Below, in pieces: positions 1 to 49,148 of a DNA stretch of 49,148 nt. The stretch covers positions 1 to 49,148 of the forward strand of contig JAMPXY010000004.1 in assembly GCA_023700945.1 (NCBI GenBank), written 5' to 3'. The position numbers and the translations under genes are program-made. The notes under the pieces are model-generated. The model did no database searches. It worked only from the letters and a program-made list of their open reading frames with translations, and was not told where the DNA came from. Every line of letters begins with the position of its first letter. Within the stretch, counting starts at the first letter, position 1. Source of the stretch: Alphaproteobacteria bacterium (GTDB lineage Bacteria; Pseudomonadota; Alphaproteobacteria; Micavibrionales; Micavibrionaceae).

Positions 1-1
1 C

Positions 2-1567
2 CTGCTGATGCCCGGCTTTATCAAGGGGCTTGATGTCAGTGGTGATAATATCGCGGTCAAGGTAGCTGATGGTGAAGTCATGATCACAGGCCCTGCCCGT
101 TTACAAGGGCGTCCGGCACCGATTGATTTCAAAGCCTACTTCGATAGTGCCGGAAAACCATTTGTTTTTCAGGCCCGGACAAAAATTCTGGCCGATTACG
201 TCTTGCGGCAGCAATTTGGCGCGGGCCTTGAGGACTGGCTGCTGGGCGACCCCACGATTGATGTCGTTTATACCGAACAAAAGGGGGGGCAGGCTGTGGT
301 CAACGTCAAGGGGCCGGTTGATGATGTCAATCTGCTGGTCAAACCTTTTAAGTTTCAGAAAGCCATCGGGGTCGCCGGTACTGCTGAAGCCAACGTTGTA
401 CTGCAAAATGGCGAACTCAAAGAGGTCAAGGATCTGGCCATTTCAACCCCGGATCTGAAAGTTGACAATGGCCGTCTGTTGTTTGAAACGGTCAAGGGGG
501 TTTCGGAGTTACGCCGGGGCCGCCTGACCCGGGCGCGTCTGGGTGAAACCGATGTTGCGCTGGATTTTGAACAGGTACCGGGTGGTCCGCTCAAGTTTAA
601 GGCCACCGGTTCGTTTTTTGATGCAAGACCTTTTATTGGTAAGGGAGCTGAGGTAGCGGATGAGGCTCCTTATACCGGCCCTGCTGTCATTGCTTCGGCT
701 GCGGTTGACCGGATGCGTACCCATCCCGCGCGGGTGATCGAGAAGGTCAAGGTTTATCTCGATATGAATAATAAAGGCGATGTTAGCCAGTTTGAACTGG
801 ATGCGATTGCCGGGCAAGGTCCGCTCTATTTGCGTTTTAAACCGGCAGCGAGCGGCGGCAAGATGACGATCCATGTCGAGGCGCAGGATGCCGGAGCGGT
901 ATTGCGTGCCTTCGATGTCTATGAAAACGTCGAAGGTGGCCAGATGAAAATTTATGGCGAACAGGTGCCAGAGCAAAATAGCCGTCGCCGTTTGCTGCGT
1001 GGGTCGGGCGAGATTACCAACTTCCGTGTGGTCAAGGCTCCGGTACTGGCGCAGCTGGTGGGGACGTTGAGCCTGACCGGTATTCCCGAACTGCTGAGCG
1101 GGCAAGGCATTTCCTTTAGTCGCCTGCAGGGTGACTTTGACTGGGTGGTCAGCCGTAGCGGTGATGCCTATTACATGCGCAATGGCCGCACATCGGGATC
1201 TTCGATTGGTCTGACCTTCGAGGGCAAGGTCGACAAGCGCGAGGATGTTATGGATGTCGGCGGCACGGTCGTACCGGTCACTTTCGTCAATGATCTGATC
1301 AGCAATATACCACTGATCGGCACCTTGCTGACCGGGGGGGAAGGTGCGCTGATCGCGGCGACTTACTCGGTCAAGGGGCCTGCTAAAAACCCGACCGTAA
1401 CGGTCAACCCCTTGGCAGCGCTGACGCCCGGGATCCTGCGGCGGATTTTCTTTGAAGAGGATAAGGTAGATCGTGCCCCGGATGCGATGGGGCCGTTGCC
1501 GCCCACCAAGACGACACCACCCCCGCAAGGTGGCTCACAAGGTGGCTCACCGGGGTTAAATCGTTAG
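2..1567 (+). CDS. AsmA/YhdP-like envelope protein, C-terminal part (5' truncated by window)
   Basis: Only the C-terminal ~520 residues are in the window. The frame is open to the left edge, so the ATG at 8 is probably internal; AsmA/YhdP-type proteins are usually around 1000 residues or more. The tail carries a pattern typical of AsmA_2/YhdP C-terminal regions: RGSGEITNFRVV, a LVGTLSLTGIPELLSG segment and a TVVPVTFVNDLISNIPLIGTLL segment, followed by a short Pro/Gly-rich end. Proteins of this kind are inner-membrane-anchored, beta-rich periplasmic proteins linked in other bacteria to lipid transport to the outer membrane. That role is carried over from the family. The gene converges on tyrS with a 3-bp gap. 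Confidence 0.7.
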   Translation: MLMPGFIKGLDVSGDNIAVKVADGEVMITGPARLQGRPAPIDFKAYFDSAGKPFVFQARTKILADYVLRQQFGAGLEDWLLGDPTIDVVYTEQKGGQAVVNVKGPVDDVNLLVKPFKFQKAIGVAGTAEANVVLQNGELKEVKDLAISTPDLKVDNGRLLFETVKGVSELRRGRLTRARLGETDVALDFEQVPGGPLKFKATGSFFDARPFIGKGAEVADEAPYTGPAVIASAAVDRMRTHPARVIEKVKVYLDMNNKGDVSQFELDAIAGQGPLYLRFKPAASGGKMTIHVEAQDAGAVLRAFDVYENVEGGQMKIYGEQVPEQNSRRRLLRGSGEITNFRVVKAPVLAQLVGTLSLTGIPELLSGQGISFSRLQGDFDWVVSRSGDAYYMRNGRTSGSSIGLTFEGKVDKREDVMDVGGTVVPVTFVNDLISNIPLIGTLLTGGEGALIAATYSVKGPAKNPTVTVNPLAALTPGILRRIFFEEDKVDRAPDAMGPLPPTKTTPPPQGGSQGGSPGLNR

Positions 1568-1570
1568 GGG

Positions 1571-2824
1571 CTAGATGCGGACCAGAGCGTGACGCTTTTT
1601 CCCGGCTGATAACTTGATATAGCCTTCGCTGGTCAGATCGGATTCCTTGGCCACGAACTTATCATCGTTGACGATATTATCGTTGCAGCGAATGCCGCCC
1701 CCTTGCACCAGCCGCCGGGCTTCACCCTTGGAAGCGGCAAATCCGGCCTCGACCAGCAGATCAAGCAGGGCAATCCCGGTTGATAGACGGGCGCGTTCAA
1801 CCGTAATGCTGGGCAAATCATCGCCAACGCCGCCCTGTTCAAACACTTTTTGTGCGGTGGCGGCTGCTTCCTGCGCAGCGGCCTCGCCGTGGCAGATTTT
1901 TGTCGCTTCAAACGCCAGAATTTTCTTGGCTTCGTTGATGTCCGACCCGCCGAGGGATTCCAGCTTGGCGATTTCATCAAGCGGCAAGATGGTAAAACGG
2001 CGCAAGAGCTTGCCGACATCGGCGTCTTCGACATTGCGCCAATATTGCCAGTAATCATAAGGGGTCAGCATCGCGGCATTGAGCCAGACCGCACCTTTTT
2101 CGGTCTTGCCCATCTTCTGCCCCGATGCGGTGGTGAGCAGGGGTGCGGTCAAGGCAAAGAGCTGCACCTGATCGGCCTTGTGGCCGAGATCAACCCCGTT
2201 GATGATGTTGCCCCACTGGTCGGACCCGCCCATCTGCAACAGGGTACCGTAACGGCGATGCAGTTCGAGGAAATCGTATCCTTGCATCACCATGTAGTTG
2301 AATTCGAGCAGGGTGAGCGGGCTTTCACGTTCAAGGCGCAATTTGACCGAGTCGAAAGAGAGCATGCGGTTGACGGTGAAGTGACGGCCATAATCGCGCA
2401 GGAACGAGAGATAATGCAGGCCGGAAAGCCAGTCATCGTTATTGACCATCAGGGCGTCGGTTGGGCCGTCGCCATAGCGCAGGAACTGGCGGAAACAGGT
2501 CGCCTTGATCTGTTCGATATTGGCCGCAATTGTATCATCGTCCATCAGTTTGCGTGATTCATCCTTGAAGGACGGATCGCCGATCTTGCTGGTGCCGCCA
2601 CCCATCAGGGTAATCGGTTTATGCCCGGTCTGCTGGAACCAGTAGAGCATCATGATCCCGGTCAGGTTACCGATATGCAAGCTTTGGGCGGTGGCATCAA
2701 AGCCGATATAAGCGGATTGCACGCCGCTGCAGAGTTTCTGGTCGAGGGCTGCGAGGTCGGAGCATTGATGAAAAAAGCCTCGTTCCTGCATTACGTGGAG
2801 AAAATCTGATTTTACAGCGGTCAT
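1571..2824 (-). CDS. tyrS: Tyrosine--tRNA ligase
   Basis: Class I aminoacyl-tRNA synthetase that charges tRNA-Tyr. The HIGN signature is at about residue 50 (SLHIGNLTG) and the KMSKS-like loop reads [18 protein letters not shown] tyrosine-pocket segment and GGSDQWGNI are present, and a C-terminal S4-type RNA-binding tail follows ([18 protein letters not shown]). The ORF track starts 10 codons upstream. I chose the ATG giving [12 protein letters not shown], because that is where TyrS proteins normally begin and an AAGGA lies about 11 nt before it. The product is 417 aa, close to the usual length of about 420. Confidence 0.95.
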
Positions 2825-2874
2825 GATACCCATTATCCTTGAAAATAAACGCATTTTCCTGATATCAGAGACTC

Positions 2875-3978
2875 ATGCAAAAGCCAAGCGTTAACCATAA
2901 AATCTATACCGTGATCGGCTTGATGTCCGGTACCTCGCTTGACGGTATTGATGCCGCCCTGATCCGCACTGACGGCCTTGATTATGTCGAGCCGTTGGCC
3001 TTTTTGACCGTGCCTTACGAACCGGAGGTGCGCGCGGCTTTGCGCGCCTGTCTGGGTTTGGATAAAGACCCGGACGGCCGGGTGGCGCGGGCCGAGACCT
3101 TGATGACCGCTGCCCACGCGCAGGTGGTTAAAAATCTGCTGGCGCTATCGCATGTCAGTGCCGCTGAGGTCGATATGATCGGGTTTCACGGCCAGACGAT
3201 TTTTCATGATCCGGCTAACGGTTTCACGTGGCAGATTGGTGATGGCGCCGGGCTGGTTCGCGCCACCGGGATTGCCGTGGTCAACGATTTTCGCAGCGCC
3301 GATGTGCGGGCGGGGGGGCAGGGGGCTCCTTTGATCCCGGTTTATCATGCCGCCCTTGCCAGTCATCTTGTCAAACCCGTGGCCATTTTGAATATCGGTG
3401 GTGTTGCCAATGTGACATGGATCAACGCGCAGGGCGATGTGCTGGCGTTTGATACTGGCCCTGGCAATGCGTTGCTGAATGACTGGGTACGCATCCATAC
3501 TGGTGCTGAATTCGACAAGGACGGGGCTTACGCGCAAGCTGGTCAGGTCAACGGGTCCGCTTTAAGCCGTTTATTGCAAAACCCGTTCTTTGCGCAGACC
3601 CCACCGAAATCGCTCGACCGTGATGCGTGGCCTACCGGCTTCCTGCAAGGATTATCGCTTGAGGACGGGGCGGCGACATTGGCGGCCTTTACCGTACAGG
3701 CGGTGGCGCAGAGCCTCAGCCATATGCCGCAACCACCGCAGGCCTGGTATGTCACGGGCGGGGGTCGTCGTAACCCTGTGCTCATGCAGGGTTTGCGTGA
3801 TGCCCTGAAGGTACCGGTCCATGATGTGGATGAATTGCAATGGGACGGTGATGCGCTTGAGGCGCAGGGGTTTGCCTATCTCGCAGTGCGGGCAAGACTG
3901 CAGTTGCCTCTGTCTTTTCCTACAACAACCGCGGTGCCGCATCCTATGACGGGCGGTCGTTTCTGGGCGTCTTCATGA
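2875..3978 (+). CDS. anmK: Anhydro-N-acetylmuramic acid kinase
   Basis: Cytosolic kinase that opens and phosphorylates 1,6-anhydroMurNAc recovered from cell-wall turnover, giving MurNAc-6-phosphate. Family motifs are clear: the N-terminal phosphate-binding GLMSGTSLDGID, then GFHGQTIFHDP, the NIGGVANVTWI core, DTGPGNALLNDW and a C-terminal TGGGRRNPVLM. The length of 367 aa is normal. It starts 50 bp from tyrS on the opposite strand, so the two probably share a divergent promoter region. Its stop overlaps the start of the next gene as ATGA, indicating co-transcription and probably translational coupling. Confidence 0.95.
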   Translation: MQKPSVNHKIYTVIGLMSGTSLDGIDAALIRTDGLDYVEPLAFLTVPYEPEVRAALRACLGLDKDPDGRVARAETLMTAAHAQVVKNLLALSHVSAAEVDMIGFHGQTIFHDPANGFTWQIGDGAGLVRATGIAVVNDFRSADVRAGGQGAPLIPVYHAALASHLVKPVAILNIGGVANVTWINAQGDVLAFDTGPGNALLNDWVRIHTGAEFDKDGAYAQAGQVNGSALSRLLQNPFFAQTPPKSLDRDAWPTGFLQGLSLEDGAATLAAFTVQAVAQSLSHMPQPPQAWYVTGGGRRNPVLMQGLRDALKVPVHDVDELQWDGDALEAQGFAYLAVRARLQLPLSFPTTTAVPHPMTGGRFWASS

Positions 3979-4973
3979 GTGTCATCAAAATGTCTTCGTC
4001 GGAGGTCCTGCGTGAGGCTGCGGCTTTGCTCAAGGCGGGGCAATTGGTTGTCCTGCCCACCGAAACGGTCTATGGCCTCGGCGCCAATGCGTTGGACGGT
4101 GCGGCGGTCGCGCGAATTTTTGCCGCCAAGGGGCGGCCCTCCTTCAACCCGGTGATTGTTCATGTGCCGGACGCGGCGGCAGCGCAGGCATACGTCATGA
4201 TGGATGCACGGGCTCAGGCGGTGGCGGCGGCTTTTTGGCCGGGGCCGTTGACCATCATCCTGCCCCGTCGTCCCGATTGCGCTGTCAGTGAGTTATGCAG
4301 CGCAGGACTGCCGACACTGGCGGTGCGTGTGCCGGCCCATCCGGTGGCTTTGGCCTTGCTCAGGGAATCCGGTGTGCCGGTTGCGGCCCCCAGTGCCAAT
4401 ATTTCGGGGCAGGTCAGTGCCACCACGCCCCAGCATGTCGCCACAGGTCTGGGCGACAAGGTGGCACTGATACTGGCGGCGGGGCCCTGCGACGTGGGTC
4501 TTGAATCAACGGTGCTGGATTTAAGCGGGGCGGTGCCTGTGGTGCTGCGCCCCGGCGCAGTCACGGCTGAACAACTGTCCGCTGTGCTGGGGGTCAGTGT
4601 CGGTTATGATCTGGGTGACCACGGCGATCAGGTTAAATCACCGGGGCAACTCCTGAAGCATTATGCCCCTTCGGTGCCGGTACGTCTGAATGCGGTTGAT
4701 ATCATGCCCGGCGAGGCGCTACTGGCGTTCGGTTCTGTCAAGTTCATGGGAATCAAAGGCGGTGGTCGCGCTCAAGACCTGCCGGAGACGGCGCTGCGTA
4801 ATTTGAGTGATAGCGGCGATCTGCATCAGGCTGCAGCCAACCTGTTCCGCATGCTGCGCGAGCTTGACCGTCCGGAGCATCACCGTATCGCAGTGATGAA
4901 TATTCCCGACCAAGGCTTGGGGATTGCGATCAATGACCGTCTGAAGCGAGCGGCAGCGGGAAGTCAGCAATAA
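3975..4973 (+). CDS. tsaC: L-threonylcarbamoyladenylate synthase, Sua5 type
   Basis: Makes threonylcarbamoyl-AMP from threonine, bicarbonate and ATP, the first step of t6A37 formation in ANN-decoding tRNAs. The YrdC-like domain covers about residues 10-195, with LPTETVYGLGANA, the AKGRPSFNPVIVHV substrate loop, FWPGPLTIIL and a LESTVLDLSG segment. A C-terminal Sua5 domain follows (SPGQLLKHYAPSVPV onward). The 332-aa length fits the long Sua5 form rather than the ~190-aa TsaC form. It overlaps anmK by 4 bp. A hairpin terminator lies about 40 bp after the stop. Confidence 0.93.
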   Translation: MSVIKMSSSEVLREAAALLKAGQLVVLPTETVYGLGANALDGAAVARIFAAKGRPSFNPVIVHVPDAAAAQAYVMMDARAQAVAAAFWPGPLTIILPRRPDCAVSELCSAGLPTLAVRVPAHPVALALLRESGVPVAAPSANISGQVSATTPQHVATGLGDKVALILAAGPCDVGLESTVLDLSGAVPVVLRPGAVTAEQLSAVLGVSVGYDLGDHGDQVKSPGQLLKHYAPSVPVRLNAVDIMPGEALLAFGSVKFMGIKGGGRAQDLPETALRNLSDSGDLHQAAANLFRMLRELDRPEHHRIAVMNIPDQGLGIAINDRLKRAAAGSQQ

Positions 4974-5011
4974 CGTCCTCCGCCACAAACGATCTGGCTA
5001 TAAACGACAAA

Positions 5012-5038
5012 GACGCCATCTTGATCAGAGATGGCGTC
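5012..5038. terminator. Bidirectional hairpin terminator
   Basis: Perfect 10-bp inverted repeat GACGCCATCT / AGATGGCGTC with a 7-nt loop. It sits just after tsaC (+) and just after the candidate small ORF on the minus strand. On the minus strand the stem is followed by TTTGTCGTTT. It can serve both converging units. Confidence 0.7.
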
Positions 5039-5078
5039 CGTTTGGGCGTCAGACCGGGCGTGCGGTCGCTTTAAGAGT

Positions 5079-5234
5079 TCAATTGGTCAGAGCCAGATTG
5101 TGATATCTGTGCAGGGCGGCCAACGCCCGTACTCTGGCAGGATAAGCGGCCGTTTTAATGTTGTCCGTACCGAGAATTCTCCCGACGCGAAACAGGGCCT
5201 GTTTCCTGAACTCATGGCCAAGAAGAGAAGTCAT
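5079..5234 (-). CDS. Candidate small protein, 51 aa, unknown function
   Basis: Too short for the supplied ORF track. The minus strand reads MTSLLGHEFRKQALFRV... and ends ...HRYHNLALTN. Support comes from a strong Shine-Dalgarno (GGAGG, 5 nt before the ATG) and from the perfect hairpin terminator about 40 bp after its stop. The predicted peptide is basic and possibly helical, with no signal peptide, Cys or recognised domain. The overlapping plus-strand ORF (5031-5267) has no such signals and is probably its shadow. No function is proposed. Confidence 0.5.
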   Translation of the reverse strand: MTSLLGHEFRKQALFRVGRILGTDNIKTAAYPARVRALAALHRYHNLALTN

Positions 5235-5663
5235 GTGAACCTCCATTTCCTAGTCTCTATGTCTTAAACATACACGAACATGAAGATAAATTCAAGTATA
5301 AAACAAAAAAATCGTTATAAATCGTGCAGTGTTTTTACTTGAGTTTACTTGAGTATATTTAATTAATTTATAATTAATCGCGCATGTGGTTCTTTATTAC
5401 ATGACAATACAACAAGTATTCATGAAGTAATTATATAGTAATCCCGGAAATGGGCGCAAAAAAAGAGGGTTTGTCAGGGGGTTTTGGAGCGCTTCTCTGA
5501 AAAGAAATTATTTCTTCTCCATTGCTCAGAGTTATAGCTGGGGCGTTGCTTGTAATTAAGCCGCACTTTCGTGCCCCTCTTGTGTTGGAATAGTTTTAGG
5601 TTTTTATAGAGATAGATAATACATTGTCGCTGATTTAAGAGTGTTTTCCGGGGGAGGGGCAAT
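5235..5663. other. AT-rich intergenic spacer
   Basis: About 430 bp, markedly more AT-rich than its surroundings, with runs such as taattaatttataattaat. No convincing ORF, tRNA or terminator was seen. It should hold the minus-strand promoter of the 51-aa ORF and the promoter of the secreted protein starting at 5664. The AT excess could also mark a recombination scar. Confidence 0.5.
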
Positions 5664-6386
5664 ATGAGATTTGTAATTTTTTTACTGGTTCTGATCTTGA
5701 TAGATCTCGTGTCGTTTTCAGCGCAGGCGCAGGATGTACGCGGAAACTGCAAGAAGACCAAAGCCGGGTCCCATATGGCTCTCCTAGGATCCGATATTCA
5801 ATTCAAGCCTGAATATGCAATGCTGAGAGAGAAGCTTGTCAGTGTTGATACGGACAAACTTTGTGATTGTATATTTGATGCTTCTGAAAAATTATTCGGC
5901 GTGGAAAAAGTAAGGGCAATGACTCAGTATAGCTATGCTGATAGCATTTCTCCAGAAACATTGATTGCAGAAGACCATCAGAAAACAACCATTCGGCTTT
6001 CTTGCTTTGGGCAGCAAATGGGCATAAAAAATTTAACCCCGCCCTCTTCCTCTGAGGTATTCGAGACTATTACGCGTGCTCCGACGGATGAGCAAGCCGC
6101 CAAGATGAAGACAGCCAAGACCATGAAAGCCGTGATGGGGGCCGTTAATAGATATAGCGTTACATACAAACAATACCCGAACTCTTTAACGCAACTTTCA
6201 GATTCAACAGGTTCTTTGCTGAGTTCTGCGGCTATCAAGGATGCGTGGGGTCATGATCTTCTGATGAGAAACCATTCAAATTCATATATTACTCTTTTGT
6301 CGAAGGGCCCCGATGGTATGGCCAATACCAGTGATGATCTTTCCTCCGACCGTAATGGAAATTGTGTGAACTGCTACGCGCATTGA
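5664..6386 (+). CDS. Secreted protein with GspG-like C-terminal domain
   Basis: A 240-aa protein with a clear Sec signal peptide (MRFVIFLLVLILIDLVSFSAQA, probably cut after AQA). The start is well supported by GGGGGAGGGG a few bases upstream. The first half contains a CDC motif (TDKLCDCIFD) and other Cys residues. The second half, from about residue 150, resembles the globular tail of type II secretion major pseudopilins: a helix with YPNSLTQL, then KDAWGHDLLMRN, then LLSKGPDGMANTSDDL, which matches the GspG calcium-loop style DPWG...SLGxDG...DD. There is no prepilin leader or long hydrophobic N-terminal helix, so it is not an ordinary pseudopilin. No secretion genes are nearby. Function unknown. 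Confidence 0.75.
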   Translation: MRFVIFLLVLILIDLVSFSAQAQDVRGNCKKTKAGSHMALLGSDIQFKPEYAMLREKLVSVDTDKLCDCIFDASEKLFGVEKVRAMTQYSYADSISPETLIAEDHQKTTIRLSCFGQQMGIKNLTPPSSSEVFETITRAPTDEQAAKMKTAKTMKAVMGAVNRYSVTYKQYPNSLTQLSDSTGSLLSSAAIKDAWGHDLLMRNHSNSYITLLSKGPDGMANTSDDLSSDRNGNCVNCYAH

Positions 6387-6497
6387 TCTGAAGGTTACCG
6401 TTTCAAAAAAGTTGGACGTGGTCACTATCAAGTGATTGTGTCGTTTTCACATCCCGATGCCTTGTAGAGCGCTTGCTAGAATCAACCGGGATCGGGT

Positions 6498-7484
6498 TTA
6501 TTCGTTATAGCGTGGCTTGGCGCGCAGGGTGTCGCGGCGTGTGTCGAGAGGGGTGTCGAGTTGCGCCAGTTCCATGATCTGCAAGGGGCTGACGGCCAAG
6601 GCCTGTGTACTACCGCGCGGGGTGCCGCCGGGCAGCTGGGCGGTGCGGTTGCGGGGTTGCTGATCATCGTGGGCCTGCAGGGTTCCGGCGAGCAGACGGA
6701 TTTGCTGCTGCTGGTTGTTGCGGAACAAGGTATGCGCCCAGATCTCGGCGTTTTCCTCCATGTCGGCGCTGAGGCGGGAGGTCGGGGCCGAGGCAGGCGC
6801 GGTGGCTTTCTTGCCGGATGAAGCCATCACTACGGCGTTATCGGCGCTGTTACCGAATTTTTTTGCGAAGAAATCATAAACCCCGGCCAGTGTACGCGGC
6901 GCGCCGGTCTTGGCATCGTAAAACACATTGCGGTTGGCGCGGGCGGCTTGCGGGAATAAGTCGGCAGCGGTCGCGAGCGGATTCTTTTCCAACGCATTGA
7001 GAAAACCGGAGGCGCCCGCCGGGCCCATGAAGTGGGCGAAGTACAGCTCGACCGAACCGATATCGCCGCCGACGTTTTTCTCGAGATAGCGTTTGTTCTC
7101 AGCAGCATATTCGGCGGCCATGGCGGCGGCGGTGTCAGGGTCGTTCCGCAGGGCCAAAATATCCTTGCGGGTTTGCGCATCGCTGACCTTGCCTCCGGCG
7201 CTGATTTTATCGGCGTATTCACCGAGGCCGTATTTGGCGCCATGGTCGCGGATCATTCCGAGCCATGTTTTTTCGATAAACTGGTAGAGCCCGGTAGCGG
7301 AACTTGATTTCGATTTGATATCGGTTTTAAAGCTGCTTTCGGCGCTGGCCTTTTCCAGCAGGTAGGCAAAATCAACCCCGGTACGGGCGCTGGCCTTCTT
7401 GATCGCCCCCAATACCTCAGGCGAGGCCTTGCTTTGCAAGGCTGCCAACGTATTGTTTTTTAATATGTTTCCTGCCGAATTCAT
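6498..7484 (-). CDS. Transglycosylase SLT-domain protein
   Basis: A 328-aa protein with a lysozyme-like SLT fold in the first two thirds. The catalytic Glu is in LLEKASAESSF (about residue 50), followed by SSSATGLYQFIEKTWLGMIRDHG, the usual GLYQF active-site neighbour. LYFAHFMGPAGASGFL lies near residues 148-163. It should cleave peptidoglycan glycan strands. No signal peptide is obvious in MNSAGNILKNNTLAALQ, so export may be non-classical or the protein may work with an appendage; this is inference. The C-terminal ~100 residues are Gln/Arg-rich and low complexity. AAGG lies 9 nt before the ATG. Confidence 0.8.
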   Translation of the reverse strand: MNSAGNILKNNTLAALQSKASPEVLGAIKKASARTGVDFAYLLEKASAESSFKTDIKSKSSSATGLYQFIEKTWLGMIRDHGAKYGLGEYADKISAGGKVSDAQTRKDILALRNDPDTAAAMAAEYAAENKRYLEKNVGGDIGSVELYFAHFMGPAGASGFLNALEKNPLATAADLFPQAARANRNVFYDAKTGAPRTLAGVYDFFAKKFGNSADNAVVMASSGKKATAPASAPTSRLSADMEENAEIWAHTLFRNNQQQQIRLLAGTLQAHDDQQPRNRTAQLPGGTPRGSTQALAVSPLQIMELAQLDTPLDTRRDTLRAKPRYNE

Positions 7485-7585
7485 GTCTGTGACCTTGAAG
7501 GAATCCTGAATATCTCCCGGTTATATCAGCAAGGGCCGTGCCAACTCCCCCTGATTATTTCACATAAATTTTTGCGCAGGGCAGC

Positions 7586-7614
7586 ATGCCAGGGATGTGG
7601 GCGCCCGGTATAAT
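7586..7614 (+). promoter_or_regulatory. Candidate sigma-70 promoter of the acyl-CoA dehydrogenase
   Basis: A perfect TATAAT (7609-7614) lies 17 bp after ATGCCA, which matches TTGACA at four of six positions, about 60 bp upstream of the start at 7676. Read by eye only. Confidence 0.35.
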
Positions 7615-7675
7615 TCTGATATATTTGCGCTTTCGCCGTTTCACCTGATGACTATGATCTTTCTGAGGTTTCCTG

Positions 7676-9412
7676 ATGAGCAGCTACAAAGCCCCGATAA
7701 CGGATATGCAGTTTATCCTCAAGCACGTTGTGGGCTTGCACCAGCTTGAGGCTGCGCGTGACCTTGATGACCAGATGGTAGCCACCATTCTTGCCGAAGC
7801 CGGAAAACTGGCGGGTGACATTCTGGCACCACTCAATCACAGCGCCGATCGTGCCGGGTCGCGGCTTGAAGGGGGGAAGGTCGTCACCCCTGCGGGCTTC
7901 AAGGAGGCTTACCGGCAATACCGCGAGAGCGGCTGGAACGGGGTGCCGTTCAATCCCGATTACGGTGGACAGGGGTTGCCCTTGACGATGGCCTTTCCGG
8001 TGCAGGAAATGTGGCAGGCTTCCAACATGTCGTTTGGGTTGTGTCCGATGCTCAATCAGGCGGCGGTCGAGGCGATTGATATTCACGGCACGCAGGAACA
8101 AAAGAATACCTATCTCGCCAAGCTGATTTCCGGCGAATGGACCGGAACCATGAACCTGACTGAACCGCAGGCGGGCACGGATCTGTCGGCGCTGCAGACC
8201 AAGGCGATCCGGCAGGATGACGGCTCGTATAAACTGAGCGGTCAGAAAATCTTTATCACCTACGGCGACCACGATTTGGCTGAGAACATCATTCATATGG
8301 TACTGGCGCGCACTCCTGATGCGCCTGCCGGGGTCAAGGGCATATCCTTGTTTCTGGTGCCGAAATTCATCCCCGATGCGCAGGGCAATCCCGGTGTCGC
8401 TAATGATCTCATCTGCACCGGGCTTGAGCATAAGATGGGTATTCACGGTTCCCCCACCTGTACCATGCAGTATGGCGATCACGGCGGGGCCGTAGCGTGG
8501 CTGATCGGGCAGGAATATGACGGGCTTAAATGTATGTTCACCATGATGAACAACGCCCGTCTGGCTGTGGGGCTGCAGGGTGTGGCAGTTGCCGACCGCG
8601 CCTATCAGCACGCCTTGCACTATGCGCGGGAACGGGTGCAAGGTACCCGCATTTCCGAGAAGAACGGGGCACGGGTGGCGATTATCGAACATCCCGATGT
8701 CAGGCGCATGCTTTTGTCGATGAAGGCGCAGGTGATGGCCGGGCGGATGCTGTGTTATGAGGCCGCCTTTGCCTTTGACCGCGCTCATGAAGGTGTTGCG
8801 GGCGCGCAAGATCGGGTTGATTTGCTGACCCCGGTGGTCAAGGCGTGGTGTACCGACATGGCGATTGATGTAACTTCGACCGGCGTGCAGATTCACGGCG
8901 GTATGGGCTTCATCGAGGAAACCGGTGCAGCACAATTCTACCGTGATGCGCGAATTACGGCGATCTATGAGGGGACCAACGGTATTCAGGCGCTTGATTT
9001 GTCGATGCGCAAGGTGATTGCCAATAAAGGGCTGGCTGCACTGGCCTGGCTTGCCGAGGTGCGCGCAGGTGTGCAGGCGTTGAATGATCAGTCTGTGCGT
9101 AACCCGCTTGAGGCAGCCTTACGGGCGCTGGATGAGGCCACCCATTGGGTTCTGACACAGGGACAGGCTGGCGGGGTCGAGGCTGTGGCCGCGGTGAATG
9201 TCCCTTATCTGCGGGCCTTTGGTCTGATTGCTGGCGGGGTCATGATGGGACGCTGGTACGCGGCGGCAGCGCAATCAACCCAGCCGGAAGAAGCCCGTTT
9301 GCTCGCACATTATTATATTCAGCATATCTTGCCACAATATAAGGGTTGTATCGACACGGTGCTGACCGGGTCCTCGTCTGTCTGCCAATACCAGTCAGCG
9401 ATGTTTGGCTAA
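7676..9412 (+). CDS. Acyl-CoA dehydrogenase, DmdC/FadE-like long form
   Basis: FAD-dependent alpha,beta-dehydrogenation of an acyl-CoA thioester. The order of parts is an N-terminal helical domain, TGTMNLTEPQAGTDLSAL (FAD/substrate loop), KIFITYGDHDL, NNARLAVGLQGV, GVQIHGGMGFIEE, and the catalytic-base region AIYEGTNGIQALDL with its Glu. A ~130-residue C-terminal extension follows, typical of the ~580-600-aa group that includes methylmercaptopropionyl-CoA dehydrogenase DmdC. The exact substrate cannot be read from sequence, and no other dmd or beta-oxidation genes are beside it. The stop overlaps the convergent gene at 9409 by 4 bp. Confidence 0.9.
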   Translation: MSSYKAPITDMQFILKHVVGLHQLEAARDLDDQMVATILAEAGKLAGDILAPLNHSADRAGSRLEGGKVVTPAGFKEAYRQYRESGWNGVPFNPDYGGQGLPLTMAFPVQEMWQASNMSFGLCPMLNQAAVEAIDIHGTQEQKNTYLAKLISGEWTGTMNLTEPQAGTDLSALQTKAIRQDDGSYKLSGQKIFITYGDHDLAENIIHMVLARTPDAPAGVKGISLFLVPKFIPDAQGNPGVANDLICTGLEHKMGIHGSPTCTMQYGDHGGAVAWLIGQEYDGLKCMFTMMNNARLAVGLQGVAVADRAYQHALHYARERVQGTRISEKNGARVAIIEHPDVRRMLLSMKAQVMAGRMLCYEAAFAFDRAHEGVAGAQDRVDLLTPVVKAWCTDMAIDVTSTGVQIHGGMGFIEETGAAQFYRDARITAIYEGTNGIQALDLSMRKVIANKGLAALAWLAEVRAGVQALNDQSVRNPLEAALRALDEATHWVLTQGQAGGVEAVAAVNVPYLRAFGLIAGGVMMGRWYAAAAQSTQPEEARLLAHYYIQHILPQYKGCIDTVLTGSSSVCQYQSAMFG

Positions 9413-10131
9413 CGCTGTCCGGTTGGCATTTTGACGGCATTGGGCACTTGCTTCAGGCATGCCGTATTGGTGCGTGACCCAATCGCCCGCAGATTTTGAA
9501 AATCTGGGTAGGGGCTGTCTTTGTAGTTTTTGGCAAAAGTCAGGGCATAGCATTTGCAGAATTCATCCATGTGCCGTGAGTCCAGAATGAGCGAGAGAGA
9601 ATTCAGGCACTGGTCGTGACCATAGGCTGCCACACCCGGTTCCGATGTGCACTCTCCGGCTATTTTACCCATGATGGCATCGCGTGATTTTTCCGGGCTG
9701 AAAACCCGCTCTTCAAAATAGGTGCTGCCCAGACATTCACAGTCATGAAACTGGGAGTAGAGTTTATAGTGATGGCATTCATTAAAAACTTTTTGGCTCT
9801 CATCCAGAATTTGATTCTGTGAATCAACAGGCAGGGTCTGAAATATCTGATCGGCGCTCTTTCCTTTGAAAGTTCTTTTCTCGCGCTTTTGCCAAGGCTC
9901 CATATACGGGGCAATCACGGACTTGCCATCTTCAGCGGGCGCGGTTTGCACCTGCTCTTTGGGTTGGTCGTCGACGATAGTGGGATTAAGGTCGGGGGGG
10001 GCATCCAGAACCGACGGCTCTGCCGTCAAGGTCGACTGTGAGTCGAGCAGGGCAGGCGTTTCGCTTTGTGCCAAAACCGGGAGTATCGGTAACGCAAGAA
10101 CGGCTGCGATTGTCAGGATGCCAAGTCTCAT
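9409..10131 (-). CDS. Secreted Cys-containing protein, unknown function
   Basis: A 240-aa protein with a Sec signal peptide (MRLGILTIAAVLALPILPVLAQ). A low-complexity acidic/Pro linker follows to about residue 75, then a domain with closely spaced Cys pairs (FHDCECLGSTYFEERV, then MDEFCKCYALTF) and further single Cys. AGAGGA precedes the ATG by 4 nt. Length, signal peptide and CxC motifs resemble the secreted protein at 5664, so the two may be distant relatives; this is inference. The CxC pairs could form disulfides or bind a metal. No family recognised. Confidence 0.75.
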   Translation of the reverse strand: MRLGILTIAAVLALPILPVLAQSETPALLDSQSTLTAEPSVLDAPPDLNPTIVDDQPKEQVQTAPAEDGKSVIAPYMEPWQKREKRTFKGKSADQIFQTLPVDSQNQILDESQKVFNECHHYKLYSQFHDCECLGSTYFEERVFSPEKSRDAIMGKIAGECTSEPGVAAYGHDQCLNSLSLILDSRHMDEFCKCYALTFAKNYKDSPYPDFQNLRAIGSRTNTACLKQVPNAVKMPTGQR

Positions 10132-10179
10132 TTTATCCTCTGATTTGCTTATCTCTACCTTTGGATTTTAGCATAAAGA

Positions 10180-10206
10180 AAGACCGGCGTGTGCCGGTCT
10201 TTTTTT
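10180..10206 (-). terminator. Rho-independent terminator after the HTH/coiled-coil gene
   Basis: Stem AAGACCGGC / GCCGGTCTT with a GTGT loop, lying 17 bp beyond the stop of the minus-strand gene at 10223. It has T-rich flanks in both directions, so it could act bidirectionally. Confidence 0.8.
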
Positions 10207-10222
10207 AATCTGCGTGAATATT

Positions 10223-10894
10223 TCAGGCCGAGGCTTTATCGGCTTCAGGCTGCGAGGTGTTGGCCACACTTTCGCCACGAATTTTGTGCCACAGGCCCTG
10301 GATATCGAAATTACGTGCGGCTTCAGAGGCAGCCTGCCGCGGACGGCTGAAGGGGCTGGCCTTTCGCGGTTCCGAGCTTTTCTCGGGTACGGGGACTTCG
10401 GCAGGCTTTACGGTGGCCGTGGCCGGTTTGCCCGGACCGCGGCGTTGCATTTCCATTTGTCGGCGCATCTGGGCGCGACGATCACGTTCTTTCAGCTCTT
10501 CTTTCAGTTCTTCCGCCTGCTTCTGGCTATACTGGCTGGTGAGCAGAACCTGCTGGGCCTGTTTTTGCCATTGGTCACGCTGGGTTTTCAGATCTTCAAT
10601 TTGATCCTGCGCGACTTCAAGTTGGTCTTCCAGCATCCGGATGCGCATTTTCATCCGTTCGGTTTCAATGATGGTCGCTGCCTTTTCAAGTTCGTTCTCG
10701 ACGTTGGCGGTGACAATCGTTTCGTTGCCTTGCGGGGCCAGACCGAAGACACGCTCAAGCTCCGATACATCAATGACCCTGCGTCCGGCGTTGTCAATTT
10801 CGTAGGACAGTTTGCCCGCCTTCATGGCGCGTTGCACTGTTGATTTCGAGCGCCCTGTAAGCTCTGCTGCCCGTTGCGGTCCGACCTTTGCCAT
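10223..10894 (-). CDS. HTH-domain protein with coiled coil, unknown role
   Basis: A 223-aa soluble protein. Residues 1-50 look like a MerR/excisionase-type helix-turn-helix (RAAELTGRSKSTVQRAMKAGKLSYEID, then GRRVIDVSELERVFG). Residues ~65-145 form a long charged coiled coil (ENELEKAATIIETERMKMRIRMLEDQLEVAQDQIEDL onward). The C-terminus is Pro/Ser/Lys-rich and probably disordered. The layout suggests a dimeric or oligomeric DNA-binding protein; similar layouts occur in plasmid and phage accessory proteins. AAGGAGAGG precedes the ATG. It lies 60 bp downstream of the SapC gene on the same strand, so the two are probably co-transcribed. Confidence 0.75.
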   Translation of the reverse strand: MAKVGPQRAAELTGRSKSTVQRAMKAGKLSYEIDNAGRRVIDVSELERVFGLAPQGNETIVTANVENELEKAATIIETERMKMRIRMLEDQLEVAQDQIEDLKTQRDQWQKQAQQVLLTSQYSQKQAEELKEELKERDRRAQMRRQMEMQRRGPGKPATATVKPAEVPVPEKSSEPRKASPFSRPRQAASEAARNFDIQGLWHKIRGESVANTSQPEADKASA

Positions 10895-10954
10895 GAGATG
10901 TATCCTCTCCTTGAATTAACGTTGTTATTATGGACTTAAATTAAAAATCAGTAG

Positions 10955-11758
10955 TTATTGTTTGGTTCCGGTTTTCTCTTCCAGTTCAATCCGGCGGGAG
11001 AGCATCTTGGTCAGGCGGCTCCACTGTGCACCTGAGAACAAGTGGGCATATAAGAACGGCAGCCAGCCATTCTTGCGCCACTCGAGGAAGTCTTTCTCCG
11101 GCAGGGTGGCCAGTTTTTGTTCATCCACAATCCGGAAGCCCGAGAAATTGATGCGCTTGCCACCACCGATATTGATTTCGGCTTGCCGCTCGACCAGCAA
11201 GCCACTGCTTGCCAATGCCTTGCTGAAGGCCAGCGTTTGCTGGGCTGCTGCATGATAGGATTTGCAGAATTCGAGAGCGTTCTGGGCCAGCAGGGCAGGT
11301 TTGCCTTCAGCCTCGAAGAATTTCTGCTCACTTTTGTTGTCAACAATCTGGTCATTCATGTCGACGCACAAAGTCAACTGGTCTGTACCGGCAATTTCCG
11401 AGAAGATAAACGGGTAGCGGCGGATATAAGCCGGGACATAGGCGTCCTCAACCCATTCGCCCGATCCGTCAACAAACAGGTTTTCGTTATCACGCACGCC
11501 CAGCAGGGCGACGGGGGTGGCGTTGTTATCGGGGCTGAAAGCGATGGGGTAATAATGACTGATTTGCGGCATCTCGATCATGTTGATCGGTACGGCATTG
11601 ACATGGTCGCAGAAGGATAAACCGAAGTTTTTCTTAAGTCCGAGATCCGCATGTTTTTTGCCGTCGAGCGGTACCGGGTTGGAATAAAACAGGGGCAGTG
11701 GCGCGGCTTTGTTGTCACCGTCTCCAGTGGTTGCAGCGGTTGCTTCCTTTTTAGCCAT
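10955..11758 (-). CDS. SapC-family protein
   Basis: A 267-aa protein that matches the SapC family by its opening PLFYSNPVPLDGKKHADLGLKKNFGLSFCDHVNAVPINMIEMPQISHYYPIAFS, followed by VALLGVRDNENLFVD, YVPAYIRRYPFIF and LCVDMN. These are the signature segments of these alphaproteobacterial and gammaproteobacterial proteins. The family name comes from Campylobacter S-layer locus genes, but biochemical function is not established. No signal peptide is visible, and the N-terminus is Ala/Thr-rich and probably flexible. It leads the probable two-gene unit with the HTH/coiled-coil gene. Confidence 0.85.
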   Translation of the reverse strand: MAKKEATAATTGDGDNKAAPLPLFYSNPVPLDGKKHADLGLKKNFGLSFCDHVNAVPINMIEMPQISHYYPIAFSPDNNATPVALLGVRDNENLFVDGSGEWVEDAYVPAYIRRYPFIFSEIAGTDQLTLCVDMNDQIVDNKSEQKFFEAEGKPALLAQNALEFCKSYHAAAQQTLAFSKALASSGLLVERQAEINIGGGKRINFSGFRIVDEQKLATLPEKDFLEWRKNGWLPFLYAHLFSGAQWSRLTKMLSRRIELEEKTGTKQ

Positions 11759-12073
11759 GATCGTGTCTCTTCCTTCCAGATGACAGGTTGCCTTTGTCGG
11801 CAGTGCCTATGAATAGTAATACGTATGATGGAAACGTGCCTGAATCAACCAGACTTGGCACTGAAAGTCCATCATTTTGATATTCCGTAAAACATTTCCC
11901 CCCAGTTATGAGCCACTTGCCCCTCTGCTCTCCAGTGTCTAAAATTATGTAAATAAACTAATATAATATTTTTTCATAATACAAAAATCATCTTTCGCCA
12001 TTCCTGCAAATGCGCTAGGTTTCGCCCAGTTTCGCGCCGAAGGGCGCAGTCTTGCGAGAAAAGGATCACGGTT
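11759..12073. other. Divergent promoter region between sapC-like gene and ugd
   Basis: A 315-bp gap between divergent genes. It contains an AT-rich block with a consensus TATAAT at 11962-11967 without an obvious -35 box, and a small GCGCC-GAA-GGGCGC hairpin near 12034-12047 just before ugd. No ORF or RNA gene was recognised. Confidence 0.45.
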
Positions 12074-13429
12074 ATGCGTATTGCAATGGTGGGTACGGGT
12101 TATGTCGGACTGGTATCAGGCACATGTTTTGCCGAGTTTGGCTTTGATGTGGCCTGCATAGACCGGGATGCCGCCAAGATCGAGCGCCTCAAGCAGGGTC
12201 AGTCCCCGATTTATGAGCCGGGCCTTGATGAATTGCTCGCCCGCCAGATTGAATCCGGCCGGATCAGCTTTACGACGGACTTGAAAGCAGCGGTCAAAGC
12301 GGCCGATGTGGTTTTTATTGCAGTGGGTACCCCGCCGCGCAGCACCGATGGCCATGCCGATCTCTCTCAGGCCTATCAGGCAGCCAAGGAAATTGCCGAG
12401 GCCATGGAGGGTTACACCGTTGTCGTGACCAAATCGACCGTGCCGGTCGGCACGTCGCGTGAGATCGAACGGATTATCCGCGAGGTTCGTCCGGATGCTG
12501 ATTTTGATATGGTGTCCAATCCGGAATTCTTGCGTGAGGGGGCAGCGATCAATGATTTCATGCGTCCCGACCGTGTGGTGGTAGGTTTGAGTTCTGATCG
12601 TGCCCGGGCGGTAATGAGCGAGTTGTATCGCCCGCTGTTCCTGAGCGAAACGCCGATTGTTTTCACCGCACGTGAGACGTCAGAAATCATCAAATACGCC
12701 GCCAATGCGTTTCTTGCGACTAAAATTACGTTCATCAACGAAATCGCCAATCTGTGCGAAAAAGCCGGGGCCGATGTGCAGGATGTCGCCAAGGCCATCG
12801 GGCTTGATGGCCGGATTGGCAAGAAATTTTTACATCCTGGGCCGGGTTATGGCGGTTCTTGCTTTCCCAAAGACACGCTGGCGCTGGTGCAAACAGGTGA
12901 GGTTTTAGGGGTCCCGCAACGCATTGTCGAAGCTGTGGTGCAGGTCAATGCCGACCGTCAGCGTGATATGGCCGAGCGGATTATTCAGGCCTGCGGTGGT
13001 GATGTGCAGGGCAAGCGGATTGGTATTCTCGGGGTGGCCTTCAAACCCAATACTGATGACGTTCGCGAAGCCCCGGCTTTGACGATTATCCCGATCCTGC
13101 AACAGGCCGGTGCGGTGGTGGCGGCCTATGATCCGGTCGCAATGGAACAGGCACAAAAACAGTTGCAAGACGTGGTCTGGTGTCAGGATGCCTATGAAGT
13201 CGCGACCCAGTCCGAGGCCTTGGTGATTGTGACTGAATGGAATGAATTCCGTGCGCTCGATCTGGTCCGGATCGGCAGCGTCATGAAATCACGGCGGTTG
13301 CTGGATTTACGCAATATTTACCGTCCGGAAGATATCGAGAAAACCGGATTTTATTATAGCTCGATTGGCCGCCCGGATATTCTGCCTGATACAGCGGCGC
13401 CGCGTGAAAAATTACGCTCGATTTCCTGA
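12074..13429 (+). CDS. ugd: UDP-glucose 6-dehydrogenase
   Basis: Oxidises UDP-glucose to UDP-glucuronate with 2 NAD+, supplying uronic acids for capsule, exopolysaccharide or lipid decoration. The N-terminal Rossmann motif is MVGTGYVGLVSGTCFAEFG; TKSTVPVGTS and NPEFLREGAAINDF follow; the catalytic Cys is in GYGGSCFPKDT at about residue 262; the C-terminal domain has GVAFKPNTDDVREAPA. Length 451 aa is normal. AAGGA lies upstream of the ATG. It is followed 53 bp later by a kinase-like gene on the same strand. The glycosyltransferases at 24-26 kb are candidate users of related sugar nucleotides. Confidence 0.95.
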   Translation: MRIAMVGTGYVGLVSGTCFAEFGFDVACIDRDAAKIERLKQGQSPIYEPGLDELLARQIESGRISFTTDLKAAVKAADVVFIAVGTPPRSTDGHADLSQAYQAAKEIAEAMEGYTVVVTKSTVPVGTSREIERIIREVRPDADFDMVSNPEFLREGAAINDFMRPDRVVVGLSSDRARAVMSELYRPLFLSETPIVFTARETSEIIKYAANAFLATKITFINEIANLCEKAGADVQDVAKAIGLDGRIGKKFLHPGPGYGGSCFPKDTLALVQTGEVLGVPQRIVEAVVQVNADRQRDMAERIIQACGGDVQGKRIGILGVAFKPNTDDVREAPALTIIPILQQAGAVVAAYDPVAMEQAQKQLQDVVWCQDAYEVATQSEALVIVTEWNEFRALDLVRIGSVMKSRRLLDLRNIYRPEDIEKTGFYYSSIGRPDILPDTAAPREKLRSIS

Positions 13430-13482
13430 AACTTTTAAGTTTAAAGGGGGCTGTCATTGTCTGAACGGGCAGATAGCACAAT

Positions 13483-14289
13483 ATGACAGAGGGAAACACC
13501 AGAACCAGCCCTGTTGATATGGGCGTGAACTGGGTTAGCTGGCTGCGTGATCAGGCCACGCGCTTTTATACATGGGACGTTGTCGGGCAGTATCACCGGG
13601 TGATCACTCCGCACAGACCGACCGCGCGCAGCCTGCGCGAGTCCTGGCAAAGACTGCCTGCTTTGACCACACAATTCCCGAACCTAAAGCATAATTTGTT
13701 TATGCGGGCTCTGCCTCATCTGTCGCTGGCGGCACGGGCGCAGATCAATGCCTTCTTTGCTGCCCACGGCTTGCGCGATTTCGAGTTTCTCGATCATGGT
13801 GGCCGGGCGATTGCTTTTCGTGCCTTTCATGTGCCCTCGCGGCAATTACGGATTGCCCGGATGGAGGCGCCGCATCACTGCCGTTATCCCCGCCCTGATC
13901 ACCCCACGGTGCTGCCTGCTTTTGCCAGCAATCAAGGGCGCATGGGGGGGTATGGCGATATCAAACTGGAAATTCTGCCTGAGGTGATGCCGCTCTCGAA
14001 AATTTTCAAGGCACAGGATCTGGGGCAAACTGAGTTGTTGCGCGATCTCTTCCATGAGGCGGTCTTTGGTTTGTCATGGGGAACCAACGTCATGTATCCG
14101 GTCACTATGTTTGATCGTGATGCTGAACCGCAGAATGTGGGCTTGCGTCCGGATGGCCGACTGGTCAGTTTCGATCCGCAGATCATCACTGGTGCACGTG
14201 CGCAAGTGGCGCATCGTCATTTCAAAACGCCGGGCGTCTTGCAAGATGCCAGCGCCCAACAGCTGGCGCTGGTTTATCCGGTAATTTAA
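13483..14289 (+). CDS. Protein-kinase-like fold protein, unknown substrate
   Basis: A 268-aa soluble protein that I do not recognise as a named family. Its C-terminal half has the spacing of a kinase catalytic core: MFDRDAEPQNVGL corresponds to HRDxxxxN, and GRLVSFDPQII 11 residues later corresponds to the DFG position. Upstream, FLDHGGRAIAFRAFHVPSRQLRIARME looks like a glycine-loop/beta-3 region, but with Arg where the VAIK lysine would be. KLEILPEVMPLSKIF could be the hinge. It could be an active atypical kinase or a pseudokinase. It follows ugd on the same strand and ends 9 bp from a convergent M3 peptidase. No clear ribosome-binding site is seen at the ATG, so the start is uncertain. Confidence 0.6.
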   Translation: MTEGNTRTSPVDMGVNWVSWLRDQATRFYTWDVVGQYHRVITPHRPTARSLRESWQRLPALTTQFPNLKHNLFMRALPHLSLAARAQINAFFAAHGLRDFEFLDHGGRAIAFRAFHVPSRQLRIARMEAPHHCRYPRPDHPTVLPAFASNQGRMGGYGDIKLEILPEVMPLSKIFKAQDLGQTELLRDLFHEAVFGLSWGTNVMYPVTMFDRDAEPQNVGLRPDGRLVSFDPQIITGARAQVAHRHFKTPGVLQDASAQQLALVYPVI

Positions 14290-14298
14290 AAGGCTCGA

Positions 14299-16377
14299 TT
14301 AGGCGACTTTCGAGGTAGCGCCATCCAGCAAGCCTTCCCGGCGGAGCAGGGCATCGGGATCTGCATCCTGTCCCCGGAAATTGCGGTAGAGAATCGCCGG
14401 ATGTTCGGTGCCGCCGCGCTCTAGAATTTCACGGCGGTATTTCATCAGCCGTTCCTCATCATAAACATGATTTTCCGTCATGTAATAGAAAGCATCGGCG
14501 TCCAGTACCTCGGCCCATTTATAACTGTTATAGCCTGAGGCATAACCACCGCCGAAAATGTGGCTGAAGGAGGTGGATGTTGGCCCCGCCAGCATCGGGA
14601 ACAGTCTTGTGTCTTTGGTCACGTCTTCTTCAAATTTAAACACGTCAAAACCGTATTTTTTCTCGATCTCTTCGGGGTTGGTGGTGTACCACAGCATATC
14701 CAGTGTGGCGAGATTGACCTGACGCAATCCCATCGAGGCCACCATGAAGTTTTTCGAGTCATTCAACTTGCGGAACAGATCATCGGGAATTTTTTCACCG
14801 GTTTGCCAGTGACCGCTAATCAGATCAAGCGTTGCGCGCGTATAGGCCCAGTTTTCTTGCACCTGTGAGGGGAGCTCGACAAAATCCCATTTAACGTTGG
14901 GGCTGGCGAGCGAGCGATATGTCACATCGGACAGCAGACCATGCATGGCGTGACCCATTTCATGGAACAGAGTCAGGACTTCATCATGGGTCAGCAGTGA
15001 AGGTTTCTCTGGCAGGGGTTCGGTGAAATTGCAGACAATCGCAATGATCGGGCGTTCGACTTTGTCGGCAAACAGGCCTTGTGAGCGATATCCGGTCATC
15101 CAGGCACCGGGCTTCTTGCCACTGCGTGGATGGAAATCGGCATAGAGCGTTCCTATAAAGGCTTTGGTTTTTTTATCGGTGACATCGAAGGCCTTCACAT
15201 CCGCTGCCCAGGTTGGATAGGCGGTATTTTCGGCAAAAACCACGCCAAACTGGCGGCTGAAATGTTCGAAACAGCCGGACAGCACTTTTTCCAGCGGGAA
15301 ATAAGGGCGTAAATCTTCACTGGAAAACCCGTACACCGACTCTTTCATTTTTTCGCTGTAATAAGCGACATCCCAAGGCTTAATCTCAGACGGACCGCCG
15401 TGGGCCGCCGCAAATTTTTTCAGGGCGTCAAGGTCGCGCATGGCGGCATCCTTGTAGGCATCCTTGAGCTTGCCAAGGAAGGCAAAGACAGTCTCCGGCT
15501 TCTCCGACATGCGGTCTTCCAGCACAAAATGGGCCGGGGTGGGGTAGCCCAAAAGGTTGGCGCTTTCATAACTGAGTGTGACGATTTGCTTGATCGTGTC
15601 CTGATTGTCGTATTGGTCTTTCCAGGCACGACTGCCGAAGGCTCGCCACATTTTCTCACGCAGGGCGCGGTTATCGGCATAGGTAACAAACGGGCCATAG
15701 CTTGGGTAATCGAGGGTAAAGAGCCATTGGCCGGGATGATTTTTCTTCTCGGCACGGGCTTTGGCGGCGGTGATGACATCGGCGGGCAATCCTGCCAGAT
15801 CGGCTTCCTTGTCAATCAACAGGCTAAACGCCTCCATCGAATTCTTGATATTTTCGTTAAAGGCGGTGCCAAGGGTCGAGGCGGCGATATTGATTTCCAT
15901 CATCCGCTCTTTGTCTTTGCCACTGAGCAGGGCCCCGCTGCGACGGAAACCGTCATAGGTGTTTTTCAGCAGGGTTTTTTGCTCGGTGGTCAGGGCCGGG
16001 CTGTCATGCTCCTTGTCCCAGACCGCCTTGATCCGGGAGAACAAGGCCTCATCCATCGCTACGGATGAATAAAATTCAGCCAGTTGCGGGGCAACGGTTT
16101 GTTTAATGTCAACCAAAGCCGGGGTGGCGACCGCACTGATCTGGTTGCCGAGAATTTCCATGACATGGCTCAGGGTTTCTCCCATCACCTCGAGAGCGAC
16201 GATTGTATTCTCAAAATTCGGGGCGTCCGGATGGGCTTTGATCGCGGCCAGCTCCTGTTTGGCTTGGGCCAGTCCCTCTTCAATCGCGGGCAGATAGTGC
16301 TCATCCTTGATCCGGTCAAAGGCCGGGGCATGGTTGGGGAGAGATGACGGAGCCAGCAACGGATTGAGTGCGGTCAT
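14299..16377 (-). CDS. M3-family oligopeptidase (copy 1)
   Basis: A 692-aa zinc metallopeptidase of the oligopeptidase A/Dcp (thimet) type that cleaves short peptides in the cytosol. The zinc site is in LTLFHEMGHAMHGLLSDVTYRSLASPNVKWDFVELPSQVQENW, at about residues 468-510. The downstream Tyr/Gly substrate loop FSHIFGGGYASGYNSYKWAEVLDADAF is also present. No signal peptide is visible (MTALNPLLAPSSLPNHAPAFDRI). GAAGAGG precedes the ATG. It is closely similar along its whole length to the next gene, pointing to tandem duplication. PrlC/OpdA is the closest named role, but with three paralogs here the symbol cannot be assigned. Confidence 0.92.
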   Translation of the reverse strand: MTALNPLLAPSSLPNHAPAFDRIKDEHYLPAIEEGLAQAKQELAAIKAHPDAPNFENTIVALEVMGETLSHVMEILGNQISAVATPALVDIKQTVAPQLAEFYSSVAMDEALFSRIKAVWDKEHDSPALTTEQKTLLKNTYDGFRRSGALLSGKDKERMMEINIAASTLGTAFNENIKNSMEAFSLLIDKEADLAGLPADVITAAKARAEKKNHPGQWLFTLDYPSYGPFVTYADNRALREKMWRAFGSRAWKDQYDNQDTIKQIVTLSYESANLLGYPTPAHFVLEDRMSEKPETVFAFLGKLKDAYKDAAMRDLDALKKFAAAHGGPSEIKPWDVAYYSEKMKESVYGFSSEDLRPYFPLEKVLSGCFEHFSRQFGVVFAENTAYPTWAADVKAFDVTDKKTKAFIGTLYADFHPRSGKKPGAWMTGYRSQGLFADKVERPIIAIVCNFTEPLPEKPSLLTHDEVLTLFHEMGHAMHGLLSDVTYRSLASPNVKWDFVELPSQVQENWAYTRATLDLISGHWQTGEKIPDDLFRKLNDSKNFMVASMGLRQVNLATLDMLWYTTNPEEIEKKYGFDVFKFEEDVTKDTRLFPMLAGPTSTSFSHIFGGGYASGYNSYKWAEVLDADAFYYMTENHVYDEERLMKYRREILERGGTEHPAILYRNFRGQDADPDALLRREGLLDGATSKVA

Positions 16378-16478
16378 GAAAAAACCTCTTCAGGGGATTG
16401 GCGAATCAGATGAAAGATTATATAGGGCGCCAGCCCGCCTGTTCCAGAGGGAATTACAGGGCTTTGGGATAGATGAAA

Positions 16479-16501
16479 GGGGGATACATGGTGTATCCCC
16501 C
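16479..16501 (-). terminator. Terminator after M3 copy 2
   Basis: Perfect 10-bp stem GGGGGATACA / TGTATCCCCC with a 3-nt loop, followed on the minus strand by TTTC. It lies 30 bp beyond the stop of the second M3 gene, so the two tandem M3 genes are probably separate transcripts. Confidence 0.75.
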
Positions 16502-16530
16502 GGTTCAGCACACAAGTGACCCCTGATCTT

Positions 16531-18603
16531 CTACATAAATGTTGGTTTGGGCGGCAGCAGACCCTCGCGGCGGGGCAGGGCCTGGGGGTCGGCATCCTGT
16601 CCCCGGAAATTGCGGTAAAGTGTGGCTGGATTATCGGTACCACCCTTGGCCAGAAATTCTTTGCGATATTTATTCAGGCGATAGCTGTCATAGGTCGTAA
16701 GCTCGGTCAGATATTCAAAGGCATCAGCATCGAGAACCTCTGCCCATTTATAGCTGTAATAACCGGCATCATAGCCACCGGAAAAAATATGGGTGAAGGA
16801 CGTTGAAGTGGGCCCGGCCAGCATCGGGAACAGGCGTGTATCGGCGGTGACGGCTTCTTCGAAAGCAAAAATATTGAAGCCGAATTTGTCTTCAATGTCC
16901 TTGGGGTTGGTATTGTACCAGGCCTGATCCAGTGTCGCGAGATTGACCTGACGCAGCCCGGCAGCCCCGGCCATATAGTTTTTGGAAGCCACCATTTTTT
17001 GGTAAAGATCTTCAGGAATTTTCTCGCCGGTCTGGTAGTGCCCGCTGATCAGCGCGAGGGTTTCTCTGGTAAACGCCCAGTTTTCTTGTACCTGTGAAGG
17101 CAGTTCAACCGCATCCCATGGTACATAGGGGCTGGCCTTTGAACGGTAGGTTACATCCGAAACCAGACCGTGAACCGCGTGGCCCAGTTCGTGGAACAGG
17201 GTTGTGACTTCATCATGATCGAGCAGGGCTGGTTTGCCAGGTAGCGGCTTGGTGAAATTGCATTCAATTGCAATCACCGGACGTTCGATCTGGCCTTGAT
17301 AGAGGCCCTGTGCCCGGTAATCGGTCATCCATGCCCCGCCTTTTTTGCCCTTGCGCGGATGAAAATCGGTATAGAGCGTACCGACAAAAGCACCGGTTTT
17401 TTCATCGGTGACGTCAAAGGCTTTCACATCCGGGTGCCAGGTCGGGTATTGCTTGTTTTCGCTGAACTGAATACCGAATTGTTGACTGAAATGCTGGAAG
17501 GTTCCGGCCAGAACTTTTTCCAGCGGGAAATAGGGTTTTAAATCCTCGCTGGAGAAACCGTACAGTTCCTGCTTTTGTTTTTCTGCATAAAAAGTTATGT
17601 CCCAAGGCTTGAGATCGTCGTGCCCCATTTGGGCAGCGAACGCCCTCAGCGATTCCATATCTTTAAGGGCTGCGGGTTTGTAGACGTTTTTTAATTGATC
17701 AAGGAAGGTCGCCACGGTTTGTGGTGTTTGCGCCATGCGGTCTTCCAGCACAGTTTCCGCATGATTGTTATATCCCAGCAGCTGCGCCCGTTCATGCTTA
17801 AGGGTTAGGATGCGCCGGATCAGTTCCTGATTGTCATGTTCTGTCTGCCAGCCCCGGCTGCCATAAGCCCGCCACATCTTCTCGCGCAGGCTGCGGTTTT
17901 CGGCATAGCTGGCAACCGGGCCGTAACTCGGGTAGTCGAGGGTAAAAACCCATTGATTTTCGAGGCCGCGGGTCTTGGCTTCTTCAGCGGCGGCGGCAAC
18001 GGCGTCTTCGGGAATCCCCTTGAGATCATCCTTATCGGTAATGATCATGGCGAAGGCTTCGACGTCCTTCTTGACGTTCTCGCTGAAATCGGAATCCAGC
18101 GTCGACATTTCCTCTACGATTTCTTTCAGGCGTTTTTTGTCAGCGCCCTTGAGCAAGGCCCCGCCGTTGCGGAACCCGTCATAGGTTTTTTTCAGCAAGG
18201 TGTGCTGCTCAGTCGTCAGGGTGGGGTCATCATGGTGCTGATCCCATACCGCCTTGACGCGCTTGAAAATTTTTGTGTCGGTGAGGGCTGCCATATTAAA
18301 CCGGGCACGCAGCGGTGAAATTTTATCCTCTGTCGCTTTCAGTTTGGGGGTTCCGGCTGCCAGCATCTGGTTGCTGAGCAGGCTGGACAGGATACTGAGC
18401 CGCTCACCCGCCAATTCAAGGGCTTCGATCGTATTGGCGAACGTGGGTGTCTCCGGATTGTTTTTAAGCGCCCTGATATCGGCACGGGCCTCTTTCACCG
18501 CTGTGCGCAGGGCTGATAGAAAATGTCTGTCCTTGATCTTATCGAACGCGGGAGCTTCATTCGGCAGCCCCGAGGGTGCCAACAGCGGATTGACAGATGC
18601 CAT
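16531..18603 (-). CDS. M3-family oligopeptidase (copy 2)
   Basis: A 690-aa paralog of copy 1 in the same orientation, 153 bp upstream of it. The zinc-binding and catalytic segment is TTLFHELGHAVHGLVSDVTYRSKASPYVPWDAVELPSQVQENW, with the C-terminal FTHIFSGGYDAGYYSYKWAEVLDADAF. All key residues (HExxH and the downstream Glu) are intact, so it should be active. The N-terminus (MASVNPLLAPSGLPNEAPAFDKIKD) is nearly superimposable on copy 1 and has no signal peptide. It lies 90 bp downstream of a secreted-protein gene on the same strand. Confidence 0.92.
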   Translation of the reverse strand: MASVNPLLAPSGLPNEAPAFDKIKDRHFLSALRTAVKEARADIRALKNNPETPTFANTIEALELAGERLSILSSLLSNQMLAAGTPKLKATEDKISPLRARFNMAALTDTKIFKRVKAVWDQHHDDPTLTTEQHTLLKKTYDGFRNGGALLKGADKKRLKEIVEEMSTLDSDFSENVKKDVEAFAMIITDKDDLKGIPEDAVAAAAEEAKTRGLENQWVFTLDYPSYGPVASYAENRSLREKMWRAYGSRGWQTEHDNQELIRRILTLKHERAQLLGYNNHAETVLEDRMAQTPQTVATFLDQLKNVYKPAALKDMESLRAFAAQMGHDDLKPWDITFYAEKQKQELYGFSSEDLKPYFPLEKVLAGTFQHFSQQFGIQFSENKQYPTWHPDVKAFDVTDEKTGAFVGTLYTDFHPRKGKKGGAWMTDYRAQGLYQGQIERPVIAIECNFTKPLPGKPALLDHDEVTTLFHELGHAVHGLVSDVTYRSKASPYVPWDAVELPSQVQENWAFTRETLALISGHYQTGEKIPEDLYQKMVASKNYMAGAAGLRQVNLATLDQAWYNTNPKDIEDKFGFNIFAFEEAVTADTRLFPMLAGPTSTSFTHIFSGGYDAGYYSYKWAEVLDADAFEYLTELTTYDSYRLNKYRKEFLAKGGTDNPATLYRNFRGQDADPQALPRREGLLPPKPTFM

Positions 18604-18693
18604 CGTGATAACCTTTTCCTGTAATATTTTTATTATAGAAAAGACTGTAGGGCAGCTGCTGGTGCAGGGTCAAGAATAATTTAACGGCTTATT

Positions 18694-19470
18694 TCAGGGA
18701 TCAAGCGTAATGGTGGTACTGTCCATGCCGCCTTCCAACGTCTTGGAATCAAAGGCAGTTACAACTACCCGATAGGTCCCGGCTTCCTCGAATTTGAGGT
18801 TGGTGCCATAGATACCGGGCTGTTCGGCCTTCTCCAGCTTGATACTGGCCAGCAAGACTTCTCCGCGATAAATCCCGGCCTCGACCTCGTAGCGCTCGGG
18901 TGGCCACGGCGTATCCTTGTCAATATGACAGCCGCAGAGTTTGGTCACATTGACTTGTAATGGCAGGGTACCTTCGGCATTGAACTTAGCTTTACGATTG
19001 GCGGGCGGGCTCATGACGTCGACAATGAAGCCGGGAATCTCAACGATAATGCCGTTGCCTTGGGTATAATCTTTGCCCGGTATCAACAGGTAATCGGCGC
19101 TGGCCTTGGCCAGCGATTGCATCTGTCCGTAAGGCCCGGAAACTTCGACGGTGACGGGGGTTGGCTCATAGATATCCAGCGAAAATTCAAAGCGCGATGT
19201 GTCTTCATCAACGATGACGGCGTCACGCGCTACGCTGGGGGTCATGACCAGATCACGTTTGCCGGAGTTGCCTGTGGTGCTGCCTTCGACCAGAATATCG
19301 CCATCGCGCTTATCACGTACGATGATGTAGGCAGCGCCAACGGATTCACCGATAAACAGCGCGTCTTTGGATTTGACGCTGATTTTGACATTGGTATCGA
19401 CGGCGTACGCGGGCGTTGCGGCCAGCAACAAGGCGCAGGACGTAAGGGATGCCAGAATAACTTTTTTCAT
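18694..19470 (-). CDS. Secreted protein with Ig-like/beta-sandwich character, unknown function
   Basis: About 258 aa with a Sec signal peptide (MKKVILASLTSCALLLAATPAYA). The ORF track starts two codons earlier at a GTG; I prefer the ATG because AAGGA sits 9 nt before it but only 3-4 nt before the GTG. The mature part has alternating beta-strand-like segments, a CGCH motif (VTKLCGCHIDKDTPWPPERYEVEAGIY) and an end typical of Ig-like or Big-type domains (EEAGTYRVVVTAFDSKTLEGG). It lies between the M3 peptidase genes and diverges from the third. A binding or adhesion role is possible but not shown. Confidence 0.75.
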   Translation of the reverse strand: MKKVILASLTSCALLLAATPAYAVDTNVKISVKSKDALFIGESVGAAYIIVRDKRDGDILVEGSTTGNSGKRDLVMTPSVARDAVIVDEDTSRFEFSLDIYEPTPVTVEVSGPYGQMQSLAKASADYLLIPGKDYTQGNGIIVEIPGFIVDVMSPPANRKAKFNAEGTLPLQVNVTKLCGCHIDKDTPWPPERYEVEAGIYRGEVLLASIKLEKAEQPGIYGTNLKFEEAGTYRVVVTAFDSKTLEGGMDSTTITLDP

Positions 19471-19733
19471 AAACACGTATCCTTGTGAATCTTAACCGCT
19501 ACCAGTGTTAACCGTAGTGGCCACGCGGTCAAGGGGAGGGAAAAAAGCAAGCAGGACTTCAAAAAAATCGCAAACGGTGCGGTGAAGCATCGATAATTCT
19601 GCATAATTCTACGGAAGGGGCTTTTCTTTTTCATAGAGTGCGTCATTATCGAGTCAATATAAAAATAAAAATGCGCCCTGCCGCCGTCTTTTAAAGACGC
19701 TGGACAGTGTGCTTACAGGGAGAAAAAAGTCAG

Positions 19734-21908
19734 ATGAATAGTCTGTGGACGAACCTGCCCGCGCACCTGAGGGATAACCCCTTCTTTCATTTCTCGGCAA
19801 AGACGAATTTCGTTCCGGCGTGGGATAAGATCACGCCCGCACATGCTTTGCCGGCGATGGAATATATTTTTGACAATATGCGCCGCGAGATCGAGGCGAT
19901 TGCGCAAAATCCGGCCAAGCCCAATTATAAGAATACTGTCGAAGCTTTGGAAAAGGCTTACAGCCTGCCGATGCACTTCTTCCTTTCGGTCTTCACCACC
20001 ATGCCTAAAGACGAGGAAGAGCAAAAACAGTATGACGATGTCGAACAAATTATGTGCGACAAATTTCACGAACTTTACATGGATGTCTTTCAGAACAAGA
20101 CATTGTTCAACCGTTTTTTGTTTTTGACAATCACTCCGGAAATTATGCGCCTCACGGGCGAACGGGAAAAGCTCTACGGCATGTACGCCCAGACCTTCAA
20201 GGCCTGCGGTATTATGAAGAAACCGGCCCAGCAACAGGCGTTGCGCGATATGGGACGGCAAATTTCTACTCTGGCGCGGATCTCGCAAAAGAATATGCGT
20301 GAGTCAGAAAAGGCCGCTTTCATTCGTGTTTCTAATCCGGCGCGTCTGGCTGGTTTGTCCGATGTCCTGATCGGCGCTGCGGCGGCTGAAGCTAAAAAGC
20401 GTGGGTTTGAGGGTGAGTGGTGTTTTGGTGTCGGCACCAGTACTTATGGCCCGTTTATGAAGTCGGTACAGGATCGTGATCTGCGCCGGGAAATGTGGAT
20501 ACTGAACAGTCGTACCGGAACAACCGGTGAGTTTGATAACCGCCGCACTATTTTGAAATTGATCAAGCTGGAACATGAAATGGCCCGGATGGAAGGGTAC
20601 CGCAATCCGGCCGCCCACAGCTTGCAATACAACATGGCGCGCACCAGCAAACGTGTTGAGAGTTTTTTGCGTACGGTACGCAAGGCGGCCAAACCTGTGG
20701 CGACAGAAGAGATCGCGGTGCTAAAGGCTTTTGCTGCACAGGAAGATCAGATCAAGCATCTTAAGCCGTGGGATCTCGACTATTATAAAGAAAGACTGAA
20801 AAAGCGGGTGTTGGGCTTCGATGAGGAGCAACTGCGTCCCTACTTTGAAATGGAAGCGGTGTTGCAAGGGGTGTTCCGCCATTTCAACAAACTGTTCGGC
20901 CTTAAATTCACCGAAAGCACCGCCTATCCCAAATATGACCCGGATGTGAGAACATTCAATGTTACCAATGCCCGTACCGGCAAGCATATGGGTGTGCTTT
21001 GCATGGATTTATTCGATCGTTCCGGTAAACCGGCGGGCACGGCCTGGAATATCAGTGCGGTTTCGCAAGGGTTGTTCGAAGGTGAAAATCGCCGCCCGGT
21101 CGATATGGTGGTGACCAAATTCATCAAGGGGCAGGACGGACAGCCGACCTTGCTCACCCATTATGATCTTGAAGTTCTGTTGCACGAAATGGGTCATGCC
21201 ACCCATAATTTGTTAGGCCAATGCCGTTATCAGAGTTTTTCGGGAACATCGGTAGATACGGATTTTGTTGAATTTCCTTCGCAAATTCAGGAGAGCTGGG
21301 CTTATTTGCCTGAGGTGCTGGATGATATTGCCCGTCACCATGAAACCGGAGAAAAAATTCCCGATCACATCAAAAAGAAGATGAAAGAGGGACGCAAATT
21401 CATGGCGGGCAGTTATGTCATGAATTATGCGATGAAGGGTTGGCTTGATCTGGCGTGGTACAGGAAAGACCCCTCAAATACGCGTAGTATCGAGGCCTTC
21501 GAACGACATGTGACCCGCGATTTCATGATCGGGAACATGGAGCGTCCGTTGGTATCTCCGCGCTTCCATCATATTTTCGGCGGTGGCTATGAGGCGGGTT
21601 TCTACAGCTATCAATGGTCGGAAATGATGAGTGCGCAGCTGTTTGAAAAATTTGAAAAACACGGCGCCTATAACCGCTCTTTGAGTGCCAGCTTCAAAAA
21701 AGCCCTAGCGGTTGGGGGCAGTCGCGAAGAAGCTGATACCTTCTACACCTTGACTGGGCGTCATCCGCGTATCCAGCCCTTGCTGCGGCAATATGGCTTG
21801 CTGGGTAAGCAGTTTAATTATGCGGCTGCCTTTAAACCGCAGGTGGCGGTCAATGATAACCGTCAGGACGTCAGCCTGCCCAAGCCCGCCAAACTGCATA
21901 TCTCTTGA
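19734..21908 (+). CDS. M3-family oligopeptidase (copy 3, divergent)
   Basis: A 724-aa M3 metallopeptidase with the zinc motif LEVLLHEMGHATHNLLGQCRYQSFSGTSVDTDFVEFPSQIQESW at about residues 480-520 and FHHIFGGGYEAGFYSYQWSEMMSAQLF downstream. It is clearly less similar to copies 1 and 2 than they are to each other, with extra N-terminal sequence (MNSLWTNLPAHLRDNPFFHF) and a ~30-residue basic tail. I chose the ATG at 19734 over the GTG 27 bp upstream because GGGAG sits before it. The next gene, mnmC, follows 31 bp later, so the two may be co-transcribed. Confidence 0.9.
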   Translation: MNSLWTNLPAHLRDNPFFHFSAKTNFVPAWDKITPAHALPAMEYIFDNMRREIEAIAQNPAKPNYKNTVEALEKAYSLPMHFFLSVFTTMPKDEEEQKQYDDVEQIMCDKFHELYMDVFQNKTLFNRFLFLTITPEIMRLTGEREKLYGMYAQTFKACGIMKKPAQQQALRDMGRQISTLARISQKNMRESEKAAFIRVSNPARLAGLSDVLIGAAAAEAKKRGFEGEWCFGVGTSTYGPFMKSVQDRDLRREMWILNSRTGTTGEFDNRRTILKLIKLEHEMARMEGYRNPAAHSLQYNMARTSKRVESFLRTVRKAAKPVATEEIAVLKAFAAQEDQIKHLKPWDLDYYKERLKKRVLGFDEEQLRPYFEMEAVLQGVFRHFNKLFGLKFTESTAYPKYDPDVRTFNVTNARTGKHMGVLCMDLFDRSGKPAGTAWNISAVSQGLFEGENRRPVDMVVTKFIKGQDGQPTLLTHYDLEVLLHEMGHATHNLLGQCRYQSFSGTSVDTDFVEFPSQIQESWAYLPEVLDDIARHHETGEKIPDHIKKKMKEGRKFMAGSYVMNYAMKGWLDLAWYRKDPSNTRSIEAFERHVTRDFMIGNMERPLVSPRFHHIFGGGYEAGFYSYQWSEMMSAQLFEKFEKHGAYNRSLSASFKKALAVGGSREEADTFYTLTGRHPRIQPLLRQYGLLGKQFNYAAAFKPQVAVNDNRQDVSLPKPAKLHIS

Positions 21909-21939
21909 TGTTAGCCAACCCTTGGTTTAAGCAAGGGGC

Positions 21940-23673
21940 ATGATCAGGTCGGCGCAGTTTGATGACATCTATTTTTCGGCAGACAATGGCCTCGCCGAAA
22001 CCGATCATGTTTTTCTTCGCGGTAACAATTTGCCAGCGGCATGGCAACACAAACCTTTATTTACTATTGCTGAAACCGGGTTTGGCACCGGGCTGAATTT
22101 CCTTGCGGCGTGCAAGCTGTTTGAGGAAACCGCTCCGGTCGGGCATCAGCTCGATTATGTGTCTTTCGAAAAATACCCACTGTCCGCTCAAGAGATTGCG
22201 GGGGCATTGCAGGGCTGGCAGGATTATTTTGGTGATCGGCTTGCGCAACTGGTGAAAAAATATCCTTTGCGCATAAACGGGTTTCACCGGGTGCATATCA
22301 GCCCGCGCATTCGTCTGACTTTGATTTTTGACGATGTGAATGAAGCCTTGCCACGTCTGGTCGTCCCGCGCGGAATCAATGCTTGGTTTCTTGACGGCTT
22401 TGCCCCGGCCAAAAACCCGCAAATGTGGAGCGAAACTTTATTTAAGGAAATGGCGCGGCTGTCTGCCCCGGCGGCGACAGCGGCCAGTTTTACCGCTGCC
22501 GGGTTTGTCCGGCGTGGTCTGGCGGCGCAGGGCTTTGCGGTCAGCAAGGTGCCCGGCTATGGTCGCAAGCGCGATATGACTCAGGCGATCTTTACTGCAG
22601 ACACCGGACGGGAACAGTCTTATAAGCCCGTGCAGCGTGTGGCTATCCTCGGCGGCGGTCTTGCCGGGACATCCTGTGCACAGGCTTTGCTAAAGCGCGG
22701 CATAGCGGTAACAATTTTTGATCCGCATGGATTGGCGCAGTTTGCCTCGGGCAATCCGGTGGGGATTTATAACCCGCGTTTTTCGCAAAACCGCAGCCCT
22801 GAATCCGATGTCTACAGCAGCGGTTATGCGGCGCTGGCGGCGCTTAATCACCCTGGACAGCGTTGCGGCAGCCTGCATCTGGTCAGGGGCGAAGATAAAG
22901 CCAAGCGCTTCCGCGGGATGAAGGAGAATTGGGGCTGGCACGACGATCATGTGCGTTGGCTCAGCGCGGCCGAGGCCTCGGCGCAGGCCGGAGTGACTTT
23001 GTCCGATGAGGCATTATTCCTGCCCGACTCAGGCTATGTCAGTCCACGGAGGTTGTGCCTTGATTACGCCGCAGGGGTGACGGTTAAGACTGACGGGTTG
23101 ATGGCAGAAGATTATGATGCTCTGATTCTTGCCAATGGTATTGAGGCCCGGCGTCATCCCTTGTTGGCGGATCTGCCGTTGCAGACGATCCGGGGCCAGA
23201 TCAGTTTCCTTGAGGCTGTGACATTAGACCCGGCCCTGACCGTGCACAGCAATATTTGTTATGGCGGTTATCTCTCCGCCACCAATCCTGACGGCTATGT
23301 GGCGGGGGCGACGTTTCAGCAATGGCTGACCGATACGGATGTCAAGGACAGCGACCATCAGGATATTCTGGAGAATCTGGCGCAAGCCGTGCCAGCGTTG
23401 GCGGGTTCGTTCCGGGTCACGGGTGGGAGGGCAGCACTGCGCTGCGCGAGCAAGGATCGTTTTCCCGTAATCGGTGCCCCTGAGGGGGAAGATAGGGTCT
23501 ATGTGACAACGGCCCATGGTTCTCACGGGCTGGTGACTTCGCTGGCGGGGGCGGAATATCTGGCGGATCGGCTGAGCGGAACCGTCTGGTCGTTGCCGGG
23601 TGATTCGGCTGTGGCGCTGGCACCGGCGCGCTTTAGCCGCCGCCAGCAGAAAAAGGGATTGCCTTCGGCTTAG
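21940..23673 (+). CDS. mnmC: Bifunctional tRNA mnm5s2U34 biosynthesis enzyme
   Basis: Completes mnm5(s2)U at the wobble position of certain tRNAs. The N-terminal SAM-dependent methyltransferase domain (about residues 1-220) shows FDDIYFSADNGLAETDHVFL, ETGFGTGLNFLAA and NAWFLDGFAPAKNPQMW. The C-terminal FAD-dependent demodification domain begins with the dinucleotide-binding VAILGGGLAGTSCAQALLKRG at about residue 228 and ends with a YVTTAHGSHGLVTSLAGAEYLA segment. At 577 aa it is shorter than the E. coli enzyme (about 670) but both catalytic domains are present. GCAAGGGG lies close before the ATG. Confidence 0.93.
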   Translation: MIRSAQFDDIYFSADNGLAETDHVFLRGNNLPAAWQHKPLFTIAETGFGTGLNFLAACKLFEETAPVGHQLDYVSFEKYPLSAQEIAGALQGWQDYFGDRLAQLVKKYPLRINGFHRVHISPRIRLTLIFDDVNEALPRLVVPRGINAWFLDGFAPAKNPQMWSETLFKEMARLSAPAATAASFTAAGFVRRGLAAQGFAVSKVPGYGRKRDMTQAIFTADTGREQSYKPVQRVAILGGGLAGTSCAQALLKRGIAVTIFDPHGLAQFASGNPVGIYNPRFSQNRSPESDVYSSGYAALAALNHPGQRCGSLHLVRGEDKAKRFRGMKENWGWHDDHVRWLSAAEASAQAGVTLSDEALFLPDSGYVSPRRLCLDYAAGVTVKTDGLMAEDYDALILANGIEARRHPLLADLPLQTIRGQISFLEAVTLDPALTVHSNICYGGYLSATNPDGYVAGATFQQWLTDTDVKDSDHQDILENLAQAVPALAGSFRVTGGRAALRCASKDRFPVIGAPEGEDRVYVTTAHGSHGLVTSLAGAEYLADRLSGTVWSLPGDSAVALAPARFSRRQQKKGLPSA

Positions 23674-23708
23674 GCAATGTGGATGATCTAAAGGTTGAGG
23701 GGATTCCT

Positions 23709-23900
23709 GTGAGACGTATCTGGGCTATTTATAAACAAGATCAGGCGGCTGTGACCAGTATCGAGTACGGCTTGATTGTCATGGCGATTGCTCTGGCCTG
23801 TATGACGGCTTATTTTCTGGCGGGGGATGCCTTGCGGGAAATGGTGTTTCAGGCCTCTTCCGCCCTTGATACCGCCACCAGCCTGATGGGCTCAGAGTAA
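23709..23900 (+). CDS. Flp/Fap-type pilin component
   Basis: A short 63-aa protein (73 aa if the upstream GTG at 23679 is used). I prefer the GTG at 23709 because TTGAGGGG sits at Shine-Dalgarno distance. The sequence VRRIWAIYKQDQAAVTSIEYGLIVMAIALACMTAYFLAG matches the Flp pilin pattern: short basic leader, small residue, Glu-Tyr at +5/+6 after processing, then one hydrophobic helix. Such pilins assemble into Tad/Flp adhesive fibres after cleavage by a TadV/CpaA peptidase. No tad/cpa genes are in the window, so it is an orphan here. It lies 15 bp before the sugar-phosphate transferase. Confidence 0.75.
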   Translation: MRRIWAIYKQDQAAVTSIEYGLIVMAIALACMTAYFLAGDALREMVFQASSALDTATSLMGSE

Positions 23901-23915
23901 CGCCAGACAGAGTAT

Positions 23916-25001
23916 ATGATGAACCCTTTTCTTTTGATGGCTGTCTTGTTTGCCGCGGCGGCCCTCAGTGTGGGCGTGCTGGTGCCACTGGCGTGTCGTA
24001 TGGCCCACCGCTTTGATTTCCTTGATCGCCCCGGTGGCCGTAAAAAACATGATGATGATATCCCGCCAGTGGGCGGCCTGATCATTTTCCCGGTTTTTAT
24101 GCTGCTGGCTTTGGGCAGCGGGGTGGTTACGCCCTCGTTTCTCTCCTGTGCGGCGGCGATTTTATTGCTGCTGATCGTGGGGGGGCTCGATGATCGTTTT
24201 GCTCTGCCCGCACGGATTAAATTTGTTACGCAGTTTGCTGCTGCGTTCATGATTGTCCTGATCGGCGGGGTGCGCGTGCAGGGCATGGGTGATATTTTCG
24301 GTTTTGGGGCGTTATGGCTCGGGTGGATGGCTATCCCCTTTACTGTGATCGCCATTGTGCTGCTGATCAATGCTATCAATCTGATGGACGGTCTTGATGG
24401 TCTTGCGGGCGGTTTGGGGTTTGTGGTGTGTTTTTGGCTGTTGCTTTGTGCGCTGATGGCGGGTGATCACGCACATGCCACATTGCTGGTAATTATGATG
24501 GGGGCGCTTGCCGGATTTCTCTATCACAATATGCGCCATCCATGGCGGACGCAGGCCCGGGTGTTTATGGGGGATGCCGGCAGTCTTTCGCTGGGGCTGG
24601 TATTGGCGTGGTTTGCGATTGATATGGCGGGTCATCCTGATCAGGCGGCCATCATGCCGATGACGGTGGCGTGGTTGCTGGCTTTGCCGATCATGGATAC
24701 GTGCGGTCAGTTTGCCCGCCGGGTCTCACAGGGACGTCACCCCTTCGACCCTGATCATCATCATTTTCATCACCATTTTGTCACAGCGGGATTGTCAGTG
24801 CGGGTGGCTACCGCTTCCATTTTATTGATTGTTTTTGCCTATGGCGTCTTTGCGGTGACGGTTGAGCTTCTGGGTTGGCCTCAATTTATTTTGACCTATC
24901 CGTGGATCATGTTGCTGTTTCTCCATATATTCATGTCGGTGCGCCCGAGCCGTTTTCGCAAGTTGATCCAGAAACTTTTGCGCATCAAGGCAGAAGAATG
25001 A
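23916..25001 (+). CDS. WecA/MraY-type undecaprenyl-phosphate sugar-1-phosphate transferase
   Basis: A polytopic inner-membrane enzyme of 361 aa with about ten hydrophobic helices. It should transfer a sugar-1-phosphate from a UDP-sugar onto undecaprenyl phosphate, starting a surface glycan. Family motifs in order: DRPGGRKKHDDDIPPVGG near residue 35, GGLDDRF, the catalytic Asp-rich NAINLMDGLDGLAGG, VFMGDAGSLSLGLVLAW, and the cytosolic HPFDPDHHHFHHHF loop characteristic of WecA-like rather than MraY proteins. It overlaps the glycosyltransferase gene by 4 bp (ATGA), indicating a shared glycan pathway. The donor sugar cannot be told. Confidence 0.9.
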   Translation: MMNPFLLMAVLFAAAALSVGVLVPLACRMAHRFDFLDRPGGRKKHDDDIPPVGGLIIFPVFMLLALGSGVVTPSFLSCAAAILLLLIVGGLDDRFALPARIKFVTQFAAAFMIVLIGGVRVQGMGDIFGFGALWLGWMAIPFTVIAIVLLINAINLMDGLDGLAGGLGFVVCFWLLLCALMAGDHAHATLLVIMMGALAGFLYHNMRHPWRTQARVFMGDAGSLSLGLVLAWFAIDMAGHPDQAAIMPMTVAWLLALPIMDTCGQFARRVSQGRHPFDPDHHHFHHHFVTAGLSVRVATASILLIVFAYGVFAVTVELLGWPQFILTYPWIMLLFLHIFMSVRPSRFRKLIQKLLRIKAEE

Positions 25002-26140
25002 GCCAGAAGCTGCTGATTTTTGTTGTGACCGAAGACTGGTACTTCCTTTCTCATAGGATGCCCACGGTCAAAGGCGCGCAGGCAGCGGGTTATCAGGTGG
25101 CGGTCATCACGGGCGATGGCACTGCCCGGGCTGTGATCGAGGCGCAGGGCGTGCGGGTTATTCCGTTCAGTTTTGACCGGCGCAGTCTCAATCCGCTCAA
25201 GGCCCTGCGGCAGATCTGGCAATTACGCTGCCTCTATAGGGCCGAGGGGCCGCAGGTCGTCCATCACATCGCAATGAAGCCTATTCTTTTTGGTGCGCTC
25301 GCGGCGTGGCTGGCCGGCGTGCCGCATGTGGTCAATGCTTTTGCCGGGCTTGGTTATGTCTTCAGTGCCGACACTATGCTGGCACGAGGAATGCGGCTTA
25401 TCCTGATCCCGGCTTTCCATTTTCTCCTTAACCGTCCAGGCTCTGTGGTGTTGTTCCAGAATGAAGACGACCGGGCTTTGCTGCGCAAATTGCGGGCGCT
25501 GCCGCTCCGTGGTGATGACAACACGGTTTTAATTCGTGGCTCCGGCGTTGATACCCAGGCCTTGCGGCCGCTGCCCTTGCCCGAAGGGGGCGGCGATTTC
25601 ATCTGTGTTTTTGCTGGCCGCATGATCGGTATTAAGGGCTTACCCACGTTGCAAGAGGCCTTTGCTCGTTTGCAGCATTCTTCTCCACAGATCAAGCTGT
25701 GGCTGTGCGGGCAGCCCGATCCCGGTAACCCGGGTTCCTGGACGCAACAACAGATTGATGCCTGGGTGGCTGATAACCCGCAGGTGATTTTCAAGGGGCA
25801 TTGCCAGATGGCCGATATCTGGCAGCAGGCGCATGTGGCGCTGCAGCCCTCTTACGGTGGTGAAGGGATCCCCAAATCATTACTGGAAGCTGCGGCCTGT
25901 GGTCGCCCGATTATTGCGACCGATGTGCCCGGTTGCCGCGATATGGTGGTCGAGGGGCAAAACGGATTCCTTGTGCCGCCGCATGATGCGGCCTTGCTGG
26001 CGGAGCGCATTGTTTTATTGGCACAGGATCATGATTTATGCCAGCGCATGGGCCACGCCAGTCGAGTGCTGGTCGAGGGGGAACTCTCTGCCGAAGCGGT
26101 GAGCCGTAAGGCGCAGGCGCTGTATCAATCGTTGCTGTGA
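24998..26140 (+). CDS. GT4-family glycosyltransferase
   Basis: A 380-aa GT-B glycosyltransferase. The ORF track begins inside the previous gene; the real start is the ATG overlapping the upstream stop (MSQKLLIFVVTEDWYFLSHRMP). The acceptor-side N-terminal domain has VVHHIAMKPILFGALAA and VVNAFAGLGYVFSA, similar to capsule and lipid-linked-sugar transferases. The donor-side domain has FAGRMIGIKGLPTLQEAF and the retaining GT4 signature GEGIPKSLLEAAACGRPIIATDVPGCRDMV with the E-x7-E arrangement. It probably adds the second sugar to the undecaprenyl-linked product of its upstream neighbour; this is inferred from the translational overlap. Confidence 0.9.
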   Translation: MSQKLLIFVVTEDWYFLSHRMPTVKGAQAAGYQVAVITGDGTARAVIEAQGVRVIPFSFDRRSLNPLKALRQIWQLRCLYRAEGPQVVHHIAMKPILFGALAAWLAGVPHVVNAFAGLGYVFSADTMLARGMRLILIPAFHFLLNRPGSVVLFQNEDDRALLRKLRALPLRGDDNTVLIRGSGVDTQALRPLPLPEGGGDFICVFAGRMIGIKGLPTLQEAFARLQHSSPQIKLWLCGQPDPGNPGSWTQQQIDAWVADNPQVIFKGHCQMADIWQQAHVALQPSYGGEGIPKSLLEAAACGRPIIATDVPGCRDMVVEGQNGFLVPPHDAALLAERIVLLAQDHDLCQRMGHASRVLVEGELSAEAVSRKAQALYQSLL

Positions 26141-26156
26141 GGCCCCTGTCAACGGG

Positions 26157-26738
26157 TCAGGACAGGACGTTGCCCCCCAGCCAATGCATGATATCCAGGG
26201 AATGGGTATTGACGATATAGCTGATGAAGGTGATGAATCCAGCCAGCTCCAGAGGTACCCGCAAGATGCTTGAAGCCATAAAAGCCGTAAAAAGGTAAGA
26301 ATACAGCATCAGCACGCAGGTAAACGGATACAGTTCTTCCCAAGTGAAGCTGCCGTTCAGGCTTAACCAGATGCAAGGTATAATCAGCAGGGTCGCTGGC
26401 AGGCTTAGCCAGTTATTGGCGATGACAAACTGGAAGAAATATTCGCGACGATTGATTTCACCCACGATCCACCAGACAGCAGCCAGAAACGCAATATTGA
26501 TCACGGCCATGCGCAAGGCAAACATCAACGCTAGTGTGTTGCGTGACAGTTCAGAAAGCTCCGGGGCCGGATAGAGCATAATCACCAGCAGAATTGGCGG
26601 CGACAGCAAAATTGGAATAATAAACGAGCGTACAGCCTCGTCATAGCTCGAGCCAAAACGGTTGCGACCTTGCCGCATCAGCAGGCTAAATTCAAGGCAA
26701 CCCAGAAGACTTCTTTTGATTTCGCCCTTGAGAAACAT
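26157..26738 (-). CDS. Integral membrane protein, unknown function
   Basis: About 193 aa with four or five predicted transmembrane helices: SFIIPILLSPPILLVIMLY, ALRMAVINIAFLAAVWWIV, WLSLPATLLIIPCIWLSL, FTCVLMLYSYLFTAFMAS and a weaker ELAGFITFISYIV. The N-terminus is soluble and basic. The ATG at 26738 is preferred to the GTG one codon upstream because AAAGGTGG then has better spacing. It converges on the glycosyltransferase with a 16-bp gap. An inverted repeat TAACGG-CTAAA-CCGTTA lies upstream near 26773-26789. No family recognised. Confidence 0.7.
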   Translation of the reverse strand: MFLKGEIKRSLLGCLEFSLLMRQGRNRFGSSYDEAVRSFIIPILLSPPILLVIMLYPAPELSELSRNTLALMFALRMAVINIAFLAAVWWIVGEINRREYFFQFVIANNWLSLPATLLIIPCIWLSLNGSFTWEELYPFTCVLMLYSYLFTAFMASSILRVPLELAGFITFISYIVNTHSLDIMHWLGGNVLS

Positions 26739-26918
26739 CACACCACCTTTCGCCGGATATTGTTTTATTCTAACGGCTAAACCGTTAATGTTACTTAACA
26801 GAACATCATAGGTGGTGTGGATAAAGCAAGTTTTGCCGTGCAGGAAGATTGACGGTGCCGGGTCAGTTTACCTAGCCTGTTGAAAGATATATAGAATCTA
26901 GGGGCAAGGGGTACTGCC

Positions 26919-27950
26919 ATGGCAGGCAGAAATCTTAAGGTTATGAGCATGCTATCTCTGACGGCCTTGTGGCTGTCCGGGTGCGGCTGGGTGCAGCAAG
27001 ATCCCTATCAATCCTCCTATACAGGGGGGCAAGCCGCCCATGAACAGGCGTTGGCTCCACCGAAAGCCCGGGTCATGCAGACGGCTGATGCCACATGGCT
27101 GGTTACGGATCAAACGGCCAAGCCTGTGCCAACAGCAGCAGAACTGGCGGAGCTCAAGCAGGCGAATACCCGTATTGCCGAACTGGAAGACGAAATAGCG
27201 GCTTTGCGCAATGACATGACCATGATGATGCCGGCCTTGACCCGGCTTGCGGGCGGGCAGGGGTCTATGAGTGTGGAAGCTGAACCGCTCCAGACTGCTG
27301 GCGTGGCCGGTAACCTCAACCAGATTATGCCTGCTGCTGGTGGCAGTGTGGCCGCCGGTGAAATGGAACGCATTCATCAGGCCTACAGAGATACGAGTGC
27401 CTATGATCAGGATCCTGAGGCGGCGGCTGATCATGATGCCGCGTTGACTGCGGCACCTACCCCACCAGTACCTACCCCAGTACCAACACCGCCTCTTGCC
27501 CGGGCGGTTGTTCCGCCCGCTGTGGCTCCAGCTTATCAGCCTCCGCCTGCGGCAACGCCTGTAACACCTCCGGCCCCGGTCAAGGCCTCCTATACCCCGC
27601 CGGTACTGGATGTTACTGCGATTCAAAACGTGCGTTTTGGTCAGCATGATAACGGTAAATCAAGGCTGGTGATTGATGTTTCAGCCGCACGTGATTTTCG
27701 TTATGATATTGATAACAACGAACGCATTCTGGTGTTGGAAATTCCCGGCACGGTCTGGAATGCCGGCCCGGTGACCAAAAATATTCTCGATCATCCATTG
27801 GTGCAGGCGATGACGGCCTCCCCGGACGGGCAGGGCGGTACCCGGGTTGTCTTTCAATTGCTGAATTCGGCGCAGGTTCTCTGGTCGCAGGCGATCCCCC
27901 CTTCCGGCAGCCAAGGCCACCGGATCGTGATTGATGTTGCATCTAATTGA
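26919..27950 (+). CDS. AMIN-domain lipoprotein
   Basis: A 343-aa predicted lipoprotein: the signal MAGRNLKVMSMLSLTALWLSGCGW has a lipobox (LSGC) with Cys at 22. A short coiled coil follows (AELKQANTRIAELEDEIAALRNDM, about residues 75-100), then a long Pro-rich linker with PTPPVPTPVPTPP. The C-terminal ~110 residues look like an AMIN domain (QNVRFGQHDNGKSRLVIDVSAARDFRYDI, RILVLEIPGTVW, LVQAMTASPDGQGGTRVVFQL, HRIVIDV), a peptidoglycan-associated module otherwise found in AmiC-type amidases and secretins. No catalytic domain is attached, so it probably bridges the outer membrane and the cell wall. Confidence 0.8.
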   Translation: MAGRNLKVMSMLSLTALWLSGCGWVQQDPYQSSYTGGQAAHEQALAPPKARVMQTADATWLVTDQTAKPVPTAAELAELKQANTRIAELEDEIAALRNDMTMMMPALTRLAGGQGSMSVEAEPLQTAGVAGNLNQIMPAAGGSVAAGEMERIHQAYRDTSAYDQDPEAAADHDAALTAAPTPPVPTPVPTPPLARAVVPPAVAPAYQPPPAATPVTPPAPVKASYTPPVLDVTAIQNVRFGQHDNGKSRLVIDVSAARDFRYDIDNNERILVLEIPGTVWNAGPVTKNILDHPLVQAMTASPDGQGGTRVVFQLLNSAQVLWSQAIPPSGSQGHRIVIDVASN

Positions 27951-28079
27951 TTTTTAAAGAAAATCTATGACTTAAACTGGCCATGATTATGGCGTATTCT
28001 GCTTGCGAAGGATTACTCCTCCTGCATCGTATTAATTGTAGGTTGGGTCAATAGCTGGATACCACGAAAGGAATAGATC

Positions 28080-28709
28080 ATGTTTTCTCATCTTGTTTTA
28101 CCGATGGCCGCTGCGCTGCTTTTAAGCACAGGAATAGCGTTTGCCGAAGATAACGCCGAGTCTTCACCGCCTGCGGCAACCAAGGAGGCCGACAAGCATT
28201 ACAGTCCACAAGAGGAAATTGATACCGATGGCGATGGTCAGGTCTCAGGGGCTGAGTCCGAGGCGTTCTCGCGTGAGCAATTTTCCAAAATTGATGCAGA
28301 TAAAGATGGCAAGCTTAGTCAGGGTGAGCTTGAGTCCTTCCATAAGGATCGTAAGGAAAACCGGGCTGAGGGTAAAGGCAAAGACAAAGCGCAAACTAAG
28401 GGTGATCAGATTCCTGCAGAGATGAAGGAAAAAATGAAAGCCCGGATGGAAGAGGAGCGCAAAGCCCGTGGGCCGATGATGGATACCGATGGTGATGGTG
28501 TCGTCAGTGAAGATGAATTCGTTGCTCATGGCCAGCAACGGCAAAACCGGATGGATGTTAACGGTGATGGCAATGTCACCAAAGAGGAAGTCATGGAAAT
28601 GCGTCAAAAAAGACGCGCCGAACATGAGCAAAGACGTCAGGATTTGCGGGACAAGGCTGGCGAAGGCCGTGAACGTCGTGGAGCCCCTGCTGAGACACCG
28701 GCAGAATAA
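28080..28709 (+). CDS. Exported EF-hand protein with four calcium-binding loops
   Basis: A 209-aa protein with a Sec signal peptide (MFSHLVLPMAAALLLSTGIAFAED). Four canonical 12-residue EF-hand loops are visible: DTDGDGQVSGAE (48-59), DADKDGKLSQGE (72-83), DTDGDGVVSEDE (135-146) and DVNGDGNVTKEE (159-170). A Lys/Glu-rich helical spacer separates the two pairs. The C-terminus is basic and Arg-rich. It should bind Ca2+ in the periplasm or outside the cell. AAAGGA precedes the ATG. It lies 29 bp upstream of an ECF sigma factor and is probably its operon partner. Confidence 0.88.
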   Translation: MFSHLVLPMAAALLLSTGIAFAEDNAESSPPAATKEADKHYSPQEEIDTDGDGQVSGAESEAFSREQFSKIDADKDGKLSQGELESFHKDRKENRAEGKGKDKAQTKGDQIPAEMKEKMKARMEEERKARGPMMDTDGDGVVSEDEFVAHGQQRQNRMDVNGDGNVTKEEVMEMRQKRRAEHEQRRQDLRDKAGEGRERRGAPAETPAE

Positions 28710-28738
28710 AAAGGTCGATATATAGCAGGACATCTTTC

Positions 28739-29320
28739 ATGGATGATACGGACGAAGGCCTGATGAGACGCATACAAAAGGGCGATCATCAGGCCTTTTC
28801 CTTACTGGTCAGGCGGCATAGTGCGCGTTTTTATGGACTAAGCTGGCGCTTGCTCGGGAATGAGGCTGAGGCTGAAGATGTGGTGCAGGATGCCTTTGTC
28901 AAATTATGGGCGCAGCCTGATTTATTTAAGGTCGATGCCGGAGCCCGCTTCACGACCTGGTTTTATCGCGTGGTCAGCAATATGGCGACTGACCGTCTGC
29001 GGGGACGCAAACGCTGGGCCGCGCCCGAGAGTATGGATATGCTGCCGGATCAGGCCAAACGGTCAGATCAGGTGCTGGAGGAGACTGAAATTCAAGAGAT
29101 GCTCGAGCAAGCGATCCGTAATTTGCCTGAGCGACAGAGGTTGGCCTTGACCTTGTGTTTTTATGAGGGTTTAAGCATCCGCGAAGCCAGTGTGGTTATG
29201 GATGCCGGTGAGAAAGCCATTGAGTCATTATTAATGAGGGCCAAAGCGGGACTCCGCACAGAACTGGCCAAGGGCGGCCTGATTGGCCCACGGGAGGAAC
29301 GTCATGAGCGAACAGCTTGA
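28739..29320 (+). CDS. ECF-type RNA polymerase sigma factor
   Basis: A 193-aa sigma-70 family member with region 2 (about residues 10-80: DHQAFSLLVRRHSARFYGLSWRLLGNEAEAEDVVQDAFVKLWAQ and FTTWFYRVVSNMATDRLRGRKR) and region 4 (about 120-175: IRNLPERQRLALTLCFYEGLSIREASVVMDAGEKAIESLLMRAKAGLR). Regions 1 and 3 are missing, as in ECF sigma factors. AGGA lies 8 nt before the ATG. It overlaps the next gene by 17 bp, which encodes a small one-TM protein that is its likely anti-sigma factor. The gene order resembles CnrH in CnrYXH-type systems. Confidence 0.9.
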   Translation: MDDTDEGLMRRIQKGDHQAFSLLVRRHSARFYGLSWRLLGNEAEAEDVVQDAFVKLWAQPDLFKVDAGARFTTWFYRVVSNMATDRLRGRKRWAAPESMDMLPDQAKRSDQVLEETEIQEMLEQAIRNLPERQRLALTLCFYEGLSIREASVVMDAGEKAIESLLMRAKAGLRTELAKGGLIGPREERHERTA

Positions 29321-29630
29321 TAAAGGACAGCTTGATATCGATGATCTTTTGGCCAGACGGGCCGAGGTGATGATGAAACCCGATCTCACTGAACGGATTA
29401 TTCATGCGGCGATGCGTACCCCGCAATCCACCTCGGGGCATGGGGCTTTTAGTGCTGTGGTCGCTGAATTGCTCTCCTGCTTCATACTGCCGCGTCCGGC
29501 CTTGTCGTTGGCAGTGTGTTTGCTGATCGGGGTAACGGGGGGGTGGTTGACGAATATATCTCCTTCGCCATCCTATGAATCTGATGACGTATTTGATTTG
29601 GTAGTGATCAATGAAGAGGGGTGGCTATGA
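29304..29630 (+). CDS. Putative one-TM anti-sigma factor (CnrY-like position)
   Basis: A 108-aa protein. I chose the ATG at 29304 (MSEQLDKGQLDIDDLL) because GGGAGGA lies just before it; the ORF-track start is 7 codons upstream. The N-terminal ~65 residues are cytosolic, with the acidic/amphipathic DIDDLLARRAEVMMKPDLTERIIHAAM that could embrace a sigma factor. One transmembrane helix follows (PALSLAVCLLIGVTGGWL) and a short acidic tail (SYESDDVFDLVVINEEGWL). Size, topology and position between an ECF sigma gene and a CnrX/CpxP-like gene support the anti-sigma assignment; sequence similarity alone does not. Confidence 0.65.
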   Translation: MSEQLDKGQLDIDDLLARRAEVMMKPDLTERIIHAAMRTPQSTSGHGAFSAVVAELLSCFILPRPALSLAVCLLIGVTGGWLTNISPSPSYESDDVFDLVVINEEGWL

Positions 29631-30133
29631 ACCGGAACCTTAAAATCGTGTTTACGCTCTCGTTGCTGCTGAATGTTATGCTGCTGGGGGCTGTGGCCAG
29701 CTGGGGTTATCGTTATCTGGCGGATCGTCCGGTGGCGATGGAACCGTTGAAGCCTGAACTGAGTCATGATATCGCCCGCCACATGGTTAAGGCCCGGCGT
29801 GAACACGAAAATTTGCATCAGGATTTAAAAGCCGCGCGGCAGGCTATGAATAAAGTGATGGCGGCTCAGAATTTCAGTGAAGCCGATTTTGCAGAGGCGG
29901 CGCAGAAAATTGATCAGGCCCAGCAAGCCCTCTATAAGGCGCGAAGCGAGGCTATGTTGAATATGGCCAAGAACATGTCCACCGAAGACCGTCAGCACAT
30001 GGCTCGCCAGATGGAGACCCGGGGGAAAGAGATCTCCGAGCGGCGCGGCAGTGGTGATAATGTTGACAGGTTGCGCGAGCGGCTTAAGGAAAGACGTCGC
30101 CAGCTCGAAAATAGCCCGCCCCCGGTGGAGTAA
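29627..30133 (+). CDS. CnrX/CpxP-like periplasmic sensor (metal-resistance/Spy-type fold)
   Basis: A 168-aa protein anchored by an N-terminal helix (IVFTLSLLLNVMLLGAVASWGYRYL) with a helical periplasmic domain. It shows LSHDIARHMVKARREHENLHQDLKAARQAMNKVMAAQNFSEADFAEAAQKIDQAQQALYKARSEAMLNMAKNMSTEDRQHMARQM, the helix-hairpin pattern of the CpxP/Spy/ZraP and Metal_resist group. Several His and a HMARQM segment could be metal ligands. The ATG overlaps the previous stop (ATGA) and GAGGGG is upstream. With its neighbours it forms a sigma/anti-sigma/periplasmic-sensor set. The signal sensed (metal, Ca2+ or envelope stress) cannot be read off. Confidence 0.78.
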   Translation: MNRNLKIVFTLSLLLNVMLLGAVASWGYRYLADRPVAMEPLKPELSHDIARHMVKARREHENLHQDLKAARQAMNKVMAAQNFSEADFAEAAQKIDQAQQALYKARSEAMLNMAKNMSTEDRQHMARQMETRGKEISERRGSGDNVDRLRERLKERRRQLENSPPPVE

Positions 30134-30180
30134 TTTCGCAGGATAAATCCGCAGCGCGGTGGCGTCAGCTGAGCCCATGC

Positions 30181-30714
30181 CTATTTTAAAGAGGGAAGCT
30201 TTGTTTCTGCAGGCGGTTTTGTGCTGTTCTGCCAGCGTGCATATAATTCGGCATAGGTTTCACGGCTGAGATGCTGCGCGATGTCCTGCACTTCGGCGAT
30301 GTAGCGGGGCATGCCCAGATGTTGGGAGTGGTTGTCAGGGTTCCACGCATTGCCATAGTAAAATAGCTTCTCTTGCGTCCCTTTTTGGATACAAAATACA
30401 GCTTCACGACCTGTAGCCATTAAAAAATCACTGGTTTCTGTTGAGAGCTCAAATTCTGCCGGATAGAGACCTGGATATTTTTGCGGGGATGATACTTTAA
30501 GCAATGCCTTGCCTGTCCCGGCATTCTGGTGTTCCAGGATCAGGCCTGAATCAAATTTTTCAAAGAGGGTTTGTATAGATTCTATCAGCGTATCGCGATA
30601 ATGATCACGGTTGGCCTGCATCAATTCAGCCGCCGATGCTTGCAAAAAACGATCGCCGGGAACGAAGTGTTCTGCATAATTTGTAAACAGGCGTGATAGT
30701 TTATATCTGATCAT
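30181..30714 (-). CDS. Hypothetical protein downstream of trhO
   Basis: A 177-aa soluble protein starting MIRYKLSRLFTNYAEHFVPGDRF, with no signal peptide or TM segment. A mixed alpha/beta pattern includes FDSGLILEHQNAGTGKALLKVSS and REAVFCIQKGTQEKLFYYGNAWNPDNHSQHLGMPRYIAEVQDIAQHL. It begins 2 bp after the trhO stop on the same strand, so it is the last gene of the oxyR-trhO unit. Not recognised. Confidence 0.65.
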   Translation of the reverse strand: MIRYKLSRLFTNYAEHFVPGDRFLQASAAELMQANRDHYRDTLIESIQTLFEKFDSGLILEHQNAGTGKALLKVSSPQKYPGLYPAEFELSTETSDFLMATGREAVFCIQKGTQEKLFYYGNAWNPDNHSQHLGMPRYIAEVQDIAQHLSRETYAELYARWQNSTKPPAETKLPSLK

Positions 30715-30716
30715 GA

Positions 30717-31490
30717 TTACCAGTTGGTGCGACCGGAACGCGCGCGGGCTTCTGATGTCACAGGCGCGTCGCCGGTTTCCTCAAGGCCATGGGTCAGGGC
30801 GACGCGGCGATCAAAGACGAAGCAGCTGCCGTGCCATTCGCTTTGCGCGGCGGGGATGTCTTCGAGATATTTCAGGATGCCACCTTTGAGGTGATAAACA
30901 TTTTCAAAGCCGTGCGCCTTCATGAAGGAAGAGGCCTTTTCGCAACGAATGCCGCCGGTGCAATACATCGCGATTTTTTTATGCTTGGCCGGATCAAGAT
31001 GCTCTTTGACGAATTGCGGGAACTCGCTGAAAATGGTGGTCATCGGGTCAATCGCCCCTGTGAACTGGCCCATCTTCACTTCAAAATGATTGCGGGTGTC
31101 GATCAGTACCACCTCAGGGTCGCGGATCAAATCGTTCCATTCCTGTGCCGATACATAGGTGCCGACCTGCCGGGTCGGGTCGGCCTCGGGGGCTTTCAGC
31201 GTGACGATTTCCTTTTTGAAATGGACTTTCATGCGCTCGAACGGTTTGTCGCTCGCGGTTGAATATTTGACTTCGCCCTGCCTCACGCCGAAGTTTTGAT
31301 CGAGGAAATTCATGATGGCGGTCATGGCGTCTTCAGAGGGCGAGCCGATGGTGCCGTTGATGCCCTCATGCGCCAGCAGAATGGTGCCGCAGATGCCGTT
31401 CTCAAGGCAAAACTGCTTCACCACCGGACGCAGGGTTTCGGCGTTCGGGATGCTGACAAAACGGTAAAGGGCACAGACGTTCCAGATCAT
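30717..31490 (-). CDS. trhO: tRNA uridine(34) 5-hydroxylase, rhodanese family
   Basis: Oxygen-dependent hydroxylation of U34 in a subset of tRNAs (formerly YceA). The start was moved 12 codons into the track ORF, to MIWNVCALYRFVSIPNAETLRPVV, where the family normally begins. The N-terminal domain has GICGTILLAHEGINGTIG; the rhodanese domain follows with VVLIDTRNHFEVKMGQFTGA and the active-site Cys loop MYCTGGIRCEKASSFMKAHGFENVYHLKGGILKYLED. The length of 257 aa is somewhat below some homologues. It lies 10 bp after oxyR on the same strand, and no strong ribosome-binding site is seen, so translation may be coupled to oxyR. Confidence 0.9.
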   Translation of the reverse strand: MIWNVCALYRFVSIPNAETLRPVVKQFCLENGICGTILLAHEGINGTIGSPSEDAMTAIMNFLDQNFGVRQGEVKYSTASDKPFERMKVHFKKEIVTLKAPEADPTRQVGTYVSAQEWNDLIRDPEVVLIDTRNHFEVKMGQFTGAIDPMTTIFSEFPQFVKEHLDPAKHKKIAMYCTGGIRCEKASSFMKAHGFENVYHLKGGILKYLEDIPAAQSEWHGSCFVFDRRVALTHGLEETGDAPVTSEARARSGRTNW

Positions 31491-31500
31491 GAATGCTGTT

Positions 31501-32397
31501 TTAGCGATCCTCGTGCATTTTGGCAATCATTTCACCCAGTGTCCGGAATTCGTTCTCGCGGGGGTGGCCGTGCCGCCAGACGAGGCCAATCTGGCGGCTG
31601 GGCTGGGGATTGGCAAAGCGCTGGATCATCACTCCCGGCGGCAGGGTTTGATGGCTGACCGCCATGGCCGGGAGCAAGGTCGCGCCGTAACCATGCTGTA
31701 CCATCTGGATCAGGGTCGCGAGGCTGGTCGCACCAAACGTGCGTTGCTGGCCGGTTTGCAGGCGACAGGCGGCCAGAGCGTGGTCGCGCAGGCAATGGCC
31801 ATCCTCAAGCAGCATGACATTATGTCGCGATAAATCGCTAAGGCTGGCCAGATCCTCGCGTAGCGGTTTGTTGCCGGGCATCGCAATCATAAACGGCTCC
31901 GACCACAGTTTCATCTGGGTGTTGCCGGGTGTGTCATAGGGAAAGGCCATCAACACCATGTCAAGTAAATGCTGATTTAATGCGGATAAAAGCTGCGCCG
32001 TTACATCTTCTTTTAACTGAAGCTCAAGCGCTGGAAATTGGGTCTGCAGCGCGGGCAACAGCGCAGGCAGCAGATAAGGGGCAATGGTCGGGATCACCCC
32101 GATCCGCAGCGTGCCGGTAAAGGGCGCCCTTTTCATTTGGGCCAGTTGTACGAAATCTTCGGCTCGCAGAACAATATCCCGGGCAGGTAACACCAGCTCC
32201 TGCCCCAGCGCGGTCAGGGCTACGGTACGCTTGGTCCGGGTGAATAAGGGCGCGCCGAGCAGGGTCTCCAGCGTGTGCAGGCCTTCGCTTAAAGTCGGCT
32301 GGGTGACGCAGCAGCGGGCGGCAGCCTTGCCAAAGGACAGGGTTTCGGCCACCGCGATGAAATATGTCAACTGACGCAGGGTCGGGATTTCAGCCAT
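31501..32397 (-). CDS. oxyR: LysR-family peroxide sensor OxyR
   Basis: A 298-aa LysR regulator. The N-terminal winged HTH reads LRQLTYFIAVAETLSFGKAAARCCVTQPTLSEGLHTLETLLGAPLF. The redox site in the effector domain is LLEDGHCLRDHALAACRL, with two Cys nine residues apart exactly as in E. coli OxyR (C199/C208). H2O2 would form a disulfide between them and activate transcription. The gene diverges from ahpC with a palindromic candidate operator between, the classic OxyR arrangement. trhO and a hypothetical gene follow on the same strand. Confidence 0.93.
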   Translation of the reverse strand: MAEIPTLRQLTYFIAVAETLSFGKAAARCCVTQPTLSEGLHTLETLLGAPLFTRTKRTVALTALGQELVLPARDIVLRAEDFVQLAQMKRAPFTGTLRIGVIPTIAPYLLPALLPALQTQFPALELQLKEDVTAQLLSALNQHLLDMVLMAFPYDTPGNTQMKLWSEPFMIAMPGNKPLREDLASLSDLSRHNVMLLEDGHCLRDHALAACRLQTGQQRTFGATSLATLIQMVQHGYGATLLPAMAVSHQTLPPGVMIQRFANPQPSRQIGLVWRHGHPRENEFRTLGEMIAKMHEDR

Positions 32398-32428
32398 GGA
32401 AATTTCCTATTAGTGCCCATGTTTATTA

Positions 32429-32443
32429 ATAGGAAAATCCTAT
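32429..32443 (+). promoter_or_regulatory. Candidate OxyR operator between oxyR and ahpC
   Basis: ATAG-N7-CTAT palindrome (ATAGGAAAATCCTAT), the half-site pattern of the OxyR consensus. Another CTAT lies at 32407-32410, about two helical turns away, but does not fit the standard N7 spacing. The palindrome is 31 bp from the oxyR start and about 90 bp from ahpC, suiting both autoregulation and activation. Confidence 0.6.
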
Positions 32444-32534
32444 TTAAATCAAGAAAATTCCGATTGGATTTTTGCGGTGCGAAAGCGCATGTTATGCCTG
32501 AATTTTCCCCCACTGCAACTGCTAGGAGTCCACT

Positions 32535-33104
32535 ATGCTCGGTATCGGCGACAAACTGCCTGAATTTTCCATCACAGGCGTCAAACCCAAATTCATGAAG
32601 CACGAAGAAAACGGTCAGTCCGCATTCGAAACCCTGACTCAGGAGAGTTTTGAAGGGAAGTGGAAGGTTCTGTTTTTCTGGCCGAAGGATTTCACTTTTG
32701 TCTGCCCGACGGAAATTGTCGAGTATTCTAAACTCAAAGGCGATCTTGAAGACCGCGATGCGGTGATTCTGGGCGGCAGCACCGACAACGAGTTCTGCAA
32801 GCTGGCCTGGCGCCGCGAGCACAAGGATTTGCACAATCTTGATATGTGGATGTTCGCCGATACCAACGGTTCGCTGGTGGATGGTCTGGGTGTGCGTGAC
32901 TACGAAGCCGGTGTCGCGCTGCGCGCAACTGTGATTGTCGATCCGCACAATGTGATCCAGCATATCTCGGTGAATAACCTCAACGTGGGCCGCAACCCCA
33001 AGGAAGCCCTGCGCATTCTGGACGCTTTGCAAACCGATGAACTGTGCCCATGCAACCGTCCGATCGGTGGCGATGTTATCGACCTGCAAAAAGCGGCGGC
33101 CTAA
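32535..33104 (+). CDS. ahpC: Alkyl hydroperoxide reductase AhpC (peroxiredoxin)
   Basis: A 189-aa 2-Cys peroxiredoxin that reduces H2O2, organic peroxides and peroxynitrite. The peroxidatic Cys57 is in FWPKDFTFVCPTE, and GGSTDNEFCKLAWRREH follows. The C-terminal DELCPCNR has two Cys (about 171 and 173) as in the mycobacterial-type AhpC that is recycled by AhpD rather than by AhpF. The next gene, 9 bp downstream, is ahpD, consistent with that. AGGAG is upstream. It is probably induced by OxyR from the divergent intergenic region. Confidence 0.95.
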   Translation: MLGIGDKLPEFSITGVKPKFMKHEENGQSAFETLTQESFEGKWKVLFFWPKDFTFVCPTEIVEYSKLKGDLEDRDAVILGGSTDNEFCKLAWRREHKDLHNLDMWMFADTNGSLVDGLGVRDYEAGVALRATVIVDPHNVIQHISVNNLNVGRNPKEALRILDALQTDELCPCNRPIGGDVIDLQKAAA

Positions 33105-33113
33105 GGTGTGATC

Positions 33114-33674
33114 ATGAGTATTGAAACCTTAAAAAACCAGCTGCCTGAGTATGCCAAGGATATCAAGCTGAACCTGTCGACACTGGCCGGAGAAGAACTT
33201 CTCACTGACCAGCAGAAATGGGGAAGCTTTTTATCCTGTGCGCTCGCGGGCGGTAATGAAACGGTGATTCAGGCGGTCCATGCCGAAGTCGCCACCCGTC
33301 TCAGTGCCGAAGCCTTGAATGCCGCCAAGGCGGCAGCGGCGATTATGGCGATGAACAATGTCTATTACAAGTTCACCGGCATGATTGAAAACCCGGAATA
33401 CCGCACCATGTCAGCCAAGCTGCGCATGAATGTGATCGCCAATCCCGGCGTCGACAAAGTCGATTTCGAATTGTGGTCGCTCGCGGTTTCGGCGCTCAAT
33501 GGCTGCCAGTTCTGCGTCAATGCCCATGAACCGATCCTGCTCAAGGGCGGTCTGAGCAAAGAGCAAGTGCAGGCGGCGGTGCGGATTGCGGCGGTGGTAC
33601 AGGCGACATCTTCCGTGCTGACAGGAGAAGCCGCCTTGCAAGGTACCCGTCCGGCGATGGCCAACGCCGCCTGA
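33114..33674 (+). CDS. ahpD: Alkyl hydroperoxidase AhpD
   Basis: A 186-aa all-alpha protein that reduces AhpC. The catalytic CxxC and proton-relay His are in [13 protein letters not shown] (C131, C134, H138), nearly the same numbering as in M. tuberculosis AhpD. The start was set to the ATG giving [22 protein letters not shown], which matches the family, rather than the GTG two codons earlier. AAGGTG lies upstream. It forms an ahpC-ahpD operon closed by a strong terminator. Confidence 0.95.
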
Positions 33675-33704
33675 TTTTTCAAGAATGTTACCAATCGTTT
33701 TAGG

Positions 33705-33733
33705 AATCCCCCTGAATTTTCAGGGGGATTTTT
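33705..33733 (+). terminator. Rho-independent terminator of ahpCD
   Basis: Perfect 11-bp stem AATCCCCCTGA / TCAGGGGGATT with an ATTT loop, followed by TTTTTA, 31 bp after the ahpD stop. Confidence 0.92.
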
Positions 33734-33871
33734 ATATGGAGAGGCAGGGGGCCCAGACTTGACGGCTTAAAAATTTTTTCTAAATAAAATTTGAGGCCAC
33801 GCCTTTGCGGCGGCGGTTTTTTAAGAAAAATGATTGATGTTGTTTTCAGGTCTTGGGAAAGGAGAATGGCG

Positions 33872-34429
33872 ATGAGAACGACGAGTAATGCAGAACGGAC
33901 AGAGGATATTGCTACGGTCGGGGATATTGCGGCTTCACGGAAATGCCTGCTGTTCTACCCTGAAGAATATATCAAAATCATTTTGCGCAGCATGCAAAAT
34001 AGCCGGGTTGGCTGTGCGGGCGTGATAGATGATCAAGGGGCGCTGATCGGGATGTTGACCGAGCGTGAGATATTAAGGCGTATTTTTTCCTTGTTATCAG
34101 ACAAGACGATCGCTCAGGCCAATATCGGAAAATATATTGATGATCTGCGCGTGATGGATTTGATGATCTCGCATCCTGAAACGCTGGATAGCGATACCGA
34201 TATTGAAAAGGCCCTGCAATCAATGACGGATATGGGGTTTCGCTATATGCCGGTCGTCAGCCGCTTTAACCGCAAAGTGGCGCTGGGCTTTGTCGATGAA
34301 CGCGAGGTAGCCTTGCACGTGGCCCACCGTATGGAGCGCTTGCGGCGCGAGGCGGCGGAGAAGGAAACATTCTACCAGCAATTATGGCGCGAACCTTATG
34401 GTGCCGCCCCCGTTCAGGACTATACCTGA
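33872..34429 (+). CDS. CBS-domain-pair protein
   Basis: About 185 aa. The track ORF starts 27 codons upstream; I prefer the ATG at 33872 (MRTTSNAERTEDIATVGDI) because AAAGGAG is 7 nt before it. Two CBS motifs are visible: residues ~20-75 (MQNSRVGCAGVIDDQGALIGMLTEREILRRI) and ~105-165 (VMDLMISHPETLDSDTDIEKALQSMTDMGFRYMPVV...LGFVDEREVALHV). CBS pairs usually bind adenosyl nucleotides and signal energy or redox state. No effector domain is fused, so its partner is unknown. It is followed by its own terminator. Confidence 0.82.
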   Translation: MRTTSNAERTEDIATVGDIAASRKCLLFYPEEYIKIILRSMQNSRVGCAGVIDDQGALIGMLTEREILRRIFSLLSDKTIAQANIGKYIDDLRVMDLMISHPETLDSDTDIEKALQSMTDMGFRYMPVVSRFNRKVALGFVDEREVALHVAHRMERLRREAAEKETFYQQLWREPYGAAPVQDYT

Positions 34430-34435
34430 TCAAAC

Positions 34436-34480
34436 AAAGCCCCCTCCCCGTGTGACCGGGAGGGGGCTTTGATTGTTTTT
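34436..34480 (+). terminator. Rho-independent terminator after the CBS gene
   Basis: 13-bp stem AAAGCCCCCTCCC / GGGAGGGGGCTTT with a 9-nt loop, followed by a T-rich gattgttttt, beginning 7 bp after the CBS stop. Confidence 0.9.
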
Positions 34481-34530
34481 TTCAGTTATTCTTCTGAATG
34501 AGGCGAAGAATGCCCGCTTCGCGCCACGAG

Positions 34531-34562
34531 GAGATCCTTCGGGCTACGCCCTCAGGGTGACA
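34531..34562. repeat. Candidate REP-like palindromic repeat
   Basis: Imperfect hairpin CCTTCGGGC-TAC-GCCCTCAGG within gagatccttcgggctac...cagggtgaca. This general form (gagatCCTTCGG...CTCAGGatgaca) resembles intergenic palindromes I know from many bacterial genomes. Only one copy is seen here, so repeat status is unproven. Confidence 0.4.
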
Positions 34563-34627
34563 AGGATTTTGAATTACCAGACACACTCAAGGAGAAGCGT
34601 AATACCAATTTATTCTGACCTCATTGA

Positions 34628-35398
34628 TTATTGAATTTCATTCTTGTTTACTTTTAAAAATATTTTTTCGGGATTACCGGGTGGTTTTTGAGAGATATCT
34701 TTAGGCCAACCTCCTGCAATCACACCCTCTGCAGTAATGCCAAGGTCTATAGTTTCTCTATCAGTGCTGCGAACATATATCGATGCTTTTGCTGTATACT
34801 GCCTCTCTTTTATGTCAGTCACGTAAACTTCTATTGGTATTATAAGTGAGTCATTATAACTGCTTTTAGTTATTGCTAAGTGTGCAAGATTAATTTCATT
34901 CTCGAGCTCGCTAAGAGACATGTATTGGTTCGTGCCAACTGGTATTAAGCCGCTTTTTGAATGTTGCTTAGGCGGATTGTCATGAACCCTATGACCCCAG
35001 ATAGTCACAGGGGCAGAGCCTTTATTGAAGATATAAAAAATTTTATCTGAGCCACTATATTCCATGGTGATAACAGGTGTTGCTGTGAGTTCATAAGTAT
35101 CTCTCGATATTTTATTCTGCTGATAAGCCAATATAAATGTACACAAGATTGCTATTGCAGATATAACAACGGCAGAAATTGAAATTGCGTTAGCTTGTTT
35201 TGATAGCCGTATGGCCTCTGATTCACGCGCTGCTACTTGTTGATCTTTGTGTTCTTGTCTATTGCTAGCCTGTTCGCTTAACCAATGCTGCACCAGTAAT
35301 ATTTTCTTTTCGCCATAAACTCTTTTTGCCAAGCGTTCCCTGACCGCTTTCTCGCCTAATCGATCCAGTTCTATGTAAAAAGTATCATCGTCACTCAT
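34628..35398 (-). CDS. Hypothetical one-TM membrane protein, accessory-looking
   Basis: A 256-aa protein. Residues 1-70 are charged and cytosolic with a helical stretch (NRQEHKDQQVAARESEAIRLSKQ). One TM helix follows (ISISAVVISAIAILCTFILAY), then a ~160-residue beta-rich domain (ELTATPVITMEYSGSDKIFYIFNKGSAPVTIWGHRV). Codon use is visibly more AT-rich than in the neighbours, and palindromic repeats flank it, which suggests recent acquisition. No signal peptide and no close neighbour on the same strand. Function unknown. Confidence 0.7.
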   Translation of the reverse strand: MSDDDTFYIELDRLGEKAVRERLAKRVYGEKKILLVQHWLSEQASNRQEHKDQQVAARESEAIRLSKQANAISISAVVISAIAILCTFILAYQQNKISRDTYELTATPVITMEYSGSDKIFYIFNKGSAPVTIWGHRVHDNPPKQHSKSGLIPVGTNQYMSLSELENEINLAHLAITKSSYNDSLIIPIEVYVTDIKERQYTAKASIYVRSTDRETIDLGITAEGVIAGGWPKDISQKPPGNPEKIFLKVNKNEIQ

Positions 35399-35724
35399 TT
35401 TTCAGCTCTAATAATTTTAATAGAATTTGATATTGAGAAAATACCATGAAAGCATTGCGTGCAAAGATGTTTTTCAATAAGCCAATGTGGTTGGAGTAAA
35501 TCGAAGAGCTCTAAACCTCAGAGGATGTTTTTCAGGCGAGGCTCTTCAGGGTTATAATTATTTTTGAACCACGGGAGCATACAGATAAGAAAGAATAGCC
35601 CTATCCATTCGTGGTTTTTAGCCATGTGATGACTTCTTGCCTGTGCGGGCCCGACAAAAAAGTAAAACTGCAAAAGTTTTCCGTCATTCCCCGGATAAGC
35701 CGGGAAATGACGATGAAAGAAACT
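35399..35724. other. Intergenic region with inverted repeats
   Basis: A 326-bp gap between two minus-strand genes. It has an AACCACG ... CGTGGTT inverted repeat near 35574-35617 with a ~30-nt loop, and a second hairpin at 35681-35711. No ORF of note. The flanking of the AT-rich gene by such elements suggests a mobile or variable spot. Confidence 0.5.
35681..35711 (-). terminator. Hairpin after tetR (terminator or REP-like)
   Basis: CGTCATTCCCCGG / CCGGGAAATGACG with a 5-nt loop and one mismatch, 14 bp after the TetR stop on the minus strand. On that strand the stem is followed by GAAAACTTTTGC, a weak T-tract, so it may be a REP-type palindrome rather than a strict terminator. Confidence 0.5.
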
Positions 35725-36357
35725 TTACGCCTTGAGCGTATTCACGGCCTGTTCGGGGTAATGCGCGTTGAAGCGTTCGTCGAGGGCGTCGTTGTTGGTC
35801 AGCAGGCGGTAGAACACCGGGCCGAGCAACTGGTCGATGGCCATTTCGATATCGAGATAGGCATGGAACAGACCTTCGTCCTTGCCTTGGCTTAAATGAC
35901 GACGAAGGTTCTCAACACGTTCATTCATGAAGCTTTTATTGAGCAGAGCGAGCGCCTCAGGTTCGGCTTGCGCCTCGGCGATGATATTGGCGACGATCCG
36001 GCCATTCTGGCCGCGCAGCTGGCGAATCAGTTTTTCCAGTTGCACTTTAAGCGCGTCATCGGCGGTCGGGGTGGTCGGCAGGATGTTTTGCAGGCCGGGC
36101 TGGGCGAGGAAAGCTTCCATCACCAAAGCCGCTTTGTGCGGCCACCAGCGATAGATCGTTGTTTTGCCGACGCCGGCACGTTTGGCCACGGCTTCGATCG
36201 AGATATCGCGCAGGGGGGTATGCATCAGCATTTTGCGGGTGGCGTCGAGGATGGCCTCACGTGATTTGTCGGAACGCGGGCGCCCGGGGCGCTTTTCAGG
36301 ATTATGGTTCTGGTTATTGGTCGGAACGACACTGATCAGAGCAGCTTCAGCAGCCAT
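35725..36357 (-). CDS. TetR/AcrR-family transcriptional regulator
   Basis: A 210-aa regulator. After a ~25-residue flexible leader with PGRPRSDKSREAILDATRKML comes the TetR HTH (DISIEAVAKRAGVGKTTIYRWWPHKAALVMEAFL, residues ~50-85). The rest is the helical ligand-binding and dimer domain, which contains LIRQLRGQNGRIVANIIAEAQAEPEALALLNKSF and ends LTNNDALDERFNAHYPEQAVNTLKA. GAGGTG precedes the ATG. A 12-bp palindrome 15 bp upstream may be its own operator. No obvious efflux or enzyme target is adjacent, so its regulon is unknown. Confidence 0.9.
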   Translation of the reverse strand: MAAEAALISVVPTNNQNHNPEKRPGRPRSDKSREAILDATRKMLMHTPLRDISIEAVAKRAGVGKTTIYRWWPHKAALVMEAFLAQPGLQNILPTTPTADDALKVQLEKLIRQLRGQNGRIVANIIAEAQAEPEALALLNKSFMNERVENLRRHLSQGKDEGLFHAYLDIEMAIDQLLGPVFYRLLTNNDALDERFNAHYPEQAVNTLKA

Positions 36358-36371
36358 ATTTCACACCTCAA

Positions 36372-36383
36372 AAAATCGATTTT
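36372..36383. promoter_or_regulatory. Candidate TetR autoregulatory palindrome
   Basis: Perfect 12-bp palindrome AAAATCGATTTT immediately upstream of the tetR start, in the position expected for an autoregulatory operator. AT-rich palindromes arise by chance, so confidence is modest. Confidence 0.35.
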
Positions 36384-36852
36384 AAATTTACGTATCGGCG
36401 TTGCAGGCGAGTTGTCCACAACGGAACGTGTCGTTTTAGCCCTGCCTTTCCAGAAGATCAAGAAAAAAGCATGACTTATCCCTCCCCGTTATATTACGAA
36501 TCGCTTATCCTACATACCATTGTGCGTTCAGACGTGTCCGGTCTTGGCCGGGCATTCCTTAAAAGCCGTAAGGCGAGAAGAACCGGGGAGGTTCAAACAA
36601 ATATGTCTGGGTGCAAACGCGGCATGGGGGCTCGTGTCATGTCTTTAGACGTGGCCGGGCTTTTTGTGTCTGATGAGCTCCGTCAAAAACAGGAGGCTGT
36701 CCGTCTGAACGCTGGCAGCCCGGTTTTTGCGTACAGCAAAAACTGACTCATTACGCGATCTGAAGCATCAGATAAAGATTATGCCGGGGTCATATGATCC
36801 CGGCATGATTTTTGTGTTGTATGCGTTTCCTTTTATGCGGCGTTCGCCATGC
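36384..36852 (+). other. Structured intergenic region, candidate ncRNA locus
   Basis: About 470 bp between divergently placed tetR (-) and the 3' end of lpoA (-). The plus strand holds several good hairpins: GCC-GTAA-GGC near 36565, GAACC-GGGGA-GGTTC near 36580, CCGGGCT / AGCCCGG closing a ~50-nt interior (about 36655-36722), and a perfect GTTTTTGC-GTACA-GCAAAAAC at 36723-36743. It ends at a terminator hairpin at 36781-36806. A 91-aa ORF (36471-36746) spans it but lacks a good ribosome-binding site and any recognisable domain. A small RNA is at least as likely. No match to tmRNA, SRP RNA, RNase P or 6S RNA could be made by eye. Confidence 0.4.
36781..36813. terminator. Bidirectional terminator between candidate ncRNA and lpoA
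   Basis: Hairpin ATGCCGGG...CCCGGCAT whose interior TCATATGA is also self-complementary, followed on the plus strand by GATTTTTG. On the minus strand the tail is weaker. It sits 40 bp beyond the lpoA stop. Confidence 0.75.
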
Positions 36853-38310
36853 TTAGTATTGCGTTCTGACGAAGGAACGCGGGGCGGGATCAATCACACT
36901 CAGGCTGCCCTGACGCACCTCGATGATAGCGAGGCCGCGTTCAGCCATGCCGTCGGGGCGGAAGCGGAAGATACCATCAATCCCGGCAAAGCCGTTGGGG
37001 TTGGTGATCGAGCCCCGGTCATAGGCGGGCGCGCCATGATTGGCAAATCCTGTGCGGGCCAGTACCACCGCAAGGGAGGTCGCATCATAGGCCAGTGTTG
37101 AAAGGCGCGGTGCGGCCACGCCGTAGGAATCGTAATAGCGGCGTTCAAAAGCTTTGCGCAAGGCTGGATCAGAGGCCGCAAACCACGCCCCGTCCATGTT
37201 TTTCTGGGTGGCGAGGCTGGCATCATCCCACAGGCCCGTGCCCAGACGGCGCACTGTTCGGGGATCAAGCTCGTAGAACGAGAGCGAGTCTGCCAGTGAC
37301 ACGGCCTCACTGCCGCCCATCGGCATGAAGACGGCTTCAAACGGGGCCGGCACAGACGTCCCGGCCTTGATGGCGGCGCTGCGGACTTCATAGTTGGTAA
37401 AAGCGCTGATTTTCTCGGAGGCTTCGGCGCTGCCCGGCGAGACCCGCAAGATGCTGGCCGGGGCCAGACCGCTGCGTGAGGCGTGAACATTCCATGCCGA
37501 GACCACGACATTCCCGTATTCGCTTTCCGGGGCGATGATGCCGATGCGGTTCAGGCGCTGGGCGGCGACGTACTGAGCCAGCCGTTCGACTTGGGTAAAA
37601 GGCAGAAAGCCCATGACGAAAGTATTACCCTGCGCGAGCGTCCAGTCGGTTGAAAAGCTGATGACGTTGATATTGTGCTGCTGGGCTATGGGGGCCACGG
37701 CCCGGGCCTCGCCGGCAAAGATCGGCCCGAGGATCAGCTGTGCGCCATCGGCCAGCGCCAGTTGTGCGGCGGTACGGGCACCATCGGGTGTGCCTTTGGT
37801 ATCTTGCGGCATCAATTCGATTTTGTCGTATTCCATATCGAACAGCGCCAGTTGCGCGGCCTGCAGCATGGCCTGACCGAGATCAGCATTCTTGCCGCTC
37901 AAGGGCACCAGCAGGGCGACCTTGACCGCAGGCTGGCTCTCATTCCCGGAGAGTGCCGGTGCGGCCGATGGGGTGCTGCCATAGCCATCGACCGGATAGG
38001 TTTCAACGGCTTCTGATTCATAAGCTGCCGGGGCAGGGGCGGTGACGCCTGTGTTGTTGCCTGTGCTGTTGTAGGCCTCCTGCGCGGCAGGGCTATCCTC
38101 GAGTTTGACCCCGTGCGGGGCGGCGATGATCTCCCGGGTCAGGGCCTCGCGGGTCAGCGGGCTGGGGCCCTCGCTGGCGTGGGTCGCAGCAGGCTGACTG
38201 CGATTCCAGGGGTTTTGCAAGGCTGTACTGCTGACGCAGGCGGCAAGGGAGGCCGTCAGAGAGACCAGCAAGAACAGGGACAATAGTCGGGCAAGGATTT
38301 TTTTCATCAT
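36853..38310 (-). CDS. lpoA: Penicillin-binding-protein activator LpoA-like lipoprotein
   Basis: A 485-aa outer-membrane lipoprotein candidate with the signal MMKKILARLLSLFLLVSLTASLAAC (lipobox LAAC). A ~110-residue low-complexity linker follows, then a periplasmic-binding-protein type I domain (VKVALLVPLSGKNADLGQAMLQAAQLALFDM, IILGPIFAGEARAVAPIAQQ-like segment, NVISFSTDWTLAQGNTFVMGF). This is the LpoA C-terminal domain arrangement; LpoA stimulates PBP1A. It lacks the TPR-like N-terminal domain of the E. coli protein. Its position divergent from rsmI, with yraN and a dolP-like gene following, mirrors the E. coli yraLMNP cluster and supports the assignment. Confidence 0.82.
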   Translation of the reverse strand: MMKKILARLLSLFLLVSLTASLAACVSSTALQNPWNRSQPAATHASEGPSPLTREALTREIIAAPHGVKLEDSPAAQEAYNSTGNNTGVTAPAPAAYESEAVETYPVDGYGSTPSAAPALSGNESQPAVKVALLVPLSGKNADLGQAMLQAAQLALFDMEYDKIELMPQDTKGTPDGARTAAQLALADGAQLILGPIFAGEARAVAPIAQQHNINVISFSTDWTLAQGNTFVMGFLPFTQVERLAQYVAAQRLNRIGIIAPESEYGNVVVSAWNVHASRSGLAPASILRVSPGSAEASEKISAFTNYEVRSAAIKAGTSVPAPFEAVFMPMGGSEAVSLADSLSFYELDPRTVRRLGTGLWDDASLATQKNMDGAWFAASDPALRKAFERRYYDSYGVAAPRLSTLAYDATSLAVVLARTGFANHGAPAYDRGSITNPNGFAGIDGIFRFRPDGMAERGLAIIEVRQGSLSVIDPAPRSFVRTQY

Positions 38311-38348
38311 GCCTTGTTAGTTAGCATAAGTAGCTTTATGCAGGAAGG

Positions 38349-39203
38349 ATGAAAACGCTGTCTCCGGTTCCCTTGGCCCCCGGCCTCTATCTGGTTTCGA
38401 CGCCGATTGGCAATCTGCGTGACATAACGCTGCGTGCCCTTGAGGTGCTGGCGGCGGTGGATGCCGTCGCCTGCGAGGACACCCGCATGACCGGTAAGTT
38501 GCTGGAGGCCCACGGGATCAAGGCGCCGAAATTGATTATCTATAATGACCACAGCGCCGATCGTGAACGCTCAGGAATTCTCAACATGCTGGCACAAGGG
38601 CAACGGGTGGCGTTGGTCAGTGACGCGGGCACGCCGCTGATTTCCGACCCCGGTTACAAACTGGTGCGCGATGCGCAGGATCTGGGCTTGAACGTGACGT
38701 CGCTGCCCGGGGCCAATGCCTTGCTGACGGCGCTGCAGCTCTCGGCCCAGCCGACCGATAAATTTTCCTTCCTCGGGTTTTTGCCGCCGAAGGAAAAGGC
38801 ACGGCAGGATGTTTTGAAGGAATGGCGGGCGGTGCCGGGGACGCTGGTGACTTATGAAACCGGGCCACGGTTGATTGCGGCCTTGTCCGATATGGCCAAG
38901 GTTTTGGGCCCTGACCGCCCGGCGGCGGTTACACGCGAATTGACCAAGATGTACGAGGAAGTCAGGCGCGATACGCTGGCTAACCTTGTCATTCACTATG
39001 AGCAAGCCGGAGAACCTCGCGGCGAGATCGTCATTGTGATCGGCCCCGGTGAAAAACCCGCCGTCACGGAAGATGATATCAAGGCCCGCCTCAAGGACTT
39101 GCTGACTGATTTGTCGGTGCGTGATGCGGCGGCTCAAGTGGCCGATGAAATGGGGATCGCCAGAAAAGAGGCTTATGATTTGGCTCTGCGGGTAAAAGGT
39201 TAA
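38349..39203 (+). CDS. rsmI: 16S rRNA (cytidine(1402)-2'-O)-methyltransferase
   Basis: SAM-dependent 2'-O-methylation of C1402 in the ribosomal decoding centre. This tetrapyrrole-methylase-fold protein of 284 aa has the family motifs LYLVSTPIGNLRDITLRALEVL, CEDTRMTGKLLEAHGI, VALVSDAGTPLISDPGYKLV, LPGANALLTALQLS, FLGFLPPK and VTRELTKMYEEV. The AGGAAGG ribosome-binding site abuts the ATG more closely than usual, so translation could be weak or the true start slightly different, though no better one is in frame. It diverges from lpoA with a 38-bp gap. Confidence 0.95.
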   Translation: MKTLSPVPLAPGLYLVSTPIGNLRDITLRALEVLAAVDAVACEDTRMTGKLLEAHGIKAPKLIIYNDHSADRERSGILNMLAQGQRVALVSDAGTPLISDPGYKLVRDAQDLGLNVTSLPGANALLTALQLSAQPTDKFSFLGFLPPKEKARQDVLKEWRAVPGTLVTYETGPRLIAALSDMAKVLGPDRPAAVTRELTKMYEEVRRDTLANLVIHYEQAGEPRGEIVIVIGPGEKPAVTEDDIKARLKDLLTDLSVRDAAAQVADEMGIARKEAYDLALRVKG

Positions 39204-39284
39204 ATTACCATAATATTGCAAATGATCGGGAAATAGGGTAGGGTGCCGCCAGTTGTGAGAGCCGGACAAGCCGGAGCAGGCCTT

Positions 39285-39980
39285 ATGAACCAGACCGAGC
39301 GGACTATTCAACAGATTTTTGAGAGAGGGGCGCAGGCCCTCGAGGCCATGTTTCGACCGGGCCGGGCGCTGCATCTTGGGATCGACTGGCAAAAACTGTA
39401 TTGTGATCCGGGCTTTGCGGCGAGCCAGTGCGGCGATCTCAAGCGGACACAAAAAATTCTGACCACGCTCGCGCGTATGGATCAGACCGTTGCAGAACTG
39501 CGCCCGCTACTGCCGACATGCTGGATATATCACGATGTGCCTCTGCACCAGAGCTTGCTGCTGGATGAACGTATCCTTGACGGTTTGGGCGTAGAGCAAG
39601 CCCGGCGCAAGCTCGATGAATTGCGGGCCGAAGCCCATCACATTTGTGCCACTGTCCGGCCCGGTGACCGCTGCTTTCCCAAGCCCGGCTATGATGCCTA
39701 TCAAAGTCGTGAGTTACAGGACTATCTCGCGCAATCAGGCATGACAGTTCACCTGATCAGCGGACTGGTGCGTAACGATTGTGTCCGCAAAAGCGAGAAG
39801 GGCGGAGCGGCCCGTGGCTATCAGATGTTTGTGATCGAGGATTTAACGGTGAATGATTATGAATACACCGATGAGTTCTATCTCGGGCTTTATATCGAAG
39901 CCAATCGTCGCGGTACCCATTGCGTGCGTGCGGACGACGTCAAACGTATTATCAATAAAGCACAGGGATTGTCAGTCTGA
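39285..39980 (+). CDS. Isochorismatase-like cysteine hydrolase (paralog 1)
   Basis: About 231 aa; the track ORF begins 14 codons upstream and I chose MNQTERTIQQIFERG. The isochorismatase-like triad is visible: Asp in LHLGIDWQKLYCDPGF, Lys in CFPKPGYDAYQSRELQDYL, and the nucleophile Cys in LISGLVRNDCVRKSEKGGAARGYQMFVIEDLTVND. It should hydrolyse an amide or vinyl-ether bond, as nicotinamidases and isochorismatases do; the substrate is unknown. A ~30-residue helical N-terminal leader precedes the domain. It is in tandem with a paralog and lies 81 bp downstream of rsmI. Confidence 0.75.
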   Translation: MNQTERTIQQIFERGAQALEAMFRPGRALHLGIDWQKLYCDPGFAASQCGDLKRTQKILTTLARMDQTVAELRPLLPTCWIYHDVPLHQSLLLDERILDGLGVEQARRKLDELRAEAHHICATVRPGDRCFPKPGYDAYQSRELQDYLAQSGMTVHLISGLVRNDCVRKSEKGGAARGYQMFVIEDLTVNDYEYTDEFYLGLYIEANRRGTHCVRADDVKRIINKAQGLSV

Positions 39981-39982
39981 TC

Positions 39983-40690
39983 ATGATCATGAATAAATCA
40001 CCGCAAGCGCGCATGAGGGACAAGATCAACGAAATTTTCGCGCAGGGTGAAGTATCCCTGTGTGACACCCTGGCTGCCGGAAAAATCATCACGCATATTG
40101 GCATAGACTGGCAGCGGCTTTATTGTGATCCTGATTTTGAAGCGAGTCCGCACCGCAAGCTCAATAGTCCGGGAGTGCAGCAGGCGCTGGTGCAGATGCG
40201 GGCAACAATTGATGATTTACGCAGGCTGATGCCGACCATATGGGTGGTCCACGATATCAAAATTCAGAATGATTTTCTGGACCCTGATCATGAGGTATTC
40301 AATCTAGAGGGCAGGGAGCGGCAAAGGAAGATGGCTCTCTTGCGGATACAATCTCAGGATATGTGCCTCCCCACCTTGCAGGGAGAGCCAATTCTTAAAA
40401 AGCCTGAATACTGCGCCTTTGCAAAAACGCCTTTGCATGAGTTCTTGCAGGCGTGCAAAGTCGATGCTGTTTTGCTCTCCGGCGTCCTGAGGTCCGTCTG
40501 TGTCAAAGAAACCGCTCTGACGTCTGTTTCAATGGGCTATGATACCTACATTGCAGAAAATTTAACGGCTGATCAAACCCTGCAACATTTTCCGTCCTAC
40601 GCGAAGAGCGTCATCGAACGTGCCGAACAGGGCATCAAGATGGTCAGGTCTGAGAATATTCAAAAGATCCTGACGGGAGCGCCGCTGTGA
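39983..40690 (+). CDS. Isochorismatase-like cysteine hydrolase (paralog 2)
   Basis: A 235-aa tandem paralog. It shares the distinctive block HIGIDWQRLYCDPDFEAS with paralog 1. The catalytic Lys is in PILKKPEYCAFAKTPLHEFL, and the Cys in VLLSGVLRSVCVKETALTSVSMGYDTYIAENLT, so the Asp-Lys-Cys triad is intact in both copies. Elsewhere they have diverged considerably, which points to an old duplication with separate substrates. It starts 3 bp after paralog 1 (or at the ATG two codons later) and overlaps yraN by 4 bp (GTGA), so it is firmly within the operon. Confidence 0.75.
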   Translation: MIMNKSPQARMRDKINEIFAQGEVSLCDTLAAGKIITHIGIDWQRLYCDPDFEASPHRKLNSPGVQQALVQMRATIDDLRRLMPTIWVVHDIKIQNDFLDPDHEVFNLEGRERQRKMALLRIQSQDMCLPTLQGEPILKKPEYCAFAKTPLHEFLQACKVDAVLLSGVLRSVCVKETALTSVSMGYDTYIAENLTADQTLQHFPSYAKSVIERAEQGIKMVRSENIQKILTGAPL

Positions 40691-41052
40691 AAAAGGGATC
40701 GGCCAATACTTACCGGACAGGGCTGCTGTCTGAATCGTGGGCGGCGTTGTTTTTGCGCTTGAAGGGCTACCGGATTCTGGCGCGGCGCTATAAAACCCCT
40801 GTCGGGGAAATCGATATCATCGCCCGTCGGGGCCGCCTGATTGCCTTTATCGAGGTCAAGCGCCGGGCCACAGTGGCTGAGGCACTGTCGTGTCTGACGC
40901 CTTCGATGCAGGGGCGGATTATCAATGCCGCCCGCCATTTTCTCGCCGTATATCCGGATTACGGTGATTATGACATGCGGTTTGACCTGATGGCGCTGGG
41001 GCGGGGATTTGCTGTCCGCCATCTGGACAATGCCTGGCAGACGCATACATAA
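40687..41052 (+). CDS. yraN: YraN/UPF0102 nuclease-fold protein
   Basis: A 121-aa small protein with the restriction-endonuclease-like core of UPF0102: AALFLRLKGYRILARRYKTPVGEIDIIARRGRLIAFIEVKRRATVAEAL. The catalytic-type residues are the Glu-Asp of GEIDI and the Glu-x-Lys of EVK. Biochemical role not settled in the family. Starts with GTG overlapping the previous stop. Its place beside rsmI, lpoA and a dolP-like gene repeats the E. coli order. Confidence 0.9.
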   Translation: MKKGSANTYRTGLLSESWAALFLRLKGYRILARRYKTPVGEIDIIARRGRLIAFIEVKRRATVAEALSCLTPSMQGRIINAARHFLAVYPDYGDYDMRFDLMALGRGFAVRHLDNAWQTHT

Positions 41053-41128
41053 TAGGGTCTCTGTTCGCTCTTGTTTGCCGTCCTATCGTTTTCTGTTCCT
41101 CCCTTATGGTTATTCGGTTGGTCTCATC

Positions 41129-41758
41129 ATGAATATCAAAAAAGTTTTCCTTCTCGTGTCCCTGATCGTGACGGCAGCGCAGCTTTCCGCCTGTGGAGCG
41201 GTGGGTCTTGCGGCCGGGGCGGGGGCGGCGGTGGGCATTGCCTCGCAGCAGGAAGGCGGGGTGAGTTCGGCGGCTACGGATGTGCGGATCAAGGCGATGA
41301 TCGCCGATAAATGGTTCAAGTATAAGGTCGATACCTTCTCCAAACTCAGCACCACGGTTAATCAAGGCCGGGTGTTGATCACGGGCGTGGTGCAAAACCC
41401 GGATGACCGCGTTGAGGCGGTGCGTCTCGCCTGGCAGGTTGAGGGCGTCAAGCAGGTGATCAATGAAATCCGTGTGGCCGATAGCGAAGGCGTTCCCGGT
41501 TTTGTCCGTGATACCTGGATCACCACCCGTCTGCGCACGGCACTGACCTTTGACAAGGAGGTCGGGGCGATCAATTACACCATCGATACCGTGCAGGGGA
41601 CCGTCTATCTGATGGGGGTTGCGCGCAATCAGGCCGAACTCGACAAGGTCATCGAGATTGCCCGCGGTATTCCCAATGTTAAGCAGGTCATCAGTTATGT
41701 GAAGCCGCTGGGTGAGGCCGTGCAAGGTCAGGAAGGCCAGCCATGGCTGCAGCCCTAG
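41129..41758 (+). CDS. dolP: BON-domain lipoprotein, DolP-like
   Basis: A 209-aa outer-membrane lipoprotein candidate; the track ORF starts 40 codons too early. The signal is MNIKKVFLLVSLIVTAAQLSACG (lipobox LSAC), then a Gly/Ala-rich stretch. Two BON domains follow: ~45-110 (VRIKAMIADKWFKYKVDTFSKLSTTVNQGRVLITGVVQNPDDRVEAVRLAWQVEGVKQVINEI) and ~120-195 (WITTRLRTALTFDKEVGAINYTIDTVQGTVYLMGVARNQAELDKVIEIARGIPNVKQVISYV). DolP (YraP) supports outer-membrane integrity. It overlaps the next gene by 16 bp. Confidence 0.88.
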   Translation: MNIKKVFLLVSLIVTAAQLSACGAVGLAAGAGAAVGIASQQEGGVSSAATDVRIKAMIADKWFKYKVDTFSKLSTTVNQGRVLITGVVQNPDDRVEAVRLAWQVEGVKQVINEIRVADSEGVPGFVRDTWITTRLRTALTFDKEVGAINYTIDTVQGTVYLMGVARNQAELDKVIEIARGIPNVKQVISYVKPLGEAVQGQEGQPWLQP

Positions 41759-42594
41759 AGCCAATCTTTGTCCGCCTGCGCGAAATTGGCAGTGGCACGG
41801 ATGCTGAGATTGATCTGGGCAAAACCGCCTTGCTGCTCTCGGAACTGGCGCATCCCGGGATTGTCTCCGAGCGTTACCTAGCGCATATCCGCAAGCTGGG
41901 CGAAGATGTGGGACATCGTTATCACAGTTTGCTGACGGCAGGGGCCGAAGATAGTGCCGATACAAGACTGGCCGCGCTCAAACACACACTGGCAGATCAA
42001 TACGGCTATCACGGTGACGAGGTTCAATATGATGATATCCGCAATGCCGACCTGATTGATGTGATTGAACGACGCATGGGCATGCCGATTACGTTGTCGA
42101 TTCTCTATATTCTGGCGGCGCAGGCGCAAGGTTGGGATGTGGCGGGCCTGAATGTCCCCGGTCATTTTGTTGTCCGGTTGGAAAAAGACGGCCAACGCCT
42201 GATTTTCGATCCTTTTCATTGTTGCGCAGTGCTCAATGCCCCTGATCTGCGCCAGTTGATTAAAAAGACGATGGGCGAGCATGCCGAGCTTTCCGCCAGC
42301 TATTTTGAGCCAGTGGGGCCGCGCCAGATATTGATCCGCTTGCAAAACAACATCAAAATCCGCCTGATCGAGGGTGAGGATTACGAGCGGGCGTTGCAGG
42401 TGGTGGAATCGATGCGGGCGCTTGATCCGCATGAATACCGGTTACTGCTGGATGCAGGTGTCCTTTGCGCCCGCACTGGCCGGGCGCAGGCGGCGATGGT
42501 CGCGCTTGAGGATTATATCAAACAGGCCCCCGACCAGCGCGATCGTCAGGAAGCGGCGATTTTGCTCCAGCATATACGCAGTACACTGCAGTAA
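41743..42594 (+). CDS. SirB1-type transglutaminase-like/TPR protein
   Basis: A 283-aa protein of the SirB1/YchA group. It has a transglutaminase-like N-terminal region (YGYHGDEVQYDDIRNADLIDVIERRMGMPITLSILYILAAQAQGWDVAGLNVPGHFVVRLEKDGQRLIFDPF), with the PGHF and DPF motifs holding the conserved His and Asp. The usual catalytic Cys is not evident, so enzymatic activity is doubtful. The C-terminal ~80 residues resemble TPR helices (YERALQVVESMRALDPHEYRLLLDAGVLCARTGR). Function unproven in the family. It ends the rsmI-to-SirB1 operon. Confidence 0.85.
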   Translation: MAAALEPIFVRLREIGSGTDAEIDLGKTALLLSELAHPGIVSERYLAHIRKLGEDVGHRYHSLLTAGAEDSADTRLAALKHTLADQYGYHGDEVQYDDIRNADLIDVIERRMGMPITLSILYILAAQAQGWDVAGLNVPGHFVVRLEKDGQRLIFDPFHCCAVLNAPDLRQLIKKTMGEHAELSASYFEPVGPRQILIRLQNNIKIRLIEGEDYERALQVVESMRALDPHEYRLLLDAGVLCARTGRAQAAMVALEDYIKQAPDQRDRQEAAILLQHIRSTLQ

Positions 42595-42836
42595 CGGGTG
42601 ATCTGGTTTCGTGCCCCAAAATGACCTTATTTTTGTCTTGGCACCGCCTTGCCCGGTTCGCAGAATATCCGCAGATTCTGGTGGGCAGAGGCTGAAAAAA
42701 GACTTGACGCCTCTTGTTTAACAAGGCCTGCCGGATTAGAACTAGGTAACTAAAGGATTCGGGTGTTCAAAGCGCCATAGCCGGTGCCCTCCCCCGTCGT
42801 GATTGTTTAAAATTAAGGATTCAAGGAGAATACCCC

Positions 42837-43361
42837 ATGTTGTTCATACGCGGTTTGCTGATGATGGCCGTTGTTGTTTCTCTCAGTGCTTGCGAGTCAA
42901 CAAAAGACAAAAGTGAAGATGGCGTTCAGGTCACTGATGGCATGTCAGCCGGGCCGCTTGATGGCACCGAAACTTATGGTGCTGCCGGTGCTGACGGGGT
43001 TGTTCCCGGCACCCAGCAGGATCTGGTGGTGAACGTGGGTGACCGCGTCTTCTTCGGTTATGACCGTTACGATGTGGCTCCGGAAGGCCAGCGCGTTCTC
43101 GAAATGCAGGCTGAATGGCTGAAGCGTTACCCGAACAACAACGTGACGATTAAAGGTCACGCCGATGAACGCGGCACACGCGAATACAACCTGGCTCTGG
43201 GCGAACGTCGTGCCAGCGCTATTAAAAACTATCTGATTGCTCTGGGCGTACCGGCAACCCGTATCAACACCATCAGCTACGGCAAAGAGCAGCCCGCAGT
43301 TATGGGTTCAAATGAAGATGCCTGGGCACAAAATCGCCGTGGTGTAACCGAAGTTGACTAA
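42837..43361 (+). CDS. pal: Peptidoglycan-associated lipoprotein Pal
   Basis: A 174-aa outer-membrane lipoprotein of the Tol-Pal system that holds the outer membrane to the cell wall during division. The signal is MLFIRGLLMMAVVVSLSAC (lipobox LSAC). The OmpA-like domain occupies the C-terminal ~110 residues: DRVFFGYDRYDVAPEGQRVLEMQAEWLKRYPNNNVTIKGHADERGTREYNLALGERRASAIKNYLIALGVPATRINTISYG. AAGGAG gives a strong start. The upstream 242-bp gap contains a perfect CTTGTT-T-AACAAG palindrome near 42713. tolQRAB are not in front of it, unlike in many Proteobacteria. Confidence 0.95.
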   Translation: MLFIRGLLMMAVVVSLSACESTKDKSEDGVQVTDGMSAGPLDGTETYGAAGADGVVPGTQQDLVVNVGDRVFFGYDRYDVAPEGQRVLEMQAEWLKRYPNNNVTIKGHADERGTREYNLALGERRASAIKNYLIALGVPATRINTISYGKEQPAVMGSNEDAWAQNRRGVTEVD

Positions 43362-43374
43362 GACGGATTTGAAC

Positions 43375-44379
43375 ATGAAATACGGTTCGGCATTCAAGGC
43401 ACGGAAGTTTTACCTTCCGTGCCTTGCGGCTTTTCTCGGAATGGGGCTTTTCTGTGTCACGCCGGTGGCGCTGGCGCAATCCGGTGATACCCAGTCGCGG
43501 CTGAACCGGCTCGAGAACGAGATTGAAACCTTAAGCCGGGCGTTGTTCAAAGGCGAGGAGCCGCCTGCGGGTGCGTTTTCGTCCCCTACCGCTGATGCCG
43601 CGCGTGCGGCGTCTGAGGTTCGTATCAACCAATTGGAAACCGAATTACGCGCCCTGACCGGACAGGTCGAGCAGCAGGCTTATGAACTGCGTTTGCTCAA
43701 AGAAGAGTTTGAAGCTTTTAAAACGGCCCCGGCCAATAACGGCCTGACCCAGATGGGGCGGCCGATGGGTGAGAATCCTCTCAGCACCAGCCTTTATGGC
43801 GATACGCCAGTGGCGAGCCCGGCGATGGCCAACCCGGTTATGACCGGGGGTGAACCCGGGATCGGTGGCCCGCGTTTCGAACAAATGACGCCGCCACAGC
43901 CGCAAGCTCAGACCGCCCCTTACACAACGCAAGCGGGCCAGCTTGGGACTTTGTCGAAGACCGCAGAGGGAGTTTTTACGCCACCGGCGACCAATGACCC
44001 GACAGCGGTTTATGAATCAGCTTTTTCACTGGTGCGTGACGGGTCTTATGGTCAGGCGGAATTGGCTCTGACTAATTTCCTAACCCGCTTCCCCGACCAT
44101 ACGCTGGCCCCAAATGCGCGCTACTGGCTGGGGGAAACCTATTACGTGCGCAAGGATTACCAGCAGGCGACCCGTGTTTTCGCCGAGGCCTATCAGCAAG
44201 CGCCCAAAGGCCCCAAGGGCCCTGATAATTTGCTGAAACTTGGGCTGTCTCTGGCTGGGCTGGGCAAGACTCAGGATGCCTGTGTTGCCCTCAAGCAGCT
44301 CACGCTTGAATATGGCGGCACGGCTAATCCGGTTATCGACCGGGCCGGCCGCGAAATGGCGACGATTGGCTGCCCCTAG
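43375..44379 (+). CDS. cpoB: Tol-Pal system protein CpoB/YbgF
   Basis: About 334 aa; the track ORF starts at a TTG 7 codons earlier. The signal peptide ends near VALAQSG. An N-terminal coiled coil (SRLNRLENEIETLSRALF, then INQLETELRALTGQVEQQAYELRLLKEEF) is the trimerisation region. A low-complexity Pro/Gly/Met linker follows, then TPR repeats in the last ~120 residues (YESAFSLVRDGSYGQAELALTNFLTRFPDHTLAPNARYWLGETYYVRKDYQQATRVFAEAYQQAP). CpoB coordinates Tol-Pal with PBP1B. It lies 13 bp after pal and is co-transcribed. Confidence 0.92.
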   Translation: MKYGSAFKARKFYLPCLAAFLGMGLFCVTPVALAQSGDTQSRLNRLENEIETLSRALFKGEEPPAGAFSSPTADAARAASEVRINQLETELRALTGQVEQQAYELRLLKEEFEAFKTAPANNGLTQMGRPMGENPLSTSLYGDTPVASPAMANPVMTGGEPGIGGPRFEQMTPPQPQAQTAPYTTQAGQLGTLSKTAEGVFTPPATNDPTAVYESAFSLVRDGSYGQAELALTNFLTRFPDHTLAPNARYWLGETYYVRKDYQQATRVFAEAYQQAPKGPKGPDNLLKLGLSLAGLGKTQDACVALKQLTLEYGGTANPVIDRAGREMATIGCP

Positions 44380-44511
44380 ACCGGACGACCCTCAAATTTA
44401 TCTTGATTATGAAAATTTGATTTCCGCCCGGTTTTGTGGTACATTCTACCGCAATCATGTAAGTCAAAGAGAGACCTTGCTGTTAAAACGGGTCTCCGGG
44501 GTGTAGAAAAA

Positions 44512-45114
44512 ATGGCGGGTAACGATCTCATAGCCAACCGTGGCCAGCAGGTACCGGAATACAGCGAGTATCTGAGTTATGGCGCCAATCAGGTTAGCAT
44601 TTTCTTCAACTGGGCCGCAGATGCGGCAGGGCAGTTTGTTCAGTTTGTTTCGCCAACCGCGGCTGCCGGGTGGGCTGCTTTTGGTACGGCGGCAATGACC
44701 TATGCGCTGATGCGCGTACGCACGCCCTCGGGGGCCAGCCGTAACGAGGCTCTGACCAGCAAAATATTTAACAGCCGTCACGGCACCTATACCCATAGCT
44801 TGCTGAGTGGCTTGACCCTCGCGGCTACAGTGTTTGCGACCTCCATGACCGCCTATAACTATGTTGGTTATGAAATGCAGGGTAATGTGGCCCCGGGCAG
44901 TTATAGCGGACAGCAGATTACGGTCGAGCGGGCAAAGGCGGGGGGCAATCCGGCGGCGATTCTTGAAACACCTCGCCAGAAAACCGCGAGCCAGTCATCG
45001 GGATCAATCAAAAAACGCGAACTGGTTGACCCGTTTGCTGATTATCCGGTGCAACCTGTGTCCCCGGCCGATAAACGCACGGTCAAAGGCGATCCCTTTA
45101 AAAATCAACCGTAA
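44512..45114 (+). CDS. Small membrane protein between cpoB and tilS, unknown function
   Basis: A 200-aa protein with the start placed at MAGNDLIANRGQQVPEYSEYL. Two hydrophobic segments are likely: FVSPTAAAGWAAFGTAAMTYALM (about 45-67) and LLSGLTLAATVFATSMTAYNYVGY (about 100-123). The C-terminal ~70 residues are polar and basic, ending in LVDPFADYPVQPVSPADKRTVKGDPFKNQP. No domain recognised. Its location inside the pal-cpoB-tilS-ftsH cluster suggests an envelope-related role. Confidence 0.7.
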   Translation: MAGNDLIANRGQQVPEYSEYLSYGANQVSIFFNWAADAAGQFVQFVSPTAAAGWAAFGTAAMTYALMRVRTPSGASRNEALTSKIFNSRHGTYTHSLLSGLTLAATVFATSMTAYNYVGYEMQGNVAPGSYSGQQITVERAKAGGNPAAILETPRQKTASQSSGSIKKRELVDPFADYPVQPVSPADKRTVKGDPFKNQP

Positions 45115-45163
45115 TTAACCTGTCTATTTGTAAGACTGAGGCAATCCGCGCTATATAAGCGTT

Positions 45164-46213
45164 ATGGATCCTTTTGTGCTGTTAGACCCTCTCCCGGCGG
45201 AAGAGCCGGCGTTACCGCTGGCGGCAACGGAGTTTGAACAATTAGCGGTGATGCGCGGTCTGGAAACCGCTACAGCGCTGGCGGTGGCGCTATCGGGCGG
45301 TGCTGATAGTCTGGCGCTCTGCGCTTTGCTGGCTGACTGGTGCGCGGTCCGCCATATCCCTTTGCATGCGATCGTCGTTGATCATGCCCTGCGCCCAGAA
45401 TCCGCAGAAGAAGCACAGAGCGTGGCCGAGATTGTCCGCACCCGGTTCCCCGGTGTTGTCCCTGTCATTCTGCGGCGTGATCCCGAGACGATTTCTTCAA
45501 CCAGGTTGCAGGAAGCCGCCCGTCATGACCGCTATCAACTGATGGGGGATTATTGTGAGCGTCATCACATCCGCCATTTGTGTCTGGCCCATCACCAGAA
45601 TGATCAGGCCGAGACGTTTTTGTTCCGGCTGGCCAAGGGCAGCGGTATTGACGGGCTGGCGGGGATGAGACCAGTAGTGAGGGCGCCGGGGCGCGATCTG
45701 GTGTATCTGCGCCCGTGTTTGGATCTGCCCAAAGAACGGCTGGTGGCGACATGTCGGGCGCGGGGCCTTGTTTTTGTCAATGATCCCTCGAATGAGAGTG
45801 ACCGGTTTGCCCGGGTACGTATTCGCCAGTGGCTGGCGGGACTGGCCGATGAAGGGCTGACGATCAGGCGATTGTCGGTGACAGCACAGCGCCTGGAGCG
45901 GGCGGTGTGCGCCCTTGATGCGATCACAACGCAAATCTGGCAGCAGGCGTGTGTGCTGGCGACAGAGGACGAGCTGGTTTTTGATCTCGCGGTTCTGGCG
46001 CATCAGCCTGAGGATATTCGTGTCCGTTTGTTGCTGCGGGCTTTACAGCAGCTGGGCGGGGTTGTCGGTTATCCGCCGCGCCTCGAACAGGTTGAAGCGC
46101 TGCAGCAGCTTATTTTTGATAAGACCGGGTTTACCAGAACCACGCTGCATCATTGCCTGATTGAAAAGTCAGAAGCCCGCCAAACGCTGCGCGTCTACCG
46201 GGAAAATTCATAA
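45164..46213 (+). CDS. tilS: tRNA(Ile)-lysidine synthetase
   Basis: ATP-dependent addition of lysine to C34 of tRNA-Ile2, essential for reading AUA correctly. The PP-loop SGGADSLALCALLADW is at residues 44-59, followed by LHAIVVDHALRPESAEEA and LCLAHHQNDQAETFLFRLAKGSGIDGLAGM. The C-terminal ~120 residues are shorter than in E. coli TilS (349 versus about 430 aa), as in other short forms. It precedes ftsH with a ~97-bp gap, an arrangement conserved in many bacteria. Confidence 0.93.
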   Translation: MDPFVLLDPLPAEEPALPLAATEFEQLAVMRGLETATALAVALSGGADSLALCALLADWCAVRHIPLHAIVVDHALRPESAEEAQSVAEIVRTRFPGVVPVILRRDPETISSTRLQEAARHDRYQLMGDYCERHHIRHLCLAHHQNDQAETFLFRLAKGSGIDGLAGMRPVVRAPGRDLVYLRPCLDLPKERLVATCRARGLVFVNDPSNESDRFARVRIRQWLAGLADEGLTIRRLSVTAQRLERAVCALDAITTQIWQQACVLATEDELVFDLAVLAHQPEDIRVRLLLRALQQLGGVVGYPPRLEQVEALQQLIFDKTGFTRTTLHHCLIEKSEARQTLRVYRENS

Positions 46214-46240
46214 TCAAAATTCATAATCCCCTTGTTTGCT

Positions 46241-46268
46241 TGGACAAATGGCTTAAATTCTCTATAAA
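46241..46268 (+). promoter_or_regulatory. Candidate ftsH promoter
   Basis: TGGACA, 16 bp, TATAAA, about 42 bp before the ftsH GTG. Matches sigma-70 boxes at five of six positions each. Confidence 0.45.
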
Positions 46269-46310
46269 TAGAAAAGCTATATTTCCCTTACAGAAAAGGC
46301 AGTTTACAGC

Positions 46311-48230
46311 GTGAACAATTTCAGCCGCAATTTGATGTTCTGGATGGCCATTGGCATCCTGTTGATGTTCTTGTTCAACGTGTTTCAGGGCACGCAGGCG
46401 CAACGTCCCGGCACCGGCGAACTGATGGCTTATAGTGACTTCATGGCCGAGGCTGCAGGCGGACGCATTTCCGATATCACGATCAAGGGTCAGAATATCA
46501 CCGGCCATTACACCGGCACCGGCAAAGAATTCGGGGTGATGATTCCCAATAGTGAAAACGTGGTCGAACGCCTGAAAGGCACGGGCGTCCGTATCACCGC
46601 CGAGCCACAAGACCCGGAAAAAATCAGCGCGCTCGGTTTGTTCCTCTCCTGGTTCCCGATGCTGCTGCTGATCGGTGTCTGGATTTTCTTTATGCGCCAG
46701 ATGCAGTCCAAGGGAGGCGGCGGGGCCCTCGGTTTTGGCAAGTCGCGTGCGCGTATGCTGACCGAGGCCCATGGCCGCGTCACCTTTGACGATGTCGCCG
46801 GGATTGAAGAGGCCAAGGTGGAGCTGCAGGAAATCGTTGAATTTCTTAAAGATCCGCAAAAATTCCAGCGTTTGGGCGGTAAAATTCCCCGTGGGGCTTT
46901 GCTGGTGGGTTCACCCGGTACTGGTAAAACCCTGATCGCACGGGCGGTTGCGGGTGAAGCCAATGTACCGTTTTTCACCATCTCCGGCTCTGACTTCGTC
47001 GAGATGTTTGTCGGTGTCGGGGCATCCCGCGTTCGCGACATGTTCGAACAGGCCAAGAAAAACGCACCCTGTATTATTTTCATTGATGAAATCGATGCGG
47101 TGGGCCGTCACCGCGGGGCAGGTCTGGGCGGCGGGAATGATGAACGTGAACAAACCTTGAACCAGTTGCTGGTTGAGATGGACGGGTTCGAGGCCAATGA
47201 GGGCGTGATTATTCTGGCGGCGACCAACCGTCCGGATGTGCTCGATCCGGCCTTGCTGCGTCCGGGCCGCTTTGACCGCCAGATCGTGGTCCCGCTGCCT
47301 GACGTGAAGGGCCGTGAAAAAATCCTGCAAGTTCACATGAAAAAAGTGCCGTTGGCCAAAAATGTCGAGCCGTTGGTGATTGCTCGCGGAACTCCGGGAT
47401 TTTCCGGGGCGGATCTGGCCAATCTGGTCAACGAAGCCGCCTTGCTGGCCGCCCGCCGCAACAAGCGTGTCGTCGGCATGGAAGATTTCGAAGAAGCCAA
47501 AGATAAAGTGATGATGGGCGCCGAGCGTAAATCCATGGTCATGTCCGACAACGAGAAAAAACTGACTGCCTATCACGAAGCCGGTCATGCTGTGGTGGCG
47601 GTGCACCTTGAGGAATCCGATCCGGTGCATAAGGCCACGATTATTCCGCGTGGCCGTGCGCTCGGCATGGTGATGCGTCTGCCCGAGGGTGACCGTGTGT
47701 CAATGACAAGGGCCAAGCTCAAGGCGGATCTCGCGGTAGCGATGGGGGGCCGTCTGGCCGAGGAGTTGATCTTCGGTTACGACAAGGTCACGACCGGGGC
47801 GTCGAGCGATATTTCGATGGCCACCAATATGGCGCGGCGCATGGTTACGGAGTGGGGGATGTCCGACAAGCTCGGGCCGCTGCGTTACACATCGGATCAG
47901 GAAGAAGTGTTCCTTGGCCACTCGGTTTCGCAAAGCAAGAACATGTCTGATGATACGGCCAAGATCGTGGATCAGGAAGTGCGGTTGATTGTCGAGGAGG
48001 GGTACAACAAGGCCAAGGAAATCCTCACGACCTATATTGATCAGTTGCACAGCTTGGCCAAGGCGTTGCTCGAATATGAAACCCTGACAGGCGATGAAAT
48101 TCGCGGCCTGTTGCGTGGCGAGCCGATTATCCGGATTGATGATCAGCATGATGCCGATGACAGCAAGCCCAAATCTTCGGTGCCCAAGACCGGCGGTTTT
48201 GGCAGTGGCGAAGTACCGCAAGGGGCGTAA
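46311..48230 (+). CDS. ftsH: ATP-dependent zinc metalloprotease FtsH
   Basis: Membrane-bound AAA+ protease that extracts and degrades membrane and regulatory proteins. Two N-terminal TM helices ([19 protein letters not shown] and [22 protein letters not shown]) flank a periplasmic domain. The AAA domain has Walker A GSPGTGKT at about 200 (Ser where GPPGTGKT is usual), Walker [16 protein letters not shown] at about 255, and the [11 protein letters not shown] at about 317. The zinc site [10 protein letters not shown] lies at about 420, and the third ligand region near [20 protein letters not shown]. 639 aa, GTG start. A strong terminator follows. Confidence 0.97.
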
Positions 48231-48255
48231 GTTTTTAGCATGCTTAGAATGACTC

Positions 48256-48295
48256 GCAGACAGCTCTTTCTAGAGGGCTGTCTGCTGTTCTTTTT
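48256..48295 (+). terminator. Rho-independent terminator of ftsH
   Basis: Stem GCAGACAGC / GCTGTCTGC with an inner CTCT/AGAG pairing, followed by TGTTCTTTTTG, 26 bp after the ftsH stop. Confidence 0.88.
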
Positions 48296-48401
48296 GCGAG
48301 CCCCGTAGCGATGGCCTATAGCTTTGCCAACCCTCATGGCTTAAAATTATGTAAGGATTTGTGCATAAGGAAGAATACCCAATTCTGTAGGTAACAATAT
48401 T

Positions 48402-49148
48402 ATGCTTTTGACTTTAGCCGTTTCTAATTATCGTTCTTTGCTTGATTTAAAAATACCATTATTCGGGCTCAATGTTATCACTGGGCCAAACGGAAGTGGT
48501 AAATCCAACTTGTATAAAGCCTTGAGGTTATTGTCCGAGACTGCTCAGGGCGGGGTTGTAAATGCAATAGCTAACGAAGGCGGCCTCAACTCTACATTCT
48601 GGGCTGGTCCTGAAACGCTTTCTACCGATATGAAGAACAAGCGTGTAAAGGTGCAGGGGACAGTTAAAAGTAAACCACCACGATTAAAACTTGGATTTAT
48701 TGGTGAGGATTTCGGATATTCCATTGAGCTTGGATTTCCTCAAAACTCAGGTTATGCCGCCCATAATGTACCATCTTCTTTTACACTAGATCCTGAAATC
48801 AAACGAGAATGTATATGGGCAGGAGAGTTTTACAAGCCTTCGTCAGTTTTGATCGACCGTAACGGTCCCGTAATTAAAAGCAGACAGGGGAGCAGTTGGA
48901 ATGTAATTTTGAAAAATGCGGGAGGTTTTGAAAGTCTATTTAGTTGTGTTGCGGACCCAGCCTCTACACCAGAAGTATTTACCTTAAAGACAATCATAAA
49001 TAGCTGGCGATTTTATGATCATTTTAGAACAGACTCATCATCGCCAGCTAGATTACCCCAACTTGGGACAAGAACTCCGGCTTTACATCATGATGGGAGA
49101 GATTTGGCTGCAGCGTTGCAGACAATCATAGAAATTGGTGATGTGGAG
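48402..49148 (+). CDS. AAA-family ATPase, N-terminal part (truncated by window end)
   Basis: Not in the ORF track because it has no stop before the edge. The reading frame from the ATG is open for 249 codons. It starts MLLTLAVSNYRSLLDLKIPL and has a Walker A in LNVITGPNGSGKSNLYKALRLL at residues ~28-36, the typical head of RecF/SMC-like predicted ATPases (COG4637/AAA_21 group). Further on, TIINSWRFYDHFRTDSSSPARLP and TPALHHDGRDLAAALQTII match the middle of that group. The C-terminal signature and Walker B are beyond the window. Codon use is more AT-rich than in ftsH, suggesting an accessory gene; such ATPases often belong to defence or plasmid-type systems, which cannot be tested here. Confidence 0.85.
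   Translation, partial: MLLTLAVSNYRSLLDLKIPLFGLNVITGPNGSGKSNLYKALRLLSETAQGGVVNAIANEGGLNSTFWAGPETLSTDMKNKRVKVQGTVKSKPPRLKLGFIGEDFGYSIELGFPQNSGYAAHNVPSSFTLDPEIKRECIWAGEFYKPSSVLIDRNGPVIKSRQGSSWNVILKNAGGFESLFSCVADPASTPEVFTLKTIINSWRFYDHFRTDSSSPARLPQLGTRTPALHHDGRDLAAALQTIIEIGDVE

Follow-up and report, generated by a model that had tools for sequence, protein, structure and literature searches.

An EF-hand, ECF sigma factor, probable anti-sigma factor and Spy/CpxP-fold sensor operon conserved in Micavibrionaceae, with a predicted envelope regulon

We analyzed a window of 49,148 nucleotides (the whole stretch of DNA under study) from a genome of the Micavibrionaceae, an alphaproteobacterial family, of 2.1 Mb and 83% completeness. 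Positions 28080-30133 carry, on the plus strand, four open reading frames (Table 1), of which the last three overlap, with the geometry described in the initial annotation. The EF-hand gene is separated from the sigma gene by 29 bp, the sigma gene overlaps the gene of the 108-aa protein by 17 bp, and the latter overlaps the sensor gene by 4 bp (ATGA). Next to the operon lie a gene for an AMIN-domain protein and a set of convergent genes, one of which encodes a UPF0176 rhodanese. As previously remarked, no metal-efflux genes were seen adjoining the operon at this locus.

Table 1. Features of the four-gene operon and its predicted promoter (window positions)
Feature	Position	Strand	Basis or remark
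Predicted ECF-type promoter: -35 CGAAGGATT, 13-nt spacer, -10 CGTA	28006..28031	+	48 nt 5' of the EF-hand ATG
Exported four-EF-hand protein, 209 aa	28080..28709	+	Pfam EF-hand_5; first gene in the family
ECF sigma factor, 193 aa, regions 2 and 4 only	28739..29320	+	Sigma70_r2, Sigma70_r4_2; PDB profile matches
Probable anti-sigma factor, 108 aa, one TM helix	29304..29630	+	Conserved motif; Asf6-type profile match
Membrane-anchored periplasmic helical sensor, 168 aa	29627..30133	+	PF13801; Spy/CpxP/ZraP/CnrX fold

The four-gene operon is real and conserved. The order EF-hand gene, sigma gene, 108-aa-type gene, and sensor gene is found at all 18 sensor-bearing loci of Micavibrionaceae that we compared (the window counted), and the arrangement is therefore not a product of chance. 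The EF-hand gene had been regarded as part of the unit, and relatives indeed keep it next to the sigma gene at each of these loci. The same order occurs outside the family, in Dadabacteria, Caulobacteraceae, an uncultured alphaproteobacterium, and Oleisolibacter, as well as in two MAGs labelled Bradyrhizobiaceae/Rhizobiales. More broadly, a Metal_resist protein, the Pfam family of the sensor, is present in 191 of the 387 alphaproteobacterial genomes sampled, and nearly all of the alphaproteobacterial Metal_resist loci that we fetched (109/110) have an ECF sigma gene. An EF-hand open reading frame lies 5' of the sigma gene in 37 of these 110 loci, about one third, which is a lower bound because detection was pattern-based and some of the fetched stretches were incomplete.

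The sigma factor has the composition of the ECF group: sigma-70 regions 2 (Sigma70_r2, 2.4e-17) and 4 (Sigma70_r4_2, 3.5e-13), no region 3, and a length of about 190 aa. Its profile matches in the PDB are SigW, RpoE, and CnrH (4cxf). The 108-aa protein encoded next belongs to no Pfam or NCBIfam family and has no PDB match. Its cytoplasmic part contains a motif, LLxxR...DLxxRIIxAA, that is conserved in 18 sequences. In this family, a PRPAxxLA segment precedes the single TM helix and the periplasmic tail ends in GWL; some of the tail conservation may stem from the ribosome-binding site of the sensor gene, which overlaps this region. Among the 18 members, we found neither an anti-sigma family of Pfam nor an RseA-type class I domain. 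The profile searches called for by the initial annotation did not return the suggested relationship with CnrY, for which the family profile has no PDB match; anti-sigma factors of the CnrY type are very divergent (PMC7406223). They did return a match (hhalign E 4.4e-6, probability 86.7%, over 68 columns only) with a family that includes Azospirillum Asf6 and the proteins encoded after the sigma gene at loci of a presumed Caulobacter genus (see below).

Asf6 has been shown experimentally to be an anti-sigma factor and to interact physically with RpoE6 (PMC12826043). The RpoE6-Asf6 pair resembles the one in the window in having a sigma factor of the same ECF kind and, downstream, an anti-sigma factor with the LAxRI motif, a segment that the 108-aa protein shares. 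It differs by the N-terminal YG-RWP part of Asf6, which is absent from the 108-aa protein, and by having neither a sensor gene nor an EF-hand gene adjoining it. Since the 108-aa protein is a shortened variant that lacks YG-RWP, we did not place it as a full member of the Asf6 type. The succession of sigma, hypothetical protein, and sensor has its own counterpart in Azospirillum, where the RpoE8 operon encodes RpoE8, a hypothetical protein, and a periplasmic heavy metal sensor (PMC12826043). On the indirect ground of the profile match, the 108-aa protein is probably an anti-sigma factor.

The first gene encodes a protein with a signal peptide, judged by eye (MFSHLVLPMAAALLLSTGIAFA/ED), and four stretches matching Pfam EF-hand_5 (3.9e-17). 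The four Ca2+ loops had been described as intact, and all are canonical (DTDGDGQVSGAE, DADKDGKLSQGE, DTDGDGVVSEDE, and DVNGDGNVTKEE). In the AlphaFold model, the second EF pair has a pLDDT of 93-95, for 74 overall. Identification as lanmodulin or XopAW was rejected since the matches were far below the cut-offs. Most members of the family have two EF hands, and the window and its same-genus sister have four. These proteins vary widely in length and loop number, and their sequence and copy number drift fast, a pattern expected of an effector or a buffer. Such variability would also suit a mere passenger, i.e., a co-transcribed Ca2+ buffer with no role in regulation or stress. We regard this as doubtful, because the EF-hand gene is the first after the promoter at 18/18 compared loci and because, in Dadabacteria and Caulobacteraceae as well, such genes stand before cassettes of this kind. 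Most simply, the EF-hand protein is a product of the response, encoded by the first gene behind an autoregulated promoter.

The search for an ECF promoter motif was successful both 5' of position 28080 and genome-wide in 61 genomes of the family. All 16 upstream regions of the family that we examined have in common a bipartite element, CGAAGGRTT-N13/14-CGTA, located 23-51 nt 5' of the start codon. A strict form (GAAGG-N16/17-CGTA) is present in 15 of the 16, against 0.015 expected by shuffling, and the remaining one has a one-base variant in which GCAGGG replaces GAAGGG. We infer that the sigma factor of the operon reads CGAAGGRTT-N13-CGTA. The GAAGG/CGTA motif is essentially absent from the cassettes of other families. 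A relaxed version, CGA[AC][GC][GA]N[TA]T-N12-14-CGT[AT], is enriched in them (5/37 and 10/72, for 0.1 expected). EF-hand genes linked to the promoter, found independently in other genomes, again lead to a sigma and an anti-sigma gene.

Across the 61 genomes, CGAAGGRWW-N13/14-CGTA occurs 134 times and the reversed pattern 49 times. With one sampled site per genome, an exported open reading frame followed the site in 17 of 30 cases, versus 3 of 30 for a control with a permuted -10 (p=0.00025, a value that is optimistic, as are those below, since the family genomes are related and phylogeny was left uncorrected). The genes recurring behind the motif encode proteins whose C-terminal segment is 17-kDa-antigen-like (a glycine-zipper domain is present in some, and lipoproteins are among them), EF-hand proteins, RND adaptor proteins, and DUF3108 proteins; LolA, a Pal-like OmpA lipoprotein, and SIMPL were found once each. 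In three genomes (L270, L285, and L290), the motif lies upstream of rpoH, the gene of sigma-32: the L290 protein is sigma-32 by NCBIfam and the other two cluster with it. This position is a parallel to E. coli, where sigma-E controls rpoH. The target genes, left open by the initial annotation, can thus now be predicted from the motif, and the kinds of genes found, exported and envelope ones, favor its suggestion of a general envelope-stress version of the circuit.

Presence of the anti-sigma gene goes with a higher number of motif sites per genome (2.97 with it vs 1.34 without it, p=0.0005), also after subtraction of the operon's own site (2.25 vs 1.34, p=0.018; both p-values are optimistic for the reason given above), whereas the control pattern shows no such difference (p=0.25). 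The anti-sigma gene was not detected in four motif-bearing genomes (G010, G015, G450, and G451), and the motif, which was derived from the operon promoters, may be recognized by a different ECF sigma factor of these genomes. The window's own genome has only four motif sites, of which just one besides that of the operon is kept in the sister genome. This second conserved site precedes the gene of a secreted 277-aa Thr/Gly-rich repeat protein (L277, 815-1648, minus strand; L275, 670-1476, minus strand), which has no Pfam family in a search with the copy of the window's genome. From the conserved site, the sigma factor probably controls this gene as a second target.

The fourth gene was expected to encode a CpxP/CnrX-type sensor. 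It does match Metal_resist (PF13801, 2.6e-10, over the cut-off), and its family profile matches Spy, ZraP, and CpxP in the PDB, with no sequence match to CnrX at E<=1. The predicted model (mean pLDDT 88) has ZraP, CpxP, CnrX, and Spy as its top Foldseek matches, with probabilities of 0.99-1.0 but E values of 0.03-0.1. The fold therefore agrees with the sigma/anti-sigma/periplasmic-sensor logic initially proposed. The metal-responsive part of that proposal fared differently. Only S12, N16, G21, and R122 are invariant in the family sensor, no His, Cys, or Met column is conserved except the start Met, and the His residues of the window sensor are mostly private to its genus. Hence, a metal site of the CnrX type, with its His/Met ligands, is not a feature of the family in this comparison by alignment columns.

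The resemblance to CnrYXH of Cupriavidus metallidurans, on which the initial annotation relied, accordingly holds for part of the system. Both have a sigma factor, a one-TM anti-sigma factor (here a probable one), and a membrane-anchored periplasmic helical sensor of the same fold. In the window, unlike in CnrYXH, the sensor has neither conserved metal ligands nor a sequence match to CnrX, the anti-sigma profile does not match CnrY, adjoining efflux genes are missing, an EF-hand gene is added, and the order is sigma, anti-sigma, sensor instead of cnrY, cnrX, cnrH. Metal resistance was therefore rejected as the main reading, given the lack of conserved ligands and of linked efflux genes. A Cnr-type regulator of heavy-metal or multidrug efflux would fit the Metal_resist fold, with CnrX among the structural neighbors, and the motif precedes an RND adaptor gene in two genomes of the family; it is nonetheless very improbable for this operon, considering its sensor columns, its neighborhood, and a predicted regulon that mainly concerns the outer membrane and periplasmic quality control. 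A homologue on a Roseomonas mucosa plasmid (L339) also points to efflux: there, outer-membrane and RND efflux genes come immediately after a trio of ECF sigma, hypothetical protein, and sensor, and other members of this kind may thus control efflux. Our results suggest that many genes annotated as "periplasmic heavy metal sensor" serve envelope stress and not metals.

We consider it likely that the system, CnrYXH-like in its layout, is a sigma-E-like switch for envelope stress that regulates itself, and not a regulator of metal efflux. In the resting state, the ECF sigma factor would be kept at the inner membrane by the one-TM 108-aa protein, a hold that the Spy/CpxP-like sensor, itself anchored in the membrane, would stabilize from the periplasmic side. 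Envelope damage, the presumed stimulus, would engage the hairpin of the sensor and loosen the sigma/anti-sigma complex. The freed sigma factor would then read the CGAAGGRTT-N13-CGTA promoters, including that of its own operon with the EF-hand gene in first position, and would drive quality-control genes of the outer membrane and periplasm, joined in some genera by rpoH. The EF-hand protein would be an induced periplasmic calcium-binding product, acting as an effector or a feedback element. In its predicted targets (periplasmic quality control and rpoH) and in the Spy/CpxP fold of its sensor, the system is reminiscent of the sigma-E and CpxP-Spy responses of E. coli, from which it differs by the lack of RseA, RseB, or a class I anti-sigma domain and by the membrane anchor of the sensor. 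The regulon predicted from the conserved promoter covers the assembly of the outer membrane and quality control in the periplasm, and extends to the heat-shock sigma gene in some genera. The predator Micavibrio belongs to this family.

The EF-hand gene had been presented as the new element of this operon. Its adjacency to an ECF sigma gene is in fact widespread and was already published in 2026 for the CaBP-SigV circuit of Caulobacter vibrioides (CCNA_02838-CCNA_02837; PMC13171946). There, the cabp promoter, mapped by 5'RACE, is SigV-dependent (GGAAA-N13-CGTTCA) and shows a response to both EGTA and acid; sigV is expressed at a mildly higher level through CaBP, and deletion of cabp is reported to give a stress or growth phenotype (PMC13171946). 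The same study describes cabp and sigV as monocistronic and draws the membrane link as an unidentified component (PMC13171946). Like this circuit, the window has an exported multi-EF-hand gene directly 5' of the ECF sigma gene, preceded by an ECF-type promoter with 13-nt spacing. Unlike it, the protein has four EF hands (CaBP has three) and the -35/-10 elements are CGAAGGRTT/CGTA instead of GGAAA/CGTTCA.

We looked at comparable loci in a family taken as Caulobacteraceae (CtrA identity up to 91%) and, within it, in a genus (g333) that is likely Caulobacter, an assignment made partly by promoter match. In this genus, the EF-hand gene, where present, lies about 26-122 bp 5' of the sigma gene or overlaps it; the sigma gene is followed by that of a one-TM protein of about 140-150 aa and then by a Metal_resist sensor gene. 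The published promoter string is found exactly at one locus, and CGACGGAAT-N13-CGTT at three others, all four agreeing in spacing and position with the window promoter. The published intragenic promoter, searched in two families, gave matches in the second and did not identify the C. vibrioides sigV locus. The probable anti-sigma factor of the window is shorter than the presumed Caulobacter type and lacks its YGG-RWP part. Since a probable anti-sigma factor and a sensor follow the sigma factor in both, the missing link of CaBP-SigV becomes a testable pair of genes, and those found 3' of sigma in the presumed Caulobacter genus are the obvious candidates.

These data also bear on calcium as a possible input. 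The EF-hand protein might sense periplasmic Ca2+ and, once bound to the sensor or to the tail of the anti-sigma factor, set sigma activity, making this a Ca2+-responsive ECF system. The leading position of its gene at every family locus compared, its recurrence 5' of ECF-sensor genes in other alphaproteobacteria, and the response of the cabp promoter to EGTA and acid, together with the mild effect of CaBP on sigV (PMC13171946), are in line with this idea. Yet, about two thirds of the ECF-sensor loci show no upstream EF-hand gene (its presence being a lower bound), and the core thus seems to function without the EF-hand protein. In the presumed Caulobacter genus, 22 of 29 sensor loci lack the EF-hand gene. 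Moreover, the cabp promoter is barely affected by loss of CaBP under acid stress (PMC13171946), and the fast drift of EF-hand sequence and copy number is that of an effector or buffer. The many loci lacking the gene and the small effect of CaBP loss argue against calcium as an obligatory input, although it may act as a modulator, and we find a calcium-sensing role unlikely. A wider version, in which EF-hand input to a CnrX/Spy-fold sensor and anti-sigma factor makes a calcium-gated ECF system, widespread in alphaproteobacteria and controlling envelope quality control and rpoH, appears slightly less plausible still.

The sigma/anti-sigma/sensor kind was already known, and the EF-hand adjacency had been published for one species. 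What is new is the recurrence of all four genes as one cassette, the promoter code and predicted regulon of this cassette, and a candidate for the missing Caulobacter link. With the predicted promoter code, the target genes and the role of calcium in the favored envelope-stress switch can be tested directly.

Elsewhere in the window, three close, homologous-looking genes (14299-21908; 692, 690, and 733 aa; two on the minus strand and one on the plus strand) have the zinc-peptidase motif HExGH (HEMGHAMH, HELGHAVH, and HEMGHATH) and apparently encode M3-family oligopeptidases. Adjacent plus-strand genes of 245 and 235 aa at 39243-40690 are apparent paralogues, isochorismatase-like hydrolases by eye. 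Finally, at 31501-33674, a minus-strand gene for a LysR-type regulator is divergent from a plus-strand pair encoding a peroxiredoxin (189 aa) and an AhpD-like protein (188 aa), a set that resembles an OxyR-AhpCD module.
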